Assembly (NCBI GenBank): GCA_016342715.1
Contig: JAEINW010000010.1
Span: forward strand, 1-53,216
Source of the DNA: Salinivirgaceae bacterium
Lineage (GTDB): Bacteria > Bacteroidota > Bacteroidia > Bacteroidales > SZUA-534
Reading direction: 5' to 3'
Length of the DNA stretch: 53,216 bases
Below are positions 1 through 53,216 of this stretch, piece by piece; positions within the stretch are counted from its first letter, which is position 1; each line of letters opens with the position of its first letter. The notes under the pieces are model-generated. The model was not told where the DNA came from. It saw only the letters and a program-made list of their open reading frames with translations, and searched no databases. The translations under genes and the position numbers were made by a program.

Positions 1-95
1 AAAAAATTATTTTAACACTATAATTTACTGATTTTAAATAAGCTTGAGTTTATGCTTATACAAACATAGGAACTGTAGAACAATAAAAATATTTT

Positions 96-860
96 CTAGT
101 TTTCTTCAGGTTCTACTTTTGAGTCGCCAGCAGGCGCAGTACTTTCTTCATATGCATCTTCTTCAAGAATTGATTTTCCTTTAAAATTTACAAATTTGGT
201 TAAATCCATTAAATAGATTGCTGATAATTGAATAGATGTATTTTTACTTGATGAAGTTGTATTATAATCATCAATATTTACAACACCTTGCGCAAACCGT
301 AAATCAATATTTAGCTGATCTTTGTTTTTAAAAGGTATGTTTGCACCACCTCCGATATTAAAGCCAAAATCAACTCTATTGTAAATCGACAAATCATCAT
401 GAGATTCTGAGAATGTATCGCCATTATCACTCTTCGTAACATATGTTTGCCCTGTTAAAACATCTGTATAAAACCCTCCTGAACCATAAATCTGAATCCC
501 TGCTATGGTTTTAAATGCATATTGTGCAATTATGGGTAACCCAAAATATTTATAATTCGATTTTGCTTTAAAATTCAGCGCATCATCTTTAGCTGCAACA
601 CCCTTTTCTGAAAAAATAAGCTCGGGTTGGATTGATAATTTTTTAGTTATTCCAAATTTTGCTACAGCTCCAAATTGATAACCTAAATTCATTTTTTTAT
701 CTATTGTACCGGTAACTTCAGTGCTCATGGTAGATATATTACCCCCGACTTTTGGTCCCACATAAAGGTAACCAACTCCAAAACCTCCTATATTAAATAA
801 CTGAGCCTGTAAACCCACGAAAGCAATAAGCGCAAATGCTAATAATGTTATCTTCTTCAT
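96..860 (-). CDS. Outer-membrane beta-barrel protein, PorT/OMP_b-brl_2-like
   Basis: This 254-residue protein is probably a small outer-membrane beta-barrel. Residues 1-19 form a signal peptide (two lysines, a hydrophobic core, then Q-A-Q at the cleavage site). The mature part alternates polar and hydrophobic residues and is rich in Gly, Tyr and Phe. It has phrases typical of the family, such as 'GPKVGGNIS' near the start and 'IQPELIFSEKG' near residue 80. The tail from about residue 230 is acidic and probably lies outside the barrel. The function is unknown; proteins of this type occur throughout Bacteroidota. The next gene upstream on this strand is the prolyl oligopeptidase, with a hairpin terminator between them, so this gene probably has its own promoter. 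Confidence 0.75.
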   Translation of the reverse strand: MKKITLLAFALIAFVGLQAQLFNIGGFGVGYLYVGPKVGGNISTMSTEVTGTIDKKMNLGYQFGAVAKFGITKKLSIQPELIFSEKGVAAKDDALNFKAKSNYKYFGLPIIAQYAFKTIAGIQIYGSGGFYTDVLTGQTYVTKSDNGDTFSESHDDLSIYNRVDFGFNIGGGANIPFKNKDQLNIDLRFAQGVVNIDDYNTTSSSKNTSIQLSAIYLMDLTKFVNFKGKSILEEDAYEESTAPAGDSKVEPEEN

Positions 861-935
861 TATTTATGTGTTTTTGGTTAATTTGAAGACTAAAGTTATA
901 ATTTTGAATAAGATAATCAAACCACAAACAAAAAA

Positions 936-968
936 AAGTCACCACAAAATGCGATGACTTTTTTTTAA
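936..968 (-). terminator. Terminator of the prolyl oligopeptidase gene
   Basis: AAGTCA (936-941) pairs with TGACTT (955-960). The stem is flanked by A-runs on one side and T-runs on the other, so it could work in both directions. It lies just past the stop codon at 979 of the minus-strand peptidase gene. Confidence 0.6.
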
Positions 969-978
969 AATAAATTTT

Positions 979-3090
979 CTAGTACTTAGGCCTTACTCCT
1001 AAATTGTAAAACATAAAAGAGTATATATCGCTATATTCTTCAATAATTTTTGCCGTAGGTTTACCTGCCCCATGTCCGGCCTTGCTTTCTATTCTGATAA
1101 CAACAGGATTAGAACCCATATATTTTTCTTGCATGGTAGCAATGTATTTGAATGAATGAGCTGGAACCACCCTATCATCGTGATCGGCTGTGGTAACCAT
1201 TATTGCAGGATATTCTACATTTTCTTTAACTGAATGCACCGGAGAATATTTATATAAATATTCAAACATCTCTTTACTATCTTCACTGGTACCATAATCG
1301 GTTGCCCAATATCTACCAATAGTAAACTTATGGTAACGTAGCATATCCATTACTCCCACAGCAGGAAATGCTGCTCCAAATAAATCGGGACGCTGATTAA
1401 CTACCGCTCCAACTAATAAGCCACCATTCGATCCACCCATTAAGGCAATTTTACCTTTGCTTGAATATTTTTCATCAATTAGGTATTCTGCTGCTGCAAT
1501 ACAATCATCAAAAACATTTTGCTTTTGCATTTTGGTTCCTGCTTTGTGCCATTCTTCGCCGTATTCACCACCACCGCGCAAATTCATCATAGCATAAACA
1601 CCACCTTGCTCCAACCAAATTAAACGACCCACACTAAACGATGGAGTTAAGGAAATATTAAATCCACCGTATCCGTAAAGCAATACAGGGTTCTTCCCAT
1701 TCAATTCAATACCCTTTTTATGAACAATAAACATTGGAACTTTTGTACCGTCTTTACTGGTATAAAACACTTGTTTTGTTTCGTATTCATTGGCATCAAA
1801 ATCAACATCAGTTTCCTGATATAATTCTGATTTATTCTCGGCAATACTATATTTATAAACAGTAGCTGGAGTTGTAAATGAGGTAATTGTATAAAAAGTA
1901 AACGCATCTTCTTTCTTTCCACCAAATCCACCAACAGAGCCCAAAACTGGAAGGTCAACATCATATTCGTATGCACCTTTCATATTATAAACTTCTACCT
2001 GACTATGAGCATCTTTTAAATATTCAACAATTATTTTACCTCCAACAATATCAGCCGTTTGCAAAACGCCCTCTTTCTCTGGAATAAAATCTACCCAATT
2101 TTCACGATCGATATTGTTTAAATCAATAGCTATGATTTTATATTTAGGCGCTTGGTAGTTTGTCATTACTAAAAGTTTTCCATCAATGTGCTCAAGCACT
2201 GAAAAATCACTTTCAAAATCTTCGACAATTTTCATCACCTTGTCACCCTTATTCACACCTTTTATATAAAAAGCATTGCCCGACGTTGATTCAGACACCG
2301 AAATAACTAAATATTTTTGGTCCTCAGTTACACCAGCACCAAAACCCCATTGAGGATTTTTTGGGTCTTCATAAATTAATTGATCTGCTGATTGATCGCT
2401 TCCAATTTTATGATAATAAACTTTGCTATTTTCATTCACACCTTTAAGTGCATCACCTTCTTTTGGTTCAGGATATCGAGAATAAAAAAACCCATCATTA
2501 AGCCACGAAATTCCCGAGAACTTTGTCCAAACAATATGATCGTCGAGCAGTTTTTTAGTTTTAATATCCATTACAAAAAACTCATTCCAATCAGAACCTC
2601 CTCTTGAAATACCGTACCCTAAATATTTTCCATCTTCCGATGGAGAAAAGTTTGTTAAAGCCACGGTTCCATCTTCTGACAATTTATTTGGATCAAGAAT
2701 AACTTCTTCTTCGCTTTCTAAAGTTTCTTTAATATAGGCTACGCTTTGATTCTGTAATCCGTTGTTTTTAAATACAAAATAGTGACCTCCTTTTTTAAAA
2801 GGAGCTGAGATTTTTGGATAATCCCAAAGTTTCGTTAATCGTTCTTCTACATTTTCGCGATAAGGTATTTTTGCCAAATAGCCATTTGTTACCTCATTTT
2901 GAGCAATAACCCATTCTTTGGTTTCCTCAGAGTTATCATCTTCAAGCCAACGATAAGGATCCGGAACTTCTTTGCCAAAATACACATCAACAGTATCTAC
3001 TTTCTTGGTCATTGGGTAATTTAATTTAGTGGTTTTTTGTTGGCAAGCAACCATCCCAACAACAACAATTAATAGTAATAAATTTTTCAT
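979..3090 (-). CDS. Prolyl oligopeptidase (S9A family), lipoprotein
   Basis: This serine peptidase cleaves short peptides on the carboxyl side of proline. The 703 residues match the usual 700-750 of the family. Residues 1-16 look like a lipoprotein signal ending in a 'GMVAC' lipobox, so the enzyme is probably anchored in the envelope and works on periplasmic peptides. The order is an N-terminal cap, a seven-bladed propeller from about 75 to 430, and a C-terminal alpha/beta hydrolase. The catalytic triad is visible: Ser554 in 'GGSNGG', Asp in 'DHDDRVV' near 638, and His673 in 'AGHGAGKP'. It stands alone, divergent from rpsO across about 260 bases and followed by its own terminator. Confidence 0.95.
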   Translation of the reverse strand: MKNLLLLIVVVGMVACQQKTTKLNYPMTKKVDTVDVYFGKEVPDPYRWLEDDNSEETKEWVIAQNEVTNGYLAKIPYRENVEERLTKLWDYPKISAPFKKGGHYFVFKNNGLQNQSVAYIKETLESEEEVILDPNKLSEDGTVALTNFSPSEDGKYLGYGISRGGSDWNEFFVMDIKTKKLLDDHIVWTKFSGISWLNDGFFYSRYPEPKEGDALKGVNENSKVYYHKIGSDQSADQLIYEDPKNPQWGFGAGVTEDQKYLVISVSESTSGNAFYIKGVNKGDKVMKIVEDFESDFSVLEHIDGKLLVMTNYQAPKYKIIAIDLNNIDRENWVDFIPEKEGVLQTADIVGGKIIVEYLKDAHSQVEVYNMKGAYEYDVDLPVLGSVGGFGGKKEDAFTFYTITSFTTPATVYKYSIAENKSELYQETDVDFDANEYETKQVFYTSKDGTKVPMFIVHKKGIELNGKNPVLLYGYGGFNISLTPSFSVGRLIWLEQGGVYAMMNLRGGGEYGEEWHKAGTKMQKQNVFDDCIAAAEYLIDEKYSSKGKIALMGGSNGGLLVGAVVNQRPDLFGAAFPAVGVMDMLRYHKFTIGRYWATDYGTSEDSKEMFEYLYKYSPVHSVKENVEYPAIMVTTADHDDRVVPAHSFKYIATMQEKYMGSNPVVIRIESKAGHGAGKPTAKIIEEYSDIYSFMFYNLGVRPKY

Positions 3091-3264
3091 TTGTTAGTTC
3101 GTTTTAATTAAAAAATGCCTAAACCTTGTTTTAATAATATATGTAGTGAACTATTACAGAAAGTTACACCGAAAAAATAAAATAGTTACACTACATGGCA
3201 AATTTAAAAAATAAAACAAACATGTATACTATTCTTTTTCAGGAGATTTTTTAAAACAAACTAC

Positions 3265-3294
3265 TTGTCACCTAAAAATAAATAACTACCTTTG
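3265..3294 (+). promoter_or_regulatory. rpsO promoter (TTG-N19-TACCTTTG)
   Basis: TTG at 3265-3267 and TACCTTTG at 3287-3294 are separated by 19 bases, which is the Bacteroidota sigma-ABfr consensus. The predicted start of transcription near 3301 gives rpsO a leader of about 50 bases. Confidence 0.75.
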
Positions 3295-3350
3295 CCCTTC
3301 AAAATTTATAAGGATATACTTATATTGTTTACTTAAAAAGCAAAACGGTT

Positions 3351-3620
3351 ATGTACTTAACAACGGAAAAGAAAACTGAATTTTTTGAAAAATTCGGAAA
3401 GTCTGCAAAAGACACAGGATCAGCTGAAGGGCAAGTTGCATTATTTAGCTATAGAATTGCTCACTTAACAGAGCATTTGAAAAAAAACAAAAAAGATTTT
3501 AGTACGCAAAAATCACTACTAAGATTAGTTGGTAAAAGAAGAAGTTTGTTAGATTATCTGAAAGCTCAAGACATTGAAAGATATCGTGCAATTATTAAAG
3601 CACTAAACTTAAGAAAATAA
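3351..3620 (+). CDS. rpsO: 30S ribosomal protein S15
   Basis: This is the small-subunit protein S15, which binds the 16S rRNA three-way junction and nucleates the platform. The 89 residues are the normal length. The family signature is clear: 'TGSAEGQVALFSYRIAHLTEHL' region at about 22-43, then 'RRSLLDYL' with a basic C-terminus. The ATG at 3351 fits the promoter at 3265-3294. A strong terminator follows directly. The rpsO-pnp order is conserved widely in bacteria, but here pnp has its own promoter. Confidence 0.98.
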   Translation: MYLTTEKKTEFFEKFGKSAKDTGSAEGQVALFSYRIAHLTEHLKKNKKDFSTQKSLLRLVGKRRSLLDYLKAQDIERYRAIIKALNLRK

Positions 3621-3625
3621 AAAAA

Positions 3626-3651
3626 GGGCACTTAAAGTGCCTTTTTTTTTG
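3626..3651 (+). terminator. rpsO terminator
   Basis: GGCACTT (3627-3633) and AAGTGCC (3635-3641) form a tight hairpin followed by nine T residues, six bases past the rpsO stop codon. Confidence 0.9.
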
Positions 3652-3709
3652 TTTTAATTTGCCCTCTCCTAAAAAAGCTTATCCTACATCAACTTAATAA
3701 CAATCAATT

Positions 3710-3739
3710 TTGCCGCCAAATTAAAAGAGATTATATTTG
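3710..3739 (+). promoter_or_regulatory. pnp promoter (TTG-N19-TATATTTG)
   Basis: TTG at 3710-3712 and TATATTTG at 3732-3739 are separated by 19 bases and match the Bacteroidota consensus. The start of transcription would be near 3746, giving a leader of about 70 bases before the ATG at 3817. Confidence 0.75.
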
Positions 3740-3764
3740 CGGTAAATTAGAAATATATAAATTT

Positions 3765-3801
3765 TGACTTGCAATTGCATAAAAAAGAAATCAGCAAGTC
3801 A
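3765..3801 (+). promoter_or_regulatory. Stem-loop in the pnp leader
   Basis: TGACTTGC (3765-3772) is perfectly complementary to GCAAGTCA (3794-3801), giving an 8-bp stem with a 21-base loop that ends 15 bases before the ATG of pnp. It lies between the predicted transcription start and the start codon. It may be the target of post-transcriptional control, by analogy with the structured pnp leader of E. coli. That role is an inference. Confidence 0.5.
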
Positions 3802-3816
3802 TTTAGACAAAAAGAA

Positions 3817-5943
3817 ATGAAAATAGTAACCAAAGAAATTACCCTGGCAGATGGTCGTGTGATAACGATTGAGACCGGGAAGTTGGCTAAACAAGCAGAC
3901 GGAGCTGTAGTTGTGAAAATGGGTGACACCATGTTATTAGCAACTGTTGTTTCAGCCAAGCAAGCTAAAGAGAATGTAGATTTTATGCCTCTTTCAGTTG
4001 ATTACAAAGAAAACTATTCTGCTGCGGGACGATTCCCTGGTGGTTTTTTACGAAGAGAAGGACGTCCTCAAGATTCAGAAATTCTTGTTTCTCGTTTAAT
4101 AGACAGAGCCTTACGCCCATTATTTCCAGCAGATTATCATGCTGATACCTTTGTAACTGTATCACTAATATCGGCTGATAAAAACACAATGCCAGACGCA
4201 CTTGCCGGATTAGCAGCTTCTGCTGCACTTGCCGTTTCTGATATTCCGTTCAAAGGACCCATTTCAGAATGTAGGGCTGCAAGAGTTGAGGGAAAATTTA
4301 TTATAAACCCAACTTACGCTGAATTAGCTCTAGCTGACATTGACATTATGGTTGCTGCCACTATTGATAATATTTTAATGGTTGAAGGCGAAATGAAAGA
4401 AGTTTCTGAAGCAGAAATGCTTGAAGCAATCAAACTTGCTCATGAAACTATTAAGATACAATGTCAAGCTCAAATTGAGTTAATGCAAGAGGTTGGCAAA
4501 ACTGAAAAACGTAAATACAGTCATGAAAATAATGACGAAGCATTACGCGAAAAGATTCAGAAAGAAACCTACGACAAGGTTTATGCGGTAGCTAGAAAAT
4601 GCCAAGCAGACAAACATGCTCGCCATGATGATTTTGAAGCTGTTAAAGAAGAATTTTTAGCACAATACTCTGATGAAGAACTTGCAGAAATTGACATGAC
4701 ATTAGTTGGGGTATATTACCACGATGTTGAAAAAGATGCGGTTCGTAATTTAATCTTAAACGAAGGTCTTCGTTTAGATGGCAGAAAAACAGACGAAATC
4801 AGACCCATTTGGTGTGAGATTGATTATTTGCCAACCGCACATGGTTCTGCAGTATTCACAAGAGGCGAAACCCAATCGTTAACTTCTGTAACTTTAGGAA
4901 CTAAATTAGATAATAAATTGATAGATGAAGTAATGCGTCAAGGCAAAGACAACTTCCTATTACATTATAATTTTCCTCCTTTTTCTACAGGTGATGCAAG
5001 ACCTTCGCGTGGAACAAGCCGCAGAGAAGTTGGTCATGGTAATTTAGCGCTCCGTGCATTAAAAGGAATGCTTCCTTCTGGCGATGACAATCCATATTCA
5101 ATTCGTATTGTATCAGATATTTTAGAATCAAACGGTTCATCATCAATGGCAACTGTATGTGCAGGTACGCTAGCTTTAATGGATGCCGGTATTAAAATTA
5201 AAAAACCAGTTTCAGGTATTGCCATGGGACTTATTACCAAAGGGGATAAATTTGCTGTATTAAGTGATATTTTAGGAGACGAAGATCATTTAGGTGATAT
5301 GGATTTTAAAGTGACAGGTACCAGAGATGGTATTACAGCTACTCAAATGGATATTAAAGTAGATGGATTACCCTACGAAGTATTAGCTCAAGCTTTAGAA
5401 CAGGCAAAAGCTGGTCGTTTACATATTCTTAAAAAAATTACGGATACCATTTCAGAACCAAAAGCAGACTTTAAGGAGCATGCTCCTAGAGTTGTTAAAT
5501 TAACAATTCCTAAAGATTGTATTGGTGCATTAATTGGTCCTGGTGGAAAAATTATTCAAGAAATTCAAGCATCAACAGGTACTACCATTATTATTGAAGA
5601 AGTTGATAATCAAGGTAGAGTTGAAGTTGTTGCAACCAGTAAAGACGCTATTGATGCTGCATTAGCTCGCATTAAAGGTATTGTTGCTGTTCCTGATATA
5701 GGTGAAGTTTACAAAGGAAAAGTAAAAGCAATTGTTGCATTTGGTGCGTTTGTTGAAATTCTTCCAGGAAAAGAAGGTTTGCTTCATATTTCGGAAATTG
5801 AATGGCGCAGACTTGACAAAGTGGATGAAGTTTTAAAAGAAGGCGATGAAATTGAAGTAAAATTAATCGATATTGACAAAGCCGGAAAATTGAAACTTTC
5901 TAGAAAAGTTCTTTTACCTCGTCCTCCAAAAAAACAAGATTAA
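3817..5943 (+). CDS. pnp: Polyribonucleotide nucleotidyltransferase (PNPase)
   Basis: PNPase degrades RNA from the 3' end using phosphate and is part of bulk mRNA turnover. From the ATG at 3817 the protein has 708 residues, close to the 711 of E. coli. A longer frame starts at a TTG at 3769, but that start would fall inside the leader stem-loop, so the ATG is preferred. Domains are two RNase PH cores separated by a helical linker, with the second core near residues 310-540. A KH domain follows with the GxxG loop 'IGPGGK', then an S1 domain ('[15 protein letters not shown]', 'EGLLHIS') at the C-terminus. It follows rpsO but is transcribed separately. Confidence 0.97.
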
Positions 5944-6267
5944 ATATACCTTAATTATAATATTTTGAGCTGTTTCTTTTTGAGGCAGCTTTTTTTTTGA
6001 ACCATATCAAAGATTATAGTTTACACTAGATTTTTTGACCTTAGCAAATAAAATAAGTAGCCGCTAAATAAATTAAGCTGAAGTTAAATATATAAAGATG
6101 TCAGCACTACTTCTTTTATATTAAAATAAAACCAATTTGTCTACGTTAAATGTGTTATGGAAAACAATTTCTTAATTATCTCACCATATATAAATTAGTT
6201 TTTATAAAAACGTATTACATTTATAAACTCAAAACCAATTAATTTAACAACTAACAAACAAACTCTT
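5944..6267. other. Intergenic region between pnp and the M16 protease gene
   Basis: This 324-base AT-rich stretch starts with a probable pnp terminator: AGCTG (5968-5972) pairs with CAGCT (5986-5990), followed by a long T-run to about 5998. The rest contains no convincing gene. A TACATTTA box near 6214-6221 is one base off the TANNTTTG consensus and could serve the downstream protease gene. Confidence 0.5.
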
Positions 6268-9201
6268 ATGAAAAAATTATTGACTTTCATTATTGCATTT
6301 GTTTTAATAACCAGTTGTGTTCCCAAAAAAAAATACACGCAGGTTACAAAAACAGACACTAATGGCTACACCTACGAATCGGTAACAAATGATCCATACG
6401 GATTAAGAATTTACACCTTAGAAAATGGATTAAAAGCCTATTTAAGCGTAAATAAAGACGAACCCAGAATCCAAACTTTTATTCCTGTAAAAGCTGGCTC
6501 AACATACGATCCAGCAGACAACACAGGCTTGGCTCATTACTTGGAGCATATGATGTTTAAAGGAAGTCCTAAATTTGGAACCATTGACTGGGAAAAAGAA
6601 AAAGTTTTACTTGATGAAATTTCAGATTTATACGAAAAACATAAAGCAGAAATAGACCCTGCTAAGAAAAAAGAAATTTATAGCCTCATTGATAAGACAT
6701 CACAAGAAGCTGCTCAATATGTTGCTCCCAATGAATACGACCAATTAATTAGCTCAATTGGCGGAAAATATACCAACGCTTATACCACAAATGAGCGAAC
6801 CGTTTATATGAACAACATTCCTTCAAATGAATTAGACAAATGGTTACAGATTGAATCTGAACGATTTTTTAATTTGGTTTTACGTGTGTTTCATACAGAA
6901 TTAGAAACTGTTTATGAAGAATTTAACATGGGGCAAGACCGTGATGGAACAAAAGCTTATTTTGCATTATTGAGTGAATTGTTTCCAAACCATCCTTATG
7001 GACAACAAACTACCATTGGAAAGGCGGAGCATTTGAAAAATCCTTCAATGGAAAACATTAGAAAATACTGGTCAACTTATTATGTTCCTAATAATATGGC
7101 TATTTGTTTATCGGGCGATTTCAACCCTGAAAAAACAATTCAACTAATTGATAAATATTTTGGGAAAGAACCTTCAAAAGAAATTGAACCCGTTGTTACC
7201 CCAAAAGAAGAACCAATTACTGAAGTAAAAGAAACCGAAGTATTTGGGCCAGAGCAAGAGTTTATGATGTTGGCTTACCGTTTTGATGGAACTACAAGTC
7301 GCGACAAAAAAATGGTTACTCTAATTGATTACCTTTTAAATAACTCTCAAGCAGGACTCATTGATTTAAATTTGAATCAACAACAAAAAGTACTTAAAGC
7401 GGGTTGCGGACCTAACTTTATGAAAGAATATGGATTTCATATATTTAATGGAACTCCACGACAAGATCAATCGTTGGAAGAAGTTCGCGATTTAATTTTA
7501 GGCGAAATTGAAAAAATTAAAAAAGGAGAATTCGAAGATTGGTTAATTGAAGCATCCATTAATAATATGAAATTGGAGGAAATTAAAAGCCAAGAAAATA
7601 ATTTCAGAGCTCATAAATTCGCGGTTACTTTTGCCGATGGAGTTAACTGGGTAGATTATCTTAATTTTAACGAAGAACTTTCTACACTTACAAAAGAAGA
7701 AATTATTGCTTTTGCTAACGAAAAATATACAGCCAATAATTATGTAGTTATTTATAAACGAAAAGGCGAAGACACCAATATTGTAAAAGTTGAAAAACCT
7801 GAGATAACTCCTGTTGACTTAAAAAGAGAAAATCAGTCAACTTTCTTTACCACCTTAACATCACAGGAATCGGAACGTTTAGAGCCCGTTTTTATCGATT
7901 ACGATCAAACAATCGTAAAAAAAGAATTGGCAAAAGGGGTTGGATTTAACTACATACAAAACCCAACCAATGAACTATTTAAACTAGAGTATATTGTTAA
8001 CATGGGTAAAAACCATGATAAAGAATTAGCTTTAGCTGTTAATTACTTGCCATTTTTAGGAACTGATAAATATTCACCAGCAGAATTGCAACAAGAATTT
8101 TTTAAATATGGACTTGAATTTGGGGTTTCAACAACTTCCGATCGTTCGTACGTTTACATTAATGGTTTAGAAGAAAACGTTGATAAAGCCATAGAATTAT
8201 TAGAGCATGTATTAGCTAATGCAGTTCCAGATGCCGACTCCTATAAAAAATACGTTGAAGGTATTGAAAAGAAAAAAGCTGATAATAAGCTTGACAAAAG
8301 AACTATTCTGAATCAAGGCATGATGAGTTATGCCAAATATGGCTCAAAATCATCATTTACCGATATTCTTTCGAAAGAAGAAATGATGGCCATTGACCCA
8401 AGTGCTTTGACTTCAAAAATTAAAGAAATAACAAAAAAAGAACACATTATTTTTTATTACGGTAAAAAATCGGACAAGGAAGCTTTTGACTTGTTAAAAA
8501 ACAAACATATTATTGATGCTGAATTACAAGCAATTCCTGAACCAACCAATTATGCTGAACTTGAAATATCGAAACCGCAAGTTTATTTTGTAAACTACGA
8601 CATGGTTCAAACTCAAATTATGATGCTTTCAAAAGATGAGGTTCTGAACAATAGTTTAACACCGAAAGCTCGCTTATTTAATGAGTTTTATGGTGCGGGT
8701 TTATCATCTATTGTTTTTCAGGAAATAAGAGAATCAAGAGCTTTAGTATATTCTGCATATTCTTACTTTTCAACACCAAACCGAATGGGTGATTCGCATT
8801 ATAATTATTCATTTATGGCAACACAACCTGACAAATTAAAAGCAGCTACATTGGCCATGTCCGATTTATTATCAGAAATTCCTCAGGCCGACAAGCAGTT
8901 TGAATTAGCAAAACAAACCATAATGAAAAATATTGAAACAGAAAGAATTATTAAAGATAGAATTTTCTGGAATTATATTTCTGCTAAAGACAGAGGGCTG
9001 GATTACGACAATAGAAAAGATGTGTATGAATTCATGAAAACAGCAACACAAGCCGAATTTAAAGAATTTTTTAATTCACATATTAACAATAAACAATACG
9101 TTTATTTAGTAATCGGAAATAAAGATATGGTTGATTTTAATTTCCTTAAAAAACTAGGTCCAATTAAAGAATTAACCTTAGAGGAAGTTTTTAACTATTA
9201 A
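6268..9201 (+). CDS. M16 family zinc metalloprotease, lipoprotein
   Basis: This is a large two-part M16 (pitrilysin/insulinase-like) peptidase. The inverted zinc motif HxxEH is at His90-Glu93-His94, and the distal glutamate is probably in 'ELETVYEEFN' near 215. The region between them holds a lysine- and glutamate-rich insertion at about 105-155, as in many Bacteroidota M16 proteins. The C-terminal half, from about 530, is the second and inactive M16 module. Residues 1-17 end in 'LITSC', a lipobox, so it is probably a periplasmic or surface lipoprotein that degrades peptides. The full length of 977 residues suggests an intact gene. The substrate is unknown. Confidence 0.93.
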   Translation: MKKLLTFIIAFVLITSCVPKKKYTQVTKTDTNGYTYESVTNDPYGLRIYTLENGLKAYLSVNKDEPRIQTFIPVKAGSTYDPADNTGLAHYLEHMMFKGSPKFGTIDWEKEKVLLDEISDLYEKHKAEIDPAKKKEIYSLIDKTSQEAAQYVAPNEYDQLISSIGGKYTNAYTTNERTVYMNNIPSNELDKWLQIESERFFNLVLRVFHTELETVYEEFNMGQDRDGTKAYFALLSELFPNHPYGQQTTIGKAEHLKNPSMENIRKYWSTYYVPNNMAICLSGDFNPEKTIQLIDKYFGKEPSKEIEPVVTPKEEPITEVKETEVFGPEQEFMMLAYRFDGTTSRDKKMVTLIDYLLNNSQAGLIDLNLNQQQKVLKAGCGPNFMKEYGFHIFNGTPRQDQSLEEVRDLILGEIEKIKKGEFEDWLIEASINNMKLEEIKSQENNFRAHKFAVTFADGVNWVDYLNFNEELSTLTKEEIIAFANEKYTANNYVVIYKRKGEDTNIVKVEKPEITPVDLKRENQSTFFTTLTSQESERLEPVFIDYDQTIVKKELAKGVGFNYIQNPTNELFKLEYIVNMGKNHDKELALAVNYLPFLGTDKYSPAELQQEFFKYGLEFGVSTTSDRSYVYINGLEENVDKAIELLEHVLANAVPDADSYKKYVEGIEKKKADNKLDKRTILNQGMMSYAKYGSKSSFTDILSKEEMMAIDPSALTSKIKEITKKEHIIFYYGKKSDKEAFDLLKNKHIIDAELQAIPEPTNYAELEISKPQVYFVNYDMVQTQIMMLSKDEVLNNSLTPKARLFNEFYGAGLSSIVFQEIRESRALVYSAYSYFSTPNRMGDSHYNYSFMATQPDKLKAATLAMSDLLSEIPQADKQFELAKQTIMKNIETERIIKDRIFWNYISAKDRGLDYDNRKDVYEFMKTATQAEFKEFFNSHINNKQYVYLVIGNKDMVDFNFLKKLGPIKELTLEEVFNY

Positions 9202-9263
9202 AAATTGAATATTAATCAACAGATTTTCAAAAGTTTCTGATTGATTATTTCAATTCAAAAATG

Positions 9264-9349
9264 ATAGAACGCAGATAACACCGATCAGACTGATTTACAC
9301 AGATTTTATCCGTGGTAATCTTTATCAATCAGCGTAATCAGCGTTCTAT
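9264..9349. repeat. Long imperfect palindromic intergenic element
   Basis: The outer arms ATAGAACGC (9264-9272) and GCGTTCTAT (9341-9349) are a perfect 9-bp match. Between them, repeated variants of GAT, CAC and AATC can pair, including GATTTACACAGAT (9291-9303) with ATCCGTGGTAATC (9308-9320) at 10 of 13 positions. The whole 86 bases can fold as one long hairpin, and a T-rich run follows. It resembles dispersed palindromes seen between genes in many environmental bacteria. It may also act as a terminator for the M16 gene. Confidence 0.65.
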
Positions 9350-9394
9350 TCTTTTTTGTTTCAATTGAGTTAGCATCCTTTTGACTTTTGCAAA

Positions 9395-9673
9395 ATGAAT
9401 AACATAAAATCCGTTCAAATTACAGTCTCAGGTCGTGTTCAAAATGTTGGTTTCAGATACGCCACCTATGAAAAAGCGATAGAAATAGGCATTACAGGTT
9501 TTGTTATGAATCAGCCCGATGGATCAGTATATATTGAAGCTGAAGGAACCGAAAACCTATTGGATGAGTTTATAATTTGGTGCCACAATGGTCCCAACTG
9601 GGCAAAAGTGCTTGATGTAAAAATAGGCAAGCAGCCCATTTGTAATTTTTCAACTTTTAAAATAAAACGATAA
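9395..9673 (+). CDS. acyP: Acylphosphatase
   Basis: This small enzyme hydrolyses acyl phosphates such as acetyl phosphate or 1,3-bisphosphoglycerate. The 92 residues are the normal length. The phosphate-binding cradle 'VSGRVQNVGFR' lies near residues 11-21, with its essential arginine at the end, and the catalytic asparagine is in 'MNQPDGSV' near residue 40. It lies two bases upstream of a methyltransferase gene, so the two are probably co-transcribed. A GACTTTTG box at 9383-9390, one base off consensus, ends only four bases before the ATG, which would give a very short leader. Confidence 0.93.
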   Translation: MNNIKSVQITVSGRVQNVGFRYATYEKAIEIGITGFVMNQPDGSVYIEAEGTENLLDEFIIWCHNGPNWAKVLDVKIGKQPICNFSTFKIKR

Positions 9674-9675
9674 AA

Positions 9676-10341
9676 ATGGCCATCTACGATATTGAATCAT
9701 TAAGCTACGATGATTGGTACCAAAAACCAATTGGCAAATTCATTGATAAGCTGCAAACAAAATTAATTTTTGATGCACTAAAGCCAAATTCAGAAATGAA
9801 AATTTTAGATGTAGGTTGTGGTACAGGAAATTTTAGTATAAAACTTGCCAAACTTGGTTGTGATGTAATTGGTGTGGATGTTTCTGAAGCTATGTTAAAA
9901 AAAGCAAGAGAAAATGCAAATACAACAACTATTTCTTTTAAGAAAATGAAAGCAACTAAACTCAACTTTTCAGACAATTATTTTGATGCCGTTATTTCAA
10001 TTACTGCATTTGAATTCATTGAAAATAATCAATTGGCTTTTAACGAAATGATGCGTGTTTGCAAACCCAACGCTCCCATTATTATAGGCACTCTTCATAA
10101 AAATAGCAGCTGGGGTAATCTATATGAATCTGATGAAATGAGAAAGAATTCTATATTTAAATATGCTAAACTCAAATCAAAAGCAGATTTACAAAAATAT
10201 GATTCATTAAGTCTGATTTCCATATCAGAGTGTTTGCATATGAACCCAACTTTTATCGAAAAAGACTTTACATTAGAAAACGAACAACAATTAAAAAATC
10301 AAAATCCTGGTGGATTTATCTGCGGCTTATGGAAAAAATAA
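9676..10341 (+). CDS. Class I SAM-dependent methyltransferase
   Basis: A 221-residue methyltransferase of the Rossmann-fold class. Motif I 'ILDVGCGTGNFSIKLA' lies near residue 43, followed by an acidic residue at the end of strand 2 ('VIGVDVSEAMLKKA') and motif IV around 'FDAVISITAFEFIEN' near 105. It resembles UbiE/MenG- and BioC-type enzymes, but the substrate cannot be told from sequence. It follows acylphosphatase by two bases, and its 3' end overlaps the start of the next gene by 13 bases, which suggests translational coupling. A role shared with its neighbours is possible but unproven. Confidence 0.88.
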   Translation: MAIYDIESLSYDDWYQKPIGKFIDKLQTKLIFDALKPNSEMKILDVGCGTGNFSIKLAKLGCDVIGVDVSEAMLKKARENANTTTISFKKMKATKLNFSDNYFDAVISITAFEFIENNQLAFNEMMRVCKPNAPIIIGTLHKNSSWGNLYESDEMRKNSIFKYAKLKSKADLQKYDSLSLISISECLHMNPTFIEKDFTLENEQQLKNQNPGGFICGLWKK

Positions 10342-10586
10342 TATCAGCTGAACTTTCATTTTTATCTATTGGAAGTGAAAAATATCTTGAAGATATTGAG
10401 ATAGTTTTAAATATAATTAAAGCTACAAACCTTGAATACAAAATTGGTGTAATATCAACTTCGGTAATTGGTGAAAAATCAGAAGTATTAAAACTAATAA
10501 ATAAAATAGTAGACGAAATGGTCGAAATTTGCGGATTTCGATTCGACATTAAACTAAGCAACCTTTGTGGTTGCAATATTGAATAA
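10329..10586 (+). CDS. Small YkoF/thiamine-binding-like protein
   Basis: An 85-residue protein starting at an ATG inside the end of the methyltransferase gene. The open frame extends further upstream, but that part only shadows the methyltransferase. The pattern 'ISAELSFLSIGSEKYLEDIEIVL' at 4-26, a central 'GVISTSVIGE', and the ending 'KLSNLCGCN' resemble one ferredoxin-like repeat of the YkoF/MTH1187 (thiamine_BP, DUF77) families. In B. subtilis, YkoF binds thiamine pyrimidine precursors. Here the conserved final 'SNACP'-like motif appears as 'SNLCGC'. The assignment is by recalled family pattern, so the ligand is uncertain. It is probably co-expressed with acylphosphatase and the methyltransferase. 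Confidence 0.65.
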   Translation: MEKIISAELSFLSIGSEKYLEDIEIVLNIIKATNLEYKIGVISTSVIGEKSEVLKLINKIVDEMVEICGFRFDIKLSNLCGCNIE

Positions 10587-10596
10587 GCTGCCTTTT

Positions 10597-12537
10597 TTAA
10601 TCTTTTTGCGCTTTCATTTCTTCCAATTCATGTGTAAATTTTTCCCACTTATGCATCTCTGCATCTAAATTGTCTTTTAGTTTTTGGTATTCCTCAAAAA
10701 CCGATTGATCTTCAATATTTTCAGGATTAGCAAGCATTTGATCCATCGCTTCAATTTCAGTTTCGAAAGTCATAATTTGCGCCTCACTATCATCCACCAA
10801 TCTTTGAGCTTTACGAATTAGCTTGTCAATTTCTTTCCGCTCTTCGTATTTGAGTTTATTCCCACTTTGCTCTTTATTCTTATTTTCTGATGCTTTTTTC
10901 TTCGTAGCAATATTTAACTGATTGAAAGTTTCAATTTTCTTTTTATCCAAAAATTCCGAAACTCCGCCCAAATATTGTCGCATCTTTTTATCACGGAATT
11001 CATAAACTGTATTCACTACCCCATCTAAAAAATCACGGTCGTGAGTAACCAGAATTAAGCTTCCATCAAAATGCAACAAGGCTTGTTTTAAAATTTCTTT
11101 CGATCGTAAATCCAGATGGTTGGTAGGTTCATCGAGTACCAATAAATTAGCTGGTTCTAATAATAATTTCGCCAGCGACAGACGGGCTCTTTCTCCACCC
11201 GATAGTATACTTACTTTTTTGTCAATATCTTCGCCTCTAAATAAAAACGATGCCAAAATATCCCTAACTTTTGTACGAACATCTCCTGTGGCAACATCAT
11301 CGATAACCTGAAAAACCGTTTTATTATCGTCGAGCATTTCACTCTGGTTTTGAGCGTAATAACCAATCTTTATATTTGGTCCAATTTTTAATACGCCATT
11401 ATAATCGTGCTGTCCAATAATAACTTTCGAAAGCGTAGTTTTTCCTTCTCCATTTTTCCCAACAAAAGCAATTTTTTCTCCTTTTTCGAGTATAAAATCC
11501 AATTTATCGAGCACTAAATGATCGGCAAAGCTTTTTGAAAGCTCTTTTGTTTCAAGAACAATTTGACCCGAATGGGGCGCTGGTGGAAAGCGAAAATGTA
11601 TAGCCGAACGATCAATTTCATCGAATTCAATACGATCAATTTTATCTAATTGTTTTATGCGCGATTGCACTTGAACCGCTTTTGTGGCCTGATACCGAAA
11701 TCTATCAATAAACTGCTGGGTTTCATCTATCTTTTTTTTCTGATTCAAATAGGCCGATTTTTGCTGCTCCAACAACTCTTCACGTAACAGTAAATATTTT
11801 GAATACGAAACTTTATAATCATACACCTTACCCAATGATATTTCAATGGTTCGGGTGGTTAAATTATCTAAAAATGTTTTATCGTGTGAAACGACAACAA
11901 CCGCTCCTTCATAATTTTTAAGCATCTCTTCAAACCAGGTTATCGATTCAATATCCAAATGGTTTGTTGGCTCATCGAGCAATAAAACATCGGGTTTTTG
12001 CAATAACACTTTGGCTAATTCAATACGCATGCGCCACCCCCCACTAAATTCGCCAGTCGGTCGTTTAAAATCGCTGCGCATAAAACCTAAGCCCAATAGA
12101 GTACTCTCCAGTTCGGCCTCAATAGCACCCCCTCCTAATAAATTGAATCGATCGGTTTTTTCTGTTAAGCGATTAATTAATTCCAAATAATCAGATGATT
12201 CGTAGTCGCTTCTATCAGTAATTTCAATATTAATTCTTTTTATCTCTTTTTCGAGAGATAAAATTTCAGTAAAAGCCGATAATGTTTCCTTGTAAACCGT
12301 TTTTGTATCAGAAACCGTCATTTGCTGGGGCAAATAACCTAAAGTAGTATCTTTTGGAATGGCAATTTGTCCCTTTTCATAGGCTAATTGACCACAAATT
12401 ATCTTCAATAAAGTAGACTTTCCAGCACCATTTTTCCCCGTCAACCCTATCCTATCGCGGGGATTAATCAAAAAACTTATATCATCAAACAAAGGTGTTC
12501 CTGAAAACTCAACCGTTAACCCATTTACCGAAATCAT
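10597..12537 (-). CDS. ABC-F family ATPase (Uup/EttA-like)
   Basis: A 646-residue soluble ABC protein with two nucleotide-binding domains and no membrane segments, as in the ABC-F class that acts on ribosomes. NBD1 has Walker A 'GKNGAGKST' near residue 35, signature 'FSGGW' and Walker B 'LLLDEPTNHLD'. A charged linker with 'IKQLDKI' follows near 285. NBD2 has 'GKNGEGKTT', 'LSGGERARLSLAK' and 'LLVLDEPTNHLD'. The C-terminus, from about 545, is a lysine- and glutamate-rich coiled coil, as in Uup. A start seven codons earlier (12558) is possible, but a TACTTTTG box at 12556-12563 overlaps it, so the ATG at 12537 is preferred. Confidence 0.95.
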   Translation of the reverse strand: MISVNGLTVEFSGTPLFDDISFLINPRDRIGLTGKNGAGKSTLLKIICGQLAYEKGQIAIPKDTTLGYLPQQMTVSDTKTVYKETLSAFTEILSLEKEIKRINIEITDRSDYESSDYLELINRLTEKTDRFNLLGGGAIEAELESTLLGLGFMRSDFKRPTGEFSGGWRMRIELAKVLLQKPDVLLLDEPTNHLDIESITWFEEMLKNYEGAVVVVSHDKTFLDNLTTRTIEISLGKVYDYKVSYSKYLLLREELLEQQKSAYLNQKKKIDETQQFIDRFRYQATKAVQVQSRIKQLDKIDRIEFDEIDRSAIHFRFPPAPHSGQIVLETKELSKSFADHLVLDKLDFILEKGEKIAFVGKNGEGKTTLSKVIIGQHDYNGVLKIGPNIKIGYYAQNQSEMLDDNKTVFQVIDDVATGDVRTKVRDILASFLFRGEDIDKKVSILSGGERARLSLAKLLLEPANLLVLDEPTNHLDLRSKEILKQALLHFDGSLILVTHDRDFLDGVVNTVYEFRDKKMRQYLGGVSEFLDKKKIETFNQLNIATKKKASENKNKEQSGNKLKYEERKEIDKLIRKAQRLVDDSEAQIMTFETEIEAMDQMLANPENIEDQSVFEEYQKLKDNLDAEMHKWEKFTHELEEMKAQKD

Positions 12538-12555
12538 ATTGTAAAAATTTAAGCT

Positions 12556-12563
12556 CAAAAGTA
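12556..12563 (-). promoter_or_regulatory. -7 box of the ABC-F gene (TACTTTTG)
   Basis: Read on the minus strand, the box is TACTTTTG, a match to TANNTTTG. The leader to the ATG at 12537 would be about 12 bases. No clear TTG is seen 19 bases further upstream. Confidence 0.5.
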
Positions 12564-12620
12564 GAAAAGTTATTTCATGAATATTTAAAAAATTGCATGA
12601 AGTTTTATTTTGTCTTTATT

Positions 12621-12651
12621 TTGACAATGTGCATATTAAACAATATTTTTG
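12621..12651 (+). promoter_or_regulatory. Promoter of the patatin-like gene
   Basis: TTG at 12621-12623 and TATTTTTG at 12644-12651 are 20 bases apart. The box ends three bases before the ATG at 12655, so transcription would start at or just past the start codon. The mRNA would be leaderless or nearly so. Confidence 0.55.
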
Positions 12652-12654
12652 GCT

Positions 12655-14982
12655 ATGAAAATTCAATCAATAAAAAAACGAATAGTATTTCTTCTGATTT
12701 GCTTGTTTTCCCTAAATTCAGCATCTGCACAATCGGTTGGACTAGTGCTTAGCGGTGGTGGTGCAAAAGGAATTGCTCACATTGGGGTAATAAGAGCCTT
12801 AGAAGAAAATAACATTCCTATTGATTATGTTGGAGGAACATCCATTGGAGCCATTGTGGGTGCTTTATATGCAATTGGCTTTTCACCCGACGAAATGGAA
12901 GAACTTTTAACGTCAGAAGATTTTGAAAAATGGATTTATGGCTACATTGACATAAAAGAAGAATATTATTATAAACTTAAAGATGAATCAGCTTCATGGA
13001 TTGAAATTCCACTTGCCAAAATTGATGGCGATATAATTCCTCAATTACCTACAAATATTATTTCTCCAGAACAAATGGATTTGCGATTTATGCAATATAT
13101 GGAACCAGCCAATGCAGCAGCAAACTATAATTTTGAAGACTTAATGGTTCCGTTTTTTTGTATTGCTACCGATGTTCACAAGAACAAACCTGTTATATTG
13201 TCAAAAGGCAGCTTATCATCTTCCGTTCGCTCATCAATGACTTTTCCTGGATATTTTAAACCCATTATAATTGACAGCACCTTGTTATTTGATGGAGGTA
13301 TGGAAAATAATTTTCCAACCGATATCATGATAAACAAGTTTGCTCCTGACATTTTAATTGGCAGCAAAGTGGCATCGAACCCAAGCAAACCCAATGCAGA
13401 AGATATTTACGAGCAATTGGAAAATGTATTTATGAAATACACCAATTATAGCATGCCAAAAAATGGAATTCTAATTGAACCACAAGTTTCGGAATATGGT
13501 TTTCTCGATTTTAAAGAATTCGACACCCTAAGCAACAGAGGATATAGAGCGGCTATTGAAAAAATAGATTCTATAAAGAAAATGATTACCCGAAGAATAG
13601 ATACAAATCAAGTGAATCAAAAGAGAGCAGCTTTTAAGTGCAGCTACAAAAATTTTGTTTTTGAAAATATCTATATTACGGGTGTTAATGATGAAACTGT
13701 TGACTATATTTTAAAAAATATTAGAAGAAACAGAAGTCAACTTAGCTTTGAAGACTTCGAAAAGGAATACTTTAAATTATTATCTGATAAACTAATAAAA
13801 TCGATTTACCCCCATACTACTTTTAACCCCCTTACCAATACCTTTGATCTGTATTTAGATATAAGAATACAGAATGAATTTTCTGTTGAATTGGGTGGCA
13901 ATATTTCTTCAAATGTGCGTAATATGGGATATGCCGGAATCGATTATGTTTTCCAAAAGAAAAATATTTACAATTTGTCAGGGAATTTTATAATTGGCAA
14001 ATTCTACAACTCTATTCATGGTAAATTTCGTATGGATTTCCCTCCCAGAAACCTATCAAAAGATAAAACGCTATCTCCTTTTTATATTGATATTTCTGCT
14101 GCAAATAACAATTGGAATTTCTTTACAACAACCTCCGATTGGTTTGTTGATAAAGAATCACCTACAAAAGTTGAACAATCTGAATCACATTTTCAATCGA
14201 ATTTTGGTCGCCCCTTATATAATAGAGGTTTATTTTATTCGGGCTTTTCATACGGCCGATTAACCGACAATTATTTCTACACCAACATTGTAGAGCAAAA
14301 AGATGTTACCGACGAAACCATATTCAATTATTCAAGTGTTCATGCTACCTACGAATATAGTACCCTTAATTACAAAGAATACGCAAACAAAGGTAGATTT
14401 GTACAATTTCAAGCTCGTTACATTACAGGTCAAGAAATTTACACCCCTGGAACAACATCCATTCCATTTAATTCTAAAGAATTAAGTACCGGCCATTCTT
14501 GGTATCATTTGTCATACTCTCATACAAAGTATTGGAATTTAACAAAAACATTCACCATAGGAGGACGATTCGATGCTACCTACACCAACAAAAGTTCTTT
14601 CAGCAATTCAATGGCTACTTTATTAAATGCATATACATATCAGCCATTTCCGCAAAGCAAAGTGTTTTTTTTAGAAAAATTCAGAGCCCACTCATATGCT
14701 GCCATTGGCGCAATTCCAATCTTTCATTTGAATGAAAGAATTGATTTTAGAGGAGAAGTTTATGCTTTTCAACCCTATAAATACATAAGTATAAAAACAT
14801 TTACGCCATCGTACAGCAAGGCCTTCTCAACCCCTAGCGCTATGGCATCATTGGGGGCAATTTTCCACACGCCTTTAGGTCCACTTGCCTTAACTGCCAG
14901 TTATTTTATGAATGAAGAAACCAACTTCTATTATCAATTAAATTTTGGCTACTTATTATTTAATAAACGTGGAATTGACTAA
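12655..14982 (+). CDS. Patatin-like phospholipase with C-terminal outer-membrane barrel
   Basis: A fused lipid hydrolase and outer-membrane barrel of 775 residues. A signal peptide (to about residue 25, ending A-S-A-Q) precedes a patatin domain at about 28-290. The oxyanion loop 'GGGAKG', nucleophile elbow 'GTSIG' (catalytic serine) and the catalytic aspartate in 'DGGMENNFP' are all present. A POTRA-like stretch at about 325-405 and an Omp85-type barrel to the C-terminus follow, resembling PlpD-type autotransporters. A TTG six bases upstream (12649) is also in frame, but the ATG gives a normal signal peptide. It probably delivers or holds the phospholipase at the cell surface. Confidence 0.9.
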   Translation: MKIQSIKKRIVFLLICLFSLNSASAQSVGLVLSGGGAKGIAHIGVIRALEENNIPIDYVGGTSIGAIVGALYAIGFSPDEMEELLTSEDFEKWIYGYIDIKEEYYYKLKDESASWIEIPLAKIDGDIIPQLPTNIISPEQMDLRFMQYMEPANAAANYNFEDLMVPFFCIATDVHKNKPVILSKGSLSSSVRSSMTFPGYFKPIIIDSTLLFDGGMENNFPTDIMINKFAPDILIGSKVASNPSKPNAEDIYEQLENVFMKYTNYSMPKNGILIEPQVSEYGFLDFKEFDTLSNRGYRAAIEKIDSIKKMITRRIDTNQVNQKRAAFKCSYKNFVFENIYITGVNDETVDYILKNIRRNRSQLSFEDFEKEYFKLLSDKLIKSIYPHTTFNPLTNTFDLYLDIRIQNEFSVELGGNISSNVRNMGYAGIDYVFQKKNIYNLSGNFIIGKFYNSIHGKFRMDFPPRNLSKDKTLSPFYIDISAANNNWNFFTTTSDWFVDKESPTKVEQSESHFQSNFGRPLYNRGLFYSGFSYGRLTDNYFYTNIVEQKDVTDETIFNYSSVHATYEYSTLNYKEYANKGRFVQFQARYITGQEIYTPGTTSIPFNSKELSTGHSWYHLSYSHTKYWNLTKTFTIGGRFDATYTNKSSFSNSMATLLNAYTYQPFPQSKVFFLEKFRAHSYAAIGAIPIFHLNERIDFRGEVYAFQPYKYISIKTFTPSYSKAFSTPSAMASLGAIFHTPLGPLALTASYFMNEETNFYYQLNFGYLLFNKRGID

Positions 14983-15085
14983 CAAATCATTAGCTTTTAA
15001 TTACATATTTTACAATATAAACTGATACCATTGTATTTATGATAAATAAATAATTCCTATCTTTCTTTTAATAAAAAAGAAGAAT

Positions 15086-17311
15086 ATGCAGAAAAATCTT
15101 GTAAGCCCAACCGCTGGATTTGGCACCATGCCGGTATTTATGACTGCCATAAGCACCATACTGGGAGCAATTTTATTTCTTCGATTTGGATGGGCTGTAG
15201 GTAATATTGGGTTATTAGGCACCTTAGGAATAATAGTATTGGGGCATTTAATTACTATTCCAACCGCATTAGCTGTTGCTGAAATAGCTACCAACCAAAA
15301 AGTGTTGGGTGGGGGCGCCTATTATATTATTTCCCGATCGTTTGGATTAAATATTGGAGCGGCTATTGGTATTACACTTTATCTTTCGCAAGCAATAAGT
15401 GTAGCTTTTTATATTATTGCTTTTGGTGAAGCATTCGAGCCGATTATTAAATTTTTTAACGAATATTATGATATACTTATTCCAAAAAAAGCCATAACAC
15501 TCGGATCAATGCTTATCATATCTGCATTAATACTAACACGGGGAGCAAATATGGGAATGAAGTTTCTATATTTTGTGGTGGTTCTTTTATTTATTTCAAT
15601 AGCTATGTTTTTCTTCGGAAAATCATCAATTGAACCCTATCACATCGATTTCTATAAACATGTTGAAAACCCCAAAAGCTTTTTTTATGTGTTTATGATT
15701 GTTTTTCCCGCCTTTACTGGAATTGCCGCAGGCTTAGGTTTATCTGGCGATTTAAAAGATCCAAAAAGATCAATACCTCTTGGAACTATTGGAGCAACAG
15801 TGGGCGGATTAATTATTTACACACTTGCCGCATTTAAATTTGCAGCTTCAGCATCTCCTGAAGATTTAGTTACTGACCAACTAATTATGAGTAAAATAGC
15901 CACATGGGGACCAATTATCCCCATTGGTTTGGCTGCGGCTTGTTTGTCATCGGCATTAGGCTCTATTATGGTTGCGCCTCGCACCATTCAAGCCATTGGG
16001 CTTGATGAAATCTTCCCTAACCAAATGATAAATAAATGGTTTGCTAAGGGAAAAGTTAGAGATAATGAACCAGTGAACGCTTCATACATAACCATAATTA
16101 TTGCATTTATTTTTGTACTTGTTGGGGATATAAATTTTGTGGCAGAAATCATCTCCATGTTTTTTATGATTACATACGGAGCTATCTGTTTAATTTCATT
16201 TTTAGAGCATTTTGCTGCGGATACTGCTTACAGACCTACATTTCGATCGAGATGGTATTTGTCGGCAGTTGGAGCTGCATTATCATTTTGGGCGATGTTT
16301 AAAATGAATGCAAGTTATGCTTTTGCATCCCTTTTTATTATGTCGCTAATTTATATACTTATAAGCAGAACAAATAAAGACAAACGAGGACTTGCAAAAT
16401 TATTTAAGGGGGTTGTTTTTCAATTAAGCAGGCAGTTACAAATATTTGCTCAACGAGCCGATAAGGAAGATCGCGAAGTAAGCTGGAGACCCTTTGCCAT
16501 TTGCATTTCGTCAGATACTTTTAAACGTCGATCGGCATTTGACATTTTACGTTGGATATCCTACAAATATGGTTTTGGTACTTACATACATTTTATAAAA
16601 GGCTTTTTAAACGAGGACACCAATTTGGAATCGAAACAAGTGCTTAATAGACTTATTAATTTGGCTGCTGGAAGTAAAAACCGCGTTTATTTAGATACTA
16701 TCATTAGCCCATCGTACACATCAGCCATTGCGCAGGTTATTCAGCTAACAAACATTTCAGGTAAAGTTAACAACATGGTAGTTTTTGAATTCAGCAGAAC
16801 CGAACCCGAAAGCGTTAATGAAGTGTTGAAAAATTTTCAGTTACTCGAATCAACAGATTTTGATGTTTGTGTATTAAACACATCATACAAAAGTTTTGGT
16901 TATAAAAAAGAAATTCATGTATGGATTAGCTCCGAAGATTATGAAAATTCAAATTTAATGATTTTGCTTGCATATATAATTTTAGGCCATCCCGATTGGA
17001 AAAAGGGGCATATTAAAATCTTTGCGGCCCATCCGATTGCCAACATAAGTCAACAAAAAGAAGAACTATTAAAATTGATAAAAGCTGGGAGATTACCCAT
17101 TTCGCCTTCAAATATTAGCTTAATTCCAATTGAAGATTCTGAGAAGACTAAACAAACTATTGCAAGAAATTCAATTGATGCAGATTTGACCATTGTTGGC
17201 TTTAATTATCATGAAGCTGATAATATTGAAGCCGATGAATTATTTAATGGTTATGGCGATGTTGGAAATATTTTATTTGTGAGTGCATCAAAAGCAAAAG
17301 AAATAAAATAA
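15086..17311 (+). CDS. APC-superfamily cation-chloride/amino-acid transporter (SLC12-like)
   Basis: A 741-residue membrane protein. About twelve hydrophobic segments fill residues 10-430, beginning with the 'FGTMPVFMTAISTILGAILFLRFGWAVG' region that is typical of the Na-K-Cl cotransporter branch of the APC superfamily. 'FPAFTGIAAGLGLSGDLKDP' near 210 matches the conserved core of that branch. The remaining 300 residues are soluble and resemble the C-terminal cytoplasmic domain of SLC12 proteins. Transported ions are not determined by the sequence. It has its own leader and is followed by the nested palindromic region facing the convergent KamA-type gene. Confidence 0.85.
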   Translation: MQKNLVSPTAGFGTMPVFMTAISTILGAILFLRFGWAVGNIGLLGTLGIIVLGHLITIPTALAVAEIATNQKVLGGGAYYIISRSFGLNIGAAIGITLYLSQAISVAFYIIAFGEAFEPIIKFFNEYYDILIPKKAITLGSMLIISALILTRGANMGMKFLYFVVVLLFISIAMFFFGKSSIEPYHIDFYKHVENPKSFFYVFMIVFPAFTGIAAGLGLSGDLKDPKRSIPLGTIGATVGGLIIYTLAAFKFAASASPEDLVTDQLIMSKIATWGPIIPIGLAAACLSSALGSIMVAPRTIQAIGLDEIFPNQMINKWFAKGKVRDNEPVNASYITIIIAFIFVLVGDINFVAEIISMFFMITYGAICLISFLEHFAADTAYRPTFRSRWYLSAVGAALSFWAMFKMNASYAFASLFIMSLIYILISRTNKDKRGLAKLFKGVVFQLSRQLQIFAQRADKEDREVSWRPFAICISSDTFKRRSAFDILRWISYKYGFGTYIHFIKGFLNEDTNLESKQVLNRLINLAAGSKNRVYLDTIISPSYTSAIAQVIQLTNISGKVNNMVVFEFSRTEPESVNEVLKNFQLLESTDFDVCVLNTSYKSFGYKKEIHVWISSEDYENSNLMILLAYIILGHPDWKKGHIKIFAAHPIANISQQKEELLKLIKAGRLPISPSNISLIPIEDSEKTKQTIARNSIDADLTIVGFNYHEADNIEADELFNGYGDVGNILFVSASKAKEIK

Positions 17312-17756
17312 CCGAGCTTGTACAAAAAGAAGTTTGCCTATCCTTTAAAAACTAAAAACTAAAATAGAATGCTGATAAAATCGCTATACATCGGTCGAAT
17401 TAACCCGAAAAATTATGCTTCGCATGAGCTAAAGGTTCGGGACTTAATTATTACTCCCTCTGGTCGTGAGAACGCTTCGCTTGGTTGAGAAGCTGTTTGT
17501 GCTTGATTGACAACGTGTTGGTTTTAGAGCCTTAACTTATACAATAGCCCAACCGAGCTTGCGAGCTCAACGGAGTTAAAAGTGGGCTATGAATTTGAAT
17601 CTCAAAACGCGCAATAAACACAACAAAACCAACACTTTACGCAAACAGAATTTCTTTTCTCATGAATTATGGGGGTTAACATTATCAGCCTACCATCGCT
17701 TTTCAATTTAAAAGATACAATTGTAAAAGCATCTATTTTGCAATAACTTTTAAATA
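17312..17756. repeat. Nested palindromic element between convergent genes
   Basis: This 445-base region contains no gene. Its inverted repeats are nested: GCTGATAA (17371-17378) with TTATCAGC (17682-17689), TTAACCC (17400-17406) with GGGTTAA (17673-17679), GTGTTGGTTTT (17515-17525) with AAAACCAACAC (17625-17635), and ATAGCCCA (17544-17551) with TGGGCTAT (17583-17590). A local hairpin pairs CCCGAA (17404-17409) with TTCGGG (17436-17441), with ATGC-TTC-GCAT inside. The central AACCGA..GAGCTCAACG..AGTTAA (17551-17579) recurs at 47117-47146. AACCGAGCTTG also occurs at 17310-17320. It looks like a miniature mobile or REP-like element. Confidence 0.65.
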
Positions 17757-19946
17757 TTACACCTCTAAATTTGTAAATTCTTCAGTAGTTTCAAAGTCAT
17801 ATTCCGGATATTCATAAATTGACATGCGTGGTTCCGTTTCTCCAATAGAATAACCATATACCAATTCATATTCTGAGGGATCTTCTCCAATACGCTCCAA
17901 TTGTCGAACATACTGTCTCATAGTTTTTGATTCAACTACTGTAAACTTTTCCATTTTTTTAATTATTGGACTATGGTTACGATTTGCATCATAATCAAAT
18001 TCCAATATTCTATGCCCAAAACGAGTAATTCCAATTACTCTAAAAGTTAAACTTTTTCCAACCCCAGGAATATTCATTACATTTCTATCTGTTGCCAAAA
18101 AAGGCAACTCCGCTTTTTCTCTAAGCCTATTAATATAAGTTTTTATTTTTTCAGCATAGAGCGGAAAGTCTTTAATATTCTCCAATTCCTCTTCAGGAAT
18201 TGCACCTAATATTTTTTCCTCAACCGATTCTTGCACAGCTCTTGCATTTGTAGCAAAATTATGGCTGTTCTCTTTAAACCCTTTTATTGAAAAAGAATAA
18301 TATGAAACAACTCCAACATCATTCAGTACTTTTCTTAATTTTGCTGCATGACCGCGCACAGAAGCAGCCGCAGTAAAAACCATTTGATTGGCAACCAGCC
18401 AACCAGCATCAGTAAGTTTTTTTATTCCTATTTCAGCTTCTGGTGTAACTTCCATTGAGGAAATAAAATGAGTTTGAATAACGAACTGTTTAAAACCAAT
18501 TCCTGAAGCTTTCTTTTTAAAATCGGCTAATATGTTGCATAAATTATCAGTCATTCGCTGGGGCAGATAAACAGGCAATCTAGTTCCTAATCTAATTCGC
18601 AGCATCTCTGCAAGCTTTTTTCCGTTGGGCAGTTTTTCATTATTTTTTTTCTTACGTAAAGCCATCGCATAAACGGCATCCAGTATTATTCTCAACGATT
18701 CGTCAGAACTCATTAAAGCATCACCCCCGGTAATTAAAATATCGCGTAATTTCGAATCCTTTTCAAAATAATTCATTAAATTCTCCAGACGTTCTTCCCA
18801 TTTTGCATCGGGTTTTAAACGGTTGAGATCAAAATTTAAATGCCCACTCTGAAAATCGTACATTCTCTGGCACGACACACACAAACCGCCACAGGCACGA
18901 CCAACTGTATCGGGTATTAAAATAGCCACTTCGGGATACCGCCTGTGCATATTATGAGCCGATGGCAAAATCCATCCAGCAGCATTTGGTTCGCCAGGTT
19001 TTACAATATCTTCTTTTTCCCAGGCAACAATTTTTCCAAACTCATTAATGAGTTTCTTGCTGTAAAAAACATAGTCTCTTATCGCCTGATCTGAACCAAC
19101 ACCAAACTCATATTCTCGAGTGTTTAGTAGCGATAAATAGTAAGGATTGACAAAAAATGGAATTCCTGCCGCACGCGCATCGTTTAAAATTGAGATTGTT
19201 TCTGGAGTAATGGAGTAACCCAGCATTTTATTCATAGTTTCTGGATCACGAACGGCAAATTTTAAATGAAACTGCCAATCATCCCACCATTTGGTTGCTT
19301 GTTCCAACTTTTGTTGATCGGATAAACCCTGTTCAAAAGCAAATTTAGAATCGCTTTTTGTTTTTTCTTTTATATTTTGAATTAAAACTTTTAGTATTCG
19401 TTGCTTATTTTCAATTCTTACTTTTTTTATTTCGTCTTTTAATCCTGACGGATGCCTATCCATCCACTTGAGCACTTCCTCTTTTGATGGAACCATATAT
19501 TTTTGTTCGCCATTGAACTGTCTGAAAAGATGTAGCATATCAGTAAAAAAGTCATACTTAGCGCCTCCATTTCCTTCTCTTGCAGCCAACCATAAAATTC
19601 TAAAAGGTTGAATTATAGTAACCGAATTTTTAAGATTGGCATCTTCAACTTTTCGATCCGTATTATCAATATAGTCTAAAATTCTTATGGCAGCTATGTC
19701 TTTCCAGTGAATATCACGAAGCACCTCTCTGCCTTTAATCTCTCTACGATAATATTGCAGCACCATAGAATTTGTGCCCACTTCGGATAAAACCCACTTT
19801 TTAATTTCAGAACGAACCTCATCAATAGTATCAAGTTGTAATATTTCCTTTAGTTTCGGATTTTCGTTTAATAATAATTGAAGTTTTTTATATGACCGAA
19901 TACTAACCTTATTCTGATCCATTTCTCTGAAATACAAATCTAACAT
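17757..19946 (-). CDS. KamA-type radical SAM protein (lysine 2,3-aminomutase-like)
   Basis: A 729-residue radical SAM enzyme of the lysine 2,3-aminomutase family. The 4Fe-4S site is Cys352-Cys356-Cys359 (CxxxCxxC in 'ACGGLCVSCQ'). Family phrases follow: 'ITGGDALMSSD' near 408, 'RLGTRLPVYLPQRMTD' near 455, and 'IPGVGKS' near 648, which aligns with the PLP-lysine region of KamA. The first 290 residues are extra compared with the 416-residue clostridial enzyme. KamA proteins of this long form are common in Bacteroidota but poorly characterised, so the substrate is uncertain. A later ATG at codon 9 is also possible. It is transcribed alone downstream of rodA. Confidence 0.88.
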   Translation of the reverse strand: MLDLYFREMDQNKVSIRSYKKLQLLLNENPKLKEILQLDTIDEVRSEIKKWVLSEVGTNSMVLQYYRREIKGREVLRDIHWKDIAAIRILDYIDNTDRKVEDANLKNSVTIIQPFRILWLAAREGNGGAKYDFFTDMLHLFRQFNGEQKYMVPSKEEVLKWMDRHPSGLKDEIKKVRIENKQRILKVLIQNIKEKTKSDSKFAFEQGLSDQQKLEQATKWWDDWQFHLKFAVRDPETMNKMLGYSITPETISILNDARAAGIPFFVNPYYLSLLNTREYEFGVGSDQAIRDYVFYSKKLINEFGKIVAWEKEDIVKPGEPNAAGWILPSAHNMHRRYPEVAILIPDTVGRACGGLCVSCQRMYDFQSGHLNFDLNRLKPDAKWEERLENLMNYFEKDSKLRDILITGGDALMSSDESLRIILDAVYAMALRKKKNNEKLPNGKKLAEMLRIRLGTRLPVYLPQRMTDNLCNILADFKKKASGIGFKQFVIQTHFISSMEVTPEAEIGIKKLTDAGWLVANQMVFTAAASVRGHAAKLRKVLNDVGVVSYYSFSIKGFKENSHNFATNARAVQESVEEKILGAIPEEELENIKDFPLYAEKIKTYINRLREKAELPFLATDRNVMNIPGVGKSLTFRVIGITRFGHRILEFDYDANRNHSPIIKKMEKFTVVESKTMRQYVRQLERIGEDPSEYELVYGYSIGETEPRMSIYEYPEYDFETTEEFTNLEV

Positions 19947-20032
19947 GTTAATTGAATATTTTTAATAAAATAAATTGGAGGTCTAATACTAATTAAACCT
20001 TATGATAAAAAAATAAGTACAAGCATTTACAC

Positions 20033-20050
20033 TTGGTCAGAACCGACCAA
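20033..20050. promoter_or_regulatory. Palindromic operator candidate upstream of the KamA-type gene
   Basis: TTGGTC (20033-20038) and GACCAA (20045-20050) form a perfect inverted repeat with a 6-base spacer, about 87 bases before the start codon at 19946. There is no T-run, so it does not look like a terminator. A dimeric repressor could bind here, but none is identified. Confidence 0.35.
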
Positions 20051-20162
20051 AAATGAATATTAAGCGATATGTTGTATTAATTACCCCATTTTTAAAACTG
20101 GAGTAAAATTACGAATTTATAAGCACAATGACAAAAAAGTTGCCTTTCAAGCAATCTGATTT

Positions 20163-20186
20163 GCTTACATATTTGTAAGCGCTTAC
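20163..20186. repeat. Alternating hairpins just downstream of rodA
   Basis: GCTTAC (20163-20168), GTAAGC (20175-20180) and GCTTAC (20181-20186) allow two mutually exclusive pairings. One is a hairpin with a 6-base loop, the other a perfect 12-bp palindrome. No T-run follows on the minus strand, so a terminator role for the rodA operon is only possible. Confidence 0.4.
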
Positions 20187-20192
20187 CCGTAA

Positions 20193-21620
20193 TTAATTAA
20201 TTAACTGAGTCCTATTGGAGTCGAGTTTTAAGAATATAAATAGTAAAAAAGTAAATCCCCAAAGAGATGATCCTCCGTAGCTAAAAAAAGGAAGTGGAAT
20301 GCCAATTACTGGCGCTAAGCCAATAGTCATTCCAACATTAACTGCCACATGAAAAAATATGATACATGCTACACTATAACCAAAGGCTCTACTAAAAACA
20401 GACTTTTGTCTTTCGGCCAAAAATATTAGTCGCAATAGCAGTACTAAAAATAGAGCTAAAATTAGTGTTGTTCCCATAAAACCCCACTCTTCGCCAACAG
20501 TACAAAATATAAAATCGGTACTTTGTTCTGGCACAAATTTAAATTTGGTTTGGGTTCCCTGGAGATATCCTTTTCCTACTGCACCTCCAGAACCAATAGC
20601 AATCATACTTTGATTTACGTTATAACCAGCACCATAGGGATCCGATTCCATACCTAACAGTACCTTTATTCTACGTTGCTGGTAATCATCTAATACATTT
20701 CCAAAAACATAATTTACCGAAAAGGTATATGCTATTGACATAAACAATACAAACAAAATAAAATAGCCTTCTCTTAATTTGTGTTTATATATTTTTACCA
20801 AATACCAAACTGAGGTAATAATTAAAGCTGTTATAAGAATAATATTTTTTGATATTGAGGGTTTAAAAATTGCTCCCAAATACCATAATACAAAAGAGAC
20901 AAAAAATAATACCAGAGCAGCAACTAAAGTTTCCTTCTTTTTACGAATAAGAAGGTAAAATACTAACAATGCAACAAGCTCAATTAATATTATTATAATA
21001 TAGTTTTGGTATAACAACGACAACACAAAAAGCACAACAGCCAATAGTCCAATAATTAAATAAACAGAAGGCATCCCTTCTCTATAATAAACCAAAAATA
21101 AAACAGCAAACACCAAGGCAGAGCCCGTATCGTTTTGGAGTAAAATTAAAATTGAAGGGAAAAATACAATTGCACAAAAGATTAAAAATGTTTTAAATTT
21201 TTCAGGTTTTAATCCGTAGGTACTTAAATACTTAGCCAAAGCCAGGGCTGAGGCAAATTTAGCAAACTCAGATGGTTGTAACCTGATAGGACCCAATACT
21301 AACCACGATCTTGCACCGTTAATTTCTGTTCCAACTAACAATACTGCCAGCAGTAAAAACATTACTATTCCATAAATAACAAATGCAAAGGAAGAATAGA
21401 ACTTACTATCAACAACCATGGCAATTAGAATAATAATTAACGATGCGGCAATCCAAATTAACTGGCGTCCGTAGCGCAGAGAAAAATCAAAAGTTTGAAC
21501 TTGGTCTTCACTATACACAGCTGAATAAATATTTATCCACCCAAGAAACACCAAAAGGAAATACAACCCAATGGTAAACCAATCTAAATTCACCCATATA
21601 TTATTCCTTCTTGCTGACAT
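20193..21620 (-). CDS. rodA: Rod shape-determining protein RodA (SEDS glycosyltransferase)
   Basis: RodA polymerises peptidoglycan glycan strands during cell elongation together with PBP2. The 475 residues include at least ten hydrophobic segments, more than the roughly 370 residues of E. coli RodA. The extra length lies in a run of hydrophobic helices near residues 180-300, which is a common Bacteroidota feature. SEDS motifs are present: 'GARSWLVLGPIRLQPSEFAKFA' region near 105-125, 'QNDTGSALVF' near 160, 'YGAGYNVNQSMIAIGSGG' region near 325-345, and 'GIPLPFFSYGGSS' near 445. It is the last gene of the mre/mrd operon and overlaps mrdA by 20 bases. Confidence 0.96.
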   Translation of the reverse strand: MSARRNNIWVNLDWFTIGLYFLLVFLGWINIYSAVYSEDQVQTFDFSLRYGRQLIWIAASLIIILIAMVVDSKFYSSFAFVIYGIVMFLLLAVLLVGTEINGARSWLVLGPIRLQPSEFAKFASALALAKYLSTYGLKPEKFKTFLIFCAIVFFPSILILLQNDTGSALVFAVLFLVYYREGMPSVYLIIGLLAVVLFVLSLLYQNYIIIILIELVALLVFYLLIRKKKETLVAALVLFFVSFVLWYLGAIFKPSISKNIILITALIITSVWYLVKIYKHKLREGYFILFVLFMSIAYTFSVNYVFGNVLDDYQQRRIKVLLGMESDPYGAGYNVNQSMIAIGSGGAVGKGYLQGTQTKFKFVPEQSTDFIFCTVGEEWGFMGTTLILALFLVLLLRLIFLAERQKSVFSRAFGYSVACIIFFHVAVNVGMTIGLAPVIGIPLPFFSYGGSSLWGFTFLLFIFLKLDSNRTQLIN

Positions 21621-23436
21621 TCAATAAATTTGCATTTATAATATAATCTTGGTACCAAGTTCTAGTTATGGTGTCTGTAAGATACTCTTCAATCATTAAA
21701 CTTGCAATTGGGGCTGCCCAGGTTCCTCCAAAACCACCATTTTCAACATATACAGCAATGGCAATTTGGGGATTCTCTCGTGGAGCAAAAGCAATAAAAA
21801 TAGAATGATCTGCTCCATGTGGATTTTGCGCAGTACCTGTTTTTCCACAAACTTCAATTCCTTTAATTTTAGCATTACGTGCCGTACCCCCATCCAAACC
21901 ATTAATAACAAGTGACATTCCTTCAATAATTGGATCAAAATAAGTGGTGTCGATTTTCGAAAAACGTTGAACCATATATGGCATTAGTTTCTCATTAAAT
22001 TTCTCAGGCAATTTTTTTATTACATGAGGAGCAAAATAATAACCTTTATTACTAATAATTGCCGTCATATTTGCCATCTGAATTGGAGTCATCAATAATT
22101 CCCCTTGCCCAATAGCCATAGAAATAATGTTGAGTGATCTTATTCTTCCTTCGCCATAAACCCGATTATAATAACTTATTGATGGAATATATCCCATCTT
22201 TTCATTTGGCAAATCGATCCCTAATTTTTTACCAAAGCCAAAAGATAGCACATAATTTCTCCAAGTTTCGTAAGCATTTTCAAATGAACCATATTTTGTA
22301 TGATCCAATATCGCCCGAAACTCATTAGCATACCATGCATTGCAAGAGTGCTGTATCGATTCAATAAGATTTAAATTATTTTTGTGGTTATGACATGCCA
22401 TATAAAAATTTCCCGCATAATATCCATGCAAACAAGGATAGGTAGTGGCTGTCGTTATAATTTGCTCCTGTAATCCTATTAAGGCATTCATTGTTTTAAA
22501 TGTTGAACCTGGCGGATATTGAGCCATTAAGGGCCGATCAAACAATGGTTTTAGAGTGTCATTTTTTAATTTACGGTAATTTACCGTACGTTCTCTACCT
22601 ATTAATAGTTCAGGATTGTAAGTAGGAGAACTTACCAATGTTAATATTTCTCCTGTTGAAGGTTCTATGGCAACAATCCCTCCTATTTTATTTGTCATTA
22701 ACAGCTCACCATAGGCTTGTAATTTAGCATCAAGGGTTAAAACAATATTTGCCCCATGCACTGCTGCGGTATCATATCGTCCTTTTTTATAATTACCTTT
22801 AATTCGGTTATGCACATCCACCAAATATATTTCAACTCCTTTTTTTCCACGTAAAACGTCTTCGTAAAACTTTTCAACACCACTAATACCAATATAGTCA
22901 CCTGAATTATAATAGCTGTCATTTTTAGTTATATTATCATTTACCTCACCAACATACCCAAGCACATGGGCTGCTGTTTTTTCAGGATAGCGTCGTAAAG
23001 TACGTGTTTGCGTAAAAAAGCCTTTATACATGAACAATTTTTCCTGAAGGGGAGCATAGGTTTCTGCTGAAATTTGTTTTTCAAAAATAGAGGGTTTGTA
23101 TCTGGAATACCTTTTTGCTTTAGTAAGTCTTTGCTTAATCTCCTCTTTTGTTAAATTCAATAAACTACTCAATTGATTGGTGTCAAATTCCGCCATTTGA
23201 TTGGGTAATATCATTAGATCATAGGCTGCCTCATTATAAACCAACAGCTGGCCATTTCTATCATAAATGAGTCCTCGAGCAGGATATTGAGTAACATATC
23301 GCAGCACATTATTCGAGGCAGAACTTTTATAGGATTGGTCGATAATCTGAAGAAAAAATAGGCGTAAAATAAAAATCAGAATAATTAATCCGAATATTCC
23401 ACCAACAATATATTTTCTGTTCAGGAAAGGATTCAT
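21601..23436 (-). CDS. mrdA: Penicillin-binding protein 2 (elongasome transpeptidase)
   Basis: A class B penicillin-binding protein that cross-links peptidoglycan during elongation, working with RodA. It has one N-terminal membrane segment (about 9-32), a dimerisation/pedestal domain to about 220, then the transpeptidase domain. Catalytic motifs are visible: Ser311-x-x-Lys314 in 'GSTFK', Ser364-Cys365-Asn366, and 'KTGTAQ' near 527. The stretch between the first two motifs carries Cys335, His337, Cys348, His349 and His351. This is the position where E. coli PBP2 binds zinc through a different residue set, so a metal site is likely here too. mreD ends immediately upstream with no gap. Confidence 0.96.
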   Translation of the reverse strand: MNPFLNRKYIVGGIFGLIILIFILRLFFLQIIDQSYKSSASNNVLRYVTQYPARGLIYDRNGQLLVYNEAAYDLMILPNQMAEFDTNQLSSLLNLTKEEIKQRLTKAKRYSRYKPSIFEKQISAETYAPLQEKLFMYKGFFTQTRTLRRYPEKTAAHVLGYVGEVNDNITKNDSYYNSGDYIGISGVEKFYEDVLRGKKGVEIYLVDVHNRIKGNYKKGRYDTAAVHGANIVLTLDAKLQAYGELLMTNKIGGIVAIEPSTGEILTLVSSPTYNPELLIGRERTVNYRKLKNDTLKPLFDRPLMAQYPPGSTFKTMNALIGLQEQIITTATTYPCLHGYYAGNFYMACHNHKNNLNLIESIQHSCNAWYANEFRAILDHTKYGSFENAYETWRNYVLSFGFGKKLGIDLPNEKMGYIPSISYYNRVYGEGRIRSLNIISMAIGQGELLMTPIQMANMTAIISNKGYYFAPHVIKKLPEKFNEKLMPYMVQRFSKIDTTYFDPIIEGMSLVINGLDGGTARNAKIKGIEVCGKTGTAQNPHGADHSIFIAFAPRENPQIAIAVYVENGGFGGTWAAPIASLMIEEYLTDTITRTWYQDYIINANLLNVSKKE

Positions 23437-23943
23437 CTATTTTCTAAAAATCAAATATTGACTTAATATAACAAAAACTGTAGTAAAAATTGTACTTAAA
23501 AACGTTCTCCAAAGTACTAAATAGTAAGAACCGAATTTGAATACTTCAATGGTAAATAAAAACAAATGATGAATGAATATAAGTATAATGGCATATTTTA
23601 AAAACCAGATCAATCCGTAATAAAATATTCTCGGAAATGTACCCGCTTCGTATCCATCGCGAGGTGCAATCGATTGTAAAACATAAGGTCGAATAAAGCC
23701 CATAAACACTGAGGCAGAAGCATGCATTCCCAATGTATCAGTAAACATATCAACTGATAATCCCAGAAAAAATGAAAGAATCAAAACCAACCAACCCGGA
23801 GTTTCAAACGGAAGCAGTAAAATGAATAAAATATATAAATATGGATTTACGAATCCACTAAATTGGATATTATTTAACACCCACACTTGCAATAACACAA
23901 GTACTACAAACCGAAAAAGATTACGTGGTATAATTTTAATCAT
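23437..23943 (-). CDS. mreD: Rod shape-determining protein MreD
   Basis: A 168-residue membrane protein with about five hydrophobic segments, the normal size for MreD. It helps to anchor and assemble the MreB-MreC elongation complex. Sequence identity in this family is always low, so position is the main support: it lies between mreC (8-base overlap) and mrdA (directly adjacent). The phrase 'GLSVDMFTDTLGMHASASV' near 60-78 fits the conserved region of MreD. Confidence 0.93.
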   Translation of the reverse strand: MIKIIPRNLFRFVVLVLLQVWVLNNIQFSGFVNPYLYILFILLLPFETPGWLVLILSFFLGLSVDMFTDTLGMHASASVFMGFIRPYVLQSIAPRDGYEAGTFPRIFYYGLIWFLKYAIILIFIHHLFLFTIEVFKFGSYYLVLWRTFLSTIFTTVFVILSQYLIFRK

Positions 23944-24766
23944 GACTCGATTTATTTTCTAGTGTAAGCTGTTCGTTCCGAAGTAAATTACTTACTACCA
24001 TTACATTCGAGATGTTTTTAAAATTTACAGATAACTTTACTCGCACCTTAATAAACTCACTCCCATCTGAATCTTCAATACCTTCAACGAATCCAATTAA
24101 TTCACCCTTTGGAAACATTGATGAATATCCACTGGTAATAACAGTATCTCCTTTATTTACTGAAATATGATTAGGCAAATCTAAAAGATTAACATATCTG
24201 TAATCTAAGCCATCCCAATTTAATGAACCAAAGTAACCGGTTCGCTTAAGCATAGCACTTATTCTAAGGTTTTGATTAAGAACGCTAATAACCGAAGCAT
24301 AATTATCAGTTGCATCTTTCACAATTCCAACAATTCCCATTGGCGACACAACAGCCATTTCTCTGATTACACCCTGTTTGAACCCTGCATTTAAGGTTAA
24401 ATAATTATTCTGTTTATTAACTGAGTTATTTATCACTTGGCACGGAATAAACTCAAATTGCTGAATATACACCGAATCATAAACCTCAATTAGTGATATT
24501 TGATTTTTCTTATATGCCTTTTTTGAAAGTTCTTTATATGAAGCTAACGAATAAATAAGTTCCTGGTTTTTTTCTTTTAAATTAAGGTATTGTGAAATAC
24601 CATTCATTTTAGAATAAACAGCTCCCGATAAATTATTTGAGGAGTTTAAATAAGCTGTTTTTTGGTAGTCATTATATTGAATAGTTAAAAAAATAGAGAA
24701 GCATTCTATTAAAATGAAAATAATAAAGTAATGATATTTATAAATAAACTTTAATAGGCTCTTCAT
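23936..24766 (-). CDS. mreC: Cell shape-determining protein MreC
   Basis: MreC links cytoplasmic MreB to the periplasmic peptidoglycan enzymes. The 276 residues comprise one N-terminal membrane anchor (about 11-30), a coiled-coil region to about 95, and a beta-rich domain. Family motifs include 'LNAGFKQGV' near 124, 'SPMGIVGIVKDATDNYASV' at about 140-158, and 'DLPNHISVNKGDTVITSGYSSMFPKG' region at about 195-222. It follows mreB by 27 bases and overlaps mreD by 8 bases. Confidence 0.95.
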   Translation of the reverse strand: MKSLLKFIYKYHYFIIFILIECFSIFLTIQYNDYQKTAYLNSSNNLSGAVYSKMNGISQYLNLKEKNQELIYSLASYKELSKKAYKKNQISLIEVYDSVYIQQFEFIPCQVINNSVNKQNNYLTLNAGFKQGVIREMAVVSPMGIVGIVKDATDNYASVISVLNQNLRISAMLKRTGYFGSLNWDGLDYRYVNLLDLPNHISVNKGDTVITSGYSSMFPKGELIGFVEGIEDSDGSEFIKVRVKLSVNFKNISNVMVVSNLLRNEQLTLENKSSHD

Positions 24767-24793
24767 TTAAATAAAAAACTCCTCTTTTTATAT

Positions 24794-25819
24794 TTACTTA
24801 ATTAAAAATGAAAATTTATCAGAATTCTTAAGTGCAATACCTGTTCCTCTAGCAACTGCGTGCAAAGGATCGTCGGCAACATGAAAAGGAATTTTAGTCT
24901 TTTCTTGCAATCGTTTTGCCAATCCTCGTAACAAAGCACCTCCACCAGCTAAGAAAACCCCTTTCCGATAAATATCGGTATATAATTCTGGTGGTGTATG
25001 TTCAAGTGTTGCAAGAATAGCCGCTTCAATTTTACTGATAGAACGATCTAAACAATGCGCAATTTCTTGGTACGATACCGGAATATCCATTGGCAATGCG
25101 GTCATTTGGTGTGGTCCTCTCACCACATAATCTACCGGTGGATCTTCAAGATCTGGTATAGCCGATCCAACATTAATTTTTATATCTTCAGCGGTTCTTT
25201 CACCAATTTTAACATTATGCTGATGACGCATATATTCTCTAATATCGGCAGTAAAATCATCACCAGCAATACGAATAGATTGATTGGAAACAATACCCCC
25301 TAATGATATTACAGCAATTTCAGTAGTACCTCCTCCTATATCTACAACCATACTACCTTCGGGTGCTTCAACATCAACACCCATACCAATAGCTGCTGCC
25401 ATTGGTTCATAAATCATTAATACTTCTCTTCCACCCGCATGTTCTGATGAATCGCGAACGGCACGTAATTCAACTTCAGTTGAGCCTGAAGGAATACATA
25501 TGACAATTTTAAGCGCCGGACTAAAAATTTGTTTTTTATTATTATTAATCATTTTTATCATCCCACGAATCATTTTTTCCGCAGCATCAAAATCGGCAAT
25601 TACACCATCGCGTAATGGACGTACTGTTTTAATGCGTTCGTGAGTTTTACCATGCATTTGGCGAGCTTTTTCTCCAATAGCAATTACTTTTCCTGTAGCA
25701 GTATCAATTGCTACTATTGAAGGCTCATCAACTACAATCTTATCGTTATGGATAATAATTGTGTTTGCTGTTCCTAAATCAATGGCAATTTCCTGCGTTA
25801 AAAATGAAAATAATCCCAT
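24794..25819 (-). CDS. mreB: Rod shape-determining protein MreB
   Basis: MreB is the bacterial actin that guides the elongation machinery. The 341 residues are a normal length. The nucleotide-binding phosphate 1 motif 'DLGTANTIIIH' is near residue 14, phosphate 2 'VVDIGGGTTEIAVISLGG' is near 160, and the adenosine motif 'VFLAGGGALLRGL' is near 288. It lies 19 bases downstream of purH and begins the mre part of the operon, so it may be expressed from the purH promoter. Confidence 0.98.
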   Translation of the reverse strand: MGLFSFLTQEIAIDLGTANTIIIHNDKIVVDEPSIVAIDTATGKVIAIGEKARQMHGKTHERIKTVRPLRDGVIADFDAAEKMIRGMIKMINNNKKQIFSPALKIVICIPSGSTEVELRAVRDSSEHAGGREVLMIYEPMAAAIGMGVDVEAPEGSMVVDIGGGTTEIAVISLGGIVSNQSIRIAGDDFTADIREYMRHQHNVKIGERTAEDIKINVGSAIPDLEDPPVDYVVRGPHQMTALPMDIPVSYQEIAHCLDRSISKIEAAILATLEHTPPELYTDIYRKGVFLAGGGALLRGLAKRLQEKTKIPFHVADDPLHAVARGTGIALKNSDKFSFLIK

Positions 25820-25838
25820 GCGTTTATTCTATATTATT

Positions 25839-27356
25839 TTAGTGTTTAAAATGTCTTACTCCTGTAAAAACCATCGACATATTGTTATTGTTACAATATT
25901 CAATAGAATCTTTATCTTTAACTGAACCTCCTGGTTGCACCACTGCTTTTACACCCGCATTATAAGCAATTTCCACCGAATCGGCAAATGGAAAAAATGC
26001 ATCGGAGGCCATAACTCCACCGTCTATAAAATTCTCAAACGAATTTGCTTTTTCAATAGCTTGTTTCAAGGCATCAACTCTCGATGTTTGACCTACTCCA
26101 CTTGCAAGCAATTTTTTATCTTTTGCTAAAACTATAGCATTCGATTTGCTGTGTTTAACCACTTTTAAGGCAAATTCTAAATCTTCAAATTGCTTTTCAG
26201 TTGGTTTCGCAGATGTAGCAACTTTCATTAGCTTTTTATCTTCAATTGAAGAATCTACATCCTGAACCAATAAGCCATTTAGTAAAGTTCTGTATTGAAT
26301 GTTGTTTTTTGTTGTTCGAATATCTTTTAAAATGATTCGTTTACCTTTTTTCTTTAGTAATTCTAAAGCTTCATTTTTATAATTTGGGGCAATAACAACT
26401 TCATAAAAGAGCTTATCAATTTCAATGGCTGTTTCTAAATCAATTTCAGCGTTTGTAACCAAAATACCCCCAAAAGCAGAAACAGGATCACCAGAGAGTG
26501 CCTCTTTCCATGCTTCGATTATTTTTGGTCTGGATGCAATTCCACAAGCGTTATTGTGTTTCAATATGGCAAAAGTAGTTTCGTTAAATTCATCAATTAA
26601 ATTTGCTGCAGCGTCAATATCTAATAAATTATTATAACTAATTACTTTTCCACTTATTTTTTCAAAACACTTGTCAAAATCGCCATAAAAAGCAGCTTTT
26701 TGATGTGGATTTTCGCCATAACGCAATTCTTCTTTATTCGAAAAATCAATTTTAAAAGTATCCTTTTCTTCTTTTGCGAAATAGTTAAATATGGCGATGT
26801 CGTAGTGCGATGAAGTGTTAAAAGCTTCTTTAGCAAATTCTTTTCTTTGCTCTAAAGATGTTTCACCATTTTGTTCACAAATTAAATCATATAACTTATT
26901 GTACTGATTCATATTGCTAACAATAAGCACATCTTTAAAATTTTTGGCAGCCGCACGAATCAATGAAATCCCGCCAATATCAATTTTTTCAATAATATCT
27001 TGTTCAGGTGCTCCACTTGCTACTGTATCTTCAAATGGATATAAATCTACAAGCACCAAATCGATTTCATTAATGTCAAATTCTTTTAACTGCTTAATAT
27101 CCTCTTCGTTATCACGACGAGCTAAAATTCCACCAAAAACTTTTGGGTGCAGTGTTTTTACTCTTCCACCTAAAATCGATGGATACGAAGTTAAATCTTC
27201 AACGGCTGTAACCGGAATGTTTAAATCCTCAATAAACTTATAAGTTCCACCAGTTGAATATAGGGTAACTCCTAATTTATTTAGCTCAATAACTATTTTA
27301 TCAAGATTATCTTTATGATAAACTGATATTAATGCATTTTTAATCTTTCTTGTCAT
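25839..27356 (-). CDS. purH: Bifunctional AICAR transformylase/IMP cyclohydrolase
   Basis: PurH carries out the last two steps of purine synthesis, formylating AICAR and closing the ring to IMP. The N-terminal MGS-like cyclohydrolase domain (1 to about 190) has 'LYSTGGTYKFI' and 'GGRVKTLHPKVFGGIL'. The transformylase domain contains 'LRYGENPHQKAAFYG' near 210, the catalytic-type 'KHNNACGIA', and 'SDAFFPFADSVEIAYNAGVKAVVQPGGSVKD' near the end. The 505 residues match the family. It heads the minus-strand set purH-mreBCD-mrdA-rodA. The purH-mreB adjacency is, to my knowledge, common in Bacteroidota. Confidence 0.97.
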   Translation of the reverse strand: MTRKIKNALISVYHKDNLDKIVIELNKLGVTLYSTGGTYKFIEDLNIPVTAVEDLTSYPSILGGRVKTLHPKVFGGILARRDNEEDIKQLKEFDINEIDLVLVDLYPFEDTVASGAPEQDIIEKIDIGGISLIRAAAKNFKDVLIVSNMNQYNKLYDLICEQNGETSLEQRKEFAKEAFNTSSHYDIAIFNYFAKEEKDTFKIDFSNKEELRYGENPHQKAAFYGDFDKCFEKISGKVISYNNLLDIDAAANLIDEFNETTFAILKHNNACGIASRPKIIEAWKEALSGDPVSAFGGILVTNAEIDLETAIEIDKLFYEVVIAPNYKNEALELLKKKGKRIILKDIRTTKNNIQYRTLLNGLLVQDVDSSIEDKKLMKVATSAKPTEKQFEDLEFALKVVKHSKSNAIVLAKDKKLLASGVGQTSRVDALKQAIEKANSFENFIDGGVMASDAFFPFADSVEIAYNAGVKAVVQPGGSVKDKDSIEYCNNNNMSMVFTGVRHFKH

Positions 27357-27422
27357 ACCAAAGAATCCTTGTAAAAATTTGAAATTCAGGGCTGATACCG
27401 TTTATTTTTTAAATTAAGCTCA

Positions 27423-27430
27423 CAAAGATA
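27423..27430 (-). promoter_or_regulatory. -7 box of the purH-mre operon (TATCTTTG)
   Basis: Read on the minus strand, TATCTTTG matches TANNTTTG about 66 bases upstream of the purH start codon. The -33 element is not a clear match at the expected distance. Confidence 0.5.
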
Positions 27431-27493
27431 AAACTAAAAATAGTTAAATCATTTAAAGATATCAGTCAATAATTAAAAAAAAATATTTTTTAT

Positions 27494-27523
27494 TAAAAAA
27501 GCCACTCGACGAGTGGCTTTTTT
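27494..27523 (-). terminator. Terminator of the Crp/Fnr gene
   Basis: GCCACTC (27501-27507) and GAGTGGC (27511-27517) flank a 3-base loop, with six A residues before and six T residues after the stem. It lies directly after the stop codon of the minus-strand regulator gene and can act in either direction. Confidence 0.9.
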
Positions 27524-28237
27524 CTATCCTAGCGAACTAATTCGTTCTAATTTCTTTACATCTACAATTTTTATTTTTCGCCCACTTATTGATATAACAT
27601 TTTCGCTTGCAAAAGTTGACAAAGTGCGAATAGCATTCGATGTTGTCATATTCGAAAGGTTGGCAATATCTTCACGCGACAAGTATATTTTAATAGTAGC
27701 GTCATCGTCTTCCATTCCATAAGTATCGCGCAAAAAGAGTAAGGACTCTGCTAAACGCCCACGAATGTGTTTTTGCGTTAAAGCCACTGTCCTCTTGTTT
27801 GAAAAGCCTAAATCGGATGCTAATGAACGGATTAAGCCAATAGCAAATTCGCTATTTTCTCGAATCAATTTCATTAGATCTTCTTTCTCAACAATACAAA
27901 TTACAGTATCTTCAAGTGCCACTGCTGTGGCAATATGGGTTTCTTCTGCAAACATAGCTCTAAAACCCATTAAACCAAATGGCTTAACCATTCGTACAAT
28001 TTGCTCTCTTCTTCCAACGCCTTCTCTGAATATTTTTACTTTGCCTTCGGCAAGCACCAAAAGACCAATTGGGTCATCGTCTTCTTTAAAGAGCACATCA
28101 TTCTTTTTATAATATGCACAAGAATGATTTTCTTTTACAAAATCTATTTGTTCAGGAGTAAGTAGTGAAAAAATTGCATCAGGTGCATCAAATACTTTTC
28201 CACAGTCGATATTTTTTTGAATCATTATTTCGAACAT
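27524..28237 (-). CDS. Crp/Fnr family transcriptional regulator
   Basis: A 237-residue regulator with an N-terminal cyclic-nucleotide-binding-like domain (about 15-145) and a C-terminal winged helix (about 155-230). The sensor domain has the expected 'LAEGKVKIFREG' turn. The helix-turn-helix is in 'YLSREDIANLSNMTTSNAIRTLSTF' near 185-210, in the position that contacts DNA in Crp. The Fnr cluster-binding cysteine set is absent, so this is not an Fnr-type oxygen sensor. The ligand and targets are unknown. The gene stands alone between the rRNA methyltransferase and purH, with its own terminator. Confidence 0.9.
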   Translation of the reverse strand: MFEIMIQKNIDCGKVFDAPDAIFSLLTPEQIDFVKENHSCAYYKKNDVLFKEDDDPIGLLVLAEGKVKIFREGVGRREQIVRMVKPFGLMGFRAMFAEETHIATAVALEDTVICIVEKEDLMKLIRENSEFAIGLIRSLASDLGFSNKRTVALTQKHIRGRLAESLLFLRDTYGMEDDDATIKIYLSREDIANLSNMTTSNAIRTLSTFASENVISISGRKIKIVDVKKLERISSLG

Positions 28238-28324
28238 TTATGTTGAAAAACATGCATTACCTCAAAATTATAAAAACTTAGTCATTATTTTATACAAAAT
28301 TAACTTTTTTTATTTCTAGTACTA

Positions 28325-29731
28325 TTATAGTCTCTCTAATAATACAATATTCTCCACATGATGAGTATGCGGAAACATATCTACCGGTTGAACTTTTGTT
28401 ACCTTATATTGATTAGACAACAAGGCTAAATCTCTTGCTTGCGTTGAAGGATTGCAGCTTACGTATACAATGCGCTTTGCTTCGCAAAACAGAATGGCAT
28501 CAATTACCGACTGATGCATACCTGCTCTTGGTGGATCAGTAATAATAACATCAGGTTTGCCATGCTCATTAACAAAATCATTTGTTAAAACGTTCTTCAT
28601 ATCTCCAGCAAAAAATTCCAGATTATTTAAATCATTATTTTTGGTATTTTTCCAAGCATCAGCTACTGCTTCCTCCACAAATTCAACTCCAATAACTTTT
28701 TTTGCTTTTTTTGCCACAAAACAGGCAATAGTTCCAGTTCCTGTATACAGGTCGTAAACCACCTCATCCCCTGTCAGATTAGCATATTCTCGAACAACTG
28801 AATACAATTCATAAGCTTGTTCAGAATTCGTTTGATAAAACGATTTTGGCCCAATCATAAATTTCAGATCCTCCATTTGTTCATAAATAACAGGCTCACC
28901 TTTATATAAATGCACAGGTAAATCGCCAAAACTATCATTCAATTTTTCGTTAATGATATAATTTAATGATGTAATTTTATCACCAAATTCATTTTGAATG
29001 AAACTCAACACCTTTGCAATATTTTCTTTATTATTTTCACCAAAAATTACAATGGTCATAACCTCTCCGGTTGTTGATGTTCGAACAACCATATTCCGTA
29101 AAAAACCTTCATTGTTTCTTTGACTATAAAAAGTCAGACCATTTTCAACGGCAAACTTTTTTACTGCCAACCGAATCTCATTACTTGGACTATCCTGCAA
29201 ATAACAATGGTCAATATCAACTATTTTATCAAATAGACCTGGAATATGAAAACCAAGAGCATTTAAATCTTTGTTTTCTTCGTCCATTTCCTCTTTCGAT
29301 AACCATCTATGACATGAGAAGGTATATTCTAACTTATTTCTGTAATATTGCGTTTTTGCACTACCCAAAATTGGACTAATTTCTGGAATCTCAATTTTAC
29401 CAATTCTTATTAATGCATCGGCAACTTGCTGTTGTTTAAATTGTAATTGCTCAGCATAAGGTAAAATTTGCCATTTACATCCACCACAAACACCAAAATG
29501 AGAACAGAAAGCCTCCTCACGATTTTCAGAATATTTATGGAATTTTACAGCTCTTGCCTCCATGTAATTCTTTCTTTTTTTCACCACTTGTAAATCAACC
29601 ACATCTCCTGGCACCACAAAAGGCACAAAAATTACCACATCATTTATTTTGGCTATGGCTTTACCTTCTGCGGCAACACCAGTTATTTCGACACTCTCAA
29701 AAAATGGTTTTTGTTTCCTATTTCTTCCCAC
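28325..29731 (-). CDS. 23S rRNA (uracil-5-)-methyltransferase, RlmD/RlmCD-like
   Basis: This enzyme methylates a uridine of RNA at carbon 5 using SAM. The 468 residues carry an N-terminal TRAM domain (about 8-60), then four cysteines that bind a 4Fe-4S cluster ('CSHFGVCGGCKW' near 77 plus a cysteine in 'DHCYLQ' near 172). The methyltransferase domain shows 'DLYTGTGTIACFVA' near 328, 'DPPRAGMH' near 400 and the nucleophilic cysteine in 'YVSCNPST' near 425. Which uridine is modified (U747, U1939 or another) cannot be decided, so I leave the symbol empty. The start is the only ATG that gives a full TRAM domain. Confidence 0.93.
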   Translation of the reverse strand: MGRNRKQKPFFESVEITGVAAEGKAIAKINDVVIFVPFVVPGDVVDLQVVKKRKNYMEARAVKFHKYSENREEAFCSHFGVCGGCKWQILPYAEQLQFKQQQVADALIRIGKIEIPEISPILGSAKTQYYRNKLEYTFSCHRWLSKEEMDEENKDLNALGFHIPGLFDKIVDIDHCYLQDSPSNEIRLAVKKFAVENGLTFYSQRNNEGFLRNMVVRTSTTGEVMTIVIFGENNKENIAKVLSFIQNEFGDKITSLNYIINEKLNDSFGDLPVHLYKGEPVIYEQMEDLKFMIGPKSFYQTNSEQAYELYSVVREYANLTGDEVVYDLYTGTGTIACFVAKKAKKVIGVEFVEEAVADAWKNTKNNDLNNLEFFAGDMKNVLTNDFVNEHGKPDVIITDPPRAGMHQSVIDAILFCEAKRIVYVSCNPSTQARDLALLSNQYKVTKVQPVDMFPHTHHVENIVLLERL

Positions 29732-29797
29732 AACATAAAATTTAAAATCGATACAAATATGACAAGTTTTATTAAAACTACAATCTTAAAATTGGAA

Positions 29798-29829
29798 TAA
29801 AAAAAAACCATCCCGACAACTCGGGATGG
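29798..29829 (-). terminator. gapA terminator
   Basis: CCATCCCGA (29808-29816) pairs perfectly with TCGGGATGG (29821-29829) around a 4-base loop. On the minus strand it is followed by a run of nine or more T residues. It lies 25 bases past the gapA stop codon. Confidence 0.92.
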
Positions 29830-29853
29830 CTTTTAAATATGATAAATAAAACA

Positions 29854-30873
<1,020 letters not shown>

Positions 30874-30939
30874 TTAAGTAATTTTTGATTCTCATTAAAA
30901 AATAATTCCAAAAACAAAATATGTTTTTAAAAAGGCTTA

Positions 30940-30970
30940 CAAATTTAAATATTCGTTTTCAAAAAGCAAA
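30940..30970 (-). promoter_or_regulatory. gapA promoter (TTTG-N19-TAAATTTG)
   Basis: On the minus strand, TTTG (30967-30970) and TAAATTTG (30940-30947) are 19 bases apart, a full match to the Bacteroidota consensus. The -33 box touches the U-tract of the upstream gene's terminator, so the two signals are packed together. Confidence 0.75.
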
Positions 30971-30995
30971 AAAAAAGCCGGTCAATTGACCGGCT
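30969..30995 (-). terminator. Terminator of the T9SS-secreted protein gene
   Basis: AGCCGGTCAATTGACCGGCT (30976-30995) is a perfect 20-base palindrome followed on the minus strand by eight T residues. It is 20 bases past the stop codon at 31015. Confidence 0.92.
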
Positions 30996-31014
30996 CATAT
31001 AATTATTATTCAAA

Positions 31015-33996
31015 TTACTTTTTAATTATCCTTTTTGATCCTTTAATTTCACCAATTCTTACATTCATAATATATACGCCTGTTGTAAGTTCTCCTAATT
31101 TAATATTTAATTTATGGTCTCCCGAAAACTTATAACCTTCATTCATTATTTTAACTACCTGGCCGCTTAAATTAACTATCTCAATTGAAAGTTCACCATT
31201 AACTGTAGATGTTAACTCCAAAATCGCATCATCAACAAGAGGATTAGGATAAATTTCAATTGGTAATTCATCCTTATTTTGCTTAGCTTTTTCTGCAAAA
31301 TCATCTCCAATTCCAACATAAGTTCTATCTTCAAAAATACCTCTACCATGTGTAGCTATATATATTTTACCATAATTTCCACCACTCGTTTTATAAGGTG
31401 CTGTATTTTGAGTTATTTGGAATACAGGAACAGGTCCAACTGCATCTTGATAAGGTTCCCACTGAACATTTGTTGCAGAAACCTGAGAAAATAAATTATC
31501 TGTCATAAATACACCCATTTCTGTACCAATCATGGCTGTTTTTCCCTCTTCTTTCATTTCAAACAAAGCACAATAGGCAGGTACCTTAGGCATATCTCCA
31601 GTTACATTTATAAAATTGTTTAAATCCTCACTCTGATTAACATAACTAGCTTGAGTACAAAGGTATATATAATCATCATTTCCATAATTACCTAAAGTAA
31701 TCATTATGTTATTTTCATTTTTTGGGTCGCAAGTTATTCCTGTAACAAATCTTCCATTAGCATTACCAATTTTAGTTAATACAGTAACTTGGTTTGAACC
31801 AGCTAAATCGTCATAAGATGCATCATAAAAAGTTCTGGCATTATTTAGATTTGATAATCTATAAATATCTTGCTCACTTGTTGAAAAGAACAAATGATTT
31901 CCATTAGCCGAAAACGCAAGTTGTGTAATATATTCATCAGAGCTTAAGGTATTATAGGCAAGCACTTGCCACCAGGTTCTTGAATTTATTTCATCAATAA
32001 AATTTTCAGCATTTCGTGTAAGCCAAATTTCTCTTTTCATACCTAAGGCAAATAATGAAGAATACGGATCGTGATAATAAATGGTATCACCCTCTGCATA
32101 ATCTCTTTCTAATTTCACTTTTACTGGCATTTTATAAATATTGCGACTATCAAAATTAACATATTGCCCATTTTCATAATCTTTTCTTGCAATAAATTGA
32201 ACACTATCAAAACTAAATATATCATTAGCCGTTTCCCATAAAGCAATAGGAGTTACGAATGAAGATTGTTCTTTATCCATTTCCCAGTTCGAAGTTCCTG
32301 TCCACTCAGCTGCATCTACTATTTTTGAACTATAAAAAGTCCGCCATTCATCATATGAGTCAAGATTATTTCTCCACAATCCTCCAAACTGCGCTGTTCC
32401 AAAAGTAATCACGGGATTCATTTTTGACATAGCTACATGCCCACCATCAGCGTAAATTCTAGAATTAGCAATTTCAAATGGCATTACATCACCGTTTTGG
32501 GAAACTTCCGGCTGTTCTTTTACTAATATAACCGAATTATCTTGAGTACCGCCCATTACCATTCCTAAGTTATTTGAAGCCACGGAATAAAACTGAGTTA
32601 CATTATAGTTTTTATTCATTCTGGTAAATTGGTAATCATATCCATCTTTATCGAAAAGACATCTGCTTATACCACCATCACTACCAATAAAACATGTTTT
32701 TGGATTTTTAGGATCAAAAACCATTGTATGTTGATCGGAATGAACATAAAGTGGATGGTATGGACTTAAGCTATTTAGCGAAATCTGACTCCAAGCAAAC
32801 AAATCGCCAGTTTGAACTTTGATTCCTGAATAAATATTAAGCCCGCCAATAAAAACTTGTTCTTTATTAACTGGGTTTACAGCAATTAACATATCATAAA
32901 CACCTTGACTCCCAAAAGGCTGGAATAAAGCTGAACCACCTTTTCCTACAATAACCCAATTTAGTCCACCGTCAACAGACTTATAAATATTATTAAGCTC
33001 CCCTAATCCCACATCATTTGCTGCAACCGCATATACGTAATTTGCATCAGTTGGAGAGTATGCAAATTCAATTCTTGTAACACCTTCGGTTTGAATTAAG
33101 TTTTCAGTCTCACCTGATCTCATTACAAAAGTAGATGTTCCGCTCTTTTTTACAAAGCATCGGTTTCCAATTGCTGCAATTACGGAACCATCAGAAGCTG
33201 TATTAACATCTAATGCGACACTATTATTATACGAACTATTGTCCAAAGGAGCATTACTCCACGACAAACCACCATCAGTTGTATATTTTAACCCCTGAAC
33301 AGTTGCGGCATAAATAATATTTTGTGTAGGATCGGCTGCCATTTCATTAACCAGACTAAAGGTCACATGATCGCTTTCAGGCCAAGTCGATGCTAATCTT
33401 TCAAAGGTATCTCCATTATTTGATGATTTCCATATTCCTGCTCCTAACATCATAGGCGTTGACGTATTTCCACCATGGTTATAAAAGAAACCTTCTCCTG
33501 TACCAAAATAAATATCCCCATTTGCCGCTTGACAAATTGAAACTACTGCTAAATTTGCAAAATCTACACTACTTGAACCTCCGTATTGCACTGGCAACCA
33601 GTATTGACCCGATGTTGTTGTTTTCCACAAACCACCAGAAACTCCACCAGCATACATTACATTTGATTGGTCTTTATCAATAAGGATAGCTCTTGTTCTA
33701 CCACCAATATTATCGGGACCTCTGTAAATCCAAGTTGTCGCTTTACTATTTTTTAAAGCATTTTTTGCTTTAAGTTGTTCTTGAGCCTTAAAAACATCTG
33801 CCACGTCAATAGTTTTTGTTTCTTGATTTGCTCGAATTTGATTCAAGTATTCAATAGCTCCTGAAGCACTAGCTGAAACATTTAAAGATTTTCTTGAATT
33901 GTATTTTCTAGAATGATCTTTAGTAACCGGACCTGCAAACAAAACTCCAATGGCTAGCAATACTGCTAAATTAACTGCTAAGTAATTGTTTTTCAT
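31015..33996 (-). CDS. Secreted BNR/propeller protein with T9SS sorting domain
   Basis: A 993-residue exported protein. Residues 1-21 form a signal peptide. The body contains BNR/Asp-box turns of the sialidase/VPS10 type ('SNNGDTF', 'TTDGGLSW', 'SVDGGLNW'), which suggests one or two beta-propellers between about 85 and 480. A less clear region lies around 490-760, with more propeller-like sequence to about 880. The last 80 residues are a type A type IX secretion sorting domain: 'IEIYPNPLVDDAILEL', 'SGQVVK', 'GVYIMNV' and a basic end 'KRIIKK'. It is therefore likely moved across the outer membrane and anchored or released. The binding target or enzyme activity is unknown. Confidence 0.88.
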   Translation of the reverse strand: MKNNYLAVNLAVLLAIGVLFAGPVTKDHSRKYNSRKSLNVSASASGAIEYLNQIRANQETKTIDVADVFKAQEQLKAKNALKNSKATTWIYRGPDNIGGRTRAILIDKDQSNVMYAGGVSGGLWKTTTSGQYWLPVQYGGSSSVDFANLAVVSICQAANGDIYFGTGEGFFYNHGGNTSTPMMLGAGIWKSSNNGDTFERLASTWPESDHVTFSLVNEMAADPTQNIIYAATVQGLKYTTDGGLSWSNAPLDNSSYNNSVALDVNTASDGSVIAAIGNRCFVKKSGTSTFVMRSGETENLIQTEGVTRIEFAYSPTDANYVYAVAANDVGLGELNNIYKSVDGGLNWVIVGKGGSALFQPFGSQGVYDMLIAVNPVNKEQVFIGGLNIYSGIKVQTGDLFAWSQISLNSLSPYHPLYVHSDQHTMVFDPKNPKTCFIGSDGGISRCLFDKDGYDYQFTRMNKNYNVTQFYSVASNNLGMVMGGTQDNSVILVKEQPEVSQNGDVMPFEIANSRIYADGGHVAMSKMNPVITFGTAQFGGLWRNNLDSYDEWRTFYSSKIVDAAEWTGTSNWEMDKEQSSFVTPIALWETANDIFSFDSVQFIARKDYENGQYVNFDSRNIYKMPVKVKLERDYAEGDTIYYHDPYSSLFALGMKREIWLTRNAENFIDEINSRTWWQVLAYNTLSSDEYITQLAFSANGNHLFFSTSEQDIYRLSNLNNARTFYDASYDDLAGSNQVTVLTKIGNANGRFVTGITCDPKNENNIMITLGNYGNDDYIYLCTQASYVNQSEDLNNFINVTGDMPKVPAYCALFEMKEEGKTAMIGTEMGVFMTDNLFSQVSATNVQWEPYQDAVGPVPVFQITQNTAPYKTSGGNYGKIYIATHGRGIFEDRTYVGIGDDFAEKAKQNKDELPIEIYPNPLVDDAILELTSTVNGELSIEIVNLSGQVVKIMNEGYKFSGDHKLNIKLGELTTGVYIMNVRIGEIKGSKRIIKK

Positions 33997-34148
33997 AATG
34001 TTATGATTTCAATTTTCTCTAATATATCATAAAAATTTTGGCAAGCAAGATATAAAAAATATTAGTAATAATAAAAGACATAAATAAGTCATAACAACGT
34101 ATTATACCTATTTCTCAGCATAAATTTTTTCTTGCTTGATAATATAAA

Positions 34149-34886
34149 CTATTCTGTATTTATTTTAATTGCTCTTGGATTCACCACTTTGCCAAATCGA
34201 TAACTTATAAAAAGTGAAAGAAAATAGAATTTATTTAAATCATTTGCCATAATTTCTACTTTCTTTGGATAAACATCCAATATTAATCCACCCTCTAATG
34301 AATTTAACAATATATCTCGTTTACTAAATTCAAAACTTGCTCCCGCCTTTACAAATACTCCAGGCAAGACTATCGTTTCATCAAATCCCTTAAAATAAGA
34401 GGCGCCACCTCTAATAATATTATGATTTGATTGACTGAACTTTTCAACAAACAGCTCTTGACTTCCAATATAATAATACATCGGTTTTAAAAAACCAACA
34501 CTTAAACCCGAATTGTAAAAGAGCCTAATCTCTATACCTCCTTTATCTTTCTTCTCATAAAGTTTATACAGATATCCGTATCCTACACGAGCCGTTATAA
34601 AATCATTGGCCTTCCCATAAACGTACCTTCGGAAATTTGGATCTCCAGAAATTTTAATTTCCTTCGGATCTTTTATTTTTACCAATTCAAAACTCCACTG
34701 TTTCTTCCTATAGATGTTTATCATCTTAGCATATGAATATCCAGCTCCGCCTCCATTCGTATTCAATAAAATATAGAACGTTCTTTCATTACGTATTAAG
34801 ACTTTTTTTTCACTATCAATTTCTCCTTGTGAAAACACCTTAACACTTAACAAAACTAAAACACCTATTAATATAAAAGCCCTCAT
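34149..34886 (-). CDS. Unrecognised outer-membrane protein
   Basis: A 245-residue exported protein of no family I recognise. The frame is open four codons further (34898), but the first codons there lie in the T-run of an upstream terminator, so the ATG at 34886 is preferred. A signal peptide ends near 'VFSQ' about 20 residues in. The body is rich in Tyr, Phe, Gly and Lys with alternating hydrophobicity, and ends 'FLSLFISYRFGKV' before a short tail, which suggests an outer-membrane beta-barrel. The gene lies downstream of the 41-residue lipoprotein gene, with the hairpin and U-tract directly before its start codon. Confidence 0.6.
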   Translation of the reverse strand: MRAFILIGVLVLLSVKVFSQGEIDSEKKVLIRNERTFYILLNTNGGGAGYSYAKMINIYRKKQWSFELVKIKDPKEIKISGDPNFRRYVYGKANDFITARVGYGYLYKLYEKKDKGGIEIRLFYNSGLSVGFLKPMYYYIGSQELFVEKFSQSNHNIIRGGASYFKGFDETIVLPGVFVKAGASFEFSKRDILLNSLEGGLILDVYPKKVEIMANDLNKFYFLSLFISYRFGKVVNPRAIKINTE

Positions 34887-34920
34887 AAAAAAAAACAAAC
34901 CTCTATAAATTTAGAGGTTT
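34887..34920 (-). terminator. Hairpin whose U-tract abuts the next start codon
   Basis: AAACCTCTA (34897-34905) pairs with TAGAGGTTT (34912-34920) around a 6-base loop. On the minus strand the stem is followed by TTGTTTTTTTTT and then immediately by the ATG at 34886. It looks like the terminator of the small lipoprotein gene but would also sit in the leader of the next gene, so it could work as an attenuator. Confidence 0.75.
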
Positions 34921-34944
34921 TTCTTTTAGATTAAAAAAATAAAA

Positions 34945-35070
34945 TTAAGCTGGCAGCTCAATATTGTTTTCATCTACCTTCGAATAAGCTGGACAATCTG
35001 CTGATTTACATGAGCTAAAAATTGCCAAGCCAAAAAGAACTACAAATAGTATAACTACAAATCTTTTCAT
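34945..35070 (-). CDS. 41-residue putative lipoprotein
   Basis: A short frame of 41 codons with an ATG at 35070 and a TAA at 34945. The product begins M-K-R-F, has a hydrophobic stretch of about 14 residues and ends its signal in 'IFSSC', a usable lipobox. The mature peptide would be only about 23 residues, beginning C-K-S-A-D-C-P-A-Y and ending in a weakly acidic tail. It contains a second cysteine five residues after the lipidated one. A strong terminator follows. Similar very small lipoproteins with 'CPAY' occur in Bacteroidota as far as I recall, but their function is unknown. It could also be only a leader peptide. Confidence 0.65.
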   Translation of the reverse strand: MKRFVVILFVVLFGLAIFSSCKSADCPAYSKVDENNIELPA

Positions 35071-35157
35071 GCGATCAATTTTTTTCAACTTTAAACATAA
35101 TTATTTATACACTCTGACAATTCTCTAAAAATAAGGTTTTTATTTAAATTATCTAAA

Positions 35158-37287
35158 TTATTTGCCAAACTCTTCCAAAATTGTTTTATTAAAATCTAAA
35201 TTCCCCTTCTGAATCTTAACAAAGGTAGCTTTAATTTTGTTCTCGTCTTGAAACCAAACCTTTAATTTGTCAACATCAACTCTATTAAGCAAAAACGTTG
35301 ATTTCTTTCTGCAAATTGTCACAACAGTAAGTTCGAATTTTTCTGGGTTTTTTTCATAAAAGGGTATTTGTAAAATAGTTTGTAAGGCCTCATCAAATTT
35401 ATTTAAATTAAATAAAACAATTGATTTATTAATTAATGCCTCTTTATATCGTGGCGATATTGCTAATGCCTTATTATAAATTTCGATGGCTTTTTCCTTT
35501 TGTCCCAATAGCTCACAACTAGTAGCTAAATTATTCAAAGTCGGAAGATGATAGGGATGCAATTCATAGGCTTCAGTAAAACTTTTTTGTGCCTGTTTCA
35601 TGTCTTTTGTAGTATTAGAGTATGCAACCCCTTTATAATATGCCATCGGACCAGTAAAGTTATCCAAGGTGTAATAGCTGTTATCGACACTTTTAGCTGC
35701 GCGCATTACAACATGAAAGTTCTTGCGAACTAAAGCACTTCTAATAGTTCTAGCGGCAACTTCGCCATCAAAAACATTTTTTGCAATTTTTATATTAAAT
35801 CCGCTTATTACAATTAAAGCTATTGAAATTAATAATACATATAGATTTGATTTTACAGCATATAATTTAAGATTTTTCGCATCAGAAAGAAACAAAACAA
35901 GTGCAAAAATTAATAAGTAAATAACATTATGAGTAATTCTTTCTCTCGGAAAAGACACAAATAAAATAAGAATAAAGCCCAATAATATAGAGAAGAAAAC
36001 TCCTTGCGCCAATCGAACTTTTAAATCAGAATTATTTATAAATGATTTAAATGCAGTAAATAATATGGTGATATAAATAAGCAAATATAAGATTAAACCT
36101 GTAAAACCAGTTTCACCCATTATCCAAAAAAAATCATTGTGGGTTCTTTGAAAAGTCGTCGTACCATTTCTAATATTGTGTTCAAAACCGTCAATACCAT
36201 ATTTGGCATATTCAATCCGCCATTGACCAGGGCCAACTCCAAGTAATGGATTATCTTTTGCCATTTGCAGCGTATTTCCCCATACCAAAGTTCTTGTCTG
36301 AGTCGTTGTTGGGTTATCTGAATTATAAATATTATTTAAACAAAGTTCCGGTTTTAGTACTTGCTGAACTTTATCTATAACAACATTTACAATTTGGATA
36401 TCAGTTTTTTCAACAACATAAACCCCTGCCGTAATCGTTAAGAATGGAATTAACAATAAAGTTGTACTTAACCAAACAGATAGAGGCCGTCCTGTTTCTT
36501 TTGGACGAATACTAAACAAATAAAAATAAATCAATATAGAAACAGATATAACAAAAATACCCAATGCACCCCATGAGGCTTTTGATGCTAAAAGAAATAT
36601 AAAAAATATGGCTCCAACAATGAGTATCACAGAAAATATGCGCCAAAACTTTTTAAAAGCAATTACACCGTAGGTACTAAATGCCAAACTTAGATATAAA
36701 AAAGACGCATATAGATTAATACTAGCTAATGTAGACTTAACATGACTAATTGATTGACGAAGATAATATCCATAATATTTATCAGCTTCTATGAATTGTG
36801 TAAAATCGGCCTTTGACAATTGAATAAAACCAATTAATAAATAAAAAAAGGTCATCACTAAAACTGCTTTAATAACAACATCCTTTCCTTTTGGCTTATT
36901 TCTTAAAAACTGATAAAAATAAAAAAACATTAATGCAAGAGTAATCTCTCTAAATATCTGCACAATTGCTTCTTTCTGATTAATAACTCCGCTAAATCCG
37001 GAAATAATATTCACTACTAAAAACAAAGCTAATGCCCCAAAAACTAGTATGTCAACCTTTGAAAAGTAAAATGTAAACTTTCGTTTATAAAACTTATACA
37101 CCAAAATTCCAGTCAGTACAAGCAAAACAATGCTTAAATCAAGAAACCTTGACCTTAATACAGCATCGATAAGTTTTGTAGTATAAACAAAGGGTAGGCT
37201 AATTAGAAAACAAGATATTACAAACCACTCCAAACTTGTTATTATATCCCAATTTATTTTTTCATAAATCTTTTTAATCAATTTCAT
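35158..37287 (-). CDS. O-antigen ligase-like (Wzy_C) membrane protein with TPR tail
   Basis: A 709-residue protein that joins a polytopic membrane part and a soluble repeat tail. About twelve hydrophobic segments lie in residues 15-505. The large periplasmic loop includes the Wzy_C/WaaL signature 'NPLLGVGPGQWRIEY' near 350 and 'RTHNDFFWIMGETGFTGLILYL' near 385-405, with the histidine typical of ligases. After a link, TPR repeats follow from about 545 to 640 ('HPYHLPTLNNLATSCELLGQ', 'AIEIYNKALAISPRYKEALI'). It may ligate or polymerise surface polysaccharide; the TPR tail may bind partners. No glycan operon is adjacent on this strand. Confidence 0.82.
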   Translation of the reverse strand: MKLIKKIYEKINWDIITSLEWFVISCFLISLPFVYTTKLIDAVLRSRFLDLSIVLLVLTGILVYKFYKRKFTFYFSKVDILVFGALALFLVVNIISGFSGVINQKEAIVQIFREITLALMFFYFYQFLRNKPKGKDVVIKAVLVMTFFYLLIGFIQLSKADFTQFIEADKYYGYYLRQSISHVKSTLASINLYASFLYLSLAFSTYGVIAFKKFWRIFSVILIVGAIFFIFLLASKASWGALGIFVISVSILIYFYLFSIRPKETGRPLSVWLSTTLLLIPFLTITAGVYVVEKTDIQIVNVVIDKVQQVLKPELCLNNIYNSDNPTTTQTRTLVWGNTLQMAKDNPLLGVGPGQWRIEYAKYGIDGFEHNIRNGTTTFQRTHNDFFWIMGETGFTGLILYLLIYITILFTAFKSFINNSDLKVRLAQGVFFSILLGFILILFVSFPRERITHNVIYLLIFALVLFLSDAKNLKLYAVKSNLYVLLISIALIVISGFNIKIAKNVFDGEVAARTIRSALVRKNFHVVMRAAKSVDNSYYTLDNFTGPMAYYKGVAYSNTTKDMKQAQKSFTEAYELHPYHLPTLNNLATSCELLGQKEKAIEIYNKALAISPRYKEALINKSIVLFNLNKFDEALQTILQIPFYEKNPEKFELTVVTICRKKSTFLLNRVDVDKLKVWFQDENKIKATFVKIQKGNLDFNKTILEEFGK

Positions 37288-37395
37288 CAGCTAGCCTATT
37301 TTCAAATTTTAACAGAAATGACAATTAATCATCTCTTTTTATTTCTATTTAATTTGCTACAAAGCTATTCATTTTTTTTTTGGATGAATACATTA

Positions 37396-37403
37396 TACAT
37401 TTG
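37396..37403 (+). promoter_or_regulatory. -7 box of the nitroreductase gene (TACATTTG)
   Basis: TACATTTG ends 13 bases before the ATG at 37417. No TTG is found at the expected 19-base distance, where there is only a T-run. The box supports the internal ATG as the true start. Confidence 0.5.
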
Positions 37404-37416
37404 CAAAAAAAAAATA

Positions 37417-38160
37417 ATGAAAACAATATTTAATCACAAATCAATTAGAAAATACAAAAGCACTCCTATTGACGATGCTGTATTAGAAAAAATACTACTA
37501 GCAGGCACTCGTGCTTCAAATACAGGTAACATGCAGATTTACAGTATAATTGTTACTAGAAATGATGAAGTTAGAAAGCAACTTTGGGAATGCCATTTCA
37601 AACAAAACATGGTTCAACAAGCACCCGTTCATATCACTTTTTGTGCCGATATTAACAGGTTTAACAAATGGTGTGAACAAAACAATACTGAACCAGGCTA
37701 CGATAATTTTTTATGGCTTTACAATGCAACTATTGATGCTGTTTTAGCTAGTCAAAATGTGAGCTTAGAAGCTGAAAAACATGGGCTTGGTATTTGTTAT
37801 TTAGGAACAACAACTTATATGGCCGATAAAATTATTGATATTCTAAACCTTCCTAAGGGAGTTGTTCCTGTAACATCTATTGTTGTTGGATATCCCGATG
37901 AAACTCCAGAATTAACCGACAGACTTCCGCTAGAAGGCATCATTCATTATGAAAAATATAGCGATTACAACAATCAGAAAATAAGTGAAATTCATAATGA
38001 AAAAGAAAATTCGGAATTAAGCAAAAAATTAATTGAGGAAAATGGAACTGAAAATTTAGCGCAAATATTTACCGCCAAACGCTATAAAAAAGATGACAAT
38101 ATACATTTCTCGAAAGTATTTTTAAACACCCTGCTAAAGCAAGGGTTTATGAATCATTAA
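37417..38160 (+). CDS. Nitroreductase family oxidoreductase
   Basis: A 247-residue FMN-dependent oxidoreductase. The N-terminal 'NHKSIRKYKSTPIDDAVLEKIL' pattern, 'GTRASNTGNMQIYSIIV' near 32-48 and 'HGLGICYLGTTTY' near 123 are the FMN-binding signatures of the family, which typically reduces nitro groups or quinones with NAD(P)H. The open frame continues 33 codons upstream (37318), but that part is T-rich and unlike the family. A promoter box also lies just before 37417, so the shorter start is chosen. Substrate is unknown. It is followed by an Omp85-type gene 26 bases downstream. Confidence 0.88.
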   Translation: MKTIFNHKSIRKYKSTPIDDAVLEKILLAGTRASNTGNMQIYSIIVTRNDEVRKQLWECHFKQNMVQQAPVHITFCADINRFNKWCEQNNTEPGYDNFLWLYNATIDAVLASQNVSLEAEKHGLGICYLGTTTYMADKIIDILNLPKGVVPVTSIVVGYPDETPELTDRLPLEGIIHYEKYSDYNNQKISEIHNEKENSELSKKLIEENGTENLAQIFTAKRYKKDDNIHFSKVFLNTLLKQGFMNH

Positions 38161-38186
38161 AATACGAAACCGAATTTTTAATTGTT

Positions 38187-39857
38187 ATGAAGTATAAAAT
38201 ACACAATATCATTAAAATTCGGTTTCTTTTTATAATTGCTTTCACATTATTCAACCTTCAGATTTATTCTCAAAAAAACACACTGCATGTAATTGAAAAT
38301 AAAAACTGCGTTCAAACAAAAACCTTTAAAAACGCAGATTTAAATTATTATGTAAATCATTTTGCAGAAAAATTAAAGTTAGCTTACATCCGTAAAGGAT
38401 ACATTGCCTGCTCCATAGATTCAATTACATGGAAAACAAATAATGCCTCCATTTTTCTAAATAAAGGATTTGAATACAAGTTTGGAAAACTTAGCTGCGA
38501 TTTTAATTGCATTTCAAGTAAAACTGAACTGAAACCAAACCGTTCGGCAAATTTCAAAAAAATTGAAAAATTTGAAAGCAATATTCTTTCTTATTACCGG
38601 TCACATGGATATTTAAATGCACAGCTTTCAAAAAACACTGAATTCGATAGTGCTATTATAAATCTCAACTACCATTTAGAGCAAAACGATCAGTTCTTTT
38701 TTGATTCAATTGTTTTCGATAAAAAATTAATTAGTTATAACTACATTTCTCGATTTACAGGGCTTAGATTAAACGAACCCGCAAATTATTTAAAACTGCA
38801 GAACTTAAACACTGCCTTTAAACAAAATCAAATATTCTCGCTCGATTCATTAAAAATTACCTACTCAAAAAAAAAGGTAAAAGCACACTTACACCTAAAA
38901 CAAAATAAAAAAAACAGTTTTAATGGTATTCTTGGCATTCAATCGAATAAACAAAATAAAGTTGAAGCCACCGGAAAAATTGAACTTTCGCTAGCAAATA
39001 CGCTAAAACAAGGTGAGAAAATCATTTTTGAATGGAACAAAACGAATCCTTTGTCACAACAACTGCATATTGCAGCCACGTTTCCTTACATCTATAAAAC
39101 ACCTATTGGAATTAAAGCCGATTTTGAATTACGCAAACAAGATTCATCATATACAAATACAAATATAATGACCGGCTTGCTTATCCCATTTTCAAACTGG
39201 GGTGAATTATCTGTCAACGTTTTATCACGAAATTCAATTATTAATACAAAAACTGATAGCATTTTTATAAAATCATCAAAAGCAATTTTATATGGCTTGG
39301 GATACAACTTTTATTCCTTTAACAATTTCACAAATCCATCATCGGGGTGGCTGCTCGAGACATCAATTTTATTAGGTCAAAAAAACAACGATTATTCAAA
39401 TAATTCAAGCTATAAATCATTACAGAGTGAGGCTCAATTACTAATTCAACGACCCATAAAACTTCCTTACGGGAATATTTTTTTAAGCAGTAATTCTGGA
39501 ATTATATTAAACGATTCGCTCAATGCAAATAACCTCTATCCCATTGGAGGTATAAAAAATTTGCGCGGCTTTAATGAAAATTCAATTTTTGCAAAATCGT
39601 ATGCTATTTTTTCGTGCGAAGGACGATTATCAATTGATTCAGAATCGTATGTATATTTATTTTACGATTTAGGATTTACCAATGAATTAAGCACTTATAA
39701 TTTTTTAACAAACAAAAGACAAGCCTTTGGACTGGGTTTAAAATTAAACACAAAAGCTGGATTAGTACATATTTCATATGCATTAGGCAAATTGAATTCA
39801 GAAAACTACAACATAAAGTCAGGAAAAATACACATTGGCTACGTTAACAAGTTCTAA
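38187..39857 (+). CDS. Omp85/BamA-TamA family outer-membrane protein
   Basis: A 556-residue outer-membrane barrel protein. A signal peptide covers about residues 1-28 (ends 'IYSQ'). POTRA-like stretches lie at about 30-230, as suggested by repeated 'YLNAQLSKNTEFDSAIINLNYHLEQN'-type sequence. The C-terminal barrel contains 'IGGIKNLRGFNENS' near 453-466, the family signature around the RGF motif of the L6 loop. It is shorter than BamA and has few POTRA units, which resembles a TamA or two-partner secretion barrel. It probably inserts or exports outer-membrane proteins, but the client is unknown. Confidence 0.85.
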   Translation: MKYKIHNIIKIRFLFIIAFTLFNLQIYSQKNTLHVIENKNCVQTKTFKNADLNYYVNHFAEKLKLAYIRKGYIACSIDSITWKTNNASIFLNKGFEYKFGKLSCDFNCISSKTELKPNRSANFKKIEKFESNILSYYRSHGYLNAQLSKNTEFDSAIINLNYHLEQNDQFFFDSIVFDKKLISYNYISRFTGLRLNEPANYLKLQNLNTAFKQNQIFSLDSLKITYSKKKVKAHLHLKQNKKNSFNGILGIQSNKQNKVEATGKIELSLANTLKQGEKIIFEWNKTNPLSQQLHIAATFPYIYKTPIGIKADFELRKQDSSYTNTNIMTGLLIPFSNWGELSVNVLSRNSIINTKTDSIFIKSSKAILYGLGYNFYSFNNFTNPSSGWLLETSILLGQKNNDYSNNSSYKSLQSEAQLLIQRPIKLPYGNIFLSSNSGIILNDSLNANNLYPIGGIKNLRGFNENSIFAKSYAIFSCEGRLSIDSESYVYLFYDLGFTNELSTYNFLTNKRQAFGLGLKLNTKAGLVHISYALGKLNSENYNIKSGKIHIGYVNKF

Positions 39858-39994
39858 TTTCAGAAGCTATTGACCAAAAAAACCAATTTATAGAATATAG
39901 ATTTGTGCAGAAATAAGTATCTTCACACACACAAAAGTTATTAAAAAGTATCGTATTTGTTAATTTCATTAACTAAATAATAAAAGGAATCTAA

Positions 39995-41983
39995 ATGAAA
40001 GCCAGATTTACAATAACTAATAAATTAATACTCGGATTCGGAATTCTTGTAGTAGCAATAATATTAAACGGAGTTTTCACCTACTCCACATTAAATGAAA
40101 ATCAGGAATTAAATAATAAAATTACATCTGTTTACAACCCGTCTGCTGAAAATTTACAAGAATTATATTCTTTAGTCAACAACACCCAAATGCTCGCTAA
40201 AAATTGGGTTTATATTGAAAAGCAAGATGAGTCTCCCGACAAAAAGAAACTGGTAGACATCATTAAAATTGACTTCCCCATTCTTAAAGAGAAGATAATC
40301 AATGTTGCCTCGAATTGGGATAGCTCTCAAGTTAAAATTGCAGATTCGGTTCTTTATCAAATTGAAAACAATCTTTTCGATATTCATAAAAACATTATGA
40401 ATCAGTTAAATTCTTTTGAAAAATACGAAGACGCAGTAGTTTTTTGGGAAATTACTCCAAAAGTTGAAGATGGGGGAGAATTATCAATATTAACTGCAAA
40501 AATATTAGCTGACATAAAAAAATTACAAAATAATATTGAAGAAAAAACCATCAAAGCAAATCAGGAAATGAGCAAATCATTTACTAATTTTCAAGATTTC
40601 ATATTAATTGCATTAACCCTTATTACGCTATTTATTTTGCTAACTGGATTTTTTACTTCACGGAGTATTATTAACCCAATTTTCAAACTTAAAGAATTTT
40701 TGCTTACCATGACTAAAGGTATGTTACCTACAGAAAAAATGGAAACGGCAAACGATGAAATTGGAGATATGGCCGATGCACTAAACATTTACATTGAAAA
40801 CATGCGCAAAACTTCAGAATTTGCCGTGGAAATTGGTAAGGGTATTTATGATACTAAATTTGAAGCACTTGGAGAAGAAGATATGCTTGGCAACGCTTTA
40901 ATTAACATGAAAGAAAACCTTTACAAAGCAAAAGTTAAAAACGATGAGCGGTCTAAAACCGATGAAATAAGAAACTGGATTACTAAAGGTTTAGCCGACT
41001 TTGGTGATATACTTCGCCAAAACTCCGACAACATGTCCAATCTGGCAAAAAACATTATCACCAAACTTATTGACTATCTGGAGGTCAATCAAGGAGCCAT
41101 GTATATATTAAATGAAAACGACGAAACTCATACATTTTTTGAAATGCAATCGGCGATTGCCTATGGACGCGAAAAATACGAAAAACACAATTATGAAATT
41201 TCAGAAGGTCTTGTTGGTCGATGTGCCTTTGAAAAACTTCCTATTTATTTAAAAGAAATTCCTGAGGATTACATTCGTATTACTTCAGGATTGGGCGGAG
41301 CTGAACCCAATTACCTATTATTGGTTCCATTAGTTATTAACGAAAAAGTAATGGGTGTTATTGAAATGGCTTCATTCAACAAATTCCATAAATACCAAAT
41401 TGAATTCATTACAACGCTGGGTGAAAACATAGCCTCTACCATTTCAAATGTTCGTATCAACGAACAAACCAAACACTTATTAGATGAATCGAAACTTCGA
41501 GGCGATGAATTATCGTCACAGGAAGAAGAATTGCGTCAGAACATGGAAGAACTTCAAGCCACTCAGGAAGAAGCCGCACGTCGCGAGCGAGAAATGCTAC
41601 ACACCATTGATGCCATAAATAATACTATGGGAACCATAGAAATTGACAAACATGGAAATATGCTATCGATTAACGATAATTTCTTGCTTAAAACAAAATT
41701 AGATGCCGGGATACTCATTGGAAAATCGTTTCAGGAAATGTTTGCCGCCAGCAATAAACTTGAAGGAGAATTCCTAAACATATGGGCGAGTCTGCATATT
41801 GGAGAGAATGGGAACATGGTAACAAATTACATAACTGCTGAAGCTGAATTGTGGTTCAAACACACTTTTACACCTTTTAAAGGAAGCGATGGCGATCTTG
41901 ATAAGGTAGTTGATTTAATTGTTGATATTTCACAACAAAAACAATTAGAAAAAGAACTTGAAATCGCTAAACTAAGTATTTAA
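39995..41983 (+). CDS. HAMP-GAF-PAS sensor protein without a recognisable output domain
   Basis: A 662-residue membrane sensor. Segments at about 9-30 and 201-222 flank a periplasmic helical four-bundle-like region. A HAMP domain (about 223-275, ending in 'DEIGDMADALNIYI') and a GAF domain (about 335-480, with 'QGAMYILN', 'EGLVGRCAFEKLPIYL' and 'GVIEMASF') follow. Next come a long Glu/Gln-rich coiled coil ('SSQEEELRQNMEELQATQEE' near 500-520) and a degraded PAS-like domain to the end. No histidine kinase, receiver, cyclase or chemotaxis signalling domain is present. The protein stops shortly after the PAS fold, and no in-frame continuation is seen. Partner and signal are unknown. Confidence 0.83.
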   Translation: MKARFTITNKLILGFGILVVAIILNGVFTYSTLNENQELNNKITSVYNPSAENLQELYSLVNNTQMLAKNWVYIEKQDESPDKKKLVDIIKIDFPILKEKIINVASNWDSSQVKIADSVLYQIENNLFDIHKNIMNQLNSFEKYEDAVVFWEITPKVEDGGELSILTAKILADIKKLQNNIEEKTIKANQEMSKSFTNFQDFILIALTLITLFILLTGFFTSRSIINPIFKLKEFLLTMTKGMLPTEKMETANDEIGDMADALNIYIENMRKTSEFAVEIGKGIYDTKFEALGEEDMLGNALINMKENLYKAKVKNDERSKTDEIRNWITKGLADFGDILRQNSDNMSNLAKNIITKLIDYLEVNQGAMYILNENDETHTFFEMQSAIAYGREKYEKHNYEISEGLVGRCAFEKLPIYLKEIPEDYIRITSGLGGAEPNYLLLVPLVINEKVMGVIEMASFNKFHKYQIEFITTLGENIASTISNVRINEQTKHLLDESKLRGDELSSQEEELRQNMEELQATQEEAARREREMLHTIDAINNTMGTIEIDKHGNMLSINDNFLLKTKLDAGILIGKSFQEMFAASNKLEGEFLNIWASLHIGENGNMVTNYITAEAELWFKHTFTPFKGSDGDLDKVVDLIVDISQQKQLEKELEIAKLSI

Positions 41984-41987
41984 CATT

Positions 41988-42314
41988 TTGCTTACTCCAT
42001 TTCAACAGATTAGCTTTTTTGCAAATATAGCCAATTGGATAGAAAAGCATAATCGCCCTTGTTTTTACAAGAAACATTTTGACATTGAATGCCCAGGTTG
42101 TGGCTTTCAGCGTTCAGTAATTGAACTGTTGCAAGGGAATATTGTTGAAAGCATAAAATTATACCCTGCACTTATTCCATTAATTTTAACTTTTTTAGTG
42201 TTACTTATTCATATAAAGTTTCGTCTAAAAAACGGAGCCTTAATAATTAAGATTCTATTTATTACTTCGGTAATATTAATTGTAACTAATTTCATATATA
42301 AATTAATAGTATAA
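41988..42314 (+). CDS. DUF2752 domain membrane protein
   Basis: A 108-residue protein starting at a TTG (no ATG is available nearby). 'DIECPGCGFQRSVIELLQGN' at about 32-51 is the hallmark of DUF2752, with its CPGCG motif. Two hydrophobic segments at about 60-75 and 87-107 follow. Function is unknown. The gene lies four bases past the sensor gene and 12 bases before a DUF4190-type gene. I have seen this DUF2752/DUF4190 pair elsewhere in Bacteroidota, so the two may work together. Confidence 0.78.
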   Translation: MLTPFQQISFFANIANWIEKHNRPCFYKKHFDIECPGCGFQRSVIELLQGNIVESIKLYPALIPLILTFLVLLIHIKFRLKNGALIIKILFITSVILIVTNFIYKLIV

Positions 42315-42326
42315 AAACTTACTACC

Positions 42327-42704
42327 ATGGAAAACGAAACCCAAATAAATCAAGAACAACACAATACCAAAGTCCAACAAATTCAGCTGCCTAATTCTAC
42401 CGGTATTTTAGTGCTGGGTATATTAAGTATCGTCGGATTCTGCTGCTTTGCTGGATTAATTGGCGTTGTACTTGGAATTTTAGCTGTAATTCTCGGGACA
42501 AAAGCTCAGAAAGAATACAATCAAAATCCCGAAAAATATCTATTGAACTCTTACAATAATGCAAATGCCGGAAAAATATGCGGAATTATTGGGCTCTCAC
42601 TTTCTGGCTTATTTGTCGTTTGGTTTATAATCAAATTATCAATAGTTGGTTGGGCATTAGGCGCAATGTTTTCAACATTTCCTTGGGAAACAATAAACTT
42701 CTAA
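42327..42704 (+). CDS. DUF4190/CCC-motif membrane protein
   Basis: A 125-residue protein with a polar N-terminus (1-25), a hydrophobic helical hairpin at about 27-55 containing 'GFCCFAGLIGVVLGILAVILGTKA', and a second pair near 85-120. The cysteine-bearing first segment and 'NAGKICGIIGLSLSGL' are typical of the DUF4190 group in Bacteroidota. The function is unknown. It follows the DUF2752 gene closely. A terminator hairpin lies after it. Confidence 0.8.
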   Translation: MENETQINQEQHNTKVQQIQLPNSTGILVLGILSIVGFCCFAGLIGVVLGILAVILGTKAQKEYNQNPEKYLLNSYNNANAGKICGIIGLSLSGLFVVWFIIKLSIVGWALGAMFSTFPWETINF

Positions 42705-42712
42705 AATATTTA

Positions 42713-42764
42713 TACCTTTGTAAAAAATTGCCTGATAGTAGTTTTAATATTGTCAGGCTTTTTT
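42713..42764 (+). promoter_or_regulatory. Promoter box running into a terminator hairpin
   Basis: TACCTTTG (42713-42720) matches TANNTTTG. The predicted transcription start near 42727 is immediately followed by a hairpin: GCCTGA (42730-42735) pairs with TCAGGC (42753-42758), then six T residues (42759-42764). The ATG of the LuxC-like gene is 11 bases further. The hairpin may end the upstream DUF4190 transcript, act as a leader attenuator, or terminate a very short RNA. Confidence 0.55.
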
Positions 42765-42774
42765 ACGATTTATT

Positions 42775-43806
42775 ATGAATATTAAAACTCGAATACAGCA
42801 TCTATCCAGTCTTGGTGAAACTTTGAATGTCTTGTCAAAAAACATTCATGCGAATAAATACAAGCAAGCCATTCAAAAAGCACAAGCAAATAATTCATGG
42901 TTTACCAACGAATCCATTTCTTTTTCACTATCCGAAATAAGTGGTTTTTTACTAGAAAAAAATTTACAAAAATGGATCAGTAAATATTCTATTTCCGAAG
43001 AGCCTGTAAATAAAACTATTGGAATAATTATGGCCGGAAACATTCCATTGGTTGGTTTTCACGATTTATTGTGTGTGCTAATTTCTGGAAATAAAGCCTT
43101 GGTGAAATTATCATCAAAAGATCAACATTTGTATCAAATGATTTTAGATATTCTTATTGAATTAGATGTAGAATTCAAAAATTTAATTCGTTTTACCGAT
43201 GTTAATTTAAAAAGCATAGATGCCATTATAGCTACTGGCAGTAATAATTCAGCCCGGTATTTTGAACACTATTTCAGCAAATACCCAAATATTATTCGGA
43301 AAAACAGAAACTCTATGGCTATTATTTCTGGCAACGAAAGCACCGAAGATTTTGAAAATTTAGGAAAAGATATTTTTACTTATTTTGGTTTGGGCTGCAG
43401 AAATGTATCTTTTTTAATGGTTCCTGAGGCTTATGACTTTTTTAATTTCCTTAAAGCCCTTGAAAAATATAGCGAAGTTGTTAATCATTCAAAATACGGT
43501 AACAATTACGATTATCAGCGAGCCATTTTACTTATGAATAATATACACTTGTACGACAATGGCTCTATTATATTAAAACAAGATACGTCAACAACATCAC
43601 CCATTGGAGTAATTCATTATATGCAATACGCAGACCCAAAACAGGTAAGCGAATTTGTTATGCAACATAATGAATCCATTCAATGTGTGGTTAGCAAAAC
43701 AAAATGGGAGTTTCCTACGTATTGTTTTGGAGCCGCTCAAAAACCAGAACTTTGGGATTATGCGGACAATATTGATACGCTTCAATTTTTAATTGATTTA
43801 AAATAA
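42775..43806 (+). CDS. LuxC-like acyl-CoA reductase
   Basis: A 343-residue protein of the LuxC/acyl-CoA reductase family (PF05893-type), related to aldehyde dehydrogenases. Recognisable phrases include 'GIIMAGNIPLVGFHDLLCVLISGNKALVKLSSKD' region at about 83-116, 'DAIIATGSNNSARYFEHYF' near 148-166, 'NSMAIISG' near 178, and 'GLGCRNVSFLMVPEAYDF' near 206-223, where the cysteine aligns with the nucleophile of LuxC. No bioluminescence genes are nearby, so the physiological substrate is unknown. This gene is common in Bacteroidota. It has a promoter/attenuator-like leader and is followed six bases later by the next gene. Confidence 0.85.
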   Translation: MNIKTRIQHLSSLGETLNVLSKNIHANKYKQAIQKAQANNSWFTNESISFSLSEISGFLLEKNLQKWISKYSISEEPVNKTIGIIMAGNIPLVGFHDLLCVLISGNKALVKLSSKDQHLYQMILDILIELDVEFKNLIRFTDVNLKSIDAIIATGSNNSARYFEHYFSKYPNIIRKNRNSMAIISGNESTEDFENLGKDIFTYFGLGCRNVSFLMVPEAYDFFNFLKALEKYSEVVNHSKYGNNYDYQRAILLMNNIHLYDNGSIILKQDTSTTSPIGVIHYMQYADPKQVSEFVMQHNESIQCVVSKTKWEFPTYCFGAAQKPELWDYADNIDTLQFLIDLK

Positions 43807-43811
43807 CCGGC

Positions 43812-44339
43812 ATGATTTACACATTTAGGTTTATTTCTGACGAACAAGACAGTTTTGTTTTAGATGTAAACATTAACCACGACCAAACATTTGAGCAAAT
43901 GCAAGACACCATTCAGGAAGCATTAGATTACGACCCATCGCACATGGCCTCGTTTTTTGTTTCGAACAATGAATGGGAAAAATTAGAGGAAATTACCATT
44001 ATGGATATGGGAGCTGATATTCCTGTAAAAAACATGTCGGAAACATTAATTCAAGACTGTTTTTTCGAAAAAAACCAGCGGATTCTTTATGTCTTTGATT
44101 TTTTTGCAGAGCGTATATTTTTTGGGAGTGTAATCCGTATGATTGATGCCGAGCCACCCATCGACCTTCCAACAGTTTCACTATTACAAGGAAAAATTCC
44201 AGCACAATTAATAGCCAATCAAAATTTAGATGTAGATTTTCTGAATTCCATCGATTATTCAGACGAATTGGACTCTGAAGGTGATGATATGATGGACTAT
44301 ATTGATGATATGGAATCTTTTGACGAATCGGATTATTAA
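43812..44339 (+). CDS. pRiA4b ORF-3-like protein
   Basis: A 175-residue soluble protein resembling the plasmid pRiA4b ORF-3/IS1096 TnpR-like family (PF07929). Typical features are the start 'MIYTFRFISDEQDSFVLDV', 'TFEQMQDTIQEALDYDPSHMASFFV' at about 25-50 and 'YVFDFFAERIFFGSVI' near 92-107. Despite the family name, nothing mobile is nearby. The last 35 residues are strongly acidic and probably flexible. The function is unknown. It sits between the LuxC-like gene (5 bases) and miaA (9 bases), apparently in one transcription unit. Confidence 0.75.
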   Translation: MIYTFRFISDEQDSFVLDVNINHDQTFEQMQDTIQEALDYDPSHMASFFVSNNEWEKLEEITIMDMGADIPVKNMSETLIQDCFFEKNQRILYVFDFFAERIFFGSVIRMIDAEPPIDLPTVSLLQGKIPAQLIANQNLDVDFLNSIDYSDELDSEGDDMMDYIDDMESFDESDY

Positions 44340-44348
44340 TTTTCAAAA

Positions 44349-45263
44349 TTGACTCAAAAAAAAAATACCTTAGTCGTTCTGATTGGCCCAACGGGCATTG
44401 GAAAAACCGATTTGAGTATTCATATTGCACAAAATTTGCAATGTGAAATAATTTCGTGCGATTCTCGACAAATGTATCGCGAATTAAAAATTGGCACAGC
44501 TGCACCTGAAGCGAAGCATTTAAATGCAGTGCCCCATCATTTCATCGGAAATCTTTCTATTCATGATTATTATAACGCCAGTGAATTTGAATTTCAAACA
44601 CTTGAATTAGTAGACCAGCTATTTACAAAAAATAATTTTGCTTTAATGACAGGTGGGTCGGGTTTATATATTGATGCTGTAGTAAAGGGTATTGATGAAC
44701 TGCCAACTATTGACCCGGAAATAAGAAATAATTTAAAATCAAGGCTTAAAACCGAAGGATTAGATGCTTTAATTGAAGAATTAAAAAATGTTGATCCCAA
44801 CTACTACGAAATTGCCGACTTAAAAAATCCTAAACGCATATTAAAAGCCCTTGAAATTTATACAATAACCGGAAAAGCCTATTCTACCTTTAGAACTGAC
44901 ACTATTAAAGAACGCCAGTTTAACATTATCCAAGTAGGTCTAAACATGGATAGAGAAGAACTTTATGATCGAATTAACTTGAGAGTTGATTTGATGCTTG
45001 AAGCTGGACTCATTGAAGAAGCGAAACAATTCCATCGATATAAAAACTTGAATTCACTAAACACGGTAGGTTACAAAGAATTATTTGGACATTTTGACGG
45101 CGAATATGATCTCGATGAAGCCATTCGTTTAATAAAACGCAATTCACGAAGATATGCCAAAAGGCAAATGACCTGGTTTAATCGCGATAAAAGTATTAGC
45201 TGGTTTCATCCAAATCAAATTGATGAAATTATGGCTCATATAAGAAAATTAAGTTTGATATAA
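44349..45263 (+). CDS. miaA: tRNA dimethylallyltransferase
   Basis: MiaA transfers a dimethylallyl group to A37 of tRNAs that read codons starting with U. The 304 residues are normal. It starts at a TTG. The P-loop 'GPTGIGKTDL' lies near residue 12, 'IISCDSRQMYRELKIGTA' near 33-50, and the DxxxG-like 'MTGGSGLYIDAVVKG' near 101-115. The conserved 'NTVGYKEL' is near 237, followed by 'RNSRRYAKRQMTWFN' near 261-275. It follows the pRiA4b-like gene by 9 bases. Confidence 0.96.
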   Translation: MTQKKNTLVVLIGPTGIGKTDLSIHIAQNLQCEIISCDSRQMYRELKIGTAAPEAKHLNAVPHHFIGNLSIHDYYNASEFEFQTLELVDQLFTKNNFALMTGGSGLYIDAVVKGIDELPTIDPEIRNNLKSRLKTEGLDALIEELKNVDPNYYEIADLKNPKRILKALEIYTITGKAYSTFRTDTIKERQFNIIQVGLNMDREELYDRINLRVDLMLEAGLIEEAKQFHRYKNLNSLNTVGYKELFGHFDGEYDLDEAIRLIKRNSRRYAKRQMTWFNRDKSISWFHPNQIDEIMAHIRKLSLI

Positions 45264-45323
45264 ATCCTAGCTCAATTTTCTTTTAAATTCTTACTTTTAC
45301 TGCTCAAATTAATATATCAAACC

Positions 45324-46475
45324 TTGATAAAAAATATTACCATACTCGGTCCGGCTTATCCTTTTAGAGGAGGAATGGCTGCTTTTAATGAGCGCATGGC
45401 TTATGCCTTTTTAAGTGAAGGCTACCAAGTAAAAATTGAAAATTTCAAATTACAATATCCAAAATTTCTGTTCCCAGGAAAAACTCAATATGCAAATTGG
45501 ACTGCGCCAGAAAACCTTAACATTGAATCAGAAACCAATTCAGTAAATCCATTAAATTGGATAAAAATTGGAAATAAAATACGCCGACAAAAACCAGATT
45601 TGCTAATTATTGGATATTGGTTACCCTTTATGGCACCATGTATGGGAACTATTGCCAAAATAGTTCGGAAAAACAAGCATACTAAAATTGTTTCGGTGCT
45701 GCATAATATTATCCCGCACGAGAAAAGGTTAGGTGACAAAATGTTCTCAAATTATTTTGTTAAGCAAATAGATGCCTTTGTATCTTTGTCAAAAAGTGTA
45801 CTTAGCGATTTAGAAATATTTGACAAAAACAAAGCTCGGGCATTCAGTCCTCACCCACTTTACGATCATTACGGAAAAATTATTGGTAAAGAAACAGCAC
45901 AGGATAAGCTAAAAATTGACAAACAATATAAATATGTATTATTTTTTGGATTAATTCGCGATTACAAAGGACTTGACTTGCTAATTAACGCCTTTACCGA
46001 CAAACGCTTCAAAGAAAAAAACATTAAATTAATTGTTGCTGGAGAATTTTATTCGAACCCCGAATCGTATTATAAATTGATTGAAGACAATCATTTGCAA
46101 GATGAAATTATTCTACACGATCGATTTATTCCCGATCCTGAAGTTGCAAACTATTTTTGTGCTGCCGATATAATTGCCCAACCCTATAAATCGGCCACAC
46201 AAAGTGGAGTTACTCAAATAGGATTTCATTTTGAAAAACCCATGCTTGTTACGAATGTTGGGGGTTTGTCTGAAATAATTCCAAACAACAAAGCAGGCTA
46301 TGTTGTAGATACCAATTCAAAAGACATTGCCGATAAGCTAATTAGTTTTTTTGATTTGAATAAACACGATGCCTTTGTTGAATTTGTAAAGCAAGAAAAG
46401 AAAAAATACTCTTGGACAAATATGACAAAAACTATTTTAGATTTGTACCACAAAATTGATGACAAAAATGAATAA
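45324..46475 (+). CDS. Glycosyltransferase family 4 protein
   Basis: A 383-residue glycosyltransferase with two Rossmann domains. 'GPAYPFRGGMAAFNERMA' at about 9-26 is the N-terminal nucleotide-side glycine-rich loop. 'VLFFGLIRDYKGLDLLINAF' near 209-228 begins the donor domain, and 'ADIIAQPYKSATQSGVTQIGFHFEKPMLVTNVGGLSEII' near 282-320 holds the EX7E-like region in which the first Glu is not obvious. It starts at a TTG because no ATG is placed to give a full N-terminus. It overlaps gmhA by about 17 bases at its 3' end. The genes likely serve envelope polysaccharide synthesis. Confidence 0.85.
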   Translation: MIKNITILGPAYPFRGGMAAFNERMAYAFLSEGYQVKIENFKLQYPKFLFPGKTQYANWTAPENLNIESETNSVNPLNWIKIGNKIRRQKPDLLIIGYWLPFMAPCMGTIAKIVRKNKHTKIVSVLHNIIPHEKRLGDKMFSNYFVKQIDAFVSLSKSVLSDLEIFDKNKARAFSPHPLYDHYGKIIGKETAQDKLKIDKQYKYVLFFGLIRDYKGLDLLINAFTDKRFKEKNIKLIVAGEFYSNPESYYKLIEDNHLQDEIILHDRFIPDPEVANYFCAADIIAQPYKSATQSGVTQIGFHFEKPMLVTNVGGLSEIIPNNKAGYVVDTNSKDIADKLISFFDLNKHDAFVEFVKQEKKKYSWTNMTKTILDLYHKIDDKNE

Positions 46476-47046
46476 TATTCAAAAAATAATTGAACAATCG
46501 ATTCAAACAAAACAGCAGATTATAAATAATACTCAATTAATTGAAACGATTGATAAAATTACCACCGAAATAATTAATTGTTATAAAAATGGTGGCAAAG
46601 TATTGTTTTGTGGCAATGGAGGAAGTGCCGCCGATGCCCAACATTTAGCAGCAGAACTTTCGGGTAGATTCTATTTTGATAGGCCACCCTTAGAGGCTGA
46701 AGCATTACATGTAAACTCATCATATGTTACTGCTGTAGCTAATGATTATTCGTACAACGAAGTTTTTTCAAGGTATGTTTCTGGCGTAGGAAAGCCTGGC
46801 GATGTTCTTATTGGATTTTCGACTTCAGGAAATAGTCAAAATATTATTAATGCTTTACTTGCTGCCAATGAAAAAAACTTAATAACTGTTGGCTTCACTG
46901 GTGACACAGGCGGCAAAATAAAAGATGTTGTAAATTATTTAATTAATGTTCCATCCAACGATACTCCAAGAATTCAGGAAGCACACATTATGATTGGACA
47001 CATTATTTGCGAAATGGTAGAATCTGGATTATTTACAAGAAAATGA
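46459..47046 (+). CDS. gmhA: D-sedoheptulose-7-phosphate isomerase
   Basis: GmhA converts sedoheptulose 7-phosphate to D-glycero-manno-heptose 7-phosphate, the first step of ADP-heptose synthesis for lipopolysaccharide. The sugar-isomerase (SIS) domain includes 'GNGGSAADAQHLAAELSGRF' near residues 51-70, a hallmark of GmhA, 'GFSTSGNSQNIINAL' near 117-131, and the metal-binding 'EAHIMIGHIICEMVE' near 175-190. About 195 residues is normal. The start may be the ATG at 46459 or the ATG at 46468; both overlap the upstream glycosyltransferase, suggesting coupling. It closes the plus-strand set. Confidence 0.95.
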   Translation: MTKMNNIQKIIEQSIQTKQQIINNTQLIETIDKITTEIINCYKNGGKVLFCGNGGSAADAQHLAAELSGRFYFDRPPLEAEALHVNSSYVTAVANDYSYNEVFSRYVSGVGKPGDVLIGFSTSGNSQNIINALLAANEKNLITVGFTGDTGGKIKDVVNYLINVPSNDTPRIQEAHIMIGHIICEMVESGLFTRK

Positions 47047-47048
47047 AC

Positions 47049-47146
47049 TACCTCGCTGCAAGCAAACGAGGTATCAAAATAGTAGGCCTTTTGTTTTCTC
47101 GCAGCAAGCTGCGGGGAACCGACTATAAGGAGCTCAACGAAGTTAA
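47049..47146. repeat. Palindromic element between convergent genes, shared with 17.5 kb
   Basis: TACCTCG (47049-47055) pairs with CGAGGTA (47067-47073). CTCGCAGC-AA-GCTGCGGG (47098-47115) is a second, tight palindrome. AACCGA..GAGCTCAACG..AGTTAA at 47117-47146 is nearly the same as 17551-17579. There is no T-run after either hairpin. It lies between gmhA and the convergent GT2 gene. Confidence 0.65.
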
Positions 47147-47166
47147 TATGAACCTACATTATGGGA

Positions 47167-48117
47167 TTAAATCTCTTTGTCAACATGATATTTATTTCTA
47201 TCGTTTCCACTTCTGGCAACTAGCTCCCCAATAAAACCACTTAAAAACAATTGAGTTCCAATAATCATGCACACCAATGCCAGATAAAAGTATGGACTTT
47301 CAGTAACCAACATTGCTTTCTCCCCCTGAGATAAAACAATTAGTTTTTTAGCTCCCACAGCAATTGCAGCAAAAAAACCAATCATGAAAACAAACATTCC
47401 CCATGTTCCAAATAAGTGCATGGGTTTTTTCCCAAAACGTGTAATAAACATTACCGACATCAAATCTAAAGGACCACGAATAAAACGTTCAATACCAAAT
47501 TTGGTTTTGCCGTATTTGCGTTCCTGATGTTGTACTACTTTTTCAGTTATTTTATCGTAACCAGCCCATTTTGCAAGAACAGGAATGTAACGATGCATAT
47601 CGCCATAAACCTCAATACTTTTTACCACTTCATTCTTATAAGCTTTTAGTCCACAATTAAAATCATGAAGCTTAATACCGCTCATACAACGAGCTGTCCA
47701 GTTATAAAATTTGCTTGGTAAATTTTTTGAGAAAATCGGATCAAATCTTTTCTTTTTCCATCCCGATACCAAATGATATTTTTCTTTCATAATCATATGA
47801 TACATTTCAGGGATTTCTTCGGGATTATCTTGCAAATCAGCATCCATGGTAACCACAACATCACCTTCGGCTGCTTCAAAACCTACGTATAAGGCAGCCG
47901 ATTTTCCATAATTTCTACGAAATTTCAACCCACGGATAGCGCCATATTCTTTTGATAACAATTCAATTTCTCGCCACGAAGAATCAGTACTGCCATCGTC
48001 AATTAACAAAATTTCGTAAGTGAAATTATTGTCATACATAACTTTCGCAATCCATGCTACCAATTCGCTTAGTGATTCTTCTTCGTTATATAATGGAACT
48101 ACAATACTTAAATTCAT
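47167..48117 (-). CDS. Glycosyltransferase family 2, ArnC/DPM1-like, with two membrane segments
   Basis: A 316-residue GT2 enzyme. The GT-A fold spans about 1-220, with 'VPLYNEEESLSELV' near 7, 'LIDDGSTDSSW' near 37, 'GFEAAEGDVVVTMDADLQDNPEEIPEM' near 77-103 (the DxD metal site), and 'KRRFDP'-like basic loop and 'NCGLKAYKNEVV' near 155-166. Two hydrophobic segments near 232-255 and 272-300 place it at the membrane. It probably transfers a sugar to a polyprenyl phosphate or an envelope lipid. It lies 13 bases after the DUF4199 gene. The ArnC-type class is inferred from the layout only. Confidence 0.88.
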   Translation of the reverse strand: MNLSIVVPLYNEEESLSELVAWIAKVMYDNNFTYEILLIDDGSTDSSWREIELLSKEYGAIRGLKFRRNYGKSAALYVGFEAAEGDVVVTMDADLQDNPEEIPEMYHMIMKEKYHLVSGWKKKRFDPIFSKNLPSKFYNWTARCMSGIKLHDFNCGLKAYKNEVVKSIEVYGDMHRYIPVLAKWAGYDKITEKVVQHQERKYGKTKFGIERFIRGPLDLMSVMFITRFGKKPMHLFGTWGMFVFMIGFFAAIAVGAKKLIVLSQGEKAMLVTESPYFYLALVCMIIGTQLFLSGFIGELVARSGNDRNKYHVDKEI

Positions 48118-48130
48118 AGGGATATATTGA

Positions 48131-48670
48131 TTAGTTATTTTCTTTGTTTAATAGATTGAATGGTGTTCTAATAAAAACTGCCAAAACAAGACCGATTAGT
48201 ATTCCAATAATATTCTGAAAAAAGAATACCATAAAAGCCATTGTCCCAGGTGTTAGTGTAGTTTGATACAACTGAATTAAGGAATCTACTTGATCTTGAC
48301 TAAAAGCATTATTCTGTGAGTAAGCCATTCGTAATTGATCAATAAAATAAGATATTCCTTGGGGTTCAAGTACTAAATAATACCAATACGAGAAAAAAGC
48401 GTAAATAATTGCTGAGAATAAACTTAGTAAAACTGCAAAGCTCAATGCTGAACGATATAAAAAAACACCTTCAAAAACTTGATCACGATATTTTCTACCG
48501 AAAACCAACATTCCAAAAGTTAAAATTAAGCAGTTAAATACCGCCATTTGGTCGCCTGGGAAATGAATTTTCCCAAATTTATTCAAAACAAAAACGACCG
48601 CCGAAAAGGCCAGACCCAAATAGAGCCCATAAGTCATTGTAAATTTAATAAGTGTTTGATCAGTTCTCAT
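48131..48670 (-). CDS. DUF4199 membrane protein
   Basis: A 179-residue membrane protein with about four hydrophobic segments near 15-30, 42-58, 75-95 and 145-165. The N-terminal 'FTMTYGLYLGLAFSAVVFVLN' pattern and the family size fit DUF4199, which is common in Bacteroidota and often lies upstream of a GT2 glycosyltransferase, as here (13 bases). Its function is unknown, but the pairing suggests it supports the glycosyltransferase in the membrane. A TATATTTG box lies about 20 bases upstream. Confidence 0.8.
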   Translation of the reverse strand: MRTDQTLIKFTMTYGLYLGLAFSAVVFVLNKFGKIHFPGDQMAVFNCLILTFGMLVFGRKYRDQVFEGVFLYRSALSFAVLLSLFSAIIYAFFSYWYYLVLEPQGISYFIDQLRMAYSQNNAFSQDQVDSLIQLYQTTLTPGTMAFMVFFFQNIIGILIGLVLAVFIRTPFNLLNKENN

Positions 48671-48689
48671 ATGAAATATTCTTGAAGGG

Positions 48690-48697
48690 CAAATATA
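48690..48697 (-). promoter_or_regulatory. -7 box of the DUF4199-GT2 operon (TATATTTG)
   Basis: On the minus strand the box is TATATTTG, 20 bases before the ATG at 48670. A TTG at the usual 19-base distance is not seen. Confidence 0.45.
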
Positions 48698-48878
48698 CTT
48701 TTTTATAAATTATTTATGGTAAGAATTCAAAAATCAATAGTACATTTTCTTTTTATATGATATTTTAACCTCGAATTTTAAATAAATAAATAAAACACAG
48801 CGATATAACGCAATAAAAAAAGTTTAACATGCTGTTTTGTAAGGCTTTAAATAAGGTTTGATAATTTATTGCATTTTA

Positions 48879-48909
48879 TTTGCAGTGCTATTAATAATTG
48901 CTACTTTTG
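48879..48909 (+). promoter_or_regulatory. ffs promoter (TTTG-N19-TACTTTTG)
   Basis: TTTG (48879-48882) and TACTTTTG (48902-48909) are separated by exactly 19 bases, a full match. The RNA would start near 48912-48916, which coincides with the first paired bases of the SRP RNA. Confidence 0.8.
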
Positions 48910-48911
48910 TG

Positions 48912-49017
48912 GGCGGGTAAGTCTTATACGACTAGCTCCTGTGGAATCCCCCCAGGTCCGGAAGGAAGCAAGGGTAAACGGTTGAGCGGTGCGATGTAAG
49001 TAGCTTACCCGTTTTTT
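48912..49017 (+). ncRNA. ffs: Signal recognition particle RNA, small bacterial type
   Basis: This 4.5S-type RNA binds Ffh and guides membrane proteins to the translocon. The diagnostic apical region 'CCCAGGTCCGGAAGGAAGCA' (48951-48970) holds the GGAA tetraloop and the asymmetric loop bound by Ffh. The closing stem pairs CGGGTAAG (48914-48921) with CTTACCCG (49004-49011), and a T-run (49012-49017) ends it. The small form, lacking an Alu domain, is the usual one in Bacteroidota. A consensus promoter lies directly upstream. Confidence 0.95.
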
Positions 49018-49131
49018 ATTGGGTATAACTCATAAAACGGGCATTAAATATTGATTTTTCAAACAATCAGAAAAATGATATACATAACTTTTAATGCAAA
49101 GCATACGGACATAAATAAATAACCTGAACGT

Positions 49132-49848
49132 ATGAAATCAAAACTTTACAGCCTACCAATTGCAGGTGATATAATAGTTTACAAACATTCACAATCGAAA
49201 AAACTATCTATCAAGTTAAAACCGAATTCTATTCCAACGGTTATCATCCCAACCTTAATGACCTACGATATGGGATTTAGATTTGCTTGCGAAAAAGAAG
49301 AATGGATAGTGGAGCATATGGAGCTTTTATCAAAAAAAAAGGTGCCAAAATTATTAATTAATGAAAGCAACGGTTTTAAAACCCGATTCCATGAAATAAT
49401 AATTGTTAAACATTCAAAAAAGAGCATTCAGAATTTAAATCATGGAACGCAAATAAAACTTATGTTCCCTGAAAATGAAAATATAGATTCTACTGAAAAT
49501 CAAAACAGAATAAAAAATTTTATTCTTAACATATTAAGAGTTGAAGCAAAAAAATATTTACCCCTACGCACACAATTTTTTGCCGAAAAATACGATTTCA
49601 AATACAATCAAATATTTATAAAAAACCAAAAAACAAGATGGGGAAGCTGTTCAGGAAAAAACAACATAAATTTAAATTTGCACTTAATGCGATTGCCTGA
49701 ACATTTGTCAGATTTTATTATTTTGCACGAATTATGCCATACAGTTCACATGAATCATGGCTCAAATTTTCATGAGTTATTGAATCGTTTAACTGGAAAT
49801 GAAAAAGAGTTAAATAAAGAATTAAGAAAGTACACTACACAATTATAA
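49132..49848 (+). CDS. YgjP/DUF45-type metallopeptidase
   Basis: A 238-residue protein of the YgjP-like (DUF45, M48-related) family. The zinc motif HExxH is in 'LHELCHTVHMNHGSNFHELLNRL' near 198-220, with the third ligand probably the histidine in 'NFHELL'. The preceding 'KTRWGSCSGKNNINLNLHLMRLP' near 163-185 is the other hallmark of the family. Function is unknown in most bacteria. It lies 114 bases downstream of ffs and one base before pepT. Confidence 0.9.
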   Translation: MKSKLYSLPIAGDIIVYKHSQSKKLSIKLKPNSIPTVIIPTLMTYDMGFRFACEKEEWIVEHMELLSKKKVPKLLINESNGFKTRFHEIIIVKHSKKSIQNLNHGTQIKLMFPENENIDSTENQNRIKNFILNILRVEAKKYLPLRTQFFAEKYDFKYNQIFIKNQKTRWGSCSGKNNINLNLHLMRLPEHLSDFIILHELCHTVHMNHGSNFHELLNRLTGNEKELNKELRKYTTQL

Positions 49849-49849
49849 T

Positions 49850-51079
49850 ATGGAAAAAATATCAGAGCGTTTTATTCGTTATGCAAAAATAGATACTCAA
49901 TCGAACGAAGACTCAACAACCTGCCCAAGTACTAATAAACAATTCAATTTAGCCAAAGTGCTAAAAGAGGAATTGGAGCAAATGGGTGTAAATAAAACAG
50001 AATTAGACGAAAATGGATATTTGTTTGCCACCATTCCTTCAAATGTAAAACACAAAGTTCCCACTATTGGCTTTATTGCGCATCTTGATACGAGTCCTGA
50101 CATGCCAGCCGATAATGTGAAACCCATTGTTGTGAAAAGTTATTCTGGAAAAGATATCATTCTGAATCTTGAAAAAAACATTGTGCTATCACCCAAAGAA
50201 TCGCCAGAATTACTAAATTATGTTGGCCAAGATTTAATAATAACCGACGGAACTACACTTTTGGGTGCCGATGATAAAGCAGGAATTGCTGAAATTATGC
50301 AAACCGTGGAATATCTAACGGAAAATCCGGAATTTAATCACGGAACCATTAAAATAGCTTTTACTCCCGATGAAGAAATTGGCCGTGGAGCCGATTTGTT
50401 TAATGTGGAAAAATTTGCTGCTGAATTTGCATATACCATTGATGGAGGAGAAATTGGCGAATTAGAATATGAGAATTTTAACGCTGCACATGCTCGCATT
50501 ACAGTTACTGGGAAAAACGTACACCCCGGCGATGCAAAAAATAAAATGGTAAATGCCATATTAACTCAAAACCGTATTATTGGTTCCTTCCCAATTCAAG
50601 AAACCCCTAGATATACTGAGGGTTATGAAGGGTTTTACCATGTATTGTTTGTAAAAGGAAATGTTGAACAATCGGAATCGGAACTAATTATTCGCGATCA
50701 TGATTTAGATAAATTCAACGAAAAAAAGGTACGACTAGAAAAATTAGTTATCGACCTTAACAAAGAATTCGGTAACGACTATATAAAACTAGAAATCAAA
50801 GATCAGTACTTAAATATGAAAAAAATGATTGAACCTCATTTTCATATTGTTGAAACTGCAAAAAAAGCAATGGAATTAATAGGTATTGAACCAAAAATTA
50901 AACCCATTCGTGGGGGTACCGATGGAGCTAGACTTTCATATATGGGATTACCTACTCCCAACATTTTCAGTGGAGGTCATAATTTCCATAGCCGATATGA
51001 ATATGTTCCTGTGCAATCGATGGAAAAAGCACATGAAACACTTTTGAAAATAATTGAGCTTTACACAGCACAGAATTAA
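49850..51079 (+). CDS. pepT: Peptidase T (aminotripeptidase)
   Basis: PepT removes the N-terminal residue of tripeptides and uses two zinc ions. The 409 residues match the family. Metal ligands are recognisable: His and Asp in 'AHLDTSPD' near 78-80, Asp in 'LGADDKAGI' near 142, Glu-Glu in 'PDEEIGRG' near 174, Asp in 'TIDGGEIGE' near 197, and His in 'SGGHNFHSRYEYV' near 379. It probably shares a transcript with the YgjP-type gene. A terminator lies about 150 bases downstream. Confidence 0.97.
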   Translation: MEKISERFIRYAKIDTQSNEDSTTCPSTNKQFNLAKVLKEELEQMGVNKTELDENGYLFATIPSNVKHKVPTIGFIAHLDTSPDMPADNVKPIVVKSYSGKDIILNLEKNIVLSPKESPELLNYVGQDLIITDGTTLLGADDKAGIAEIMQTVEYLTENPEFNHGTIKIAFTPDEEIGRGADLFNVEKFAAEFAYTIDGGEIGELEYENFNAAHARITVTGKNVHPGDAKNKMVNAILTQNRIIGSFPIQETPRYTEGYEGFYHVLFVKGNVEQSESELIIRDHDLDKFNEKKVRLEKLVIDLNKEFGNDYIKLEIKDQYLNMKKMIEPHFHIVETAKKAMELIGIEPKIKPIRGGTDGARLSYMGLPTPNIFSGGHNFHSRYEYVPVQSMEKAHETLLKIIELYTAQN

Positions 51080-51139
51080 CTAATTATTTAAATATAAATG
51101 CGCAAAATAAATCTCATTTATACTGCGTTTCAGATGGAT

Positions 51140-51154
51140 AGTCGTGGTGCGACT
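51140..51154. repeat. Small hairpin in the pepT-aldolase gap
   Basis: AGTCG (51140-51144) pairs with CGACT (51150-51154). It lies in a stretch richer in G and C than its surroundings (about 51105-51165). This stretch may be a fragment of a dispersed element, but I cannot identify it. Confidence 0.3.
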
Positions 51155-51227
51155 TGCGGATTTAAGCTTAATAAAAAAAGCCATTTTTGAGTTCGAAAAA
51201 TTAGAGAATTCCTTACATAAATTACAA

Positions 51228-51258
51228 AGCCATTTCTGCAAACAGAGATGGCTTTTTT
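51228..51258 (+). terminator. Terminator in the pepT-aldolase gap
   Basis: AGCCATTTCTG (51228-51238) pairs with CAGAGATGGCT (51243-51253), with one wobble pair and a 4-base loop, followed by six T residues. It is about 150 bases past the pepT stop. Confidence 0.8.
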
Positions 51259-51322
51259 ATTATTAATTCTCTCGTTTTAATAAAATTAAGCCTATTAAAG
51301 AACCAATACAAAGGATTATTTC

Positions 51323-51330
51323 TATTTTTG
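51323..51330 (+). promoter_or_regulatory. -7 box of the transaldolase-like gene (TATTTTTG)
   Basis: TATTTTTG matches TANNTTTG and ends 25 bases before the ATG at 51356. The -33 element is not evident. Confidence 0.5.
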
Positions 51331-51355
51331 CACAAGCTAACTTAAAAATCAAATT

Positions 51356-52012
51356 ATGAAATTTTTCTTAGACACTGCAAACATAGATCAAATTAAAGAA
51401 GCGCAAGATTTGGGTGTTATTGATGGGGTGACAACAAACCCTTCATTAATGGCCAAAGAAGGCATAAAAGGAACCGAAAATATTTTAAAACACTACGTTG
51501 ATATCTGCAATATTGTAGATGGAGATGTGAGTGCTGAGGTAATTTCAACCGATTTTGAAGGAATGATTGAAGAAGGTGAAAAACTAGCTTCTTTGCATGC
51601 TCAAATTGTGGTTAAAATACCTGTGATAAAAGAAGGTATAAAAGCCATAAAATACTTAACCTCAAAAGGCATCCGTACAAATTGCACCTTAGTATTTACC
51701 GTTGGACAAGCTCTTTTAGCAGCAAAAGCTGGAGCCACCTATGTTTCTCCATTTGTAGGTAGATTAGACGATATATCACATGATGGTATGGAGTTGATCG
51801 CTCAAATTGTTGACATGTTTAACTACTATGGATTAAAAACTCAAGTCTTAGCAGCATCTATAAGAAATACTATGCACATAAATAAGTGTATTGAATTAGG
51901 TGCCGATGTGGCCACCTGTCCGCTTGAACCAATTTTAGGATTACTAAATCACCCCTTAACAGATAGTGGATTAAAAAAATTCTTAGATGATTATAACAAA
52001 TTAAATGGCTAA
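51356..52012 (+). CDS. Transaldolase/fructose-6-phosphate aldolase-like protein
   Basis: A 218-residue member of the small transaldolase (FSA/TalC) family, which moves three-carbon units between sugar phosphates. 'FLDTANIDQIKEAQDLGVIDGVTTNPSLMAKEG' region at 4-36 is the family N-terminal signature. The Schiff-base lysine is in 'IVVKIPVI' near 85. 'TLVFTVGQALLAAKAGATYVSPFVGRLDD' near 113-140 completes the barrel. Transaldolase and fructose-6-phosphate aldolase cannot be told apart safely here, but in bacteria of this type transaldolase in the pentose phosphate pathway is most likely. Confidence 0.94.
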   Translation: MKFFLDTANIDQIKEAQDLGVIDGVTTNPSLMAKEGIKGTENILKHYVDICNIVDGDVSAEVISTDFEGMIEEGEKLASLHAQIVVKIPVIKEGIKAIKYLTSKGIRTNCTLVFTVGQALLAAKAGATYVSPFVGRLDDISHDGMELIAQIVDMFNYYGLKTQVLAASIRNTMHINKCIELGADVATCPLEPILGLLNHPLTDSGLKKFLDDYNKLNG

Positions 52013-52015
52013 CAG

Positions 52016-52627
52016 ATGCTAATCAAGATATATCCTGAAAACCCAAATGAGCGAGAAATTCGCAAAGTGGTTGAAATTCTGAAAAATGGTGGCGTAATTA
52101 TTTACCCTACCGATACGGTTTACGGCATTGGTTGCGATATAAATCACCCAAAAGCCGTGAACCGCGTAGCACAAATCAGGGGAATAAATCTTGAAAAGGC
52201 AAATTTTTCATTTATTTGCCACGATTTAAGTCATTTATCAGATTATACCAAACATGTTTCTAACGATGTTTTTAAACTTATGAAAAGAAACATGCCAGGT
52301 CCTTTTACTTTTATTCTTGAATCGAACAACAACGTTCCAAAAATATTTAAAAGTCGTAAAAAAACGGTGGGTATTCGCGTGCCAGATAATATCATTATTC
52401 GTGAAATTGTTCGTGAATTAGGTAACCCTATTCTAACCTCTTCAATTCACGATGAAGATGATGTAATTGAATATACTACAGATCCAGAATTGATACATGA
52501 AAAATATATGGACTTGGTAGATGCGGTTATTGATGGTGGATATGGCGATAACGAACCGTCTACAGTAGTTGATTGCTCTACCGAAGAATTTGAAATTTTA
52601 CGCCAAGGGAAAGGCCAATTGAACTAA
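52016..52627 (+). CDS. YrdC/Sua5-family protein (YciO-like)
   Basis: A 203-residue protein of the YrdC/Sua5/YciO fold. 'GGVIIYPTDTVYGIGCDINHPKAVNRVAQIRG' region near 25-56 is the family motif that binds nucleotide and threonine in YrdC. 'FTFILESN' and 'KKTVGIRVPDN' follow near 97-128. True YrdC makes threonylcarbamoyl-AMP for the t6A tRNA modification, while YciO has a weaker known role. The sequence resembles YciO (for example 'NFSFICHDLSHLSDY'), so I leave the symbol empty. It lies three bases after the aldolase gene, likely co-transcribed. Confidence 0.88.
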   Translation: MLIKIYPENPNEREIRKVVEILKNGGVIIYPTDTVYGIGCDINHPKAVNRVAQIRGINLEKANFSFICHDLSHLSDYTKHVSNDVFKLMKRNMPGPFTFILESNNNVPKIFKSRKKTVGIRVPDNIIIREIVRELGNPILTSSIHDEDDVIEYTTDPELIHEKYMDLVDAVIDGGYGDNEPSTVVDCSTEEFEILRQGKGQLN

Positions 52628-52841
52628 TTTATTCATAAAAATTAGAAATAATATTTATGTCAGTAGACAAGTTCATATGTACAGACGCAGCAATTATACG
52701 GGCTTATTATATGTGCAAATTCTGTCAGGAGCTACGCGCGCTGACAGATTTGACCTGACAACGTCCGAAGGTCTTGTCAGCATCTCTCTCACGAAATGAA
52801 ACTAAGTAGTTAACTACTGACCTTCTAATAATATTTATACT
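52628..52841. other. Intergenic region with REP-like hairpins
   Basis: No gene is supported here. The main content is the paired hairpins at 52721-52780, reported as a repeat, in a stretch that is richer in G and C than its AT-rich flanks. A bidirectional terminator begins at 52842. Confidence 0.5.
52721..52780. repeat. Two REP-like hairpins in tandem
   Basis: TCTGTCAG (52721-52728) pairs with CTGACAGA (52741-52748), and CTGACA (52755-52760) pairs with TGTCAG (52775-52780). The two arms carry the same CTGACA/TGTCAG core, so this looks like a paired palindromic element. It lies about 110 bases upstream of a decayed IS200-like transposase. Confidence 0.65.
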
Positions 52842-52879
52842 AAAAAGAAAAGCGAGGCCAACACCTCGCTTTTCTTTTT
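52842..52879. terminator. Bidirectional terminator
   Basis: AAAAAGAAAAGCGAGG (52842-52857) pairs perfectly over 16 bp with CCTCGCTTTTCTTTTT (52864-52879) around a 6-base loop. A-runs and T-runs on both sides allow termination in either direction, most likely for the YrdC-family transcript. Confidence 0.85.
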
Positions 52880-52884
52880 ACCTT

Positions 52885-53158
52885 GCTAACAATTGTCCAA
52901 TAAAGTCTAAGGTTGAAACACTATGTGCCATATACGCAAATCCTGAACATGTTCATTTTCCTTATTTCCAGGTCGCCCGAAATTTCAGAACAAAGCATAG
53001 CAACTATTGTAGCAAAGAGTAGTGAAAAATTTATAAATGAAAATAAATTGGTGGAGCAAGGAAAGTTCATGTGGCAAAAGTCGACTTCTGCTTTTTCCGT
53101 TTCAAAAACTGATGTTGATAGAATATGTAAATATATTTTAGGATCATTTCAACATTAG
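52885..53158 (+). pseudogene. Decayed IS200-like/REP-associated tyrosine transposase (Y1_Tnp)
   Basis: A fragment of a HUH transposase broken by at least one frameshift. In one frame, residues A-N-P-E-H-V-H-F (52936-52959) form the HUH metal motif (His-Val-His). In another frame, 'LISRSPEISEQSIATIVA', 'FINENKL', 'GKFMWQKSTSAFSVSK' and 'VDRICKYILGSFQH' run on from 52961 to the TAG at 53156. The latter match recalled IS200/RAYT C-terminal phrases, including the catalytic Tyr in 'KYIL'. The shift is one base between 52959 and 52961. The protein is also short at its N-terminus, and it stops at the motif that normally continues. The gene is dead. Confidence 0.75.
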
Positions 53159-53216
53159 GGTTGTTACGCATAAATCTTTGCTACTCTATACATGAAAAAG
53201 CTAGTATCATTTACCC

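Follow-up and report, generated by a model that had tools for sequence, protein, structure and literature searches.

Near the end of the analysed window, a stretch of 53,216 nucleotides from a Salinivirgaceae bacterium, two small palindromes stand beside a broken transposase gene, and the question that this locus raises is which enzyme placed them there. RAYTs are the supposed movers of REPs and REPINs, and there is continuing debate about the way in which these families spread and are maintained. The initial annotation had taken the palindromes for REP-like hairpins and the place for what may be a dead RAYT locus, and the structures on which it was based are indeed there. Hairpins H1 (52722-52747, + strand, arms CTGTCA..TGACAG) and H2 (52755-52780, + strand, arms CTGACA..TGTCAG) each have a pattern that occurs once in the window versus a mean of 0.01 times in shuffled sequences, and a comparison by eye of H1 with the reverse complement of H2 shows identity in 19 of 26 positions. 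Further downstream, the frameshift of the HUH transposase is equally plain, with a HUH-like motif (PEHVHF, approximately 52945-52962) encoded in a frame different from that of the C-terminal part.

A DNA search of the bacterium's own genome (G000, a draft assembly of 5.54 Mb in 358 contigs) revealed that the two hairpins form the centre of a 172-bp element that is repeated throughout this genome. The 8-bp sequence ATAATATT stands at 52648-52655 and again, in identical form, at 52828-52835 (no strand assigned), and the element therefore comprises positions 52656-52827 (+ strand). Its left end, TATGTCAGTAG, is worn relative to the consensus TAGAAGGTCAGTAG, its right end reads CTACTGACCTTCTA, and the open reading frames overlapping it encode only 32 to 40 amino acids, so that it has no transposase gene of its own. 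With window positions 52630-52900 as query, at least 40 further strong places were retrieved in addition to the window itself (85-97% identity; 40 of 109 candidates scored), and extra places, located either by the end motif or by the pattern of the hairpins, were added before a consensus was built. This 175-bp consensus matches, in whole or in part, at least 56 places in G000 including the window, with 83.6-100% (median 96.9%) identity. Of these 56 places, 37 extend close to both ends; contig borders truncate several of them, and two partial places may therefore represent one and the same copy. The copies start with TAGAAGGTCAGTAG or a variant and finish with CTACTGACCTTCTA or a variant, which are terminal inverted repeats as expected for a MITE, and the flanking sequences are unlike between copies.

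Target duplications are a feature of the family and not only of the copy in the window. Exact 8-bp duplications were found for 16 of the 35 copies that have both ends and enough flanking sequence, and 23 of the 35 agree in at least seven of eight bases; the remaining 12 fall below this level, which counts against the MITE reading. In 1000 permutations in which flanks were swapped between copies with the same free choice of junction, the sole control of this test, exact duplications occurred with a mean of only 0.03 (largest value 1), and duplications of at least seven bases with a mean of 1.1 (largest value 7). The duplicated target sites have an A+T content of 89%. In addition, a filled site on contig C70 could be compared with an unsplit paralogue on contig C83, where the empty site reads AAAAATTAAACTATGTCTC; TTAAACTA is found on both sides of the C70 element. 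The outermost bases of the ends vary among copies (TAGAAGG, TAGAGG, TAGG or TATG before TCAGTAG) and the inner GTCAGTAG part is constant, as if recognition of the ends tolerated changes in length outside a fixed core.

What, then, is the role of the transposase fragment next to the element? The decayed remnant extends over 52945-53158 (+ strand). The open reading frame at 52913-53155 scores 21 bits against Pfam Y1_Tnp (profile positions 56-118), just below the cut-off of 23, and 17.6 bits against the NCBIfam IS200 model NF033573, well below the cut-off of 55; NF033573 was the only NCBIfam model found for it, with no match to the model of REP-associated tyrosine transposases. If this were a dead RAYT locus, the hairpins would be REPs flanking, and moved by, the neighbouring HUH transposase, a reading that gains from the presence of a decayed Y1 remnant only about 165 bases from H2 and from the association of the hairpin family with RAYTs in related bacteria (see below). 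Yet the remnant resembles IS200 and not RAYT, the element including its duplications stops at 52835, short of the remnant, and a Y1 remnant is present in the fetched flank at only two of the 56 places, a number that needs no special explanation. Generation of 8-bp target duplications is not known for HUH transposases. Moreover, the best relative of the remnant in its own genome, on contig C352, is only 34% identical, and we rejected this fragment as the mover. We therefore consider a dead RAYT locus highly improbable, the hairpins having arrived within a MITE. The adjacent fragment, which is outside the element and for which IS200 is the best model, is by all appearances of its sequence an unrelated IS200-type relic, a neighbour and not the mover. 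Nor was support obtained for the accompanying suggestion that palindromes at 9.26, 17.4 and 47.1 kb could be offspring of related systems: they were absent from a scan for hairpin arms of at least 10 bases, and nothing in the window, its other palindromes included, matched any of four REP sequences taken from RAYT genes of the same genome when up to 22% mismatch was allowed. Decayed IS200-type genes are also found elsewhere in this genome; three stretches, L004 (C70), L006 (C83) and L007 (C114), are 98-99% identical and contain the same decayed gene with an inner GCCTGCC..GGCAGG palindrome.

On its other side the element follows a Sua5/YciO/YrdC gene (52016-52627, + strand; Pfam PF01300, 165.9 bits), the insertion being located on the 3' side of this gene. 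The order is thus Sua5-type gene, MITE, terminator-like hairpin and Y1 remnant. The terminator-like hairpin (52841-52880, + strand) is outside the element, has perfect 17-bp arms followed by T-rich DNA, is stronger than H1 and H2, and resembles an intrinsic terminator. This arrangement could also suggest a gene for a structured non-coding RNA between the Sua5-type gene and the terminator, all the more as the stretch including the terminator folds better than shuffled sequences (z -5.25). The element alone, in contrast, folds only modestly (z -1.77 as RNA, z -0.96 as DNA), and an RNA gene does not account for scattered copies with target duplications. As Rfam recovered no family at gathering score over 52600-53216, with only weak sub-threshold matches, and as the fold of the element alone is modest, we rejected an RNA gene, which seems extremely improbable here. 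In the relative G006, the locus inspected for an orthologous empty site turned out to contain no Sua5 gene. The terminator-like stretch AAAAGCGAGGCCAACA together with the sequence TTGCTAACAATT behind it (window 52841-52890) recurs 3' of a different gene in this relative (L025, G006:C1:142616-142643).

Evidence for the type of transposase that may recognize the ends of the MITE comes from other genomes. By a search for the end pattern in four genomes, an inverted pair of ends, TAGAGGTCAGTAGATAA and TAGAGGTAAGTAGTTAA, located 857 bp apart, was detected in G002, a member of the same family as the genome of the window. The 191-amino-acid open reading frame between these ends matches the NCBIfam IS1595 model NF033547 with 83.8 bits (cut-off 75) and scores 24.1 bits against the Pfam IS1595 zinc ribbon, just under the cut-off of 25.4; beyond this reading frame the gene seems to be disrupted by a frameshift. 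The flanks of this element agree in only six of eight bases. A relative of the G002 element with approximately 71% identity is present in at least four records of Persicobacter sp. JZB09. All three copies that were fetched are 969 bp long, have ends of the TTGAGGTCGGTAGGTAA / TAGAGGTCGGTACCTAA kind (TxGAGGTCGGTAG) and show an exact 8-bp duplication each, and their alignment places the borders at the same positions within two bases. A Pfam IS1595 search of four genomes, which missed the matching element of G002, led to two elements of this type, one located in G060 and one in G000, whose ends differ from those of the MITE although 8-bp duplications are present here as well. In the draft genome G000 itself, no intact parent with matching TAGAGGTCAGTAG-like ends was seen; its sole IS1595 match, on contig C122, has other ends and contains a stop codon. 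An end-pair scan of 319 fetched loci likewise yielded no parent.

Because similar ends bound an IS1595-type gene in the G002 and Persicobacter elements, we assign the window element to the IS1595-type MITEs. It is repeated in many copies, has inverted ends, target duplications and an empty counterpart site, and shares nearly the same ends with IS1595-type elements elsewhere. The feature in the window is thus very probably a copy of a non-autonomous IS1595-type MITE that was moved in trans and carries a RAYT-linked REP-type pair as cargo, and we infer that its movement in this genome was due to an IS1595-type enzyme. Such a DDE transposase, supplied in trans, would recognize the inverted ends of the MITE and would insert it at A/T-rich sites, generating the 8-bp duplication. 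The inverted pair of REP-type hairpins would form the core of the MITE and would spread as its cargo, without a RAYT carrying that REP in the same genome.

The designation of the hairpins as REP-type is based on their copy number and on their occurrence in other bacteria. In G000, H1 is found at 52 sites, far from being confined to the locus in the window, and H1 and H2 form inverted pairs, as is typical for REPs; a GT[AG]G tetranucleotide is not found directly at the foot of H1 or H2 when the flanks are read by eye. The 22-base H1 core pattern was detected in 42 stretches of a genome collection, several of which share one genome. According to their titles all of them belong to Bacteroidota or Balneolaceae, including Tangfeifania, Mariniphaga, Puteibacter and Gaoshiqia, and in many of them the palindrome stands alone or in an inverted pair that is not enclosed by the present MITE ends. 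In four of the 42 stretches the hairpin is an in-frame part of an open reading frame matching REP_Tyr_transpos, the sole NCBIfam match of these frames, with scores of 59, 47, 71 and 21 bits that are all below the NF047646 cut-off of 80, the fourth frame being itself interrupted. The H1 hairpin also sits inside other long open reading frames among these stretches.

A search for the RAYT family covered 10 chosen genomes, and H1- or H2-like palindromes were found in 10 of 50 scanned RAYT loci, some of them overlapping, in G002, G061, G064, G065, G066 and G067; none were found at the loci scanned in G000 (8), G058 (7), G060 (6) and G063 (3). These numbers describe an association and not a rate, because G064 to G067 were chosen for a hairpin within such a reading frame. 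After deduplication, a palindrome is located inside or within 300 bp of 9 out of 30 RAYT open reading frames, eight of which belong to a single clade of 13 rows in the RAYT tree. Clustering as tight as this was obtained in 2 of 500 shuffles of the REP labels, in 8 of 500 when variable-loop columns were dropped, and in 6 of 500 for a tree with over-eager trimming of the variable loop.

One could argue that the hairpins are mere internal structure of the MITE without descent from RAYT-linked REPs, either because the likeness is coincidental or because the REPs are remnants of MITEs. Indeed, all 52 H1 sites of G000 are located within element sequence that extends past the hairpins. This explanation is nevertheless improbable, since the H1 core occurs in the 42 stretches of other Bacteroidota, in many cases without MITE ends, since the pair is also present in a MITE family that has other ends (see below), and since both palindromes are held by RAYT genes of several relatives. 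Taking into account that none of the eight RAYT loci of G000 has H1 or H2 and that all 52 sites are in MITE sequence, the hairpin family, in our reading as RAYT-linked REPs, seems to be an orphan in this genome that travels as MITE cargo; a cognate RAYT could be located in an assembly gap. The REP-like character proposed initially is thus supported in so far as the hairpins are a repeated REP-type family linked to RAYTs in relatives, although no RAYT found in this genome carries that family. Four of the eight RAYT genes of G000 (L290 on C245, L300 on C154, L301 on C99 and L302 on C24) are accompanied by strong palindromes of a different type, adjacent to or within the gene and particular to each of them, and several distinct REP/RAYT systems therefore seem to coexist in the genome. 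The hairpin listing from which this follows left out the RAYT places on C206, C231 and C278, whose reading frames did not pass its motif filter; all three were covered by the scan for H1 and H2.

The same hairpin pair is found between different ends, TCAATGTCGTTTAGTTAA, in G058 and G060, where no RAYT with H1 or H2 was detected in the loci scanned, which represent a part of the RAYT places of these genomes. Among eight distinct elements bounded by TCAATGTCGTTTAGTTAA-type ends, five hold the pair and three contain other sequence, one of the latter (in G000) with CCCCTAAAGGGG-type palindromes. Judged by eye, four of the eight show exact 8-bp duplications and six agree in at least seven of eight bases. 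Between carriers, changes on both sides of a base pair were observed for pair 1 of H1 (C-G or T-A) and pair 4 of H2 (A-T or T-A); with little variation in most of the other 12 hairpin pairs, and with some cells unpaired, support from covariation is modest. An IS4-type parent was suggested by the ends of the second family and by the available part of an earlier report (PMC2266710), and was rejected as DDE_Tnp_1 places lacked these ends (four places scanned in G000 and four in two relatives); the mover of the second family was not found. Since the same pair occurs in two MITE families, one type of ends encloses differing inner palindromes, and the pair is present at more than 50 places with no cognate RAYT found, we tentatively consider it possible that DDE-type MITEs of Bacteroidota carry REP pairs as a cargo that can be exchanged and may have a function, which would amount to a RAYT-independent spread of REPINs.

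MITEs, IS1595 elements and REPINs are each already known. Longer palindromes that enclose REP dimers have been described for Anabaena variabilis and Halothiobacillus neapolitanus (species names expanded by us). As in the element described here, these REP dimers lie within a conserved longer inverted repeat, but the part of that study available to us names neither target duplications nor a DDE-type mover, both of which are supported in our case (Di Nocera et al. 2013, PMC3733652). The presence of REPs within RAYT genes of Bacteroidetes has also been published, for subclass 2.4 (Quentin et al. 2018, PMC6006769). As far as the accessible text of that work goes, our system shares with it the inverted pair of related palindromes and the in-frame palindromes in RAYT genes of Bacteroidota, and differs in that the pair in G000 lies between MITE ends flanked by target duplications, is carried by none of the RAYTs found, and lacks a recognizable GTAG foot. 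Compared to insertion sequences of the IS1595 family (NF033547, PF12760) and the MITEs derived from them, the window element has 8-bp duplications in common, and its ends are nearly identical to those of the IS1595-type gene in G002 and of the Persicobacter copies; it is distinguished by the missing transposase gene, the REP-type hairpin pair inside, and the failure to find an intact parent in the draft genome. The BrickBuilt MITE of Porphyromonas gingivalis (PMC4596501) and an IS982-type MITE of Cardinium (PMC9769881) are likewise short, non-autonomous elements with inverted ends from the same phylum; in contrast to the element in the window they are related to other parent families, and no REP pair is mentioned in the available portions of these reports. 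In the open-licence literature, judged from titles and the beginnings of abstracts, we found no publication in which IS1595-type MITEs are described as carriers of REP pairs. In the present case, an unrelated system of the DDE type would have multiplied a REP pair whose family is linked to RAYTs, the signatures of insertion being readable in the sequence. The location of a REP can thus be separated from the question of which enzyme placed it, and RAYT-independent spread becomes testable. It is also a warning that the nearest transposase need not be the mover.

Among 60 relatives searched, clear matches to the element were obtained for G058 (E value 9e-26) and G002 (1e-20); G055 shows a short end-like match, and the other relatives among the matches listed have short and weak ones. 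The element was not found in plasmid and phage collections, and the H1 pattern was not found in viral contigs. One copy in G000 (L093, G000:C72:13026-13340) has itself received another insertion, which is MITE-like, is bounded by TGTCTGTC / GACAGACA and contains palindromes of the TCATCGGATGA type; its end motif also follows a copy of the second family in L037. Truncated copies at L070 (G000:C114:1-440) and on C32, C330 and C48 share a different right side. Two of them, on C114, are separated by 259 bp, as if in a tandem arrangement at contig ends, but were not listed in a search for tandem repeats. Elsewhere in the window, a Bacteroidales small SRP RNA is encoded at 48908-49014 (Rfam, 96.4 bits), and a long imperfect inverted repeat, GAACGCAGAT .. 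ATCAGCGTTC, is visible in the printed sequence at 9270-9350.
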